A DNA stretch of 48,916 nt from contig QCWH01000004.1 of NCBI GenBank assembly GCA_003149565.1, positions 1 through 48,916 of the forward strand, written 5' to 3'. Below, piece after piece: positions 1 through 48,916 of this stretch (position 1 is its first letter; each line of letters begins with the position of its first letter). A program made the translations under genes and the position numbers. This DNA comes from Marivita sp. XM-24bin2. GTDB lineage: Bacteria; Pseudomonadota; Alphaproteobacteria; Rhodobacterales; Rhodobacteraceae. The notes beneath the pieces were generated by a model. The model saw only the letters and a list, made by a program, of their open reading frames with translations, ran no database searches and had not been told where the DNA came from.

Positions 1-295
1 ACGACGTGTCATGATTGATCTTGGCCGATACACCCAAGCCGCTTCCGCCGCGATGTGTGTCGACATGCGCAACGCTCTCGCCAGCGCCGCCCGCTCTCGC
101 AATGTCCCCCACAAAGAACTCCCCTCTGGCGGCGGCCATGACTGTGCAACCTTCGCGAGCCTCGGGATTCCCTCGGCCATGGTGTTCATCCGAAATCGAA
201 ATGGCAGCCACAATCCGGACGAACACATGGATTTCAGCGATTTCGCGGCGGCATGTGATGTGCTGACGGAATGGGCAACGACCCGCATGTCTTGA
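1..295 (+). CDS. M20-type amidohydrolase (allantoate / N-carbamoyl amino acid hydrolase-like), C-terminal end only
   Basis: The frame is open from the first bases of the window and stops at 293-295, so this is the 3' end of a longer gene that starts outside. The translated tail has a glycine-rich SGGGHDC stretch followed by a hydrophobic segment and a GSHNPDEHMD stretch. This pair is typical of the C-terminal catalytic domain of M20 zinc hydrolases such as allantoate amidohydrolase and N-carbamoyl-L-amino-acid hydrolase, where the His and Glu contribute to the dinuclear metal site. The ATG at 11 is internal, not a likely start. The exact substrate cannot be told from about 97 residues. Confidence 0.7.
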   Translation, partial: RRVMIDLGRYTQAASAAMCVDMRNALASAARSRNVPHKELPSGGGHDCATFASLGIPSAMVFIRNRNGSHNPDEHMDFSDFAAACDVLTEWATTRMS

Positions 296-351
296 GACTG
301 GAGTGGGTTCGCCAGACGCCGGACGCCTGAACGATCGCAAACGACCGTCGG

Positions 352-369
352 GGCATTGCCAAGTTGTTT
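352..369. repeat. Left terminal inverted repeat of the IS6 element
   Basis: The 18-bp end matches the right end (1144-1161, reverse complement) at 17 of 18 positions; the mismatch is at position 11. Confidence 0.85.
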
Positions 370-402
370 TCGGCTGGCCGAGTGCGGCCTGGCCCAAGTC
401 AG

Positions 403-1114
403 TCACGCGGGCATCTCGCGAGCATCGGCTGTCCACAGACTGAACGCATCAGCCAGGACATGACGATAGGAGTTGGCGGTGAGGCGATAACGGCGGGATC
501 TGAAGATGGTGTCGATTTAGTCGTGGGCGGCGAGGAACCGCTGCGCCTGCCTGGGTGACTTTAAACGCCCCATGATTTTCTCTCGCCGCCGCCGTCGGCC
601 TGTGGCTGCCCTCGATCCTGTTGTTGAGGCCCTTGTGTGCCCAGTGATCGGCATCTGGTGCCTGGCGGGCGATCGGCTTTATGTAGCTGCGCAGCTTATC
701 GGTGATGACGACTCTTTGATGGCTGAATTGAGCAATCAGCCTTGATAGAAAGCGTTTGGCGGCCTTCGCATTGCGGCGTGTCTGAACCAGAATGTCGAGC
801 GTGTCGCCATTGGCGTCGACCGCACGCCACAGCCAGTGCTTCACGCCATTGATCGGGATCACAACCTCGTCCATGTGCCATTTGTCGTTCGAAAACGGTC
901 GTCCGCGACGGATACAATCGGCAAAATGCGCCCCAAATCGGTTCACCCAAAGGCGGATTGTTTCGCGGCTAACGATGACGCCACGCTCCGCCAAAAGATC
1001 TTTCACATCCGCAGTGCTCAGGGCAAAGCGGTGGTGAGCCCAAACCACATAGGCCACGGCCTCACACGGGAAACGAAAGCCCTTTAAGCGCGGCGTGGTA
1101 AATGGGATCAGCAT
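403..1114 (-). pseudogene. IS6-family DDE transposase, frameshifted and with an internal stop
   Basis: The start is the ATG at 1114 (MLIPFTTPRLKGFRF). The intact part shows the N-terminal helix-turn-helix (LLAERGVIVSRETIRLWVNRF), the DDE first Asp in KWHMDEVVI and second Asp in VVITDKLRSY, typical of IS6/IS26-type enzymes. After NNRIEGSHRPT one extra G in a GCG-rich run (about 590-600) shifts the frame. Reading the other frame restores RRREKIMGRLKSPRQAQRF, then an in-frame TAA at 519-517 replaces the Gln expected in the conserved HDQI region, and the remaining C-terminus runs to a stop at 403. Two independent lesions make it inactive. Confidence 0.88.
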
Positions 1115-1143
1115 GCCAGGCCTCGACCGGCTTCGACAGCCAC

Positions 1144-1161
1144 AAACAACATGGCAATGCC
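1144..1161. repeat. Right terminal inverted repeat of the IS6 element
   Basis: This is the partner of 352-369. It lies 30 bp upstream of the transposase start codon, as expected for an IS6-type end. Confidence 0.85.
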
Positions 1162-1360
1162 GCACCATTCAGTTGTTGCGCGGGCAGGAACAGTGGCCAG
1201 GTCCAAAAATCCATTCGTCCATGATCAATCCAAAGTACCGCCACTCCATTCAATTCGTGCGTCGGGAATACGTCTCGGACCAAGTCGACATAGGCAGAAA
1301 GCTGCGGCCAAGGGCGCCGTCCGATTTTAACGAATATCCACGATAGCGGTCGTCACGTGC
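1162..1360 (-). pseudogene. Unrecognised coding remnant cut by the IS6 element
   Basis: The minus strand reads openly from a stop near 1365 into the right end of the IS element. It gives a protein-like segment containing WIFVKIGRRPWPQLSAYV and LNGVAVLWIDHGRMDFWTWP. The composition looks like real coding sequence rather than noise, but I do not recognise the family and it has no convincing start. It is probably a gene fragment truncated when the element inserted or the region rearranged. About 60 residues are left. Confidence 0.35.
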
Positions 1361-1393
1361 GACATTTGGCCAGCCATGAAAAGCAATGCTGGT

Positions 1394-2329
1394 TCACTTA
1401 TCTCCAGCGAGCTTGTCCGCCATGATCCGATAGTATTTCTCAAATGGAATTTTATAGTCTGCGGTTGTCGCGCAGGCTGTGTCCGGCGAGGTGTCTGGGG
1501 CATCGAGGAAGGCTGCGGCGATGGTGCCCGCGCAGATGTCGAGGCTCATCGATATCAGGATATGGCCGTTGGCCGGCCATTCAAGCAGCATCGATCGTGG
1601 CAGGTGGCGGTGCACTTCGCGGCCATATACCACCGCCGTCTGCGTATCGAGACCGCCCCCGTAGATGAGCGTCGGGATGTCGCTTTTCACATGGGCGAAC
1701 ATCTACTCGCGGGTGAAAGACTGAGGAAAATGGCCGCAGACCTCGTGGAAGCGCCTGTACGTGTCCAAAGACTGGGTCAGAAGGCCCGGATAGGGTGTCG
1801 CGGCAATGAAGGCCTGCGCCACCTCGGGCGGGTTGAAGCCGATGTCCTCTTGGCAGTTGATCGACCAGAGAGCGCCCTGCGAAACGAAATCGCGCTCGGG
1901 CAGGCCAAGGAGGTTCGCGCCGAGGCCGGCAATGCCGGGCGAAGTCGTTCCCCGCTGATCGAAAAGGATGATATCCCCTGGTTCTCGTGCCGGTTGCAGG
2001 TTCTGGTGCAGTTGCGGAATGGTCGCCAGTTCATGGAGCGCGGAGGCGCCGGGCCCGCCGGAAGGGTAGATCAAGGGATCGCTTTCTGTCGCCTCGCCGG
2101 TCGATTGCAGCCTGAGCCATGCCAGTTCGATGCTTCGACCTTCGGGGTCGTCATGGTTTTCGGGCACCACGACGATACCGCAATCGTAGGTCCTGCCTTC
2201 CTTCTCGGTCTCGTAGGGCAGCTTGACGGGACAGGGCACGGCTTCGACCATGCCGAGATCGAGTGGGGCGGCTGAGACCGGCACGGCAACGAGCAGAAGC
2301 GTTATGGTACAGGCCAGAAGCGATTTCAT
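1394..2329 (-). pseudogene. Secreted alpha/beta hydrolase (TAP-like), deletion of the nucleophile region
   Basis: The N-terminal part starts at ATG 2329 behind a GGAG site and has a signal peptide (MKSLLACTITLLLVAVPVSA). It then has the oxyanion-type PSGGPGAS stretch and IILFDQRGT, as in tripeptidyl-aminopeptidase-like hydrolases. It runs to a TAG at 1703-1705. Immediately downstream in the same frame the C-terminal domain resumes (SDIPTLIYGGGLDTQT with the acid Asp; NGHILI with the catalytic His) and ends at 1394. The middle, which should carry the GGSYG nucleophile elbow and the lid, is missing. The family normally has roughly 200 more residues, so the remnant cannot form a catalytic triad. 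Confidence 0.75.
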
Positions 2330-2375
2330 CTTCATCTCCATGGCAGGACGTTCCGAAACCTGCGCCTGGCCCAAT

Positions 2376-3167
2376 GCCCTGCTCCCGCAAGCAACGTCGA
2401 ACCGCGTCATCTGCCCGGGCCAGTTGGCCGGTCGAACAGGAGCTTCCCGCAGTGATCCGCCTGCCAGCCGCCGAATAGAGGGCAGTGCACCCGGTCGCGA
2501 ACAGGACCTCGACCTCTCCGGACGTTCGTTGGCGCAGTTCCGGCACATCGGGTTTGGCCGGAGCGGCATTCCCCGGAGGATCGCTCTCCACCAGGTAGCG
2601 GCCGGAGCCCCAACCCTGGATCCGCCCGTCGGTCGTCTCCACCTTGCACCAGCGCGCGGTGCCAAAGCTCTTGCAGCCGAGATTTCGGAAGATGACCCCG
2701 CTGGGCGCGCGCATGACAACCGGGTTCCCGATGCCGGGTCCGGACCGGATGTTCAGGATGTCATTGGCCGAAACGCCCACGACCTTCAGGAAGTCCGGCC
2801 CGACCGCGAGACCGTCGGCGAAATCGGGACGCGCGGTCGCCGCGCCCGCGACGGTGATCGCAACCTCCATCGTTTAAGACGCCGTCTCGTTGCGGCGCGC
2901 GGCGTTGCGCATCAGATAGACGCGTACCCGGTAGGTGCCGGACCAGATCAACGTGCCGTCATAGCTGTTGCCACTGGTCGATCCGACTTGCAGCGCCGTC
3001 GGATCCGAGCCCGCCGTGAGGTTGAAGTAGGCCGATGGATTGTCCGTCCGGAAGTCGATCGTCATGCGCTGGCCGGCCGCCGCATCCAGCAGATAGTCCA
3101 CGATCTCGTCACCGGTGATCTGCCCCTGTAACCCCGCGGACGTCGCACCGGAGGCGACTTGCACGCG
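2376..3167 (-). pseudogene. SH3-domain / g-type lysozyme inhibitor-like secreted protein, broken by an in-frame TAA
   Basis: The upstream half (about 3167-2877) reads RVQVASGATSAGLQGQITGD through STSGNSYDGTLIWSGTYRVR, a beta-domain found in Rhodobacterales SH3 proteins. A TAA at 2876-2874 interrupts it, and the same frame continues with EVAITV, then a bacterial SH3 domain (GVSANDILNIRSGPGIGNPV; GWGSGRYL) and a Cys-containing tail with GRRITAGSSCST. In relatives this is one polypeptide; the TAA sits where a Tyr codon would fit. The 5' end, including the signal peptide, has been replaced by an istA stub. No stop codon follows the domain, and the frame runs on to 2151 across the start of the hydrolase pseudogene. 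Confidence 0.65.
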
Positions 3168-3401
3168 CTGCGACGGTTCTTGAGCGACTTGCGCTGCTCC
3201 GTCATCAGCCAACCTGTCAACTTCTCGGCATAAGGGTCGAGCTTGCTCGGCCGCGCAGGTGTCTTGAACTGGGGCTCAACGATCCCTGCCCGCAGATACT
3301 TCTTGGATGGTGTCACGCGATAGCCCAGCCCGCCGCGCAACCTTGCGGATGGGCATCTTGTCTCGCAAAGCCCAAAGTCGAATGACGCTCAAAAATCCCA
3401 T
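3168..3401 (-). pseudogene. istA: IS21-family istA remnant (N-terminal stub, frameshifted)
   Basis: From ATG 3401 the minus strand reads MGFLSVIRLWALRDKMPIRK and VARRAGLSRDTI, the N-terminal helix-turn-helix of IS21-family IstA. An extra base near 3312 shifts the frame; the correct continuation in the next frame is KKYLRAGIVEPQFKTPARPS then KLDPYAEKLTGWLMTEQRKS. Coding similarity stops near 3175, where the SH3-type gene begins, so the rest of istA and all of istB are gone. The stretch 3402-3560 upstream is probably the remaining end of this element, but I could not define its inverted repeat. Confidence 0.75.
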
Positions 3402-3565
3402 GTCGATCACTCCAATATCCGCTGACAAATCCATGGCGGCACATCTGGGTGTGTTCACGATCCCCCTCGGCGACGGGACGGTGAAAAAGAACCCCGCACC
3501 GTAAAGCACCGACATCGCCCGCGTGTAGCAGTCGCGCTTGTGAATCCGGCAAGCCATGCAGGACA

Positions 3566-4050
3566 ACCCTACCGTCCGACGGGGCCTGAGCATTTGTCGC
3601 CAAACGACATCGCGGCGGCGATGGGCCGCGCATTGGGGCGAAAGGTCCATTACAAGGACAATTCAAACGTATTATGCTCAAAGCGCTGAAGGCCGGGCCG
3701 CCTCAAACTATTCGGTCGCAGCCGTGACGCAATTGGCGCTCTATGCCGACGAATACCACCGGAGCGCGTTTGCCGTAGCGGCACCCACCCACAATGTATT
3801 CCGGGTCAGCGGACACATGCCCGAAACCTTTGAAACGATCGTCCGCCGCCATGTCGAAAGCCGGTCGCACCTGACCCCAGGCTTTGGGCGCACGATTGGG
3901 GCAATGAGAGAATTCCTGAAGTTCCTGATGACGCGGCATTTTGATTTCAAAAAGGCCGAGGACGCGCGGGACTACGTACACTTCGCCAAGCCGGAGGTCA
4001 TACATGACAACGCCGAATGGCGCGACAGTCATGGTGCTTTGGTCAGCGGC
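3566..4050 (+). pseudogene. NmrA-like / SDR NAD(P)-binding oxidoreductase fragment with two frameshifts
   Basis: Three consecutive pieces lie in three frames. YRPTGPEHLSPNDIAAAMGR and ALGRKVHYKD are in the frame of 3570. MLKALKAG starts at 3674. ALYADEYHRSAFAVAAPTHN, PETFETIVRRHV and a final EWRDSHG are in the frame of 3556. Together they match the C-terminal half of NmrA-type NAD(P)-binding proteins, in which a GRALGRKV segment is followed by an ALKA helix and a FETIVRRYV segment. The Rossmann N-terminus is absent. The last frame runs open to 4194 but beyond 4050 it looks like noise. Confidence 0.6.
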
Positions 4051-4209
4051 CGCGAACCGCAGCGAGCTGCCTCGTTGCCCGGCACCCGCAGGCTAGCATG
4101 CGATGCAGCGTCTTGCCGCAGTTTGGCAAAGCTGTATCGCGTGCCATCCTTGCGCGGGCGTGTTGCAGCTACGCAAGACCTGCGGTTAGTGTAGCTCCAA
4201 GGAGGGTCC

Positions 4210-5532
4210 ATGACCGCGCTGACACCAGATGAACCCCTGCAGGCGTTTGACGATCAGACGTGGCGAGATGTCGTTGCGGCGATGGACCGGACGTATTCAG
4301 AACTGGTGGATTATCAGGAACGGCTCGAGGCTCAGAACCGTGAACTTGATGAGATGCGCCAGTTCATGGGGTCGGTGCTGTCGTCGATTTCCGAACTGCT
4401 GATTGTCGTAGACCGGACACTCACAATCGAACGCACCGGCGGGGCGTTCTCGGCTATTCTGGGCCTTGAGACGGCGCTTGAGCCCGACACGCCGCTTGGC
4501 GCGCTGCTGGATGCTAAGGCAGACACAGTCCTGCGCGGCGTGATCACTGAGGCGATGCGCGACCGCCGCCCCCGCGTTGTCGAGGTGGGGTTCCTCACGC
4601 CTGATGGCCCGACACCCCTTGAGGTGAGCGTCAGCCCAAGGCTTGACCAGCGCGGCCGCAGCCAAGGAGTTGTGTTGGTGGGCCGTCCCCTAGGCGAGCT
4701 CCGCAACGCCTATCGCGAGTTGGAAGCCAGCCACACCGCGCTGCAAAACGCACAGGCGCAACTGGTGCAACACGAAAAGCTGGCCTCGCTGGGTCGACTG
4801 GTGGCGGGCGTGGCGCATGAGCTGAACAACCCGATCAGCTTTGTCTACGCCAACACCCACGCGCTTGAGAAATACACCCGGCGTTTCGAGACCTATTTTG
4901 ATGCGGTGCAGGCGGGCAAAAGCCGCCCCGAACTGGTGGCCCTGCGGGATGAGTTGAAACTTGACCGGACGGTAAAAAATCTGCGTGGCGCGATCGATGG
5001 GGCCAAGGACGGTGCCGAGCGGGTGCGCGACATCGTCGAGGACCTGCGCCGCCTGAGCGCTGACGGGTCGGGCGAGAAGGTGCGCTTTGACGTGGTCCAG
5101 ACCGCCCGCACCGCCGCCGACTGGGTGGTGCGTGGCACCAAGACACCTGTCCGTATTGCCGTGTACGGCGCAGAGCAGGCATGTGCCATCGGCAATCCCG
5201 GTCATGTCCAGCAGATCGTGATGAACCTCGTTCAGAACGCCATCGACGCGCTGGCCGACACCACGGATCCGTTGGTCACTCTGAGCGCCAAAGAGCACGA
5301 GGGAAAAGCCGTACTCCAGGTTACGGATAACGGTCCGGGCATTTCCAACACCGATGCCACGGCCATTTTCGACCCCTTCTTCACCACCAAACCGGTCGGC
5401 AAAGGTACCGGGCTGGGCCTATCGATCTCGCAGAAGATCGCGCAGGAAAACGGCGGGACGCTGACCCTTGCCCGAACAGGCCCAGATGGTAGCTGTTTCG
5501 AACTGAGCCTGCCCGCGGGAGACCCTGAATGA
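4210..5532 (+). CDS. hupT: Hydrogenase-regulating sensor histidine kinase HupT
   Basis: A 440-residue cytoplasmic kinase without membrane segments. An N-terminal helix (about 1-50) leads into a PAS domain (about 50-165), a coiled-coil linker (about 165-195), the H-box GVAHELNNP with phospho-acceptor His203, then the ATPase domain with N-box NLVQNAID, VTDNGPGI, FFTTKPVGKGTGLGL. In R. capsulatus, HupT autophosphorylates when H2 is absent, phosphorylates HupR and thereby shuts off hupSL; HupUV relays H2 and blocks this. The start is set by AAGGAGG four bases before ATG 4210. The stop overlaps the hupU start (ATGA at 5529), implying coupled translation. Confidence 0.95.
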   Translation: MTALTPDEPLQAFDDQTWRDVVAAMDRTYSELVDYQERLEAQNRELDEMRQFMGSVLSSISELLIVVDRTLTIERTGGAFSAILGLETALEPDTPLGALLDAKADTVLRGVITEAMRDRRPRVVEVGFLTPDGPTPLEVSVSPRLDQRGRSQGVVLVGRPLGELRNAYRELEASHTALQNAQAQLVQHEKLASLGRLVAGVAHELNNPISFVYANTHALEKYTRRFETYFDAVQAGKSRPELVALRDELKLDRTVKNLRGAIDGAKDGAERVRDIVEDLRRLSADGSGEKVRFDVVQTARTAADWVVRGTKTPVRIAVYGAEQACAIGNPGHVQQIVMNLVQNAIDALADTTDPLVTLSAKEHEGKAVLQVTDNGPGISNTDATAIFDPFFTTKPVGKGTGLGLSISQKIAQENGGTLTLARTGPDGSCFELSLPAGDPE

Positions 5533-6521
5533 ACATCCTCTGGCTGCAATCGGCAGGCTGCGGCGGCTGCACGATGTCGCTTCTGAACGCGGAATCCCCG
5601 GGCGTGTTCGACCTTCTCGACAATGCCGGTCTGCGATTCCTCTGGCACCCAGCCCTGTCGCAGGAGACCGGCGGCGAGGTGCGGCGGATACTGGACGACG
5701 TGGAGACCGGGCGCTTGCCGCTCGATATCCTCTGCATCGAAGGCTCGATCCTGACTGGTCCCAAGGGCACAGGGCGGTTCCAGATGCTGTCTGGCACCGG
5801 GCGTTCCATGCTCGATTGGGTGCAAAGCCTTGCACCGCGCGCCGCGCATGTGGTGGCTGTGGGCACATGCGCGACCTATGGAGGTGTGACCTCGGCTGGT
5901 GGCAATCCAGCGGGGGCCATCGGTGTGCAGTATGACGGCCGTAACCCCGGCGGCGCCCTGCCCGAAAGCTTTCGCAGCGGATCGGGCCTCCCTGTAATCA
6001 ATGTCGCAGGCTGTCCGACGCATCCTGATTGGGTGACGGAAACCCTGATGCTGATCGCGGCGGGCGAGATGCGGGCCGATGCGCTGGACGCACTTCAACG
6101 CCCGCTCTTTTATGCCGAGAACCTTGTCCACCACGCTTGTCCAAAAAACGAGTTTTACGAATACAAGGCCAGCGCTGAAAAGCCCGGCCAGATGGGTTGC
6201 ATGATGGAGCATCTGGGCTGCGTCGGCACGCAGGCGGTCGGCGATTGCAACATTCGCGGCTGGAACGGTGGCAGTTCCTGCACCCGCGCGGGCTATGCCT
6301 GCATCAACTGCACGGCACCCGAATTCGAAGAACCCAGTCACCCGTTCAGCGAGACCCCGAAATTCGCAGGCATCCCGGTTGGCCTGCCGTCGGACATGCC
6401 GAAAGCCTGGTTCATGGCGCTGGCCTCTTTGTCCAAGGCGGCGACACCCAAACGGCTGTCAGACAACGCCGTGGCGGACCGGATCAAGGTCACGCCGACT
6501 CTCAGGATCAAACAGAAATGA
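5529..6521 (+). CDS. hupU: H2-sensing regulatory [NiFe]-hydrogenase small subunit HupU (HoxB)
   Basis: A 330-residue FeS subunit of the cytoplasmic H2 sensor. It starts directly with MNILWLQSAGCGGCT, so there is no twin-arginine signal peptide, in contrast to HupS. Cys11 and Cys14 begin the proximal cluster; GTCATYGG, AGCPTHPDW and HACPKNEFYEYKAS carry further ligands, and CINCTAPEF is near the end. It has no C-terminal membrane anchor. Partner: HupV. The complex signals to HupT, encoded just upstream. The ORF overlaps hupT by 4 bp and hupV by 4 bp. Confidence 0.95.
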   Translation: MNILWLQSAGCGGCTMSLLNAESPGVFDLLDNAGLRFLWHPALSQETGGEVRRILDDVETGRLPLDILCIEGSILTGPKGTGRFQMLSGTGRSMLDWVQSLAPRAAHVVAVGTCATYGGVTSAGGNPAGAIGVQYDGRNPGGALPESFRSGSGLPVINVAGCPTHPDWVTETLMLIAAGEMRADALDALQRPLFYAENLVHHACPKNEFYEYKASAEKPGQMGCMMEHLGCVGTQAVGDCNIRGWNGGSSCTRAGYACINCTAPEFEEPSHPFSETPKFAGIPVGLPSDMPKAWFMALASLSKAATPKRLSDNAVADRIKVTPTLRIKQK

Positions 6522-7951
6522 CCACGCGATCCCTGCTTGTCGGCCCGTTCAACCGCGTTGAGGGCGATCTTGAAATCCGGCTCGAGGTCGCGGACGGCCA
6601 TGTGTCGGCGGCCTATGCCAACTCTCCGATGTTCCGGGGCTTCGAGGTGATGATGCTGGGCAAGGACCCGATGGATGCGCTCACCATCACGCCGCGCATT
6701 TGTGGCATCTGTTCGATCAGCCAGTCGGCGGCGGCTTCGGCTGCGCTGGGTCATCTGGCGGGTCGCGCGCAACTGCCGCAAGGCGCTTTGGCGACCGCGA
6801 TCATGCACGGGATCGAAAATGTTTGCGATCACCTGACCCACTTCAATCTGTTCTTCTGCGCCGATTTCGCCCGCCCGGCCTATGCGGGTCGCCCGTGGCA
6901 TGACCGGGCGGTGGCGCGGTTCACCGCGATGGACGGCTCGGCGGTGCGGGCCTGCATCGCGGCACGGGCAGACATCCTGCACATTGTTGGCCTTCTGGGC
7001 GGCAAGTGGCCCCACACCCTGGCGATCCAGCCCGGTGGCGTGACCCGTGCGCCGACAATGCGGGACCGTATCCGCATGGGCAGCACGCTGTCGTCCTTCC
7101 GCCGCTATCTGGAAACCACGCTTTTTGGCGCGCCGGTCGAGACCTTCGCCGAACTGCCCAGCGCGGAAGCGCTGTGCGGGTGGGACAAGGGCGATGCCGG
7201 TCTTTTCATGGAGATCGCCGACGATCTGGCACTGGACAAAATGGGATTTGGTCCCGGGCGTTACCTGTCTTTTGGCGCTTATCCCCTGCCCGAGGGCCGC
7301 GTTTTTGCGCAGGGCGTCTGGCAGGACGGCACGCTGTCGCCGGTGGACACCAGCGCGATCCGCGAGGACCTGAGCCATGCCTGGATGCATGGCGACACCG
7401 CGCACCCGTCCAAAGGCGAAACGCACCCGGACGAAGACATGCAGGCCCCCGCCTATAGCTGGTGCAAGGCGCCGCGCTTTGCCGGGCAGAGCATGGAGAC
7501 CGGCGCCTTCGCTCGCCAAGTGGTGGATGGGCACCCTGCGGCATTGGAGTTGGCCGCGCAGGGATCGAACGTCCGCGCCCGCGTGGCGGGGCGGCTGCTC
7601 GAAATCGCGCGCACGCAGATCCTGCTGGAACGCTGGGTGGCGGCGCTTAAGCCCGAAGCGCGGTTTATCGAGGATGTGCCCCTGCCCGGCCATGGCTCTG
7701 GCGAAGGGCTGGTCGAGGCAGCACGCGGGGCGTTGGGGCATTGGATCAGCGTCGAGAACGGACGGATCAGCGGCTACCAGATCATCGCGCCGACGACATG
7801 GAATTTCAGCCCGCGCGACGCGGCGGGACAGCCCGGCCCGGTCGAGGCGGCATTGGTCGGCGCTAAGGTGGGTGAGGCCGAGGACACGCCGCTCACCGTG
7901 CAGCACATCGTGCGCAGCTTTGACCCATGCATGGTGTGTACGGTGCACTGA
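6518..7951 (+). CDS. hupV: H2-sensing regulatory [NiFe]-hydrogenase large subunit HupV (HoxC)
   Basis: The 477-residue Ni-Fe subunit starts at ATG 6518, which overlaps the hupU stop. The L1 motif RICGICS has Cys62 and Cys65. The L2 motif DPCMVCTVH has Cys471 and Cys474, and the protein ends at that His, so there is no C-terminal peptide for a protease to remove, a hallmark of regulatory hydrogenases. Ile64 in the L1 motif and the bulky LTHFNLFF segment (residues about 106-113) match the narrow gas channel described for Ralstonia HoxC; HupL has Val and Leu there. The last bases overlap the hypF start by 1 bp. Confidence 0.95.
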   Translation: MTTRSLLVGPFNRVEGDLEIRLEVADGHVSAAYANSPMFRGFEVMMLGKDPMDALTITPRICGICSISQSAAASAALGHLAGRAQLPQGALATAIMHGIENVCDHLTHFNLFFCADFARPAYAGRPWHDRAVARFTAMDGSAVRACIAARADILHIVGLLGGKWPHTLAIQPGGVTRAPTMRDRIRMGSTLSSFRRYLETTLFGAPVETFAELPSAEALCGWDKGDAGLFMEIADDLALDKMGFGPGRYLSFGAYPLPEGRVFAQGVWQDGTLSPVDTSAIREDLSHAWMHGDTAHPSKGETHPDEDMQAPAYSWCKAPRFAGQSMETGAFARQVVDGHPAALELAAQGSNVRARVAGRLLEIARTQILLERWVAALKPEARFIEDVPLPGHGSGEGLVEAARGALGHWISVENGRISGYQIIAPTTWNFSPRDAAGQPGPVEAALVGAKVGEAEDTPLTVQHIVRSFDPCMVCTVH

Positions 7952-10182
7952 TGGACGGTCTGCGCATCCGCGTGCGCGGGCAGGTTCAGGGGGTCGGGTT
8001 CCGCCCTTTCATCTGGCAGCTGGCGCGGCGGTTCGGGATCACGGGAGACGTGTTGAACGACCCTGAGGGGGTATTGATTCACGCCTGCGGGCCTGATCTC
8101 GATGCCTTTGTTGCGGCCATCGCCAGCGACGCACCGCCCTTGGCGCGGGTGGATGCGGTCGAGACAGCACCGCATATCTTTGACGCAAAGCCGAGCACGT
8201 TTGAGATCACCGCCAGCCAGGGCAGCGGCGCGGAAACACGGGTGACGCCCGATGCCGCGACCTGCCCCGATTGCCTTGCTGATATTCGCGGCTCCGATCC
8301 CCGGCGCTCGGGGTATGCGTTCACCAATTGCACCCATTGCGGGCCGCGTTTCACCATCCTGCACGGCCTGCCTTATGACCGCGCAAAGACGACGATGGGT
8401 GTCTTCGGGATGTGCGACGACTGCGCTGCCGAATATGCCGACCCGGCCGACCGCCGTTTCCATGCGCAGCCTGTGGCTTGCGCGGTCTGTGGCCCGCAGC
8501 TTTGTCTGGACCACGGCGAGGACGTGGTGGCGCGCGCTGCCGAACGGCTCTTGGCGGGCGAGATCCTCGCCATCAAGGGGCTAGGCGGGTTTCACCTGTG
8601 TTGCGATGCGACCAATGCCGAGGCGATTGCCACGCTCCGCACGCGCAAACACCGGCCAACCAAGCCGCTGGCTCTGATGGGGCGTTGGGAGGAGATCGAA
8701 GCGCACGCCTCCCCCTCGCCAGAGGAACGTACCGCTTTGTCCTCAAGCGCCGCACCCATTGTGCTGCTGTCCCATCAAGGCACCCTGCCCGACGCACTCG
8801 CCCCCGGTCAGGACCGGCTGGGCTGGATGTTGCCCTATACCCCGTTACACCACCTGCTGCTCGACACAGTGCGGTGCCCGTTGGTGATGACCTCGGGCAA
8901 CCTGTCGGGAGAGCCTCAGGTGATCGGCAATGACGAAGCGGTGGAGAAATTGGGCGGGTTTGCCGATGGCATCCTGTGCCACAACCGCGACATCGCGCGG
9001 CGTTTGGATGACAGCGTAATGCAAGTGACCAAATACGGCCCGATGATCCTGCGCCGTGCCCGTGGGATGGTGCCGGACACGCTGCGACTGCCGCCGGGGT
9101 TTGAAGAGGCCCCACAGGTCGTGGCCTTCGGCGCGCATCTGAAATCCGCGATCTGCCTTGTGAAGAACGGTCAGGCGCTTCTCTCTCATCATCTGGGCGA
9201 TCTGGACGACCCGCTGACATGGGACGAGTTCGTGAAGGCCGATGCGGATTATGCGGCGCTGTTCGATCATCACCCCGAGGTCTTCGCATGCGACTTGCAT
9301 CCCGGCTACCGGTCCTCGCAGCACGCAGCGGCGCGAGCGGGGGATGCCTTGGTCGAGGTGCAGCACCACCATGCCCATCTGGCCTCCTGTCTCGCCGAAA
9401 ATGACTGGCCACTGGATGGTGGTCCCGTGGCAGGGATCATTCTGGACGGGTTGGGCCTTGGGTCGGATGGTACGATCTGGGGCGGCGAGGTATTGCTGGG
9501 CGATTATGCCGGGTTCACCCGTGCTGCGCATCTGCAACCCGCCCCGCTGCCCGGCGGCGATATGGCGAGCCGGGAGCCGTGGCGCAACCTGTTGGCGCGA
9601 CTGGATCAGGCGGGGTTGTCGGTTGTGGCTGATACGATGCTGGCGGACGCTCCGCGCGACGTACTAAGGCAGGCGATAGCCAAAGGGGTGAACGCGCCGC
9701 TGTCGTCGTCCGCAGGTCGGCTATTCGATGCCTTTGCAGCGCTCCTTGGGTTTTCAGGTGCGCAGAGTTTCGAAGGTGAGGCCGCAATGCAGTTGGAGGC
9801 GATGGCCCTGCGCGCGGGGTCTGCTGTGGGCAGCCCCTACCCGTTTGCTGAAACGGATGGCGTGATCGACCCCGCGCCGATGTGGGACGCGGCGCTGGCC
9901 GACCTGCATAAGGGAACGGGAAAAGAGAAGATGGCCTTGCGGTTTCATGCGGGCCTGGCTCAGGCGTTTGCCACCACTGCCAAACAGTTGCTAGAGGACG
10001 ATCACGCCAAGGCGGTGGCCCTGTCTGGTGGCTGTTTCCAGAATGCGCTTCTGCTTGAGATGACGATCAAAGCCTTGGGCGACGCCCCTATCCTGCTGCA
10101 CACCAAGGTGCCGGCAAATGATGGCGGGCTGGCGTTGGGACAGGCGCTGATTGCGGCAGCTCTTGATTCCGGCGACCGGTAA
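7951..10182 (+). CDS. hypF: Carbamoyltransferase HypF (hydrogenase cyanide-ligand synthesis)
   Basis: A 743-residue protein, the usual HypF length. Domains in order: acylphosphatase (1-90, GQVQGVGFRPFIW), two zinc-finger units (about 100-185: CPDC...CTHC and CDDC...CAVC), a YrdC-like carbamoyl-adenylation domain (about 195-375) and a Kae1/TobZ-type C-terminal domain with EVQHHHAHLASC and ALSGGCFQN. HypF turns carbamoyl phosphate into carbamoyl-adenylate and loads it on HypE. I chose ATG 7951 because it abuts the hupV stop; an upstream ATG at 7927 would overlap hupV by 25 bp. Placing hypF with hupTUV, ahead of hupS, matches R. capsulatus. Confidence 0.95.
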   Translation: MDGLRIRVRGQVQGVGFRPFIWQLARRFGITGDVLNDPEGVLIHACGPDLDAFVAAIASDAPPLARVDAVETAPHIFDAKPSTFEITASQGSGAETRVTPDAATCPDCLADIRGSDPRRSGYAFTNCTHCGPRFTILHGLPYDRAKTTMGVFGMCDDCAAEYADPADRRFHAQPVACAVCGPQLCLDHGEDVVARAAERLLAGEILAIKGLGGFHLCCDATNAEAIATLRTRKHRPTKPLALMGRWEEIEAHASPSPEERTALSSSAAPIVLLSHQGTLPDALAPGQDRLGWMLPYTPLHHLLLDTVRCPLVMTSGNLSGEPQVIGNDEAVEKLGGFADGILCHNRDIARRLDDSVMQVTKYGPMILRRARGMVPDTLRLPPGFEEAPQVVAFGAHLKSAICLVKNGQALLSHHLGDLDDPLTWDEFVKADADYAALFDHHPEVFACDLHPGYRSSQHAAARAGDALVEVQHHHAHLASCLAENDWPLDGGPVAGIILDGLGLGSDGTIWGGEVLLGDYAGFTRAAHLQPAPLPGGDMASREPWRNLLARLDQAGLSVVADTMLADAPRDVLRQAIAKGVNAPLSSSAGRLFDAFAALLGFSGAQSFEGEAAMQLEAMALRAGSAVGSPYPFAETDGVIDPAPMWDAALADLHKGTGKEKMALRFHAGLAQAFATTAKQLLEDDHAKAVALSGGCFQNALLLEMTIKALGDAPILLHTKVPANDGGLALGQALIAAALDSGDR

Positions 10183-10403
10183 GAGCGCAACCACCCCTGT
10201 CGCCAAACGGTTATCATCCAGCCGAAGGAAACACCTTTAGCCTTCAGGAAAAATCCTCCAAGAAATTGATATAATTATGTAATATCCAACCTTCGGTGCT
10301 GCTGCACTTTTTCAAACCCTTCCGCTCCGGTCCGCCCCATCAAGAGAATGGACCTTTTTCACTGACGGCTTGTGTCGTCAGATTCACCGCGGAGGAGACC
10401 GGT
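10183..10403 (+). promoter_or_regulatory. hupS upstream regulatory region
   Basis: This is the 221-bp gap between hypF and hupS. It becomes AT-rich at 10250-10290 and contains the dyad GATAT-N9-ATATC (10268-10286) with a TATAAT at 10270-10275 that could be a -10 element; no good -35 is visible, which fits an activator-dependent promoter. I searched for the TTG-N5-CAA sequence reported as the HupR site in R. capsulatus and found no exact copy, and no sigma54 -24/-12 pair. Confidence 0.4.
10391..10396 (+). promoter_or_regulatory. Ribosome binding site that fixes a TTG start for hupS
   Basis: GGAGGA lies 7 bases before TTG 10404. The only in-frame upstream candidate near 10296 has no such site and would add an N-terminus that relatives lack. 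The protein from TTG begins [20 protein letters not shown], which aligns with known HupS/HoxK leaders. Confidence 0.75.
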
Positions 10404-11504
10404 TTGGCCGATATAGAAACCTTCTACGATGTCATGCGCAGTCAGGGGATTACCCGGCGCAGCTTCATGAAATACTGCGCGCTGACTGCCAGCGCTCTGG
10501 GGCTTGGCCCTGCTTTCGTTCCGAAGATCGCCAACGCGATGGAAACCAAACCGCGCACGCCCGTGATCTGGGTGCATGGGCTGGAATGCACGTGCTGTTC
10601 GGAATCCTTTATCCGCTCGGCGCACCCGCTGGCGAAAGACGTGGTCCTGTCGATGATCAGCCTCGATTACGACGACACGCTGATGGCGGCCGCCGGCCAT
10701 GCGGCCGAGGCGGCGATGATGGACACGATCGAAAAATATAAAGGTCAGTATATTCTGGCCGTCGAAGGCAACCCGCCGCTCAACGAAGACGGGATGTTCT
10801 GCATTTCGGGCGGCAAACCCTTTGTCGAAAAGCTCAAGATGGCTGCAAAAGACGCAAAAGCCGTCATCAGCTGGGGGGCCTGCGCGTCTTATGGCTGCGT
10901 TCAGGCCGCGAAGCCGAACCCGACGCAGGCCACGCCGGTGCACAAGGTCATCACCGACAAGCCTATCATCAAGGTGCCGGGCTGCCCGCCCATTGCCGAG
11001 GTGATGACCGGGGTGATCACCTATATGCTGACCTTTGACCGCCTGCCGGAGTTGGATCGGCAGGGCCGGCCGGCGATGTTCTACGGCCAGCGCATTCACG
11101 ACAAATGCTACCGCCGCCCGCATTTCGACGCCGGTCAGTTCGTCGAGGAATGGGACGACGAGGGCGCGCGCAAGGGCTATTGCCTCTACAAGATGGGGTG
11201 CAAGGGGCCGACCACCTACAATGCCTGTTCGACCGTGCGCTGGAACGAAGGCGTCAGCTTTCCGATCCAGTCGGGACATGGCTGTATCGGCTGTTCCGAA
11301 GACGGGTTCTGGGATCAGGGCACCTTCTATGACCGCGTCACCGACCTGACGCAGTTCGGTGTGGAGAAAAACGCCGACCAGATCGGTATGGCCGCAGCCG
11401 GTGTCGTTGGGGGTGGCATCGCCGCCCATGCCGCGATTTCCGCTCTCAAATCGGCGCAGTCCAAGGCGCAGAAAACCCCAACATCGACAAATGAGGAGGC
11501 CTGA
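10404..11504 (+). CDS. hupS: Uptake [NiFe]-hydrogenase small subunit HupS, O2-tolerant type
   Basis: A 366-residue precursor with a TTG start. The twin-arginine leader [10 protein letters not shown] is followed by a hydrophobic stretch and likely cleavage after ANA (residue 45). In mature numbering the CTCC motif gives Cys17, Cys19 and Cys20, and GACASYGC gives Cys115 and Cys120: the six-cysteine setting of the proximal [4Fe-3S] cluster of O2-tolerant group 1d enzymes. The distal and medial cluster motifs ([36 protein letters not shown]) are present, and a hydrophobic C-terminal helix (about 331-355) anchors it in the membrane. It oxidises periplasmic H2 with HupL and passes electrons to HupC. 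Confidence 0.96.
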
Positions 11505-11506
11505 AC

Positions 11507-13300
11507 ATGGTTGTTCAGACGCCAAACGGCTTCAATCTCGACAATAGCGGCAAGCGTATCGTGGTGGATCCGGTCACCCGGATCGAAGGACATATGCGCT
11601 GTGAAGTGAATGTCGACGACGAGGGCTATATTCGCAACGCGGTATCGACCGGCACCATGTGGCGCGGGCTCGAGGTGATCCTCAAGGGCCGCGACCCGCG
11701 CGATGCCTGGGCCTTTACCGAACGCATCTGCGGCGTTTGCACCGGCACGCATGCGCTGACATCCGTGCGCGCGGTCGAGGATGCGCTGGGGATCGAGATC
11801 CCGGAAAACGCGAACTCGATCCGCAATATCATGCAGCTCAACCTCGAAATTCACGACCACGTCGTGCATTTCTACCATCTGCACGCGCTGGACTGGGTGA
11901 ACCCTGTGAACGCGCTGCGTGCCGATCCCAAGGCCACAAGCGAGTTGCAGCAGGCGGTCAGCCCCAGCCATCCGATGTCATCGCCGGGGTATTTCCGGGA
12001 CGTGCAGAACCGGCTCAAGCAGTTTGTCGAAAGCGGCCAACTGGGTCTGTTCAAGAACGGGTATTGGGACAACCCGGCCTATCTTTTGCCGCCCGAGGCG
12101 GACCTGATGGCGACGACGCACTATCTCGAAGCGCTCGACCTGCAAAAGGAGATCGTGAAGGTTCACACCATCTTTGGCGGCAAGAACCCGCATCCCAACT
12201 GGCTTGTCGGCGGTGTGCCCTGCCCCATCAACGTGCATTCCACCGGAGCGGTCGGCGCGATCAATATGGAACGGCTGAACCTCGTTTCGTCGATCATCGA
12301 GAAATGCGACGAGTTCAACCGCAACGTCTATCTGCCGGATGTCATTGCCATCGGCGGGTTCTACAAGAACTGGCTTTACGGTGGTGGACTGTCGTCGCAG
12401 GCCTGCCTGGCCTATGGCGATATTCCCGAACACCCCAACGATTTCTCGCCCGAGCAGCTTCACCTGCCGCGCGGCGCGATCATCAATGGTGACATGAGCA
12501 CCGTGCATGACGTCGATGTCCGCGACCCCGAACAGATCCAGGAATTCGTGGACCATTCGTGGTACGAATACGGTGAGCCCGGCAAGGGGCTTCACCCCTG
12601 GGATGGTGAGACGCAGGCCAAGTTCGAGTTGGGACCGAACCTCAAGGGCACGCGTACCAACATCAAGGAAATCGACGAAGGCGCGAAATACAGCTGGATC
12701 AAGGCGCCTCGCTGGCGCGGCAACGCGATGGAGGTCGGCCCGCTGGCCCGCTACATCGTCGGCTACGCCAAGGGCCATGAAGAGATCAAGGATCAGGTCG
12801 ACGGCCTTCTGCGCAAGATGGATCTGCCGGTGGACGCGTTGTTCTCGACCCTTGGCCGAACAGCCGCGCGAGCGCTGGAAAGCGAATATTGCGGACGGCT
12901 TCAGCGGTATTTCTTCGACAAGCTGGTGACCAACATCAAGAATGGCGACGAAAGCACCGCAAACGTGGCCAAATGGGATCCCAGCACGTGGCCGAAAGAG
13001 GCCAAGGGCGTGGGGATGACCGAAGCGCCACGCGGGGCATTGGGCCACTGGGTGCGCATCAAGGACGGGCGCATCGAGAACTACCAGTGTGTGGTTCCAA
13101 CCACGTGGAACGGCTCGCCCCGCGACACTCAGGGCAATATCGGCGCGTTCGAGGCCAGCCTCATGAACACCAAGATGGAGCGCCCCGAAGAGCCGGTCGA
13201 AATCCTGCGCACCCTGCACAGTTTCGATCCGTGCCTTGCCTGTTCCACCCATGTCATGTCGCCCGATGGGGACGAACTGACCACCGTCAAAGTCCGTTAA
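11507..13300 (+). CDS. hupL: Uptake [NiFe]-hydrogenase large subunit HupL
   Basis: A 597-residue catalytic subunit. The N-terminal RIEGHM, the L1 motif [10 protein letters not shown] (Cys75, Cys78) and the C-terminal L2 motif DPCLACSTH (Cys576, Cys579) bind the NiFe centre. A 15-residue tail after His582 ([15 protein letters not shown]) is the peptide that HupD removes after nickel insertion. It has no signal peptide of its own and should be exported bound to HupS by the Tat system. GGAGG lies 7-8 bases before ATG 11507, which follows the hupS stop after 2 bp. Confidence 0.97.
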
Positions 13301-13314
13301 GGGAGGACCGATCC

Positions 13315-13488
13315 ATGAAACCACTTCTCACGTTTGCTGTCGTTCTGCCCGGAGCCGCCTTTGCGCATGGGGGGCACGCCCCTCTGCCCGAGGCTGCCCA
13401 CGGCATGACCCATGCAGCCCCGCTTTTGGGGATCGCAGTGGCTGCGGTGGCTGCTGTCCTTGCCCTCCGGAGCCGGTGGCTCCCATGA
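13315..13488 (+). CDS. Small His-rich membrane protein between hupL and hupC
   Basis: A 57-residue ORF with a good site (GGAGG) before ATG 13315. It shows a signal-peptide-like start (MKPLLTFAVVLPGAAFA), a short His-rich periplasmic stretch (HGGHAPLPEAAHGMTH) and one transmembrane helix (APLLGIAVAAVAAVLAL) ending in a positively charged tail. Its stop overlaps the hupC start (ATGA at 13485), so it is part of the hupSLC transcript. It resembles small His-rich Rhodobacterales membrane proteins in layout, but I cannot name it. The position and histidines suggest a role in heme or nickel handling or in anchoring the HupSLC complex; this is inference. Confidence 0.65.
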   Translation: MKPLLTFAVVLPGAAFAHGGHAPLPEAAHGMTHAAPLLGIAVAAVAAVLALRSRWLP

Positions 13489-14270
13489 AAACCAAGGTGA
13501 CAGACATCCCGGCCGAGATGGAGCGCAAGATGGAGTTCTACCCCGTCGCGCCCCTGACCGGCGACGCCACGGAGGCGGACAGGGCGACGATCACCCGCAA
13601 CACATCGGTCTATGTCTACGAGGCGCCCGTGCGGCTCTGGCACTGGATCAACGCGGCGGCGATCCTCGTTCTGTGTGTCACCGGTTATTTCATCGGTTCA
13701 CCCCTGCCGTCGGTCGAGATGGCGGAGGCCACGAACCAGTTCCTGTTTGGTTACATCCGCTTTGCCCATTTCGCCGCCGGCATGATCATGACGGTCGGGT
13801 TCTTCGGGCGCATCTATTGGGCCTTCGTGGGCAATCACCACGCCAAGCAGATGTTCAAGCTGCCGCTGTGGAGCGGGAAATGGTGGTCGGAAGTGCTGGA
13901 CGAGGTGAAATGGTACGCCTTTCTGAAAAAGAACCCGCGCAAATATGTCGGCCACAACCCGCTGGCGCAGATCGCGATGTTCTTCTTCATGACGGTGGGC
14001 ATGACCTTCATGATCGTCACCGGCTTTGCCTTGTATTCCGAGGGCGTAGGGCGCGATGGCATCCTCGATACGATGTTTGGCCCGTTGCTGGATTTTGTCG
14101 GCGGATCGCAGACGATGCACCAGATTCACCATCTGGGTATGTGGGCCATCGTGGTATTCGTGATGATCCACATCTACGCCGCGGTGCGCGAGGACATCAT
14201 GTCCCGTCAGTCGATGGTATCGACGATGATTTCAGGGACGCGGACGTTCAAGGATGACGATCCGAACTGA
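13485..14270 (+). CDS. hupC: Hydrogenase b-type cytochrome subunit HupC (HoxZ)
   Basis: A 261-residue integral membrane diheme cytochrome b that anchors HupSL and passes electrons to quinone. Four membrane spans are visible (about 43-63, 80-105, 160-182, 210-232). Heme-ligand candidates include the His of RLWHWINA in helix 1, RFAHFAAG in helix 2 and the MHQIHHLGMW and MIHIYAAVRED stretches in the last span. I chose ATG 13485 because it overlaps the small ORF's stop; a GTG at 13476 would add three residues. A strong terminator follows 25 bp later. Confidence 0.93.
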   Translation: MKTKVTDIPAEMERKMEFYPVAPLTGDATEADRATITRNTSVYVYEAPVRLWHWINAAAILVLCVTGYFIGSPLPSVEMAEATNQFLFGYIRFAHFAAGMIMTVGFFGRIYWAFVGNHHAKQMFKLPLWSGKWWSEVLDEVKWYAFLKKNPRKYVGHNPLAQIAMFFFMTVGMTFMIVTGFALYSEGVGRDGILDTMFGPLLDFVGGSQTMHQIHHLGMWAIVVFVMIHIYAAVREDIMSRQSMVSTMISGTRTFKDDDPN

Positions 14271-14295
14271 CATTCCTCGGTTTTACCAAAAACGG

Positions 14296-14323
14296 AAAAG
14301 CGGGCGCGAGTCGCCCGCTTTTT
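14296..14323 (+). terminator. Intrinsic terminator after hupC
   Basis: A perfect 10-bp stem (AAAGCGGGCG at 14297-14306 with CGCCCGCTTT at 14312-14321), loop CGAGT and a T tract. It should end the hupSLC transcript. Confidence 0.9.
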
Positions 14324-14324
14324 C

Positions 14325-14546
14325 ATTGTGATCACCACTGTTTCAATTTTCCAAAAAAATGGACGATTTCTTTCCATCCGATAATGGCGCAAATTTCGGC
14401 ATACCAAAGAATACACAATAATTTCATATATTTAGAAAAATGTACCAAGCGCATATTTTTTAATCCCGACGATCAAACCGGTAAGCTAGGCTCGAATTCA
14501 GCCACGGATGGAAACGCACTTTCCGGTCCGAAAAAGGGAGGAACGC
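14325..14546 (+). promoter_or_regulatory. AT-rich intergenic region upstream of hupD, probable promoter
   Basis: About 220 bp between the terminator and hupD is clearly more AT-rich than the rest of the locus (14340-14465) with runs such as cacaataatttcatatattt. It likely starts the hupD-to-hypE transcript. A TGGCGC...GGC stretch at 14384 resembles a sigma54 element but the spacing is one base too long. AGGGAGG lies just before ATG 14547. Confidence 0.45.
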
Positions 14547-15155
14547 ATGGCAGATCAGGTACTGATCATGGGCATTGGCAACGTGCTTTGGGCCGATGAA
14601 GGCTTTGGCGTCCGCTGTATCGAACATCTTGCAGCACATTGGGAACTGCCAGAGGGTGTGACGTTGCTTGATGGCGGCACGCAGGGTCTGTACCTGCTTC
14701 CCTTCCTTGAAGAAGCCGACACGCTGATTGTCTTTGACGCGGTGGATTACGGGCTGGAACCGGGCACGCTCAAGATCGTCGAGGATGACGAGGTGCCGCG
14801 CTTCATGGGCGCAAAGAAGATGTCTCTGCACCAGACCGGCTTTCAGGACGTGATCGCGACCGCGCAGCTGATGGGCTACTGCCCCGCCCGCCTGCTACTG
14901 ATCGGATGCCAGCCTGAAGAGCTGGAAGACTACGGCGGCGGCTTGCGCGATGTGGTGAAAGCACAGATCGAACCGGCGGTAGCAGTGGCGCTGACCCGGC
15001 TTGCGCAGATGGGCCATGTTGCCAAACCGGGCCGCACCGAAAGCGACCTGCTGGCCGATCCCGCCATCATGCACAACGCCTACGAAGAGGGCCGACCGTC
15101 CGAGGATGACGCCTGCCGCATCGGTGACGCGCGCTTCTTTCCGGTGGCGGAATAG
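14547..15155 (+). CDS. hupD: Hydrogenase maturation endopeptidase HupD
   Basis: A 202-residue protease of the HybD/HoxM type that cuts the C-terminal peptide of HupL once nickel is in place. The three nickel-sensing residues of this family are at the expected places: Glu18 in WADEGFG, Asp64 in VFDAVDYG and His95 in MSLHQTG. The N-terminal MGIGNVL motif is present. ATG 14547 is chosen over the upstream in-frame ATG at 14508 because of the GGGAGG site 6 bases before it and the match to family N-termini. hupF follows after 3 bp. Confidence 0.95.
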   Translation: MADQVLIMGIGNVLWADEGFGVRCIEHLAAHWELPEGVTLLDGGTQGLYLLPFLEEADTLIVFDAVDYGLEPGTLKIVEDDEVPRFMGAKKMSLHQTGFQDVIATAQLMGYCPARLLLIGCQPEELEDYGGGLRDVVKAQIEPAVAVALTRLAQMGHVAKPGRTESDLLADPAIMHNAYEEGRPSEDDACRIGDARFFPVAE

Positions 15156-15158
15156 GCC

Positions 15159-15473
15159 ATGTGCGTCGGCGTCCCCATGCAGATCACGACGATCACCGGC
15201 ATTGCCGCCACCGTTCGGGAGTGCGCCGATCTTATCGACCTGTCACTCACCCCCGAGGCGCAGGTTGGTGACTGGGTCCTGACCTTTCTGGGTGCGGCGC
15301 GAGAGGTCATCACGGCCGATGAGGCCGCAAAGATCAGCGCAGCGCTCGATGGGCTGCGTGCGCTTATGTCGGGTCAAGAGTTGGGCGATGCGTTTGCCGA
15401 TCTCGACGCCCGTGCCCCGCAATTGCCACCGCACCTACAAGCCGCGCTCGACGCGGGCCAGAGCACTGGTTGA
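15159..15473 (+). CDS. hupF: Hydrogenase assembly chaperone HupF (HypC family)
   Basis: A 104-residue HypC-like chaperone. The N-terminal MCVGVPM keeps the essential Cys2, and the OB-like core ([15 protein letters not shown]) is conserved. It is longer than HypC (96 residues in this cluster) by a C-terminal extension typical of HupF, which in rhizobia holds HupL during assembly and protects it under oxygen. It is followed by hupG with a 22-bp gap. Confidence 0.92.
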
Positions 15474-15495
15474 AACCGATAAACAAGGATTGGAC

Positions 15496-15879
15496 ATGAC
15501 CCACCCTCTTGTCACCCGACTGACCGAAGACTTCGGATACCCCGCGCTGCACAGCATGGCGGATGTCGCCAGCTTTACCGAGGCCCCCGGCACGCATGTG
15601 ATCTTTGTGCCAGGTGACGCGCGGCGCAACCTTGAGACGCCTGATGTGGCGGTTATCCTCCCCGAGCTGCGTCAGGCGTTTCAAGGACGGTTCGACTGTG
15701 CAATCGCCACGGACGCCATAGAGACCGAGTTGCGGGAAAGCGCGGGTGTGCTCAAAACCCCGAGCCTGATCTTTTTCCGCGACGGCGACTGCATCGGCGG
15801 CATTCCGAAGGTGCGTGACTGGTCCGAATACGTGGAACGGATCACGCATTTTCTGTCCCAGCCTGTCGCTGCCGAATAA
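15496..15879 (+). CDS. hupG: Hydrogenase assembly protein HupG (HyaE/HoxO family)
   Basis: A 127-residue protein with a thioredoxin-like fold and no CXXC motif, typical of the HyaE/HoxO family. These act as Tat-proofreading or assembly chaperones for the small subunit. Motifs: LKTPSLIFFRDG corresponds to the cis-proline region of a thioredoxin fold, followed by GGIPKVRDWSEY. The start is ATG 15496 with an AAGGA site; the longer in-frame ORF upstream overlaps hupF and is rejected. Confidence 0.9.
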   Translation: MTHPLVTRLTEDFGYPALHSMADVASFTEAPGTHVIFVPGDARRNLETPDVAVILPELRQAFQGRFDCAIATDAIETELRESAGVLKTPSLIFFRDGDCIGGIPKVRDWSEYVERITHFLSQPVAAE

Positions 15880-15891
15880 AAGGACGAGACC

Positions 15892-16737
15892 ATGACAAAC
15901 CCCTTCATGTTGCCCCCCACAGGTTTCGGCCCCGGCTCGCAACCGCTCGACCAGCAGGACGAGGCGCTGGAATACATGCCGCTGCCGCAGGACATGCGCA
16001 CCTATTCCCCGCGCATCCCGGAAATCGAGGATCTGGGCGGTGCCGATCTGTCGCCCGCGCTGACGCTGATGGCGCAGGTCGCAGGCGCGGCGCAAGAGGT
16101 GAGTGTTCAGGGAGGGACGCGGCAGTTCGATCTCGCTGGTCTCGATGCCGCGAACCGCGTGTTGACTGCAGAGACCATGGGCAGTGGCGAGGTGTCGGCC
16201 AAGGTCCGCGCGATCCCGGCGATCGCCGTGCAGGAAAGCGTGTTTGCCGGAATCTGGACGCTGAAATCCGCATCCTCCGATATGATCGAAGTCGCCGCCA
16301 TTCCGTCTTGCATCACCCGCGCGCCGTTTGCACCCGTGCGACAGGCGCTTGGCAAGGACGCGCCTTTGGCGGGTGGCGTGGTCAATGCCCCGCCCCTGCA
16401 GATCGAACTGGCCGACAAATCCGCCGCCTTCACGCCAGACGCCGAATTGCACGTCATCAACCTGTCGCTGCTGCCCCATACCGAGGAAGACCTTGTCTGG
16501 CTGGATCAGGCGGTGGGTGAAGGCGCAGTGACCATTCTGTCGCGCGGGTATGGCAATTGTCGTGTGACCGCGACCGCCATGCCGCATGTGTGGCGCGTGC
16601 AGTTCTTCAATTCGCAGGACACGCTGATCCTCGATACGTTCGAAGTAACCACCATTCCCGAAGTGGCCTGCGCCGCACCCGAAGATCTGAGCGACAGCGC
16701 CAATCGTCTGGTCAACGTGCTCGAGGCGATCCGATGA
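15892..16737 (+). CDS. hupH: Hydrogenase assembly protein HupH (HoxQ family)
   Basis: A 281-residue HupH/HyaF-type protein thought to assist small-subunit maturation. Recognisable stretches are EALEYMPLPQDMRTY near the N-terminus, WTLKSASSDMIEVAAIPS in the middle and LSRGYGNCRVTATAMPHVWR near the C-terminus. It begins 12 bp after hupG, with AAGGACGAG before the ATG, and overlaps hupJ by 4 bp. Confidence 0.92.
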   Translation: MTNPFMLPPTGFGPGSQPLDQQDEALEYMPLPQDMRTYSPRIPEIEDLGGADLSPALTLMAQVAGAAQEVSVQGGTRQFDLAGLDAANRVLTAETMGSGEVSAKVRAIPAIAVQESVFAGIWTLKSASSDMIEVAAIPSCITRAPFAPVRQALGKDAPLAGGVVNAPPLQIELADKSAAFTPDAELHVINLSLLPHTEEDLVWLDQAVGEGAVTILSRGYGNCRVTATAMPHVWRVQFFNSQDTLILDTFEVTTIPEVACAAPEDLSDSANRLVNVLEAIR

Positions 16738-17516
16738 GCAGGTTCGAGGGCAGTTTTCTGGGCGCGGAGGACAAGATCAGCGCCCAGGCGATCATGGAGT
16801 GCAAGATCTGCTGGACGCCCTACGATCCGGCCGACGGTGACGACTACCGCCAGGTCGAGGCAGGGACACCGTTTCTGGCGCTGCCCGACGACTGGTCCTG
16901 CCCGAATTGCGGCGCTCCGAAAGAGCAATTCATGGTGCTGGAAGACCCCGGCGCGGAGCATATCGCCGAGAGCGCGCGGCTTGACGCTCTGACCGCCAAG
17001 CTGGTGGCCGAGTTCCGCGAGATCTGGCACGCCAAGATGCGTGATCTGCCGATGGTGAACAAGCTTTTGTCGGTCGAGGCCGTAGGGTTCCGGATGGTGG
17101 ATGGACGGCCGTTGGGTGTGCTGATTTCGCCGTGGTTCATGAACCTGATCCAGCTTCCCGCCGAGGACGAGGATTGGTCGGGTCTGGTGCCCGGAGCGAA
17201 GGAACTGATCGCCTTCCCGTCCGGTGAGTATGAATTCATCCACAACACCCGCGATATGATCGGCGGCTACAAGGCCTGTTCCCTGTTCTCGCCGATGGGG
17301 GATTTCTCGACCCAGATGCAGGCGCAAGAGGTGGCGCGTGCCGTGATGGTGGCGCTATTCGACGAGGGCAACCGCGCCGAGACGGATCGCGCCGCCGACA
17401 TCCGCGCCGAACGCGAGGCGGCCCTTGCGCCGGTTGAAGAAGATGACGTGCCGATCCTGACCGATGTGCCGACCCGCCGTGCGGTGATCTCTGGCGGTTT
17501 GGCAGAGACCCGCTAG
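16734..17516 (+). CDS. hupJ: HupJ with N-terminal rubredoxin domain (HupI-HupJ fusion)
   Basis: 260 residues in two parts. Residues 20-65 form a rubredoxin domain with CKIC (Cys23, Cys26) and CPNCG (Cys56, Cys59). Residues about 75-215 are a HybE/HupJ assembly chaperone domain (NKLLSVEAVGFR, LGVLISPWFMNL, LPSGEYEF-like FPSGEYEFIH, YKACSLFSPM). In rhizobia and Ralstonia the rubredoxin is a separate gene, while R. capsulatus also lacks a separate hupI. The rubredoxin unit is thought to help build FeS clusters of the small subunit in oxygen. The acidic C-terminal tail (about 215-260) is not conserved. Confidence 0.93.
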   Translation: MSRFEGSFLGAEDKISAQAIMECKICWTPYDPADGDDYRQVEAGTPFLALPDDWSCPNCGAPKEQFMVLEDPGAEHIAESARLDALTAKLVAEFREIWHAKMRDLPMVNKLLSVEAVGFRMVDGRPLGVLISPWFMNLIQLPAEDEDWSGLVPGAKELIAFPSGEYEFIHNTRDMIGGYKACSLFSPMGDFSTQMQAQEVARAVMVALFDEGNRAETDRAADIRAEREAALAPVEEDDVPILTDVPTRRAVISGGLAETR

Positions 17517-17519
17517 GCC

Positions 17520-18428
17520 ATGAACCAGCCCCTCGCATATCCCCTGCGCGCCAAGCCGGTGCCTGTTCTGCCCGTGGCACGGATGGTGCTGGGCAAGCCG
17601 GTGGACGAGGTCGCAGCCCTGCTGCCGCGCCTCTTCAACCTGTGCCGCGTTGCGCAGGGCGTGGCGGTGCGGGCAGCTTTGGGGCTGGAGCTCGAGTCCG
17701 GGTGGCAAGAGGCGCTGCGGCAGGAAATCCTGCGCGAGCATGTGGCAAAGCTCTGCCTGAAATGGCCTGCGCTGATGTCGCGGCCCGCGGTGGCTTTGCC
17801 AAAGGACTGGATGACGGGTTCGGACGCGGCGCGGCAGGCGCTGTTTGGATGTCATGCGGGGATGCCGCATTCGATTGAGGATCTGCGCGATTTCCTTGCG
17901 CAGGACACCAGCATAGCGCCGATCCTGCGCGCGATCTCGGACCTGTTCCAACCCGGCGAGGGGTGCCGGTCAACCCTGCCCCATGTCGGCCCGGACACCG
18001 TTTTCAGCGATGACGTTCAGGAAAACTCGGTTGCCGCGCGCCGCGCTGACCATCCGGTTCTGCGCCACATTGCCGCCACGCACGGGCGCGGGCCGATGTG
18101 GCAGGCTTTGGCCGTGGCATTCGAGTTGGACGCGCTGCTGGCGGGCGAACGACCGAGGCTTTGGTGGCTTGAAAACGGCGCTATCGTCGAAGCGGCACGC
18201 GGGCTTTACGGGATCACCGCAATCGTTCAGGACGGGCATGTGGCAGCCTTCACGCGGATCACGCCAACCGATCACCTGACTGCAAGGGGCGGTGCGCTGG
18301 ACCAGTCGCTGGCCAGTCTGCCGGCCGGGCGGGCGCAGGCACTGGCCCCGTTGCTCTTGTCAATTCTTGATCCCTGCTATCCAGTTTCCGTGGAATCTGC
18401 CCAACAAAGGGAGCCGGAGCATGCATGA
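17520..18428 (+). CDS. hupK: Hydrogenase assembly scaffold HupK (HoxV family)
   Basis: A 302-residue protein that looks like a degenerate large subunit. An L1-like stretch [13 protein letters not shown] keeps one Cys (42), and an L2-like end SILDPCYPV keeps one Cys (286), where HupL has two at each site. HupK/HoxV proteins are proposed scaffolds that carry the Fe(CN)2CO unit before transfer to HupL. It starts 3 bp after hupJ and overlaps hypA by 8 bp. Confidence 0.9.
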
Positions 18429-18762
18429 GATGTCGCTTTGCGAAGGCATGCGCAGCGTGATCGAAGATCAGGCCCGCCAGCACAATGTCACGCAGATCAC
18501 CCGCGTGCGGGTTGAGATCGGTCGTTTCGCAGGGGTCGAGACCAAGGCACTGCATTTTGCCTTTGACGTGGTGATGCGCGGATCGGTGGCCGAGGGTGCG
18601 GAGCTCGTCACGCTCGACCTGCCCGGACGGGCGCTGTGTTACGATTGTATGAAAGAGGTGGAGATTGATGCCCGCCTCGACCCCTGCCCTTTGTGTGGCG
18701 GTGGAAAACTGATGCCGCAGGGCGGCGACGAAATGCGGATCAAGGATTTGGAGGTGGCATAA
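18421..18762 (+). CDS. hypA: Nickel metallochaperone HypA
   Basis: A 113-residue protein starting MHEMSLCEG. His2 and the N-terminus bind nickel in this family. A zinc site is formed by CYDC (Cys73, Cys76) and CPLC (Cys89, Cys92). It delivers nickel with HypB to the large subunit. The start is ATG 18421, with GGGAGCCGG upstream inside the end of hupK. The hypB ATG overlaps its TAA by one base. Confidence 0.95.
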
Positions 18763-19589
18763 TGTGCACTGTTTGCGGATGCTCGGACGGCGAAACCAAG
18801 GTGCATGGGGACAGCCATGATCACCACCATCACCAAGGGGATCATCACCACCATCACCACGATCATCATCACTATGGCCACGGCCCCGCGGGCACCGAAG
18901 TGCCGGGCATGTCGCAGGAGCGGCTGATCGAGATCGAGACCGACATCCTGTCCAAGAACGACCGGTTTGCGAAGGCCAATCGCGCAGCTCTGACGGCGCA
19001 GGGCGTTTTGGCTCTGAACCTCGTGTCGTCGCCCGGTTCGGGCAAGACCACCTTGCTCTGCAAGACGATCGAAGCGCTTGGGGATCAGCCGCTGGCGGTG
19101 ATCGAAGGCGACCAGCAGACCCAGAACGACGCCGACCGCATCCGGGCCACCGGCGCGCGGGCGGTGCAGGTCAACACCGGCAAGGGCTGCCATCTGGACG
19201 GTCACATGGTGGGCCACGCGATGGAACATCTGGCGCTGGAACCCGGCTCGATCCTTTTCATCGAGAACGTCGGCAACCTTGTGTGCCCCGCCGCCTTTGA
19301 TCTGGGCGAAGACGCCAAGGTCGCGATACTTTCGGTGACGGAAGGCGAAGACAAGCCATTGAAATACCCCGATATGTTCACCGCCGCGCGGCTGGCGATC
19401 CTGAACAAGATTGACCTTGCGCCGCATTGCGACGTCGACCTCGACCTTTACGAGACCAACCTGCGCCGTGTGAATCCGGACATCGAGATCCTCCACCTGT
19501 CGGCCCGCACCGGCGAGGGCATGGGCGAGTGGCTCGCGTGGCTGCGCACCCATCTGGCCGAGAAAGCCATTCAAGAGGCGGCGCAATGA
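18762..19589 (+). CDS. hypB: Nickel-inserting GTPase HypB
   Basis: A 275-residue GTPase. The N-terminal MCTVCGC (Cys2, Cys5, Cys7) is the high-affinity metal site type known from E. coli HypB. A histidine-rich stretch (about residues 15-42) stores nickel as in rhizobial and R. capsulatus HypB. The G domain follows: Walker [33 protein letters not shown] and NKIDL. It works with HypA. The start ATG at 18762 overlaps the hypA stop, and its stop overlaps the hupR start (ATGA). Confidence 0.96.
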
Positions 19590-21067
19590 CCAGCCTGCCC
19601 ACCCTCCTGCTGGTGGATGACGAAGAGCATTCGCTGGCCGCCATGCGGATGGCGCTGGAGGACGATTTCGACTGTCTGGCGGCCACCAATGCCGATGACG
19701 CGATGCGGCTGATGGAGGAAAACTTCGTTCAGGCAATCTTTTGCGACCAGCGGATGCCCGGCAAGACCGGTGTCGAATTTCTGGCCGAAGTGCGCGAACG
19801 CTGGCCCGACACGGTGCGCATCATCATCACCGGTTATACCGAAACCAACGATATGATTTCGGCAATCAACGAAGCCGGGATCTACCAGTTTCTGACCAAG
19901 CCCTGGCATCCGGATCAGCTGGTCATGGCGGCGAAGAATGCGGCGCAACTTTTCCAGCTGGCGCGCGATCATGACCGCATGTCGCTTGAGATGCGGTTCA
20001 TGGGCAAGACAGCGGAAACCAAGGTCGAAGCGCGGCGGCGGACCTTGCGGGAAGGCTTCGGGTTCGAGCGTATCCTGCGCGCGCCCAACTCTCCGATGAA
20101 CACGACGGTCGAATTGGCACGGCAGGTGGCGAGCTTTGATGTGCCGGTCCTCATCACCGGTGAGGCCGGAACCGGTAAAGACATCATGGCGCGGGCGATG
20201 CACTATGCGTCGTTGCGTTCGGACCAGTCGTTCTACGAACTGAACTGTGCTGGTCTGCCGGATGAGGTGCTCAAACTGGAATTGCTGGGCGCCAAGAAGG
20301 GTGCGCTGCACGGCCAGCCGAACACCAAGATCGGGCTCTTGCAAAAGGCGACACGCGGAACGCTGTTCCTGAATGGGGTCGATACGCTCAGCCCTCAAAT
20401 GCAGCTTGTTTTGCTGCGCGTGGCAACCGAAGGCAGCTTTGAGCCGATCGGCGGGATGGAGACGCAGACCACGAACGCGCGGCTGATCACCGGCAGTCAC
20501 AGTGATCTGTCTGTTGCCGTGGCCGCAGGCGAATTCCGGTCGGACCTATACTATGCGCTGGCAACCACAGAACTGTCCCTGCCGCCCCTGCGGGCGCGGT
20601 TGGACGACCTCGACATTCTGTCGCGGCACATTCTCGGCGATCTGGCGAGCGAACATGCAAAGCCCGTTGAAGGGCTGTCGAAACTCGCGCTGGAATTTTT
20701 AGGCAATTACGAGTGGCCGGGTAACCTGCCCGAGTTTACCAACGAACTGACGCGCATGCTCATCCTGAGTCAAGAGCCCCGCCTTGGGCCGGAACTGATC
20801 TCGCGCCACATCCTGCAGGCCGACCCGTCCGTATCGGCGCGCCCCGACCCGCGCGAAACCGATCTGCTGGTGTCAGAAGGCACTTTGAAGGACCGGATTG
20901 AAGCCATCGAGGCCCGCATCCTGCGCGAAACGCTGACCCGGCTGAAATGGAACAAGAGCCGTGCCGCCGACGAGTTGGGTCTGAGCCGTGTTGGCCTGCG
21001 CTCCAAGCTGGACCGCTACGGCGTGCATCAACCGGGCAAGACGACAACCCCCGAAGAGGAGGATTGA
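19586..21067 (+). CDS. hupR: Hydrogenase response regulator HupR (NtrC-family fold, non-sigma54)
   Basis: 493 residues. The receiver domain (1-120) has the acidic pair DDEE and phosphorylation site Asp54 (CDQRMPG). A linker (130-165) leads to an AAA+ domain (about 168-405) with Walker A GEAGTGKD, but the GAFTGA loop that contacts sigma54 reads GALHGQ and the Walker B DE is replaced by FLNGVD. The C-terminus has a Fis-type helix-turn-helix ([19 protein letters not shown]). In R. capsulatus, HupR activates hupS with the vegetative sigma factor when not phosphorylated. It overlaps hypB by 4 bp. Confidence 0.95.
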
Positions 21068-21070
21068 GCC

Positions 21071-21361
21071 ATGTGTCTGGGAATACCGGGACAGATCATC
21101 GAAATCACCGATGCCGACCGCCTGATGGCGATGGCGGATATTTCCGGCGTGCGCCGCGAAGTGTCAGTCGCCTGCGTTGCGACGCCCAACCTGAATGATC
21201 TGCTGGGAGAATGGGCGCTGATCCATGTGGGTTTCGCGATGAGCGTGATCGACGCGGATGAGGCGGAAAAGACGTTGGAAGCTTTGCGCGGGCTTGGCGA
21301 GGCGCAGGAAACGCTGGAGGCGATGGCCGAAGGGACCGCAGCACTAGAGGGCGCACAATGA
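21071..21361 (+). CDS. hypC: Hydrogenase maturation chaperone HypC
   Basis: A 96-residue protein beginning MCLGIPGQI, with the essential Cys2 that binds the Fe(CN)2CO unit. The core ISGVRREVSVACV...GEWALIHVGFAMSVID fits the OB-like fold. It partners with HypD and passes iron to the HupL precursor. It sits 3 bp after hupR and overlaps hypD by 4 bp, which splits hypAB from hypCDE with hupR as in R. capsulatus. Confidence 0.95.
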   Translation: MCLGIPGQIIEITDADRLMAMADISGVRREVSVACVATPNLNDLLGEWALIHVGFAMSVIDADEAEKTLEALRGLGEAQETLEAMAEGTAALEGAQ

Positions 21362-22503
21362 GATATGTCGAGGAATTCCGCGATCCGGTGGCCGCGAAAG
21401 CTGTGCTGTTGGCTATTGAAGCATTGGTCGAAGAGATCGGTGCAACGGCTGAAAAACCCGTCCATATCATGGAGATCTGCGGCGGGCATACGCACGCGAT
21501 TTTCCGCTACGGGCTGGACCGTCTGACGCCAAAGGGCATCGAGTTCATCCACGGCCCCGGCTGCCCGGTCTGCGTGCTGCCGATGAGCCGCATCGACGAA
21601 TGCGTCGAAATCGCCGAACGGCGCGAAGTGATCTTCTGCACCTTCGGGGATGCGATGCGGGTGCCCGGCACACGCAAATCGCTGTTGCAGGCCAAGGCCG
21701 ATGGCGCGGATATTCGCATGGTCTATTCACCGCTGGACGCGCTGGAAATCGCGCGGCGCAACCCCGAACGGGAGGTGGTGTTCTTTGGGCTCGGGTTCGA
21801 GACCACGACGCCGTCAACCGCCCTGTCGATCCAACAAGCGGCGCGCGAAGGGTTGGGCAATTTCAGCGTGTTTTGCAATCACATCACCGTCCCACCGCCC
21901 ATCAAGGCGCTGCTCGACGATCCGCATATGGTGCTGGATGGCTTTGTCGGCCCCGGTCATGTGTCGATGGTGATCGGCACGCATCCGTACGATTTCATCG
22001 CCGAAACGTACGGCAAGCCGATTGTTGTCGCAGGGTTCGAACCGCTGGACCTGCTTCAGTCGGTCCTGATGGTGCTGCGCCAGATCCGAGATGGTCGGGC
22101 CGAGGTCGAAAACCAGTATGCGCGGGTGGTGCCGGAGCATGGCAATCCAGTGTCACTGGCCGCAATCGCCGATGTTTACGAGCCACGCCCCACCTTCGAA
22201 TGGCGCGGGCTGGGTGAGATCGACGCGAGCGGGCTGCGCATCCGGGGCAAATACGCCGCCTTCGATGCGGAGGAAAAATTCAGTGTCGGATACGGGGCCG
22301 GACCGCGCATCGTCGCCGAACCCGAAGGTTGCGCCTGTGGTCAGGTGATGACCGGGCGGATCAAACCGACAGGCTGTCCACAATACGGCACCGGCTGCAC
22401 CCCCGAAATGCCGCTTGGCGCGCTGATGGTCAGCTCCGAAGGCGCCTGCGCCGCCTATTACCAATATGGCGCGACAGATGACACGCTGGAGGCAGCAGAA
22501 TGA
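21358..22503 (+). CDS. hypD: Hydrogenase maturation protein HypD
   Basis: A 381-residue iron-sulfur scaffold for assembling the Fe(CN)2CO group. Conserved motifs are all there: CGGHTHAIFRYGL, GPGCPVCVLP, CTFGDAMRVPGT, FFGLGFETTTPSTA and CNHITVPP. The C-terminal [4Fe-4S] region has CACGQVMTGR, KPTGCPQYGTGC and TPEMPLGALMVSSEG. It overlaps hypC and hypE by 4 bp each. Confidence 0.96.
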   Translation: MRYVEEFRDPVAAKAVLLAIEALVEEIGATAEKPVHIMEICGGHTHAIFRYGLDRLTPKGIEFIHGPGCPVCVLPMSRIDECVEIAERREVIFCTFGDAMRVPGTRKSLLQAKADGADIRMVYSPLDALEIARRNPEREVVFFGLGFETTTPSTALSIQQAAREGLGNFSVFCNHITVPPPIKALLDDPHMVLDGFVGPGHVSMVIGTHPYDFIAETYGKPIVVAGFEPLDLLQSVLMVLRQIRDGRAEVENQYARVVPEHGNPVSLAAIADVYEPRPTFEWRGLGEIDASGLRIRGKYAAFDAEEKFSVGYGAGPRIVAEPEGCACGQVMTGRIKPTGCPQYGTGCTPEMPLGALMVSSEGACAAYYQYGATDDTLEAAE

Positions 22504-23549
22504 ACATGAGCACCCCGATCAAACCCGCCCGCCTGCGTGGCGACCGCGTGACCATGGCGCATGGTGGCGGCGGCAAGGCGATGCGTGACCTGATCGAAGA
22601 AATCTTCACCGATGTCTTCCTGCCGCCGGGGTCGGAAGATCAGGCGCGGCTGACCTCGGACGCGCTGCGCGAACCCGGTGCGCAACTGGCCTTCACGACG
22701 GACAGTTTTGTAGTGTCTCCCCCCGAATTTCCCGGTGGCGACATCGGCAAGATCGCGGTCTGCGGTACGGTGAACGATCTGGCGGTCGGCGGAGCGAAAC
22801 CGCTCTGGCTGTCTGCCGCGTTCATCATCGAGGAAGGGTGCGAGTTTGCCCTTCTCCGCCGGATCGTGGCATCGATGCAGGCTGAGGCTGAAAAGGCAGG
22901 TGTTCGGATCGTCACCGGCGACACCAAGGTTGTGGAACGGGGTGCTGCGGACAAGGTCTTTGTCACGACCTCAGGCGTCGGGGTCATTCCGGCGGGGCGT
23001 GACATGCGGGCGGACAACATCCGCGCTGGCGATGTGGCCCTCGTCAATGGTGTGCTGGGCGATCATGGAGCGACCATTTTGGCCGCGCGGGGCGACATGG
23101 CGCTGAGCACTGACATCCAGTCAGATTGCCAAAGCCTGAACACGTTGATCGAAGCAGTACTTGAGGCCGCTCCCAACACCCGTGCCGCCCGCGATGCGAC
23201 GCGCGGCGGGGTGGCCTCGGCGCTGAACGAGATGGCCGAAGCTGCAGGCGTGCAGATCGAAATCGACGAGACCGCCCTGCCCCTGCGACCCGAGGTCAAA
23301 GGGGTATGCGAGGTACTGGGACTGGACCCGCTCTACCTTGCCAATGAAGGCACACTGGTGCTATTTGTCCCACCGGACGAGGCCGAAGCCGCGCTGGCTG
23401 CGATGCAAGGCGTCGAGGCCGGGCGCAATGCAACGGCCATTGGACGAGCGAAAATCGGTGTTGCAGGCCGGGTGACGATGTCCACACTGTTTGGTGGTCA
23501 AAGATTGGTTGATACGCTGGTTGGTGAACAGTTGCCGCGCATCTGCTGA
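22500..23549 (+). CDS. hypE: Hydrogenase maturation protein HypE (thiocarboxamide dehydratase)
   Basis: A 349-residue PurM-like ATPase that converts the C-terminal cysteine thiocarboxamide to thiocyanate, the cyanide donor. It has the N-terminal HGGGGKAMRDLIEEIF, the GTVNDLAVGGAKPLWLSAAF core and the essential C-terminal PRIC with Cys349. The start could be ATG 22500 (overlapping the hypD stop) or ATG 22506; the coupled one is chosen. It ends the hydrogenase locus, and pxpC runs toward it only 8 bp away with no visible terminator between. Confidence 0.96.
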   Translation: MNMSTPIKPARLRGDRVTMAHGGGGKAMRDLIEEIFTDVFLPPGSEDQARLTSDALREPGAQLAFTTDSFVVSPPEFPGGDIGKIAVCGTVNDLAVGGAKPLWLSAAFIIEEGCEFALLRRIVASMQAEAEKAGVRIVTGDTKVVERGAADKVFVTTSGVGVIPAGRDMRADNIRAGDVALVNGVLGDHGATILAARGDMALSTDIQSDCQSLNTLIEAVLEAAPNTRAARDATRGGVASALNEMAEAAGVQIEIDETALPLRPEVKGVCEVLGLDPLYLANEGTLVLFVPPDEAEAALAAMQGVEAGRNATAIGRAKIGVAGRVTMSTLFGGQRLVDTLVGEQLPRIC

Positions 23550-23557
23550 TGTGACCG

Positions 23558-24577
23558 TCAGGTCGCGGCGCTCATATCTTCCTCGGACCAGCCTGAGATC
23601 AGGTTCTCGCGCATCAGCCGCTGTTCAAGCGTGCCTCGGGCAATCGCGATGTGATCGAGATAGGCTTGCTTGTTTTCCAGATAAGTACGGCACGTGGCGA
23701 CAGCCTGTTCGGAGGACACCGCCGCAAAGCGCAGCTTGTCCTTGGCCCGCAGCTGAGCAAGACGGTCAGTGTCGCAGGAAATTACCGTTGCGATCTTCGG
23801 GTACCCGCCGGTCGTCTGATGGTCGGACAAGAGTACCGTTGGCACCCCGTCGCCGGACACCTGAACAGAGCCTCGTGCAATCGGCTCAGAAGGAATGGAC
23901 AAAGCCGCTTTCAGGTCCAACTCCGGCCCGTCTAACCGCATGCCCATCCGGTCAAACGCATCGGTAACCGCGTAGGGCGCAGAGAGAAACCGGTCGACGG
24001 CGCCTTCTGCAAAATATCGATCCTGCGGTCCGGTCACGACCCGGATCGGTCCGTCAGGTGTGAATTCGGGCTGGGGAATATCTCCCAGACGATCCTCTCT
24101 CAGCGCAGCATTTTTAACCTCAATACTGCGTCCGGAAAGAACCGCGCCGCCCCCAAATCCGGCGGGAGCGTGGGTGGCATGACTGCCAAGCCATGATTGG
24201 GCCAAAAGATCGCCGGCAAAGGCCAGATAGGCCCAGCTTCCGGCACGTCCGGCGCGTATGGTCAAGCGGTCACCTTCTGACACCGTGAGAACGGTCCACG
24301 ACCCGCGCTTTTGGCCGCCGTGCTCCACAACAAAATCGCCTCCGGTCACAGCCAAGGTCACAGCCCCCGACGTGCAGTTCAGAATGACACCACCAAGGGA
24401 GACCTCGATTGCCGTGCCAGCGACCGAGTTGCCCAGCGCAGCATGTGCCGCGTCAAAGGCCAAACGATCCATCGGTCCAGACGCGGCAACACCATATCGC
24501 ATGTTGCCGGGACGGCCCGCGTCTTGCAGGGTAACCAGAGGACCGGCAAACGAGACGGAAAACTTTGCGTCAGGCAT
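23558..24577 (-). CDS. pxpC: 5-oxoprolinase subunit C (biotin-dependent carboxyltransferase-like, PxpC/KipA)
   Basis: A 339-residue protein of the KipA/PxpC family. It starts FAGPLVTLQDAGRPGNMRYG and GVAASGPMDRLAFDAAH, the N-terminal signature of the family, and has SDHQTTGGYPKIATVI toward the C-terminus. PxpA, PxpB and PxpC together hydrolyse 5-oxoproline to glutamate with ATP. It overlaps pxpB by 8 bp and is the last gene of this - strand unit. Confidence 0.93.
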   Translation of the reverse strand: MPDAKFSVSFAGPLVTLQDAGRPGNMRYGVAASGPMDRLAFDAAHAALGNSVAGTAIEVSLGGVILNCTSGAVTLAVTGGDFVVEHGGQKRGSWTVLTVSEGDRLTIRAGRAGSWAYLAFAGDLLAQSWLGSHATHAPAGFGGGAVLSGRSIEVKNAALREDRLGDIPQPEFTPDGPIRVVTGPQDRYFAEGAVDRFLSAPYAVTDAFDRMGMRLDGPELDLKAALSIPSEPIARGSVQVSGDGVPTVLLSDHQTTGGYPKIATVISCDTDRLAQLRAKDKLRFAAVSSEQAVATCRTYLENKQAYLDHIAIARGTLEQRLMRENLISGWSEEDMSAAT

Positions 24578-25268
24578 GAACTGTTTCGTCCTTCATCCGC
24601 TCGAAGGCGGCACGGTCGATCCTGCGGAATGTGACTTGGTCGCCGACATCAAATAGGAACGGTGCGTCTGGATCCCCTGTCAGAATGCGGGTTGGCGACT
24701 GACCGATGATCGACCAACCTGTGGGCATCGTCAGCGTTGTGACCAGACATTGCGGCCCCGCAATAATGACGCTGCCTGCCGGGACATCGCGCACTGGTTT
24801 GGTCTTGCGTGGCACCTGGATCTCATCCGCCACGCCGGAGAGATACGCATATCCGGGGGCAAACCCGTACATCAGAACACGGTAGTCCCCAGAGAGATGC
24901 GCATTGATCACCGCATCGACTGACAAACCCGTCGCAGACGCGATCGCGTCCAAATCAGGGCCCAGCTCTGCATCATAACAGACCAGAACCTCTCGTGCGC
25001 GCCCGGATACAGAGTTCACCTCAAGGGCATCGAGCAGCGACTTGAGATGCGCGATCACAGCCGCATGGTCGGTTGCCATGACGTCAAAGCTGACCAGCAA
25101 ATTGACCAATGCAGGCACGGCTTCGACAAACCCCTTGGGCGGATTGTCCGCCAGCGCCTGATCCAGAGCGACAACCTGCGCATGTGCCTCTTCACTGATT
25201 GTGTCGGCAAAGCCCACAAGAACAGCATGATCCGCGATGGCATCGAATTTTGGCGCATGTTCCGGCAT
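24570..25268 (-). CDS. pxpB: 5-oxoprolinase subunit B (PxpB/KipI)
   Basis: A 232-residue protein with the KipI/PxpB signature GLSVDAVINAHLSGDYRVLM, YGFAPGYAYLSG and SVIIAGPQCLVTTLTMPTGW followed by IIGQSPTRI. It forms the ATP-using complex with PxpC. Its start overlaps the pxpA stop by one base, consistent with translational coupling. Confidence 0.93.
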   Translation of the reverse strand: MPEHAPKFDAIADHAVLVGFADTISEEAHAQVVALDQALADNPPKGFVEAVPALVNLLVSFDVMATDHAAVIAHLKSLLDALEVNSVSGRAREVLVCYDAELGPDLDAIASATGLSVDAVINAHLSGDYRVLMYGFAPGYAYLSGVADEIQVPRKTKPVRDVPAGSVIIAGPQCLVTTLTMPTGWSIIGQSPTRILTGDPDAPFLFDVGDQVTFRRIDRAAFERMKDETVHA

Positions 25269-26032
25269 CAGGGCTCCACAAACGCCTTTATGGTGACACC
25301 GTGCGCGGCAAGACGGTTGCGGATTTCGGCGGCCATCGCCACAGCATGTGCGCTATCGCCATGAACGCAAATAGACTGGGCCTCAAGCGGGATCGGGTCG
25401 CCATCGATCACCGGCATCAATCCCGTGTCCAGATACGAGACCAAACGGTCGGCTGCGCTGGCCGCGTCTTCAATCATTGCCCCCGCCTGTCCGCGCGGCA
25501 CCAACTGGCCAGAGGACAGGTAACCCCGGTCCGCGAAAATCTCGGAATAGACAGGATGTCCTGCAGCACGGGCGGCCTGTTCAGATTGCGTCCCGGAAAT
25601 GGCAAGGATTGGCAGTGCCGGATCCATCTTTCTTATAGCGGCCACAATGGCATCTGCTACTTCGCGGTCACGCGCCGCCAGATTGGCCAGTGCGCCATGA
25701 GTCTTAACATAGGCAATACGTGTCCCGGCAAGAGCCGCAACCCCCGTCAACGCACCGATTTGTGCCGCACACATCCGTCCAATCTCTTCCGGCGCCATCG
25801 GGATGATGCGTCTGCCAAAGCCAAGCGGATCGGCAAAACCAGGATGCGCGCCCACTGAAACGCCCCGCTCCCGCGCCAAGACAAGCGTCTTGTACATGGT
25901 TTCAGGATCGCTGGCATGACCGCCGCAAGCGATATTGGCCGAGGTTACAATGGACAGAACTTGGGCGTCGTCGCCCATATCCCAAGGGCCGTAGCCTTCG
26001 CCAAGGTCAGAGTTTAGATCAATGTAAGACAT
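25268..26032 (-). CDS. pxpA: 5-oxoprolinase subunit A (LamB/YcsF family, PxpA)
   Basis: A 254-residue protein with all family landmarks: DLNSDLGEGYGPW at the N-terminus, TSANIACGGHASD, VGAHPGFADPLGFGRR, YVKTHGALANL, SEIFADRGYLSSGQLVPR and ICVHGDSAHAV. It is the hydrolase-fold subunit of bacterial 5-oxoprolinase. It is 2 bp from the TRAP large permease stop, so transport and hydrolysis are in one operon. Confidence 0.95.
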   Translation of the reverse strand: MSYIDLNSDLGEGYGPWDMGDDAQVLSIVTSANIACGGHASDPETMYKTLVLARERGVSVGAHPGFADPLGFGRRIIPMAPEEIGRMCAAQIGALTGVAALAGTRIAYVKTHGALANLAARDREVADAIVAAIRKMDPALPILAISGTQSEQAARAAGHPVYSEIFADRGYLSSGQLVPRGQAGAMIEDAASAADRLVSYLDTGLMPVIDGDPIPLEAQSICVHGDSAHAVAMAAEIRNRLAAHGVTIKAFVEP

Positions 26033-26034
26033 CT

Positions 26035-27318
26035 TCAGTTCAACGCAGTCGGCAGGAAGAGCGCAAGGCTCGGGAACGCTATAAGCAGGAAGGCCATCGC
26101 AAGCATGGTCAGGCAGTATGGCAACGCGCCCAGCATGACCTCGTTCAGATTGCCCGATTTGCGCGCACCTTGCACCACATAGAGGTTCAAGCCAACAGGC
26201 GGGGTGATCAACGCCATCTCGATCAGGACGATCATGAGGATGCCAAACCAGATCACATCGTAGCCCTGAGCGACGACAAGCGGTACAATGATCGGAATCG
26301 TCACCACCATGAGCGACAAGGTTTCGATGAAAAACCCCAGAACAATGTAGAGCACCACAACCACGAGGATCGTCTTGAGTGGTGTCAGGCCGAGGCCTGT
26401 CATGAACTCGGTCAATTCCCGCCCCAGCCCGGCGGAGGCCAGCGTGAAGTTCAGGAACGAGGCCCCGATCACGATCAGCATGATCATCGAGGTGATCTTA
26501 ACTGTGCCCAGCAGGCTTTGCGTGATCATATCCCTGCTGACGCCGCCAAATGCCAAAGCGATGATAAAGGCTCCCGCGACCCCGACGGCAGCGGCCTCGG
26601 TAGGCGTGGCCCAGCCACGATAGATTGAGCCGACAATCAGACCGAAGAGGATGATGATCGGGATCAGATCGATCAGAGCACGCAGCATCTTTGCGAATGG
26701 AAATGTGCGGCGCACACCGCCCAGCTCGGGGCGGATGAGGCAAATGATGGCCGTGACGGCCATAAACGACAAGGCAAGGAGGATCCCGGGCACAAGGCCT
26801 GCAAGAAAGAGTTGCGGTATCGAGGACTGGGTCAGAAAGCCATAAACGATCAGATTGATCGATGGCGGGATCATGATGCCGAGCGTGCCACCCGCCGCAA
26901 TCGCGCCGGAAAACAGTTTTGGATCATAGCCCAGCTTTTCAGCCTGCGGCATTGCGACGGTGGCCACTGTTGCGGCGGTCGCCACGGATGACCCCGAGGT
27001 GGCGGAAAACATCGTGGCCGTCGCCACATTGGCATGCACAAGTCCGCCTGGAAGCCACGACACCCAGCGATCCAAGGCGGCATAGGTCCGCGTCGCAACA
27101 CCACTCCGGACGAGGATCTCCCCCAGCAGCACAAAGAACGGAATGGCGATCAGCGTGGCCGAATTGGACGACGACCACACCATGTTTCCCAACCCGCGCG
27201 TCAGCGGAAATCCGGAAAAGAATGTATCGATGCCAAAGCCAAGCAGGAAGAGCACGATTCCAACCGGAATGGACAGCGCCAGAAGGCCCAGAAGCCCGAC
27301 AGACACGAAGGCGATCAT
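26035..27318 (-). CDS. dctM: TRAP transporter large permease (DctM)
   Basis: A 427-residue membrane protein with about 12 hydrophobic segments, the usual DctM layout. Family motifs include SGSSVATAATVATVAMPQAEK and GAIAAGGTLGIMIPPSINLI. It is the ion-coupled permease of a tripartite ATP-independent transporter. It overlaps dctQ by 4 bp. The likely substrate is suggested by the pxp and DUF1445 genes on each side: 5-oxoproline or glutamate (inference). Confidence 0.95.
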   Translation of the reverse strand: MIAFVSVGLLGLLALSIPVGIVLFLLGFGIDTFFSGFPLTRGLGNMVWSSSNSATLIAIPFFVLLGEILVRSGVATRTYAALDRWVSWLPGGLVHANVATATMFSATSGSSVATAATVATVAMPQAEKLGYDPKLFSGAIAAGGTLGIMIPPSINLIVYGFLTQSSIPQLFLAGLVPGILLALSFMAVTAIICLIRPELGGVRRTFPFAKMLRALIDLIPIIILFGLIVGSIYRGWATPTEAAAVGVAGAFIIALAFGGVSRDMITQSLLGTVKITSMIMLIVIGASFLNFTLASAGLGRELTEFMTGLGLTPLKTILVVVVLYIVLGFFIETLSLMVVTIPIIVPLVVAQGYDVIWFGILMIVLIEMALITPPVGLNLYVVQGARKSGNLNEVMLGALPYCLTMLAMAFLLIAFPSLALFLPTALN

Positions 27319-27863
27319 TGCAGGCTATCCTGTTCGGCAAAAGCCCCGACAAAGGGTTCGGTTTCTGAATGGCGTCGCTTGAGAACAAGGCTTAGCGCTG
27401 CGAGCGTCGTCAGTGCCGACATCACCGCGAACCAGACCCAGCCCGCAAACCACGGCGCCTGCACCAGAACGAGCGGCGTCTCAAGCGGTGTGTTGGCACG
27501 CGAGCCATTGGTGATCGACCGCTCTAGAACCGGCCACGCCTTGATCGCGATGGTGATCACAACACCGGACATGACGATCATGGAAAACAAGTCGAACAGC
27601 GACCGCGCAAGGCTGTCGGTGCGACTGCGAAGCAAGTCAATCCGCACGTGCCCCAGTTCCAGCAATGTGTAAGACATACCCCAAGAGGTCGCGAGCGCCA
27701 TTGCGTAGCCCGCGATTTCCTCGGTGCCGCCAAGGGACGTTCCGATCTGGCGCATGATGATGTCGATCAGCACGAAAGCCGCGCAGACCAACAAGCCGAG
27801 CCCGACGACAAGGGCGACGCCCTTGTTGATGGCCCGCAGGCGTTGGATCAACATCAGTTCCAT
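27315..27863 (-). CDS. dctQ: TRAP transporter small permease (DctQ)
   Basis: A 182-residue protein with four hydrophobic segments (about 15-37, 47-70, 85-107, 135-160) and the DctQ-type segment GTEEIAGYAMALATSWGMSY followed by a charged ELGHVRIDLL. It links the binding protein to DctM. It sits between dctP and dctM in the usual P-Q-M order. Confidence 0.92.
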   Translation of the reverse strand: MELMLIQRLRAINKGVALVVGLGLLVCAAFVLIDIIMRQIGTSLGGTEEIAGYAMALATSWGMSYTLLELGHVRIDLLRSRTDSLARSLFDLFSMIVMSGVVITIAIKAWPVLERSITNGSRANTPLETPLVLVQAPWFAGWVWFAVMSALTTLAALSLVLKRRHSETEPFVGAFAEQDSLQ

Positions 27864-27889
27864 GATCGGTCCGTCCCCTGCCTGCGCGG

Positions 27890-28921
27890 TTAGTTGATCG
27901 TCACACCAACGACTTGACCAACGCTCTCATTCCAGCGCTTGGCCCAGTCGCCACCAGCCCGCTCAGCCCATTCCGGCAACACTTCGCCGGTCAGGATATC
28001 ACGTGCCCGCTCGAAATCGGCGTCGCTCACCTCGACAAGTGTCATCGAGCGTGCCTCACCGGCCGGGCATTCGCCATTGCCGGTCAGGCAGGCGATGTCA
28101 TTGACCAAAGCATCCTGCGCGCTGGCCCAGGCCGGATCTTCAAAACCGCTTTTGATTTCGGAGGCGATCAGTGCCTGCGTTTCCGCATCAAGGCTGTTCC
28201 ACTTGTCCAGGTTCATCGCCGTCACGACAGAATCCCAGCCGCCCAGAGGGATAGGCAGCAGGTGCGTTGACACTTCCCACCAACCCGCGCTGTAGCCGGA
28301 CCCCGCGCCCGTCACCGCGCAATCCACCACGCCGTTCTGCAATGCGCCCGGGACTTCTGCGAAGGAGACATTGACCCCTTCCGCGCCCAGCGCATCCAGC
28401 AGCTTGGCCGTCATCCGGCCAGAGGCGCGTACTTTCAGGCCTTCGAGATCGGCGAGATTGCTGATTTCGGCGTTACAGAACACCACCTGCGGCGGGTATG
28501 GTGCAATGGCAAGGACATGCGAATTGAAACGGTCGTGATAGATGTCCAAAACCATCGGGCGGGCCGCGTCGACCATCGCGCGCGCTTCGTCTGCGGTCAG
28601 CGCAATCAGCGGCACATCAAGGCCTTCCAGTTCAGGTGCGTCGGCGACAGCATAGTCGGCAACGGTCATCGCCACGTCATAAACACCCTGCCCCAGGAGC
28701 GGATAGATATCGCCCAAACCAAGGCTCATCTGATTGTGAGTGGTCAGTTCCACATTGATCGACCCGTCAGATGTCGCTGGAAGGGTCTCGCTCCAGAACG
28801 GTGCTTCATACTGGTTGTGAAGCGGCAAGCTTGACCAGCTGCCAACCACAGACAGGTCTTCAGCAAAGGCGGGTGTCGCCAGTGCGGTACTTGCCACAAG
28901 CAGGCTCAGTGTCTTTTTCAT
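27890..28921 (-). CDS. dctP: TRAP transporter substrate-binding protein (DctP)
   Basis: A 343-residue periplasmic protein. The signal peptide MKKTLSLLVASTALATPAFA is cleaved after AFA. The conserved region LEGLKVRASGRMTAKLLDAL carries the Arg that binds the substrate carboxylate in DctP proteins, followed by SFAEVPGALQNGVVDCAVTG. It has a Cys pair near the C-terminus (ACLTGNGECPAG) that may form a disulfide. The substrate is not certain from sequence; neighbours point to 5-oxoproline or D-glutamate. Confidence 0.93.
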   Translation of the reverse strand: MKKTLSLLVASTALATPAFAEDLSVVGSWSSLPLHNQYEAPFWSETLPATSDGSINVELTTHNQMSLGLGDIYPLLGQGVYDVAMTVADYAVADAPELEGLDVPLIALTADEARAMVDAARPMVLDIYHDRFNSHVLAIAPYPPQVVFCNAEISNLADLEGLKVRASGRMTAKLLDALGAEGVNVSFAEVPGALQNGVVDCAVTGAGSGYSAGWWEVSTHLLPIPLGGWDSVVTAMNLDKWNSLDAETQALIASEIKSGFEDPAWASAQDALVNDIACLTGNGECPAGEARSMTLVEVSDADFERARDILTGEVLPEWAERAGGDWAKRWNESVGQVVGVTIN

Positions 28922-28924
28922 CGG

Positions 28925-29770
28925 TCAGTCTCCTTGTTGGATCGGAATATCTCTTTTGAGAATGGGCGTTTCTGCATCCTCAGCGACATCCGCGATCAGC
29001 ATGTGGCCGGGGGAATGGGTAATGCAGATCGGCAAACCCGCATCGAGCAGAACGTTTTGCGGCGTGACACCGCAAGCCCAGTAAACGGGCATTTCGCCCG
29101 GGTAGATGTCCACCGCCTCGCCCCAATCGGGCTGCGCCAAATCCGAGATGCCGATGTCCGCGGGATCACCAAAAGCAATCGGCGCGCCATGCGCCTGCGG
29201 GTAACGCGCGCAGATCGCCCGGGTCTCTTCCACCTGGGCTTCGGGGATCGGGCGCATCGTCACCACCATGTGCCCCGAAAACGGTCCAGCAGGTTCAAGA
29301 TCGATCGAGGTCCGGAACATCGGCACATTGCAACCGGTTTCAATATGGCGCACCGGAATGCCTGCCCGCAAAAGCGCATTTTCAAACGTAAACGAACACC
29401 CCAAAGCAACTGTCACCAGATCATCCGACCAGACCTCAGTGATATCCGTGACTTCGTCATTCAAAGTGCCGTTTCGGAAGATCCTGTATTTCGAGACATC
29501 AGTGCTAATGTCGATATCGCGGCCCAGAGTCGGCAGGGCCGGATTACCGGTATCCCCCACTCCGACAACCGGACAGGGTTTCGGATTGCGTTGACAGAAG
29601 CGCAGGAAATCCAACGCAAATGCTTCCGGCAAAATGGCCAGATTGCATTGCAGGTGCCCAGCCGCCAAACCCGCGGTGTGACCGTCATAAGAGCCGGAGC
29701 GGATCGCGGCCCGAACCTCGGATGCAGAGGCGGATATCAGACTGGAATGTGACACTGTCGTTTTTGACAT
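28925..29770 (-). CDS. DUF1445 putative hydro-lyase / D-glutamate cyclase-like protein
   Basis: A 281-residue cytoplasmic protein of the DUF1445 family (related to the N-terminal domain of mammalian D-glutamate cyclase). Signature stretches: GLAAGHLQCNLAILPEAFAL, FLRFCQRNPKPCPVVGVGD, ALGCSFTFENALLRAGIPVR, NVPMFRTSIDLEPAGPFSG, VYWACGVTPQNVL and SPGHMLIAD. ATG 29770 is preferred to a TTG at 29785 (GGGGAT lies 7-8 bases before it). Linkage to pxpABC suggests it makes 5-oxoproline from D-glutamate, or handles 5-oxoproline isomers; this is inference. Confidence 0.85.
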   Translation of the reverse strand: MSKTTVSHSSLISASASEVRAAIRSGSYDGHTAGLAAGHLQCNLAILPEAFALDFLRFCQRNPKPCPVVGVGDTGNPALPTLGRDIDISTDVSKYRIFRNGTLNDEVTDITEVWSDDLVTVALGCSFTFENALLRAGIPVRHIETGCNVPMFRTSIDLEPAGPFSGHMVVTMRPIPEAQVEETRAICARYPQAHGAPIAFGDPADIGISDLAQPDWGEAVDIYPGEMPVYWACGVTPQNVLLDAGLPICITHSPGHMLIADVAEDAETPILKRDIPIQQGD

Positions 29771-29838
29771 GAGCGCGATCCCCAAAACTCACGTCAGCAT
29801 CACATGGGCAGATCATTTCACGCAAATTATCATTTTAT

Positions 29839-29850
29839 ATCATGAGTGAT
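29839..29850. promoter_or_regulatory. Short dyad in the promoter region of the TRAP/oxoprolinase operon
   Basis: ATCA-tgag-TGAT lies in the 92-bp AT-rich gap between the LysR gene and the DUF1445 gene. On the minus strand it is next to a TATAAA stretch. It is a candidate regulator site or promoter element; the dyad is short. Confidence 0.3.
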
Positions 29851-29862
29851 AGATTTATTTGA

Positions 29863-30741
29863 TCACTTGGGATGCGTCGCATCCCACAACCGCGCGACTT
29901 GACTGGCCATTTCTGCGCTATTTTCAATTAGAAAGCTGCGTGGCTCGGAAAGATAGGATGCGGTGAACGCCAAGGGCTTGGGTCGGAAACCCGGATCGAA
30001 TTCGACGATCTTGCCCGCCTCCAGAAAATCATTCGCCAACGCTCTTGGATAAGGTCCCACTGCGATTCCCGCGGCAATCATCTTGAGGCTCGCCGAAAGT
30101 GAGGCCGAGGAATACACCCGCAGTTTCGGACCAATCCGACGCGACAGTTCAGACATCAATTCACGATAAGGCCGCGTTTTGCTGGAATAGGAAATAACCG
30201 GAATCTTTCGCAGGTCAGTCTGGTCGTTTGAGGTCGAGCGATACCAATGCAGATCAAAGACCGGCAGCTCTACATTTTCGACCGAGAACTCCGAAATCGG
30301 CCCCATAAGAAGCGCCAGATCAAGCTTGCGTTCAAGCAACGCGGACCGGAGGTTCAGGGAGATATCGACCGTTAAATCCACATTGACGCGCGGATATTGC
30401 TCGCTGAACGCCTTGAGGAACTCCGGCAGCCAGGATTGCGCTATGGTTTCTGACGCTCCGACCCGGAACAGGCCTTCTGTCTCGGATGGATTGGCCACGC
30501 GCTGCTTGATCTCTTCTTCCACGAAGAGCATCTGTTCGGCGTAAGACAGCAAGAGCGTGCCGTGCTTGGTCAGAACCAACTCACCTGGACCGCGTTCAAA
30601 GAGTTGGACGCGCAATTCGTCTTCGAGATTGGAAATGCGGGTCGATACGGCGGGCTGAGACAAATGCAGCCGTTCTGCGGCCTTACGAAAGCCACCCAAA
30701 CGGGCAACCCAGAGAAAGGTTCTGATCTGATCGAAGGTCAT
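29863..30741 (-). CDS. LysR-family transcriptional regulator
   Basis: A 292-residue LysR protein. The N-terminal winged helix (TFLWVARLGGFRKAAERLHL then SQPAVSTRISNLEDEL) is followed by the two-lobe effector domain (about 90-290; GLFRVGASETIAQSWLPEFL). It lies directly upstream of the DUF1445-TRAP-pxp genes and points the same way, so it is the likely regulator, and may respond to a glutamate-related compound. No Shine-Dalgarno sequence is seen before ATG 30741; a palindrome abuts the start codon instead. Confidence 0.92.
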   Translation of the reverse strand: MTFDQIRTFLWVARLGGFRKAAERLHLSQPAVSTRISNLEDELRVQLFERGPGELVLTKHGTLLLSYAEQMLFVEEEIKQRVANPSETEGLFRVGASETIAQSWLPEFLKAFSEQYPRVNVDLTVDISLNLRSALLERKLDLALLMGPISEFSVENVELPVFDLHWYRSTSNDQTDLRKIPVISYSSKTRPYRELMSELSRRIGPKLRVYSSASLSASLKMIAAGIAVGPYPRALANDFLEAGKIVEFDPGFRPKPLAFTASYLSEPRSFLIENSAEMASQVARLWDATHPK

Positions 30742-30743
30742 AT

Positions 30744-30764
30744 GCCATTCATATGATGAATGGC
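30744..30764. promoter_or_regulatory. Perfect palindrome at the start of the LysR gene, likely operator
   Basis: GCCATTCAT-atg-ATGAATGGC is a perfect 9-bp inverted repeat with a 3-base centre. It begins 3 bases upstream of the LysR start codon. Binding here would block the gene, so self-regulation is likely. Confidence 0.55.
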
Positions 30765-30816
30765 ACCAAAGACATAGCGATAGAGTTTTCTGATCTTATC
30801 TGCGTTGCCAAGAGAC

Positions 30817-31347
30817 TTAGCGACTGTTCTGAAGATACTCCAGCATGACCTCTGCGCTTGAGACCTCAAGTGGCACACCCGGCGGATTGTCCTTAAACCC
30901 CGGCTCCGCAAAAAGCTTTGTGATCACGCCATCCTCGACCAGCATGGAATAGCGCCAACTGCGCATCCCCATACCTTGGGCCGAGCGATCCACCAGCATC
31001 CCCATCTTACGCGTGAATTCTCCGTTCCCATCCGGCAACATGAACACGTTTTTGATGTCTTTGGATTTAGCCCACTGGAACATCACAAAGGCATCATTGA
31101 CCGCGAGACAGACCACGGAATCCACCCCCTGCGCCACGATATCCGCATAGAGCCGCTCGAACCCCGGAAGGTGGCTGTCAGAACAGGCCGGCGTAAATGC
31201 CCCCGGCAGCGCGAAGAGAACGACTGTCTTGCCCGCAAAGATATCGTCACGCGACAGCGCTTTCCATTCAAACGGATTTTCCCCGCCCAATGCCTCGTTG
31301 CGCATGCGAGTGTGGAAAGTGGCCTCTGGCACGTTTTGCGGGACCAT
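30817..31347 (-). CDS. Type II peroxiredoxin (PrxII/Prx5 family)
   Basis: A 176-residue thiol peroxidase. The active-site PGAFTPACSDSHLPGF has peroxidatic Cys55, and Cys80 (SVVCLAVND) sits 25 residues later, the spacing seen in type II enzymes that use glutaredoxin or glutathione as reductant. ATG 31347 is chosen because AGGAGA lies 7 bases before it; the longer frame to 31383 has no such site. It is transcribed divergently from the fumarase gene, with a 242-bp gap in which I see no recognisable OxyR-type site. Confidence 0.92.
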   Translation of the reverse strand: MVPQNVPEATFHTRMRNEALGGENPFEWKALSRDDIFAGKTVVLFALPGAFTPACSDSHLPGFERLYADIVAQGVDSVVCLAVNDAFVMFQWAKSKDIKNVFMLPDGNGEFTRKMGMLVDRSAQGMGMRSWRYSMLVEDGVITKLFAEPGFKDNPPGVPLEVSSAEVMLEYLQNSR

Positions 31348-31589
31348 AGCTGTCTCCTGTGATGGGCAGTCGTGTCTATGCATGTCTAACAGTGCCTATT
31401 GCAAGTTGCGAGATGCTTTGGCAGGCCAACTGCCTGTGATGCGAATTCCGCAGTTCAGTACGGGCACAAAAAGCCGCAGAGACTGCACTGGTGCTTTTAC
31501 GTCATAGGACAGTGGTCCGGTTGTCGCCGTCCCGAAATGCCGCGATGGTGCAATCATCGACGATCTTTGACGCATAGACGAGGCCCGCC

Positions 31590-33095
31590 ATGACCCTGAT
31601 CCGAGAAGATGACCTCATCGCTTCCATTGCCGAGGCGCTGCAGTACATCTCGTATTTCCATCCGCCAGATTTCATCCGCGCCATGTCCGCAGCTTGGGAG
31701 CGCGAAGAGAACCCCGGCGCGAAGCAGGCAATGGCGCAGATCCTCGTCAACAGCCGCATGTGCGCCATCGGAAGGCGCCCGATTTGTCAGGACACTGGCG
31801 CGGCCAATATTCACGTAAAATATGGCGTCGAAGCGAAAACCGATTTCAGAAGGTCGTTGCAGGACATCTGCGATGAAGGCACCCGTCAGGGGTATCTGCG
31901 CGACAGCAACCCGCTGCGCGCCTCTGTGGTCGTGGATCCGTTCGGGACGCGCAAGAACTCGGGTGACAACACTCCCTGCATGCTCACGGTCGAGATGGTC
32001 GCCGGTGACACGATTGAGGTCGAGGTTGCGGCCAAAGGCGGCGGCTCGGAGAACAAGTCCAAATTCACCACACTGAACCCCTCGGGATCAGTCGCGGATT
32101 GGGTTGTGCAAACAGTCGAGACCCTTGGCGCAGGGTGGTGCCCGCCGGGAATTCTGGGCATAGGTGTCGGCGGCAATGCGGACAAAGCGATGGCGTTGGC
32201 AAAGGCGGCGCTTTCTGAACCGATCGACCTGCACGAATTGCAGCGTCGGGGACCATCAAACACCCAAGAAGAACTGCGGCTTGAGATCGCCGAACGGGTG
32301 AACGCCCTTGGCATCGGCGCGCAAGGTCTGGGCGGCGTCACAACCGTGCTCGATGTCAAGATCAAGAGCTTCCCGACGCATGCGGCCTCATTGCCGGTTG
32401 GACTGATCCCCAACTGCGCTGCGACGCGCCACGTTCATTTCACACTTGACGGTTCGGGCCCGGCGCAATTCACGCCGCCGGACTTGGCAGACTACCCCGA
32501 GATCCTGCTGGATCAGGCGAGCGCCCATGCGCGCAAGATTGACCTCAACAACCTGTCCGATGAGGTTCTCGCCTCGCTGGAACCGGGACAGACCCTGCTG
32601 CTTTCCGGCACCTTGTTCACAGGCCGCGACGCCGCCCATAAGCGCATGATCGACATGCTGGACAAGGGCGCACAACTGCCTGTCGATCTTAGAGGGCGTG
32701 CAATTTATTATGTCGGTCCGGTCGACGCCGTGGGCGACGAGGCCATCGGCCCGGCGGGCCCCACAACATCGACCCGAATGGACAAATTCACCGACCGCAT
32801 TCTGTCGGATACCGGCTTGAAGCTGATGATCGGCAAGGCGGAACGGGGTCCAGTGGCGCTGGAAGCAATTGCCAAACACAAGGCCGCGTACCTCATTGCT
32901 GTGGGCGGCGCTGCCTATCTGGTCTCCAAAGCCATCAAGCAAGCCGAACCAGTCGCGTTCCAGGATCTGGGTATGGAAGCGATTTACAAGCTCGAGGTCG
33001 AAGATATGCCGGTCACCGTCGCAGTCGATACCAATGGCGCGTCCATTCACAACATCGGCCCGGCCGCATGGAAACGGGTGCCGGTTCTGGCCTGA
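31590..33095 (+). CDS. Class I fumarate hydratase ([4Fe-4S], FumA/B type)
   Basis: A 501-residue iron-sulfur fumarase that interconverts fumarate and malate. Candidate cluster cysteines are in RRPICQDTGAANIHV (Cys66), WCPPGILGIGVGG and LIPNCAATRHVHF. The C-terminal domain has LFTGRDAAHKRM and the GPAGPTTSTRMDKF loop. It is full length for the family. It converges on the homogentisate operon, whose last steps yield fumarate, and a shared terminator lies between them. Confidence 0.94.
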   Translation: MTLIREDDLIASIAEALQYISYFHPPDFIRAMSAAWEREENPGAKQAMAQILVNSRMCAIGRRPICQDTGAANIHVKYGVEAKTDFRRSLQDICDEGTRQGYLRDSNPLRASVVVDPFGTRKNSGDNTPCMLTVEMVAGDTIEVEVAAKGGGSENKSKFTTLNPSGSVADWVVQTVETLGAGWCPPGILGIGVGGNADKAMALAKAALSEPIDLHELQRRGPSNTQEELRLEIAERVNALGIGAQGLGGVTTVLDVKIKSFPTHAASLPVGLIPNCAATRHVHFTLDGSGPAQFTPPDLADYPEILLDQASAHARKIDLNNLSDEVLASLEPGQTLLLSGTLFTGRDAAHKRMIDMLDKGAQLPVDLRGRAIYYVGPVDAVGDEAIGPAGPTTSTRMDKFTDRILSDTGLKLMIGKAERGPVALEAIAKHKAAYLIAVGGAAYLVSKAIKQAEPVAFQDLGMEAIYKLEVEDMPVTVAVDTNGASIHNIGPAAWKRVPVLA

Positions 33096-33125
33096 CACCC
33101 CTCAACACATACACGCTTACTTACC

Positions 33126-33159
33126 AAGCGCGGCATCCGTATAAGGTGCCGCGCTTTTT
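33126..33159. terminator. Bidirectional terminator between fumarase and the aromatic operon
   Basis: A perfect 10-bp stem (AAGCGCGGCA at 33126-33135 with TGCCGCGCTT at 33147-33156), an 11-base loop and a T run on the + strand. It serves the fumarase gene and, on the other strand, the hydratase/dehydrogenase gene ending at 33163. Confidence 0.85.
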
Positions 33160-33162
33160 GGT

Positions 33163-35091
33163 CTACGAACCACTCCACGCGGAAAACATCGGCCCGCCTG
33201 TCCAGCGCGGGAAGCCGTATCCGTTGACCATAACAACGTCTATGTCATCGGCCGATCGCGCTATTCCTTCCTCAAGGAGAGCTTCTGCTTCACGGCGCAA
33301 TGCCCCCAAGATCCGCGAGACAATGTCATCTTGGGACAATGCCATCCTTTCGGCGTCGCGTTCCTCGTCAATAACTTTGGCCACGTGTTGCGACGGCTGA
33401 GCCCGGCCATCCACATAGTCATACCATCCACCATTGGTCTTGCGGCCAAAGCGACCCTCCTCGCAGAGACGATCCGCGATCCGGCTTTCATTGCCCGTCA
33501 GCTTGCCTTCGGCCCGACGCCGCTTGCGCATCGCCCATGCGATGTCGAGGCCCGCAAGGTCTTGCATCTCGAAAATGCCCATCGGGAACCCAAAGGTCCG
33601 CATCGCGGCGTCGACCTCTGAAGGCCAAGCGCCATCAAGCAACAAGCGATCCGCTTCACTGCGGTAGGATGACATGATGCGATTGCCGATAAAGCCGTCA
33701 CAGACACCCGAGAACACACCGATCTTGCCCAGTGACTTTGACAATCTCGCCGCAGTTGCGACCACGTCATCGGCCACAGCATCGGGCAACACAATTTCCA
33801 GCAGTTTCATAATATGCGCGGGCGAAAAGAAATGTAGGCCGATGGCCCGCGAGGGATCCTTCAGACAGGCAGCAATATCGTTGACGTCGAGGTAAGACGT
33901 ATTGGTGGCAAGGATCGCGTCGGGCTTTGTCGCCGCATCGAGCCCAGCAAAGACCTCTTTCTTGACGCTCATGTCCTCAAACACGGCTTCGATCACCAGA
34001 TCGGCCTCAGCCAAGGCGTTGTAGTCGGTCGCGCTTTGAAACCGTGCCCATGCGCCATCGAGGTCGTTCAGCAATCCGCGATTGGCGCTGCCTTCCAATG
34101 TTGCACGGACGCGCTCAGCACCAGCCTCAACACTGACATCATCCCGTTCGATCAGCGTCACGCTCAATCCTCGCATCAGGCACAGAGAGGCAATTCCTGC
34201 CCCCATTGTGCCGCCCCCAACCACGCCAATGTGCGTCAGCGCCCGAGGTTCGATTTTGGTGCGAGGATCGGCAAGCGTCGCGCGTTCGGCAAAAAAGATA
34301 TGGCGCAAGCCGCGCGCCTGATCGCTGGTCTTCAAGGACAGGAAGGTGGCGCGCTCTTCTGCCAGTGCTTCGGCTGGCGGCAGAGTCAAACCGCGCTCCA
34401 GAGCCTCGACGGCAATGGCAACAGAACTCTGCCCGCGGGCCTTGCGCCGCAAGTTGGCCGCAATCTTGTCAAATGCCTCTGGGTCGGTTTTGCCAACCAC
34501 AGGAAGATCAAGCGTGCGGCGCGGCTCGGGACGGGTCTCAGCAAAAGCAAGCGCAGCCTCAAGCAAATCGCCCTCGGCCAGCGCATCAACCAGCCCGGCA
34601 TCCAGCGCGGCCCGAGCGGTTATGGGTTTGCCCCCCGCCACCATCGCAACCGCCAGGTCCGCCGACACAAGACGCGGCAGCCTAACCGTCCCGCCAGCCC
34701 CAGGCACAAGACCCAGAGTCACCTCGGGCAAACCCATGCGCGCCTTCGGGTCGGCAATGCGATAGTGACACCCCATCGCGATTTCCAATCCGCCCCCGAG
34801 CGCCGTCCCGTGAAGTGCGGCCACCCAAGGCGTGTCAGCAGCTTCGATTGCCGCGATGACATCCGGAAGATGAGGTTCGACCGGCGGCGCGTCGAACTCT
34901 TTGACATCCGCTCCGGCAACAAAGGTCCGTCCGGCGCAGGCAAGTACGACGGCACCGATTTTGGCGTCGCTCTCTGTCTGCGCCACCGCGTCCATCAATG
35001 CTTGCCGTACCGCATGTGAAACGGCGTTCACCGGAGGATTGTCGATTCTGACGACGGCAATCGCACCGTGCCGCTGCAAAGTGACGGTCAT
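33163..35091 (-). CDS. Enoyl-CoA hydratase / 3-hydroxyacyl-CoA dehydrogenase fusion, short C-terminus
   Basis: 642 residues. The N-terminal crotonase domain (1-190) has GADVKEFDAP, GTALGGGLEIAMGCHYR and LGLVPGAGGTVRLPRL. The NAD-binding 3-hydroxyacyl-CoA dehydrogenase domain (about 285-470) has IGVVGGGTMGAGIA and ATNTSYLDV, and the C-terminal helical domain follows. It ends GYGFPRWTGGPMFSAWSGS, whereas relatives continue for roughly 50 residues, so the tail looks truncated next to the terminator. The start ATG 35091 is a choice; the frame is open to 35223. Its role in this operon, oxidising an acyl-CoA from aromatic breakdown, is inferred. Confidence 0.88.
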   Translation of the reverse strand: MTVTLQRHGAIAVVRIDNPPVNAVSHAVRQALMDAVAQTESDAKIGAVVLACAGRTFVAGADVKEFDAPPVEPHLPDVIAAIEAADTPWVAALHGTALGGGLEIAMGCHYRIADPKARMGLPEVTLGLVPGAGGTVRLPRLVSADLAVAMVAGGKPITARAALDAGLVDALAEGDLLEAALAFAETRPEPRRTLDLPVVGKTDPEAFDKIAANLRRKARGQSSVAIAVEALERGLTLPPAEALAEERATFLSLKTSDQARGLRHIFFAERATLADPRTKIEPRALTHIGVVGGGTMGAGIASLCLMRGLSVTLIERDDVSVEAGAERVRATLEGSANRGLLNDLDGAWARFQSATDYNALAEADLVIEAVFEDMSVKKEVFAGLDAATKPDAILATNTSYLDVNDIAACLKDPSRAIGLHFFSPAHIMKLLEIVLPDAVADDVVATAARLSKSLGKIGVFSGVCDGFIGNRIMSSYRSEADRLLLDGAWPSEVDAAMRTFGFPMGIFEMQDLAGLDIAWAMRKRRRAEGKLTGNESRIADRLCEEGRFGRKTNGGWYDYVDGRAQPSQHVAKVIDEERDAERMALSQDDIVSRILGALRREAEALLEEGIARSADDIDVVMVNGYGFPRWTGGPMFSAWSGS

Positions 35092-35119
35092 TCTGAAAGG
35101 TCCACCTGTCTTGTTGGTC

Positions 35120-36367
35120 TCACCGCTTTGGACGGACCGTACCGGAACACGCGCCGAAACCAACCCGGTATCCGCTGCCCTGCGCATGGCCGCGCAAGGT
35201 AAGCGTATCACCATCCTCGACAAAACTTCGCGTTTCGCCAGTGTCCAGCGTGATCGGCTCCTTGCCGCCCCAGCTTAATTCCAGCAAGGATCCCCGGTTT
35301 TCCCGTTTGGGACCCGAGATCGTGCCTGACCCCAACAAGTCCCCCACCCGCATCGGACAACCTGAACTGCTGTGATGCGCCAGTTGCTGTGCCGCGGAAT
35401 AATACATCTCATTGTAGTTGGTTTCCGCGATCACGGTCTCGGAGCCGCCATCAGGCGTCAGCCCCACCTCAAGCGCAATGTCGTAGAGCATTGGCCCGGG
35501 CTCTGTCAGGTAGTCCAACAGCGGCTTTTCCCGCGCGGGTGTGCTGCTGCGGAACGGCTCCAATGCGGCGGCGGTCACGATCCACGGGCTGATCGTGGTA
35601 GCCGTGGCCTTGGACTGGAAAGGGCCAAGCGGCTGGTACTCCCAGGCTTGAATATCCCGAGCGGACCAGTCGTTCAGAAGCACGTAGCCGAAGATGTTGT
35701 CGAACGCCTCGGCCACGCTGATCGGCCCGTCCGACGCCTGCCCCACAATCGCGCCCATTTCGAGTTCGATGTCGAACCGGGCTGAGGGCGCAAAGTGCGG
35801 TGTGGCGTCGTCCGGTCCCATTATTTGACCATGCGGGCGCGTGACCGGCGTGCCGGACACCACAACCGAGGAAGCCCGACCATTGTAACCAATCGGAATG
35901 TGCAGCCAATTCGGCGGCAGCGCGTTCTCCGCGCCCCGGAACATCGTGCCCACGTTGGTGGCGTGGTGACGGCTGGAGTAGAAATCGGTGAATTCGCTCA
36001 CCCGGAACGGCATATGCAGCGCCGCATCCTTCATCGGAACCGAGTGGGTGATGATCTGGTCCTGCACCACCTCATCGGCACCTTCGGCCAACATGGAGGC
36101 CAGCGCCGCGCGGTAGCGGGACCACGCCGCGCGGCCCAGTTCCATAAAGTCGTTCCAGTACGGCGCGTCTAAAACATCGGCATCCGGGTCGGCGCGCAAA
36201 AATCCTGCCGCCTCCAATCCGGTGGCATCAACGATCCGGTCGCCTATGGCGACACCGCAGCGCAGGTCGCTCTCACCGACCGAGAACACGCCGTAGGGCA
36301 GATTGTTTAGCGGGAACTCACCCTCCGGCGCGTTGGCACTCTCCAGCCAGGATCGATGTAACACCAT
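35120..36367 (-). CDS. fahA: Fumarylacetoacetase
   Basis: A 415-residue hydrolase that splits fumarylacetoacetate into fumarate and acetoacetate, the last step of homogentisate breakdown. The metal and catalytic region EFTDFYSSRHHATNVGTMFR is present, as are FDIELEMGAIVG, GYVLLNDWSARDIQAWEYQP, and SGTISGPKRENRGSLLELSW. It follows hmgA by 3 bp and precedes the hydratase/dehydrogenase gene by 28 bp. Confidence 0.96.
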   Translation of the reverse strand: MVLHRSWLESANAPEGEFPLNNLPYGVFSVGESDLRCGVAIGDRIVDATGLEAAGFLRADPDADVLDAPYWNDFMELGRAAWSRYRAALASMLAEGADEVVQDQIITHSVPMKDAALHMPFRVSEFTDFYSSRHHATNVGTMFRGAENALPPNWLHIPIGYNGRASSVVVSGTPVTRPHGQIMGPDDATPHFAPSARFDIELEMGAIVGQASDGPISVAEAFDNIFGYVLLNDWSARDIQAWEYQPLGPFQSKATATTISPWIVTAAALEPFRSSTPAREKPLLDYLTEPGPMLYDIALEVGLTPDGGSETVIAETNYNEMYYSAAQQLAHHSSSGCPMRVGDLLGSGTISGPKRENRGSLLELSWGGKEPITLDTGETRSFVEDGDTLTLRGHAQGSGYRVGFGACSGTVRPKR

Positions 36368-36370
36368 CGG

Positions 36371-37720
36371 TTATTTCGTCCCCGGCGTTCCGTCGAACTT
36401 CTTTTCCAGACTGTCCCAGCAGTCGATGTAGTCATCCTGCAACGGCGCTTCTTTCCCTGCAAATTCAGTGAGATGTTGCGGAAACCTTGTCTCGAACATG
36501 AAGGACATCGTGCGGTCCAGCTTGTCGGGGCCGAGATTGGCATTCGACGCCTTTTCAAATGCTTCGCGATCCGGGCCATGGGGCAGCATCATGTTATGCA
36601 GGCTCATGCCGCCGGGGATGAAGCCCTGTGGTTTGGCGTCGTATTGGCCGTAAATATTGCCCATCAGCTCGGACATGATGTTCTTGTGATACCACGGCGG
36701 GCGGAATGTATCTTCCGCCACCATCCAGCGTTCACGGAACAGAACGAAATCGATATTTGCCGTGCCCGGCACGCCCGAGGGGGCGGTCAGAACGGTGAAG
36801 ATCGACGGGTCGGGATGGTCGAACAGGATCGCACCGACCGGACAGTAAGTGCGCAGGTCGTATTTATAGGGCGCGTAATTACCATGCCACGCCACCACAT
36901 CGAGCGGGCTTTGCCCGATCTGCGTTTCATGGAATTGTCCTGCCCATTTGACCGTCAGGGTCGACGGGACCTCGCGATCCTCAAAGGCCGCAACCGGCGC
37001 TTTGAAATCGCGCGGGTTGGCCATACAGTTCGCGCCGATAGGACCGCGCCCCGGCAGTTCGAATTTCTGACCATAATTCTCGCAGACAAAGCCCCGGCAT
37101 GGACCATCGAGAACCTCAACCCGATAAACCAGCCCGCGTGGGATGATCGCGATCTCCTTGGGTTCGATATCGATAATCCCGAGTTCGGTGGCAAAACGCA
37201 GACGCCCTTCCTGAGGCACAACCAGTAACTCGCTGTCGGCACTGAAGAAATAGGCGTCCTTCATACTCTCGGTGACAAGGTAGATGTGGCTGGCCATCCC
37301 GACCTGCGTGTTCACATCCCCCGCCGTTGTCATCGTTCGCATGCCCGTCAGCCATGTAAGAGCTTCATCGGTATATGGCACCGGATCCCAGCGGTACTGG
37401 CCAAGGCTTGTCACATCTTCAGGGATATGCGGAGCGCTCTTCCAGTAAGGCAGGTCAATCCGCGTATAACGCGCCGAATGTTTGACGGACGGTCGGATGC
37501 GGTAGGACCAGGTGCGTTCGGGCGGGTTTGCGGTGAAGGCGGTGCCGGACAATTGTTCGCCATAAAGCCCGTAATTGCATTTCTGCGGGCTGTTCATGCC
37601 GCGCGGCAGGGCGTCCGGCAAAGCCTCGGTTTCAAAGTCGTTGGCCCATCCCGGCATGTATCCCGGTTCGGTCAGGGTGCCTTTGGCCTGGATCAGACCG
37701 GATGTGTGCGGAGCATTCAT
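36371..37720 (-). CDS. hmgA: Homogentisate 1,2-dioxygenase
   Basis: A 449-residue iron dioxygenase that opens the homogentisate ring to maleylacetoacetate. Family marks: [20 protein letters not shown] near the start, the iron ligands in [14 protein letters not shown] (His, Glu) and the later His in [19 protein letters not shown]. Its start overlaps the DUF2783 gene stop by 4 bp. No maleylacetoacetate isomerase gene is present in this operon, so that step must be encoded elsewhere. Confidence 0.97.
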
Positions 37721-37914
37721 TTTGTGTCTCCTTTCGCAGCAGCGGCCAGCGCTTCGGTCAGCACCGCGCGGTCGCCGATATGGTTGGCAAGGATCAGGAT
37801 CAGACGGGCGTTCAGAGCGATGCTGTCATCGTCGCTTAGCCCCTCATGTGCGGCCAGCAATTCGGCATAGAAGTCATCCGGATCGGGGATATTCGGATCG
37901 GTGTTCAAAGCCAT
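37717..37914 (-). CDS. DUF2783 small protein, possible hydroxylase coupling subunit
   Basis: A 65-residue acidic protein ([40 protein letters not shown]) of the DUF2783 family. ATG 37914 is chosen because it sits 4 bp after the flavin hydroxylase stop; the longer frame to 37971 would overlap it. DUF2783 genes often lie beside flavin hydroxylases and hmgA. By analogy with the small MhaB component of Pseudomonas 3-hydroxyphenylacetate hydroxylase it may couple or stabilise the neighbouring enzyme; this is an inference from position and size, not sequence identity. Confidence 0.75.
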
Positions 37915-37918
37915 CGCG

Positions 37919-39532
37919 TCAGTCCTTTCCGATAGCGCGGGCCAAGGCGGCGCGTACCATTGCTTCGTCATAAACAGGCCAGCGCGCCGCGACGTGCTGA
38001 TCGGGGCGGATCAGGTAGACAGCGCCTGCAGCACCGCCCAGATACCTGTCCTGTATGTCGCCCTCCGTTGGCACGGGCAGACCGCGCAGCGCCACAGCGT
38101 CGATCTTCAATTGGTCCGGCACATCAACGCCTATGCCCAGCAGCACAAACTCCCCGCCAAGGTGATCCAGCAGAAACCCCTGCCCCAAAGGTGCGTCCGG
38201 GCACGGCGCACCGGGGCGCGTCCGGGCCGGGCCTTCGGGCAGCGCATCAGGCGTGTTGAGCGGCAGGCCGTCATAGACGCAGGGAACGGACAACCTGCCG
38301 GAATTGACCAGCGGACGCGCAAACGCGTGATGCTCGGCCAGATCCAGCACCGCATTGCGGAACACATGGCTGATCTTCGACTTCGGGGTGATGAAATCGG
38401 TCGAGCGTGAGGAGTTGAGAATATTCTCATCCGCCCCGTGCCTGCGTTCGACATCATAGCTATCAAGCAAGCTTTCAGGCGCGGTCCCATTCAACACCAA
38501 CCCAAGCTTCCACCCCAGATTGTCCACATCCTGAATGCCGGAATTGGCACCGCGCGCGCCGAAGGGTGACACCTGATGCGCGGCATCCCCGGCAAAGATC
38601 ACCCGACCGTGGCGGAACTTCTTCATACGGCGACACTGGAACGTGTAGATTGACGTCCAGACCAGCTCGTACTCCACATCCGTCCCCAGCATCGCATCCA
38701 GACGGCGGCAGACGTTTTCTTCCTTCAGTTCTTCTTTGCGGTCGATATCCCAACCTAGCTGGAAGTCGATCCGCCAGACCCCATCGGGCTGCTTGTGCAG
38801 AAGAGCGCTGTCGCCGGATTTGAAATATGGCTCGAACCAGAACCAGCGTTCCGTCGGGAAATTCGCTTTCATGGTGATGTCGGCGATCAGGAAATTGTCC
38901 TCAAACACCCGGCCTTCGAAATCGAGGCCCATCATCTTGCGCAGTGGGCTGGACGCCCCGTCACAGCCGATCAGCCAGTCTGCACTGATCCGATAGGGAC
39001 CGTCCGGTGTGGTGATGTCGAGAACCACATGATCGTCCTTAACCTCAACCGCATCCACCCGGTTCTTGCCACGCAGATCAATAGGTGCACCTTGCGCCTG
39101 TGCCTCGCGGACGCGTTCGACAAGAAAGCGCTCAAAATAGGGTTGTTGCAAATTGATGAAAGCCGGGTAGCGGTGACCCTGTTCCGGCAGCAGGTTGAAC
39201 TCGTAAACCTGCCGATCATCGTGAAAAACCTTGCCAAGGTTCCACACCACACCCTTATCCAGCATCGGCTGCGCGCAACCGTACCGATGGGCAATCTCAA
39301 GCGTGCGTTTCGCAAAACAGATGGCCCGCGACCCTTGCCCGACGCCCTCGTGATCGTCCAGCAACACGACCGGAATGCCCTGCAAGCCAAGGTCAAGCGC
39401 GGTCGCCACGCCAATCGGACCACCGCCCAGCACAACCACTGGATGGCGCATGGGCGCAGACGCATCCTGATCTGTGCTGCGCGTGTAAGGGTATAACTTG
39501 AACGCCAGCTGATAACGGTCATCGAGCGGCAT
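37919..39532 (-). CDS. FAD-dependent aromatic hydroxylase (MhpA/MhaA-like)
   Basis: A 537-residue flavin monooxygenase. FAD-binding signature VVVLGGGPIGVATALDLGLQ at the N-terminus, the DG motif WLIGCDGASSPLRKMMGL, and GRVIFAGDAAHQVSPFGARG with the GD motif, followed by a C-terminal thioredoxin-like domain (about 420-537). It resembles 3-(3-hydroxyphenyl)propionate hydroxylases; next to hmgA it may form homogentisate from 3-hydroxyphenylacetate or a related phenol. The exact substrate is not shown by sequence. Confidence 0.88.
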   Translation of the reverse strand: MPLDDRYQLAFKLYPYTRSTDQDASAPMRHPVVVLGGGPIGVATALDLGLQGIPVVLLDDHEGVGQGSRAICFAKRTLEIAHRYGCAQPMLDKGVVWNLGKVFHDDRQVYEFNLLPEQGHRYPAFINLQQPYFERFLVERVREAQAQGAPIDLRGKNRVDAVEVKDDHVVLDITTPDGPYRISADWLIGCDGASSPLRKMMGLDFEGRVFEDNFLIADITMKANFPTERWFWFEPYFKSGDSALLHKQPDGVWRIDFQLGWDIDRKEELKEENVCRRLDAMLGTDVEYELVWTSIYTFQCRRMKKFRHGRVIFAGDAAHQVSPFGARGANSGIQDVDNLGWKLGLVLNGTAPESLLDSYDVERRHGADENILNSSRSTDFITPKSKISHVFRNAVLDLAEHHAFARPLVNSGRLSVPCVYDGLPLNTPDALPEGPARTRPGAPCPDAPLGQGFLLDHLGGEFVLLGIGVDVPDQLKIDAVALRGLPVPTEGDIQDRYLGGAAGAVYLIRPDQHVAARWPVYDEAMVRAALARAIGKD

Positions 39533-39561
39533 GATGGGTCTCCTCCCCCTTCATTCGGCCT

Positions 39562-40506
39562 TCAGCCTTGCAGTTGCTCCCACATCTCCAGATCACGTTC
39601 AGCCGTCCAGATGCGCGGATGAGTGATCCCGCGCGCTTCGTCATAAGCGCGGGAAACGTTGAACGGCAGGCAGTGTTCGTAGATCGCGTAATCCTTGAAC
39701 TTGGGATCGCAGGCGTCGCGCACGGCATCCCAGGCATCCTTGAGGCTCCCGCCCTTCGCAGCAATCGGTTTGACCGCGTTATAGGTGCTGTCGACGAAGT
39801 CCCGCGTGTTGGCGAGTGCTGCATCGACCATCTCGCGGCCCACCAAAGCGTCACCGCGACCCGGCGCGATGCTCTGCGGATCATAGGCTTTGACCGCGTC
39901 CAGCGTCGCACCCCAATCTTCGAAATAACCATCACCACAGTAGCAGGCGGAGTGGTATTCCACGATATCGCCGGTGAACATGGTCTGACTATCCGGCACC
40001 CAGATCACGCTGTCCCCCGCCGTATGCGCGCGACCGATCTGTTTGATCTCGACCTTCCTCTTGCCGAGGTAGACAGTCATGCTGTCGCTGAAGGTGGTTG
40101 TCGGCCATGTCAGACCGGGGATGCTTTCATGTCCTTCAAAAAGGCGCGGAAAGCGCTGGAATTCACTGTCCCAGTCCTCCTGCCCCCGCTCAACCACCAT
40201 ACCCCTAGCAGCATCCGACATGATGATCTGATCGGCGTTGAACGCACTTGCTCCCAGCACGCGCACTGCGTGGTAGTGGGTCAGCACCACGTGCGAAATC
40301 GGCTTGTCTGTGACGCCGCGCACGCAATCGATGACCTTCTGCGCAAGACGCGGCGTTGCTTGCGCCTCAACGATCATCACACTGTCATCGCCGATAATCA
40401 CACCGGAATTCGGATCTCCCTCCGCGGTGAAGGCATAAAGCCCGTCTCCGATCTCGGTAAAGGATATCTGCTTTTCCGCGGTGTCGCCTTGCGATGCAAA
40501 AGCCAT
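39562..40506 (-). CDS. MBL-fold metallo-hydrolase with unusual metal motif
   Basis: A 314-residue metallo-beta-lactamase-fold protein. It has GDDSVMIVEAQATPRLAQKV before the first metal motif, and later GRAHTAGDSVIWVPDSQTMFTGDIVE, which fits the third-His and Asp regions. The usual HxHxDH reads HYHAVRVLGA, so the Asp and His of the second metal site are missing and the enzyme may bind one metal or have a different ligand set. It is the first gene of the aromatic operon, opposite marR. Confidence 0.85.
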   Translation of the reverse strand: MAFASQGDTAEKQISFTEIGDGLYAFTAEGDPNSGVIIGDDSVMIVEAQATPRLAQKVIDCVRGVTDKPISHVVLTHYHAVRVLGASAFNADQIIMSDAARGMVVERGQEDWDSEFQRFPRLFEGHESIPGLTWPTTTFSDSMTVYLGKRKVEIKQIGRAHTAGDSVIWVPDSQTMFTGDIVEYHSACYCGDGYFEDWGATLDAVKAYDPQSIAPGRGDALVGREMVDAALANTRDFVDSTYNAVKPIAAKGGSLKDAWDAVRDACDPKFKDYAIYEHCLPFNVSRAYDEARGITHPRIWTAERDLEMWEQLQG

Positions 40507-40577
40507 GTCTGCGTATCTCCCTCAAATGCGTCCCTCGCCACCAGCAGAGGTCATGACTTTTCTCATTGCACGAACAG

Positions 40578-40597
40578 TGAAAGTCAATATCATTTCA
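40578..40597. promoter_or_regulatory. Candidate MarR operator in the divergent promoter
   Basis: TGAAA-N10-TTTCA lies in the 116-bp AT-rich gap between the MBL and marR genes. A dyad of this size in a divergent marR promoter is a plausible site for the regulator, but the arms are short. Confidence 0.3.
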
Positions 40598-40622
40598 TTT
40601 GCAACGATTTTTAGGACCGGCC

Positions 40623-41114
40623 ATGAGCTTAGATGATTTTCACCTCTCGACATTCCTGCCCTACCGCCTCGCCGTGCTCTCTGAGCGGGTCAGCAAACGG
40701 CTGTCGGTTGAATATGGTCGCACACACGGATTGGCCGTGGCCGAGTGGCGGGTGCTCGTGCATCTGCTGCGATGTGGTGCGGTGTCGGTCCGCGATATCC
40801 ACAACTGCGTCAATCTGGAAAAGCCCCGTGTCAGCCGCGCCGTGACCCGGCTCGAAGCTGAAGGGCTGGTGCAAAAAACGCCTGGTGCCCACGACGGCAG
40901 ATTGGTGGCGATCAGCCTCACCAAAAAAGGACACGCGGCTCTGGCGGACATCCTGCCTGTCGCCACCCGGATCGAAGAATCGCTGACACATGCTGTCAGC
41001 CCGGACGACCTGAAGACATTCTTCGACGTGATGGAAGCCATGCACGCCGTTCTCGACGCCGACCCCGAGGCCAAGCCGCGCACATCGCTCGATCTCGCGC
41101 AAACACAAGAGTGA
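40623..41114 (+). CDS. MarR-family regulator of the aromatic operon
   Basis: A 163-residue MarR protein. Winged helix-turn-helix around residues 35-105: VAEWRVLVHLLRCGAVSVRD, CVNLEKPRVSRAVTRLEAEG and HDGRLVAISLTKKGH (wing with the DGR motif). ATG 40623 is chosen because AGGA lies 8 bases upstream; an in-frame start at 40599 is possible. Divergent transcription from the aromatic operon suggests it represses that operon until an aromatic effector binds. Confidence 0.9.
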   Translation: MSLDDFHLSTFLPYRLAVLSERVSKRLSVEYGRTHGLAVAEWRVLVHLLRCGAVSVRDIHNCVNLEKPRVSRAVTRLEAEGLVQKTPGAHDGRLVAISLTKKGHAALADILPVATRIEESLTHAVSPDDLKTFFDVMEAMHAVLDADPEAKPRTSLDLAQTQE

Positions 41115-41136
41115 CCCTACTGCGCAATTAAGCGCC

Positions 41137-41889
41137 TTAACAGGTCAAGGCGGCCTCAAGAGCCTCAGGCGAATAGGCCCCAAGCCGCTCCTGAGACAGC
41201 ATGGCACCGTCAAATCGCACCGCGACAACATCTGTCCATCTGGCATCGGCCAGAACCATCTCGGGGTCCATGTCACAGTCACGAACGCCACCAGCGATAT
41301 AGTCCCAGCCGATCTGATGGTTTGTCACACCGTCCATCGACGCAACCTGCGTCAGAGGATCGCTCCGAGACGGATCAAACCGCCAAACGCGCAGAACCTT
41401 GGCCAGATGCGGCCGGTCGACATAGGCAAGCTCGACACGGCCATCCCCGTCCAGATCGACAATCGCGACAGGAGCAAGCCAGCGAAACCGCGTGCCGATA
41501 TGCGGGGTCGTCGCAATCTGCTGCACGGTTCCGTCCACCAAACCCCAGATCGCAAGACGCGCGCCGGCGCGGGCATGGCTTTCGATGGTGACGATTTCGG
41601 GCGCGCCATCTCCGGTGACATCCACCACGCGCGGTGCCAGATCTTCGAAGACGATGTCCTCGGCCCAGCGGGTCGAAATTTCTCGCCCGTCGCTCAACCG
41701 AACCGACAGCGTGTCATACTCCACGTCATCGCCCAGCACGCCATGTGGATATCGCGTAGTCGGCCCGTCATACCGCGCCGACACAATCTCGAGCGCCGCC
41801 GCCTGCGACGCCCCCACAAGCGCCAGCATCAGACCCGCGCCGCGGGCGAAGCCGCTCAAAAGGCGCAACGGTCGACGCGGCGCCCGCAT
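41137..41889 (-). CDS. Secreted FG-GAP/VCBS-like repeat protein
   Basis: A 250-residue protein with an N-terminal signal peptide (hydrophobic LMLALVGASQAAA around residues 20-32). Three or more repeats carry the DxxGDGxxE calcium-binding pattern: VVDVTGDGAPEIVTIES, AIVDLDGDGRVELAYVD and a degenerate third. These form beta-propeller blades in FG-GAP/VCBS proteins. It has a C-terminal Cys pair (DCDMD and the final Cys). Its function is not known to me. It ends 22 bp from marR, tail to tail, and its start lies 4 bp after the ferredoxin stop. Confidence 0.8.
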   Translation of the reverse strand: MRAPRRPLRLLSGFARGAGLMLALVGASQAAALEIVSARYDGPTTRYPHGVLGDDVEYDTLSVRLSDGREISTRWAEDIVFEDLAPRVVDVTGDGAPEIVTIESHARAGARLAIWGLVDGTVQQIATTPHIGTRFRWLAPVAIVDLDGDGRVELAYVDRPHLAKVLRVWRFDPSRSDPLTQVASMDGVTNHQIGWDYIAGGVRDCDMDPEMVLADARWTDVVAVRFDGAMLSQERLGAYSPEALEAALTC

Positions 41890-41893
41890 CAGC

Positions 41894-42247
<354 letters not shown>

Positions 42248-42431
42248 TTACCTAGTCCGGCCAAGCGCCGCCTGCCAGCCCCTTTTCTAGCATTTTGGCG
42301 CAGCAGCTGGGGATTGACGCACTGGCAGGCATTTTGCGGCACAAATCCGTACCCGTGCGTTCCGGGAAAGCGTTGGCCCAAATCGACTTTTCAGACTATT
42401 CTTGCGCACAGCGTGGCCAATTGGAGTGCAT

Positions 42432-43949
42432 ATGCCCGTCCTGAAGATCGACGAAAGCACCCGCAGCGCACGTCTGGATGGAGCCGAGATTTCGCTGGGC
42501 GCACGGGCTTTTGATGTGCTGAACCACCTGCACCACAATTCAAACCGGGTGATCTCCAAGGAAGAGCTTCTTGACAAGGTCTGGGCCGGAACGCTGGTCG
42601 AAGAAAGCAATCTGACCGTTCAGATCGCTGGCTTGCGCAAGGTGCTTGGCAAGGGGGCCATCAAAACCGTGCCCGGGATCGGGTACAAATTCACGCTGGC
42701 CGCCATGCCCGACGACTCCAGTGCCGAAACTCAGAAAGACGCGCCCGCGGTTCCCTCAATTCCATCGCTCGCCGTTCTGCCTTTTGCCAACCTGACCGGA
42801 GCAGACGAAAACGCCTATATGGTGGACGGGATTGTAAACGAGATCACATCCGCCCTTGCGCGGGTGTCGTCATTCTTTGTGATCTCCAACACCTCCACCT
42901 TCACCTATCGCGGCAAGGCCGTTGATCTGGCAGAGGTCGGGCGCGATCTGGGGGTCCGCTACGTCCTCGAAGGCAGTATCCAAAAGGCAGGCAACCGGCT
43001 TCGGATTTTTACCCAGCTGGTCGAGGCCAAGACCTCTCGTATGATCTGGCATGACCGGTTCGATGGCAGCAGCGAAGACATTTTCGATCTGCAAGATACC
43101 GTCGCCGAAAGCGTTGCGGCGGCAATCGAGCCGAAACTGATCTGGGCCGAGGCCGCGCGGGCACAGGCAAAACCCACCGACAACCTCAAGGCCTACGACC
43201 TGTGCATGAAAGCTGCGCCGTTGGTCTACCGGCAGAATGCTCTGGAAAATCTGGAGGATGGTCTGACCCTGCTGCGTAAAGCATTGGTGCTGGATCCAAA
43301 TTACACATACGCCAAGGCACTGATATGCTACGCTCATACCGGGGCCTTCGCGGCGCGCTGGTGGCCCTTTGAACAGGCACAAGCCGCGTTGCCTCTTGCA
43401 CATGAGGTTCTGGACAGCAATTCAGACGACCCACTGGCGCTGTGCTATGTTGGACACTACATTGCCTATATGGGTCATGATACAAATACAGGTCTCACTG
43501 CCCTGAAACGTGCCCACTCGCTCAATCCGAATTCCGCCAATATCGAAATGCTGCTGGGCTGGGTCTATAATTACATCGACCAAAGCGACCTTGCGATCGA
43601 GCATCTGCGCCGCGCCATTCGCATCAGCCCGCTGCATCCACAAGTTGGCATCATGACATCGGGCATAGGCAATGCGCTGTTTCAGAAAGGCGACATCGCG
43701 GAGGCGACCAAATATTACGAACAGGCCCTGACCGAGTACCCCGAGTTTGCGACGATCCAGCTTGGGCTCATGGGATGCTATTGGAGATTGGGAGACTTTG
43801 AAAAATCCGCCCAGATGGCGGGCTGGTTTCGGCAAAAGGTTCCTGACATGTCTGTTTCCCTGTTTCGTCGTACCCGTCCCCAAAACAGCGAGGCCTACCG
43901 GGATGCCGTTATCGGCGCTCTTCGCTCCAACGGCTTTCCCGAGGATTAA
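42432..43949 (+). CDS. Winged-helix / TolB-like / TPR regulator
   Basis: 505 residues in three parts. An OmpR-type winged helix at the N-terminus (1-95; SLGARAFDVLNHLHHNSNRV, EESNLTVQIAGLRKVLG, IGYKF). A central TolB-like domain (about 115-260; IPSLAVLPFANLTGADENAY, LGVRYVLEGSIQKAGNRLRI). A C-terminal set of tetratricopeptide repeats (about 270-490; LRKALVLDPNYTYAKAL, LKRAHSLNPNSANIEMLLGW, LRRAIRISPLHPQVGIM, YYEQALTEYPEFATIQLGL). This layout occurs in alphaproteobacterial regulators related to CadC-like and adenylate-cyclase-associated proteins. GGAG lies 5 bases before ATG 42432. Its target is unknown. Confidence 0.88.
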   Translation: MPVLKIDESTRSARLDGAEISLGARAFDVLNHLHHNSNRVISKEELLDKVWAGTLVEESNLTVQIAGLRKVLGKGAIKTVPGIGYKFTLAAMPDDSSAETQKDAPAVPSIPSLAVLPFANLTGADENAYMVDGIVNEITSALARVSSFFVISNTSTFTYRGKAVDLAEVGRDLGVRYVLEGSIQKAGNRLRIFTQLVEAKTSRMIWHDRFDGSSEDIFDLQDTVAESVAAAIEPKLIWAEAARAQAKPTDNLKAYDLCMKAAPLVYRQNALENLEDGLTLLRKALVLDPNYTYAKALICYAHTGAFAARWWPFEQAQAALPLAHEVLDSNSDDPLALCYVGHYIAYMGHDTNTGLTALKRAHSLNPNSANIEMLLGWVYNYIDQSDLAIEHLRRAIRISPLHPQVGIMTSGIGNALFQKGDIAEATKYYEQALTEYPEFATIQLGLMGCYWRLGDFEKSAQMAGWFRQKVPDMSVSLFRRTRPQNSEAYRDAVIGALRSNGFPED

Positions 43950-44146
43950 CGCATCAACTTGTCAACGGCGCGGCGGTGCGCTTCGGCGCGTTTCTGAGCC
44001 GCGACGATCTGCTTTGGCGATATGCCGGGGCGCGTGGTGATGGCGGTCGCGCGGGTTGCAATGAATTTTACCAGACGGTCAAAAATGCTCCGCGCGTCGG
44101 TACTGGTGGCGGTGTCTGCGATCTTGCCGGTGTCGAAGTAAGCCAT
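43946..44146 (-). CDS. Small hypothetical protein
   Basis: A 66-residue protein (MAYFDTGKIADTATSTDARS at the start) with two predicted helices and a basic C-terminus. GAGGGC lies before the ATG, the frame is clean and the composition is protein-like, so it is probably real. It ends over the last 4 bp of the TPR gene, tail to tail. I do not recognise the family. Confidence 0.6.
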   Translation of the reverse strand: MAYFDTGKIADTATSTDARSIFDRLVKFIATRATAITTRPGISPKQIVAAQKRAEAHRRAVDKLMR

Positions 44147-44284
44147 GTTGCCCTCATTGGTCTCTGTGTTGATGTCTGTCCTGACACTCCCACATGGGCG
44201 TGTGTTCCGTCCTTAAGGCCGGATTAAGCGTTCCAAAGCGATCCGAATTCTGCGGAAATCGCGGGCTTGCACGCTCTGGCAAAT

Positions 44285-44299
44285 GTTCTATTTTTGTTC
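44285..44299 (+). promoter_or_regulatory. LexA SOS box (GTTC-N7-GTTC)
   Basis: GTTC-tattttt-GTTC is an exact match to the alphaproteobacterial LexA operator. It ends 2 bases before ATG 44302 of the DnaE2-type OB gene. Genes of the imuAB-dnaE2 mutagenesis cassette are classic members of the regulon. Confidence 0.85.
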
Positions 44300-44301
44300 C
44301 T

Positions 44302-44709
44302 ATGCGTGTTGCCACCCCCCGCCCCAAACAAACCGACTGGCCCCGCCCACCCTCGTGCCTGCGCGCCGACCAGCTGCGCCTGCCGCCCGACAATGCCCGG
44401 ATCACGGTGGCGGGGCTGGTGATCCTGCGGCAGCGGCCTGGCACTGCAAAAGGCGTGATCTTTCTCACGCTGGAAGACGAGACCGGTACGGTCAACATCA
44501 TCGTCTGGCGCAAGCTTTACGAACGCTATCGCCGCGCGGTGATCGCGGGGCGCATGTTGCGGGTCACCGGGCGGCTGCAAGGCGAAGGAGACGTGATCCA
44601 TGTGATTGCCGAGGTCATCGAAGACATCTCGCCCCTGCTGGACCAGCTTCTTGCGCCCGCACCAGACGACCTGCCAGAGGCGCTTTCGCCAGGAGCACAA
44701 ACAGGCTAG
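44302..44709 (+). CDS. Stand-alone OB-fold domain of error-prone polymerase DnaE2 (ImuC C-terminus)
   Basis: A 135-residue protein matching only the last part of DnaE2/ImuC. The OB-fold reads ITVAGLVILRQRPGTAKGVI, LTLEDETGTVNIIVWRKLYE, AGRMLRVTGRLQGEGDVIHV and an EVIEDIS tail; the PHP, polymerase and beta-binding parts are absent. A perfect SOS box sits just before the ATG, leaving no room for a normal leader, so it may be leaderless. It could be a remnant of an imuA-imuB-dnaE2 operon left after an internal deletion, or a small SOS-induced DNA-binding protein. The frame is intact. Confidence 0.75.
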   Translation: MRVATPRPKQTDWPRPPSCLRADQLRLPPDNARITVAGLVILRQRPGTAKGVIFLTLEDETGTVNIIVWRKLYERYRRAVIAGRMLRVTGRLQGEGDVIHVIAEVIEDISPLLDQLLAPAPDDLPEALSPGAQTG

Positions 44710-44751
44710 ACTGCACACAAGAAGAAACAGGCAAACAGGCGCGCAGTCTCA

Positions 44752-45303
44752 GTGATCCCCTTCCCGTCAGCGATCCGGGCTCTGTGGGCCGTGGCCTTGG
44801 CCGTCCTGACAGGCTGCGGAGACGCATCCGGATTTCCTGAAGACGGGCTTGAGGCCCCGGTGCCTGATTTCGCATCCGCCCGGATCGACCCACCACCGGG
44901 CGTGCGCCCCGATGGCTGCTGGGTCCGCGACGTCGCTCCGGCCGAGCTGGAAACCGTCACCCGCCAGATCGAGGTCGCCCCTGCGCGCTACAATGCCAAT
45001 GGACAACAGATCAGCCCGGCCCGGTTTCGCACCGAGACCGCACAGGTGATCCTGCGAGAACGGCAGGAACTGATTTTCGAAACCCCCTGCCCCGAGGCGC
45101 TGACCCCCACGCTGATCTCGACACTGCAACGAGCTCTGGAGGCGCGCGGGCTCTATCGCGGGCCGATCACAGGCGAGATGGATGTGCTCACCCGGCGCGC
45201 GGTGCGCCGCTATCAGACAAGCAATGGTCTGCCGAGCGGATTGCTGTCGATTCAATCGGCGCGTGGGCTGGGGCTCTTGGCGACACCGCGCGATCAGCTC
45301 TGA
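44752..45303 (+). CDS. Peptidoglycan-binding domain lipoprotein
   Basis: 183 residues with a GTG start. Lipoprotein signal peptide: a hydrophobic ALWAVALAVL then lipobox LTGC (Cys22). The middle is unrecognised; the C-terminus is a PG_binding_1 domain (LISTLQRALEARGLYRGPIT then EMDVLTRRAVRRYQTSNGLP). It is expected in the outer membrane, binding peptidoglycan. The start lacks a strong ribosome site, but an earlier start would disrupt the signal peptide. Confidence 0.8.
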   Translation: MIPFPSAIRALWAVALAVLTGCGDASGFPEDGLEAPVPDFASARIDPPPGVRPDGCWVRDVAPAELETVTRQIEVAPARYNANGQQISPARFRTETAQVILRERQELIFETPCPEALTPTLISTLQRALEARGLYRGPITGEMDVLTRRAVRRYQTSNGLPSGLLSIQSARGLGLLATPRDQL

Positions 45304-45323
45304 TCGGGCGACTCAGCTCAGCA

Positions 45324-45474
45324 GAGTTTGCACCTTAGAGTTTGCAACTTTGCAAAATCGCACTTCATGAAATGCAACTCTGCATAATGGGGCAGAGTTT
45401 GCAAAAGTTTGCAATCCCGACCAGGCAAAACTGCAAAGTTTTTGCGGCCTTCTGCCGCGCGCCGGATTGCAAGA
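45324..45474. promoter_or_regulatory. Array of TTTGCAA-type motifs upstream of prpE (probable ScfR/PccR-type operators)
   Basis: At least six related motifs lie in about 150 bp: GAGTTTGCA (45324-45332), TTTGCAA (45341-45347), TTTGCAA (45349-45355), TTTGCAA (45398-45404), TTTGCAA (45408-45414), and the dyad TGCAAAGTTTTTGC (45432-45445), with weaker ones at 45373-45384 and 45467-45472. TTTGCAAA-like half-sites are the type bound by RamB and by the short-chain acyl-CoA regulator PccR of Rhodobacter. The next gene, prpE, makes propionyl-CoA. The match is by pattern, not by alignment to a proven site. Confidence 0.6.
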
Positions 45475-45534
45475 CTTGCCGCAAGGTCCCGCGCGCCGTA
45501 CGCCAATGCCAACACGTTTCAGGAGGAGATCGGC

Positions 45535-47427
45535 ATGGGCTACCAAGAGGTGTATGAAAGCTGGAAATCCGACCCCGAGGGGTTCTGGATGCAGCAGGCC
45601 GAAGCGATTGATTGGGATCAGAAACCCAGCAAAGCGCTATTTGAGGTCGGCGACAACCTGTACGAATGGTTCTCAGACGGTCAGACCAACACCTGCTGGA
45701 ACGCCGTTGACCGCCATGTCGAAGCTGGCCGCGGCGGACAGGTTGCCATCATACATGACAGCCCGATCACCGGCACGCTGCACAAGATCACCTATGCCGA
45801 GCTTCGCAATCGCGTCGCCCGGCTTGCCGGGGCGCTGCGCGCCAAGGGGATCGAGAAAGGCGACCGCGTCATCATCTACATGCCGATGGTGCCCGAGGCG
45901 CTCGAAGCGATGCTGGCCTGCGCGCGGCTTGGCGCGATCCATTCGGTGGTCTTCGGAGGCTTTGCAGCCAACGAACTTGCCGTCCGCATCGACGATGCCA
46001 AACCGAAAGCGATTGTCGCCGCGTCCTGCGGGCTCGAACCCGGTCGCGTCGTGCATTACAAGCCGCTCCTCGACGGGGCCATCGAACAGGCAAAACACAA
46101 GCCCGACTTCTGCGTGATCTTCCAGCGCGAACAGGAAGTGGCACATCTGGAAGAGGGCCGAGACCATGATTGGCACGGCTTCCAATACGGTGTCGAGCCG
46201 GCCGACTGCGTGCCGGTCGAAGGCAACCACCCCGCCTATATCCTTCACACTTCCGGCACCACGGGCGCGCCCAAGGGTGTGATCCGCCACACAGGCGGTC
46301 ATCTGGTGGCGCTGAACTGGACGATGAAGAACATCTACAATGTCGATCCGGGCGACGTGTTCTGGGCCGCATCGGATGTCGGCTGGGTCGTTGGCCACAG
46401 CTACATTTGCTACGCGCCGCTGATCCACGGCAACACCACGATCGTGTTCGAAGGCAAGCCTGTGGGCACGCCGGATGCAGGCACGTTCTGGCGGGTGATT
46501 TCCGAGCACAATGTGCGCAGCTTCTTCACCGCACCGACCGCGTTCCGCGCGGTGAAGCGGGACGATCCCAAAGGGGAATATGTCGGCAAATACGATATTT
46601 CCTGCTTGAAGGCGATTTACCTCGCGGGTGAACGGGCCGACCCCGACACGATCGAATGGGCGCAGAAAGTCACCGGCAAGCCGATTTATGACCACTGGTG
46701 GCAGACCGAGACCGGCTGGACCATCGCCGGCATGCCAGCGGGGATCGAAGCGCTTCCGGTCAAGATCGGTTCTCCTTCGGTGCCGATGCCAGGCTACGAT
46801 GTGCAGATCCTTGACGAGGCAGGCCACCCCATGAAACCGGGCGAGCTGGGCGCGATTGCGGTCAAGCTGCCCCTGCCCCCGGGAACGCTGCCCACGCTGT
46901 GGAATGCCGAGGACCGGTTCCGCAAATCCTATCTGTCGCATTTCCCCGGCTACTACGAGACCGGCGACGCCGGCATGATCGACGAGGATGGCTATCTCTA
47001 CATCATGGCGCGCACCGATGATGTGATCAATGTCGCGGGCCACCGCCTGTCCACCGGCGGCATGGAAGAGGTGCTGGCCTCGCACCCCGACGTGGCAGAA
47101 TGCGCGGTGATCGGCGTCACGGACGAGTTGAAGGGCCAGTTGCCGATGGGGTTTGTCTGCCTGACCACTGGTGTCAACCGGCCGCATGACGAGATCGTCA
47201 AGGAATGTGTGAAACTGGTCCGTGACAAGATCGGACCAGTGGCAGCTTTCAAGCTGTGTGCCGTGGTGGATCGTCTGCCCAAGACCCGGTCGGGCAAGAT
47301 CCTGCGGGCGACGATGGTCAAGATCGCCGACAGCGAAGAGTTCAAGCTGCCCGCAACCATCGACGACCCGGCCATTCTGGACGAGATCAAAGTGGCGCTG
47401 CAGAGTATGGGCTACGCGAAGGGCTGA
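45535..47427 (+). CDS. prpE: Propionyl-CoA synthetase PrpE (acyl-CoA synthetase family)
   Basis: A 630-residue acyl-CoA ligase that activates propionate (and possibly acetate) with ATP and CoA. Motifs: HTSGTTGAPKGVIRHTGGH (P-loop-like), HWWQTETGWTI, YYETGDAGMIDEDGYLYIM, and the C-terminal LPKTRSGKILRATM with the Lys modified by acylation in this family. AGGAGGAGA lies 6-8 bases before ATG 45535; the longer frame to 45409 overlaps the motif array and is rejected. PrpE is distinguished from Acs by DYxW-type start and overall fit; a substrate mix is possible. Confidence 0.9.
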   Translation: MGYQEVYESWKSDPEGFWMQQAEAIDWDQKPSKALFEVGDNLYEWFSDGQTNTCWNAVDRHVEAGRGGQVAIIHDSPITGTLHKITYAELRNRVARLAGALRAKGIEKGDRVIIYMPMVPEALEAMLACARLGAIHSVVFGGFAANELAVRIDDAKPKAIVAASCGLEPGRVVHYKPLLDGAIEQAKHKPDFCVIFQREQEVAHLEEGRDHDWHGFQYGVEPADCVPVEGNHPAYILHTSGTTGAPKGVIRHTGGHLVALNWTMKNIYNVDPGDVFWAASDVGWVVGHSYICYAPLIHGNTTIVFEGKPVGTPDAGTFWRVISEHNVRSFFTAPTAFRAVKRDDPKGEYVGKYDISCLKAIYLAGERADPDTIEWAQKVTGKPIYDHWWQTETGWTIAGMPAGIEALPVKIGSPSVPMPGYDVQILDEAGHPMKPGELGAIAVKLPLPPGTLPTLWNAEDRFRKSYLSHFPGYYETGDAGMIDEDGYLYIMARTDDVINVAGHRLSTGGMEEVLASHPDVAECAVIGVTDELKGQLPMGFVCLTTGVNRPHDEIVKECVKLVRDKIGPVAAFKLCAVVDRLPKTRSGKILRATMVKIADSEEFKLPATIDDPAILDEIKVALQSMGYAKG

Positions 47428-47435
47428 GGCCAGGT

Positions 47436-47461
47436 CCGGGTGCGTCAACGCATCCGGTTTT
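47436..47461 (+). terminator. Intrinsic terminator after prpE
   Basis: Stem CCGGGTGCG (47436-47444) with CGCATCCGG (47449-47457), containing one G-U pair, loop TCAA and TTTT. It lies 9 bp after the prpE stop. Confidence 0.7.
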
Positions 47462-47478
47462 CCCGTTGACGGGAAAAC
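47457..47478 (+). repeat. Second hairpin downstream of prpE
   Basis: A perfect 9-bp inverted repeat, GTTTTCCCG-TTGA-CGGGAAAAC. No T tract follows. It overlaps the end of the first hairpin by one base. Confidence 0.6.
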
Positions 47479-47484
47479 ATTGCT

Positions 47485-47505
47485 CCGAGGGTGCGGGTCC
47501 CTCGG
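47485..47505 (+). repeat. Third hairpin downstream of prpE
   Basis: CCGAGGG-tgcgggt-CCCTCGG, a 7-bp stem with a 7-base loop, in the leader of the GST-family gene. Confidence 0.5.
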
Positions 47506-47578
47506 CACTCGGGCGGTGATGGTTTACAGTCACCGTCTTTAGCAGCACTCTTGGTGGTCTCAGACAAAGGAGACCGCC

Positions 47579-48382
47579 ATGACCCGCCCCATCGTTTATC
47601 ACATCCCCGTCTGTCCGTTCTCCCAGCGTCTCGAAATCATGCTGGCGCTCAAGGGCCAGAGCGATGCAGTGGAGTTCCAGGTTGTGGACATCACCAAACC
47701 GCGCGATCCGGAGCTGCTGCGCAAAACACGCGGCACTACGGCGCTGCCGGTGCTGGAACTGCCCGGCGAAAAGATCATCAAGGAAAGCCTTGTCATCCTT
47801 GAATATCTCGACAGCACCATAGGAGAACAGCCGCTCCGCCAGAGCGACCCCTACCGTCACGCCGTCGAACAGATGCTGATCGGGCGCGAAGGACCGTTTA
47901 CGATGGCGGGATATCTGTTTGTGATGAACCAGGATCCAGAGGCGCGCGACAGCCACCGCGACAAATTGCTTGGCCTCTATCGGGACATCGACGCGTTTCT
48001 GACGCAGCATGCGCCGGAGGGCCCGTTCCTGTTCGACGACTTTGGACTGGCCGAGGCAGTGTTCACGCCGATGTTTATGCGGTTCTGGTTTCTCGACTAT
48101 TATGAAGGGTTCGAGCTGCCGGACACTTCGGATTATTCCCGGGTGCGCCAGTGGCGTGAGGCTTGCCTTGCTCATCCGGCAACCCAGCAGGTAAGCCGCG
48201 AGGAGATCATAAAGCTTTACTATGATTATGCGCTTGGAGCGGGCAACGGCGCACTGCCCGAGGGCCGGCAGGTGTCGAGCTTTGTATTTGAGCCGGATTG
48301 GCGAACGCGACCCTGGCCGCCTGCCCAAAAATATTCACGCAGTGCATCAGATGCGGCACTGGGATTGATCGCTGCCGCGTGA
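47579..48382 (+). CDS. Glutathione S-transferase family protein
   Basis: A 267-residue protein. The N-terminal thioredoxin-like domain (1-80) has the active-site CPFSQRLEIML and the GSH-binding ALPVLELPGEKIIKESLVILEYL. The all-helical C-terminal domain (about 90-235) follows. It has a tail (about 235-267) longer than the common GST. AAAGGAGA lies 6-8 bases before ATG 47579. Substrate unknown; not obviously a maleylacetoacetate isomerase. Confidence 0.85.
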   Translation: MTRPIVYHIPVCPFSQRLEIMLALKGQSDAVEFQVVDITKPRDPELLRKTRGTTALPVLELPGEKIIKESLVILEYLDSTIGEQPLRQSDPYRHAVEQMLIGREGPFTMAGYLFVMNQDPEARDSHRDKLLGLYRDIDAFLTQHAPEGPFLFDDFGLAEAVFTPMFMRFWFLDYYEGFELPDTSDYSRVRQWREACLAHPATQQVSREEIIKLYYDYALGAGNGALPEGRQVSSFVFEPDWRTRPWPPAQKYSRSASDAALGLIAAA

Positions 48383-48413
48383 TCGAGGACCTTGCAAAGA
48401 ACTCAGCCAAACA

Positions 48414-48444
48414 AAAAGGGCGCCGACTGACGCGGCGCCCTTTT
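48414..48444. terminator. Bidirectional terminator between GST and DegP genes
   Basis: A perfect 12-bp stem AAAAGGGCGCCG (48414-48425) with CGGCGCCCTTTT (48433-48444), 7-base loop. It serves both converging genes. Confidence 0.9.
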
Positions 48445-48463
48445 GCATGATTTAAGGAGTTAC

Positions 48464-48916
48464 TTACTCGTCTTCCGCAATGCTCAGCGCGACGAAGCGC
48501 GGATCGCCAGCGCGGCGGACCAGAAGCAGGATCGACTTGCGACCGGCGTCTTTGGCTTCGGCAATCCGGTCTTCCAGATCGCTGATCGCAAGCACCTGTG
48601 CCTGACCTGCTTCGGTGATCACGTCTCCGGCGCGGAGACCTTTCTCGAAGGCCTCGGATGTTTCGTCCACATCCATCACAGCAAGGCCCTTTGCACTTTC
48701 CGGCAGTTCAAGCTGCTCACGGATTTCCGAGGACAACGGGCTAAGAGTGAGGCCCATCAGTTCCATCGACATCGGAGCTTCTTCCTCGTCCGGGCCGGGC
48801 TGCGACGCGGGCACCGCGCTTTCCGCCTCTTCACGGCGGCCAAGCGTCACCAGCAGCGTCTGGGTTTCGCCGTCACGATTGACAACAACGCGCACGGACT
48901 TGCCGACCTCGGTGTT
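48464..48916 (-). CDS. DegP/HtrA-type periplasmic serine protease, C-terminal part (window edge)
   Basis: The minus-strand frame is open to the end of the window, so only the last 150 residues are here. They begin with the end of the first PDZ domain (TEVGKSVRVVVNRDGETQTL), an acidic linker (GPDEEEAPMS) and the second PDZ domain (LTLSPLSSEIREQLELPESA; GLAVMDVDETSEAFEKGLRA, GDVITEAGQ). The protease domain lies outside. The frame and termination match Do-type proteases of Rhodobacterales. Confidence 0.85.
   Translation of the reverse strand, partial: NTEVGKSVRVVVNRDGETQTLLVTLGRREEAESAVPASQPGPDEEEAPMSMELMGLTLSPLSSEIREQLELPESAKGLAVMDVDETSEAFEKGLRAGDVITEAGQAQVLAISDLEDRIAEAKDAGRKSILLLVRRAGDPRFVALSIAEDE

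Follow-up and report, generated by a model that had tools for sequence, protein, structure and literature searches.

The error-prone DNA polymerase DnaE2 (ImuC), represented by the profile NF004225 (PRK05672.1), unites PHP, polymerase, HhH and OB domains in a single chain. Sections of Timinskas et al. (PMC3919608) describe several DnaE2 proteins that lack the OB domain, as well as a C-terminal SRDF[H/R] motif that is found in ~77% of DnaE2 and is probably a protein-protein contact; a separate OB gene is not mentioned in those sections. A 2026 survey, PMC12926913, distinguishes in the part considered here 11 complex types and describes DnaE2X systems with a split ImuB (an inactive PolY and a separate ImuB-C); the terms 'OB domain' and 'OB-fold' have 0 occurrences in its main text. 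According to passages of PMC10883770, imuB and dnaE2 co-evolve in one operon in P. inhibens, and passages of PMC9426580 report a plasmid-borne imuA-imuB-dnaE2 cassette (NC_009957.1) in Dinoroseobacter shibae, a species for which LexA sites were predicted in silico in PMC6473078, in excerpts that contain no mention of a free OB gene. More generally, no description of a free OB gene of DnaE2 was found in the consulted portions of the literature on DnaE2, imuA/imuB, LexA and Roseobacter.

Such a gene lies in the window, by which we mean the whole stretch of 48,916 nucleotides analysed here. The system to which it belongs resembles DnaE2 as described, in that the product of the gene and a polymerase body encoded elsewhere in the genome together cover NF004225, in the SOS-type boxes and in the presence of ImuB; it differs in consisting of two genes on two contigs, rather than one chain, and in having no SRDF[H/R] end. 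The body is of the same kind as the OB-less proteins of PMC3919608, and the DnaE2X systems of PMC12926913 offer, as far as the survey was covered, a precedent for a mutasome component in two pieces, with ImuB being divided there and the polymerase here. We propose that the free gene is probably one half of a trans-split DnaE2, namely the OB part of an SOS mutasome.

A free gene for the OB domain of DnaE2

The 135-residue protein matches NF004225 only at the C-terminal end of the model (109 bits, E 1.9e-31; model length 1047) and is predicted to consist solely of the OB domain of DnaE2, encoded in an intact frame, as an earlier sequence-only reading of this DNA had maintained. It also matches the OB-fold family PF01336 with 48.1 bits, above the Pfam cut-off of 27; by contrast, the score against the SSB family PF00436 (14.3 bits) falls under the cut-off of 26, and by profile the protein is not SSB-like. 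A structure model (mean pLDDT 85.8) contains OB-barrel strands, and the OB fold is supported by Foldseek, with telomere CST, RPA, aminoacyl-tRNA synthetases and exonuclease VII among the matches listed; Pol III alpha is absent among the 50 matches listed, and the OB alignment, searched against the sequences of solved structures, gave 0 matches. An alternative in-frame ATG upstream, at 44194, would give 171 residues, and the start at 44302 is preferred because its spacing from the box recurs in relatives. That start lies directly behind the perfect GTTC-N7-GTTC box to which the same reading had drawn attention (Table 1).

Table 1. Features of the free OB gene, its surroundings and the related boxes; positions without a contig name are those of the window.
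Feature	Position	Strand	Remark
Free OB-domain gene, 135 aa	44302..44709	+	ORF; NF004225 942-1041; PF01336
SOS-type (LexA) box GTTCTATTTTTGTTC	44285..44299	+	2 bases 5' of ATG; predicted LexA site
Predicted -35 element TTGCAC	44267..44272	+	CTTGC kept at -19 to -15 from box (102 aligned upstream regions)
Predicted -10 element TATTTT	44289..44294	+	within box; 16 bases after -35; TAT kept
Ferredoxin-like gene	41894..42217	-	left neighbour in relatives; position kept in 59/63 long named loci; context, no working part
Peptidoglycan-binding-domain gene	44752..45303	+	right neighbour; PF01471; position kept in 46/63 long named loci; context, no working part
Exact GTTCNNNTTTTGTTC site, imuB	C1:60567		
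Exact GTTCNNNTTTTGTTC site, ImuA-like gene	C1:293909		
Exact GTTCNNNTTTTGTTC site, dnaE2 body	C18:18020		
Exact GTTCNNNTTTTGTTC site, OB gene			

The polymerase body and its partners are dispersed in the genome

The remainder of DnaE2 is found in the genome of the window (4.43 Mb in 116 contigs, 96% complete) on contig C18, as a body of 994 residues that covers positions 5-938 of NF004225 with 1228 bits, against a curated cut-off of 939. The body has PHP, DNA_pol3_alpha, finger and HhH domains, the OB domain being missing, and its match adjoins that of the free OB protein (938 / 942); in fused relatives the OB domain follows the end of the body without interruption. A search for a full dnaE2 elsewhere in the genome, as had been suggested for this locus, thus ends at a polymerase without its OB domain. 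A third match to the profile, on contig C62, reaches 579.7 bits, under the cut-off, and scores as would be expected for the replicative DnaE. Three acidic residues, D412, D414 and D564, presumably the catalytic ones of the polymerase, do not vary among 30 bodies. A mediocre structure model was obtained for the body (mean pLDDT 70.5), with a low-confidence tail at residues 968-994.

In addition, the genome encodes an ImuB-like protein of 555 residues with IMS and IMS_C domains and a box just upstream of its gene, and a candidate ImuA, also with a box, whose match is weak (27 bits; the curated cut-off is 150) and which has no Pfam match. These two genes lie ~230 kb apart on C1, each behind its own box; with the body on C18 and the OB gene on C4, the four genes are dispersed and form neither a contiguous nor a split gene cassette.

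Free OB genes accompany OB-less bodies

We searched 147 genomes, of which 90 belong to the family of the window (own genome included) and 17 of these to its genus, and scored a body as truncated if its match ended at NF004225 position 938-962. OB-less bodies occur in 45 of the 90 family genomes and in 29 of 74 genera, and free OB orthologues in 46 of the 90, own genome included. The free gene is present in 43 of the 45 genomes with a truncated body and in one of 43 other family genomes (two-by-two table 43, 2, 1, 42; Fisher p 3e-21, a value that ignores common descent), two genomes with a free OB gene, G077 and G084, having been excluded from the table since a contig end interrupts the body in each. 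Another 34 family genomes have fused DnaE2 only, with an intact free OB gene in none of them (0/34), and eight have neither DnaE2 nor a free OB gene. The fused class includes G025, rejected as a split genome because the body reaches the end of contig C2 and the OB begins that contig, and G037, reassigned from an apparent OB gene without a body. Weak OB matches in two genomes with fused DnaE2 only were also set aside, one on C49 of G062 (E 2.1e-4), which the profile did not recover, and one on C14 of G018 (E 8.7e-4), which is a remnant. A clean free OB gene was not seen in the 57 genomes of other families, where the listed matches lie in frames of ~1000 residues or longer; the exception, in G133, is not in a frame of ~1000 residues and has an internal stop.

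ImuB was found in all 38 of the split-body genomes examined for it (seven of the 45 are outside this count). The match continues past a stop in seven of the 45 bodies (G017, G040, G043, G049, G059, G073, G088), and the body of G029 is in two pieces. One of the 43 genomes with both halves, that of D. shibae (G051), additionally has a fused copy, which lies beside a Y-family gene on a 126,304-bp plasmid, the split pair being on a 3.8-Mb contig; the plasmid cassette thus belongs to the same polymerase family and the same species as the chromosomal split pair and is unlike it in its fused DnaE2, its neighbouring Y-family gene and its conjugative plasmid.

The free gene also keeps its place. In each of 63 long named loci (from a set of 80, of which 17 were omitted as too short) at least one of its two flanking genes is in position, namely both in 42, the ferredoxin-like gene alone in 17 and the peptidoglycan-binding-domain gene alone in four; the former lies to the left on the opposite strand, where in Marivita-type genomes extra genes can intervene, and the latter to the right on the same strand. 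In three fused-only genomes (G042, G055, G062) the two flanking genes lie close together and nothing between them matches OB above noise, and the same holds for three genomes with neither form of DnaE2 (G019, G069, G085). The proposal that the locus is a collapsed imuAB-dnaE2 cassette is contradicted by both sets of observations, the shared position of the free gene in 63/63 loci and the empty site in genomes with a fused polymerase. The remnant in G018, a genome with two fused DnaE2, sits between the same flanking genes (C14, near 14933), comprises residues 78-135 only and has no box. ImuB, for its part, matches in the fetched flank of 38 of 39 fused DnaE2 loci and of one of 45 split bodies (G047, where it is divergent), the flanks fetched for the latter being shorter; in the window's genome the split body does not lie directly behind imuB. 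As a separate observation, positions 45341-45415 of the window contain four TTTGCAA repeats ahead of an ORF that resembles acyl-CoA synthetases (45409-47427). Two of the four are part of the longer TTTGCAAA, which occurs nowhere else in the window, and the repeats may be sites of a short-chain acyl-CoA regulator.

The sequence-only reading had also considered an SOS-induced ssDNA-binding accessory that acts without a polymerase domain. The SOS-type box and the DnaE2-type OB domain agree with that idea, and an OB-less body with its own box on another contig does not; an OB gene without any DnaE2 body occurs in one genome only, G067 (7 contigs), where an intact free OB gene (C4 2083558-2083899) with a box 33 bases 5' of its ATG accompanies ImuB. 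Conversely, G060 and G080 have a split body and ImuB, and a free OB gene was not found in them, profile search included. The ends of the proteins have changed as well: SRDFH or a near variant terminates fused DnaE2 in 30 of 30 loci inspected, and SRDF[H/R] occurs in none of the split-body tails inspected and in none of 108 free OB tails; 40 of the 45 split bodies stop soon after an LTP behind the last helix, and a C-terminal motif common to all free OB proteins was looked for and not found. Since the motif is gone from both halves, their contacts have changed. Taken together, G067, G060 and G080 and the lost motif would fit an OB domain that has left the polymerase for good and become a small SOS-induced ssDNA-binding protein for ImuB, DinB or general gap repair, with the body working OB-free. 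We regard this as unlikely, given the co-occurrence in 43/45 genomes, the profile scores against SSB and the decay of the OB gene in G018, which shows that a free OB gene can decay where there is no split body, as a subunit that depends on its partner should (G067 being the counter-example). Furthermore, OB identity tracks body identity alike in split (42 genomes) and fused (38) pairs; at a body identity of 0.70-0.75, OB identity is 0.706 in split and 0.689 in fused pairs, and this equality argues that detachment has not relaxed the OB domain, which changes at a rate tied to that of the body as it does within fused proteins.

Four genes share an exact SOS-type box

The bare GTTCN7GTTC 15-mer is at chance level, with one occurrence in the window against 1.45 expected and 127 in the whole genome against 160 for a backward-read control, and for this reason significance from the 15-mer alone was rejected. 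What raises the box above chance is its recurrence before orthologues, together with a tighter exact pattern, GTTCNNNTTTTGTTC, which has exactly four places in the 4.43-Mb genome, 5' of the imuA-like gene, imuB, the dnaE2 body and the OB gene (Table 1); the chance expectation is ~0.3 by our own arithmetic from the backward control. Allowing up to one mismatch gives 15 places, and 12 for the control read backwards, so that the exact class alone stands out; the lexA gene of the genome has a looser box.

Looking for the same short gene with a box in relatives, as had likewise been suggested, was rewarded: among 108 distinct free OB genes, drawn from 125 loci, 102 are preceded by the exact box, and 90 have their ATG 1-5 bases downstream of it. 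As the ATG follows immediately on the box in different genera, the OB transcript would be leaderless, beginning near the A of the start codon, and LexA bound there would overlie the -10 element of the promoter. Body boxes are more variable (exact in 26 of 45, with one mismatch in 18 and absent in one), and the body mostly starts ~10-30 bases past the box. This difference between promoters is what could be expected if the OB protein were a limiting, regulatory subunit and its separate leaderless SOS promoter governed the timing or strength of mutasome activity; as the same kind of box is found on both halves, we consider a role in dosage distinctly improbable.

Truncated bodies form one clade and the OB gene is under purifying selection

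In a quick tree of 84 bodies, a single branch separates all 45 truncated ones from the others (SH-aLRT 100; none of 500 shuffles came as low), for which one fission is the simplest history. The short tree of OB domains (45 free and 39 fused, G049 left out) needs two changes and does not reject a single clade (p-AU 0.325). The body of G049 itself has a long branch, was matched past stops and has no box, and ImuB lies ~950 bases upstream of it on the same strand; it is either an early branch or a decaying copy.

Across 136 pairs of 17 congeners, dN/dS has a median of 0.153 and a maximum of 0.475 for the OB gene, the latter in a close pair (G001-G011), and a median of 0.122 and a maximum of 0.175 for the body; in one congener (G013) the OB stop lies three residues ahead of the usual end. 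The free OB gene is thus under purifying selection, and the dN/dS comparison bears out the initial view that the intact frame is not one in simple decay. The remnant in G018 and the two split genomes without an OB gene show that the gene can be lost; that it is a functionless leftover of an old dnaE2 rearrangement is nonetheless scarcely credible in view of the median dN/dS, of 26 columns invariant in 59 sequences from many genera and of the conserved box and spacing.

Discussion

The split of DnaE2, the co-occurrence of its halves, their boxes, the purifying selection and the synteny are well supported by computation, and the trans-split reading would connect them as follows. In one clade, the OB part would have come to be elsewhere on the chromosome, under an SOS-type promoter not shared with the body, and the PHP-polymerase-HhH body would have stayed behind as another gene of SOS type. 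DNA damage leads, through RecA, to the inactivation of LexA; if LexA binds the four dispersed promoters, the body, the OB protein, ImuB and probably ImuA would then be produced together. The OB protein may dock non-covalently at the site of the fused OB domain, where it would keep the single-stranded template close to the active site and thereby complete the error-prone mutasome.

Several observations count against this model, namely the body and ImuB without an OB gene in G060 and G080, the OB gene and ImuB without a body in G067, the two changes in the OB tree, the missing SRDF[H/R] in both halves, the dN/dS of the G001-G011 pair and the weak assignment of ImuA. More tentatively, and with less than even likelihood by some way, the system could be a four-subunit mutasome of ImuA, ImuB, OB-less DnaE2 and free OB, in which the OB protein holds ssDNA and can be exchanged; its level, set by a separate leaderless SOS promoter, would gate mutagenesis, and it could work with ImuB even where there is no body, as in G067.

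If the gene is indeed the OB half of a trans-split DnaE2, it provides a natural separation of domains, in which the contribution of the OB domain to translesion synthesis would be testable through the loss of one small non-catalytic gene. It also advises caution, as a DnaE2 scored as OB-less may have its OB domain in trans, and a small OB-fold gene that follows an SOS box may code for a subunit of a polymerase. In many marine Roseobacter-type bacteria, the damage-induced DnaE2 seems to consist of two proteins whose genes lie far apart.
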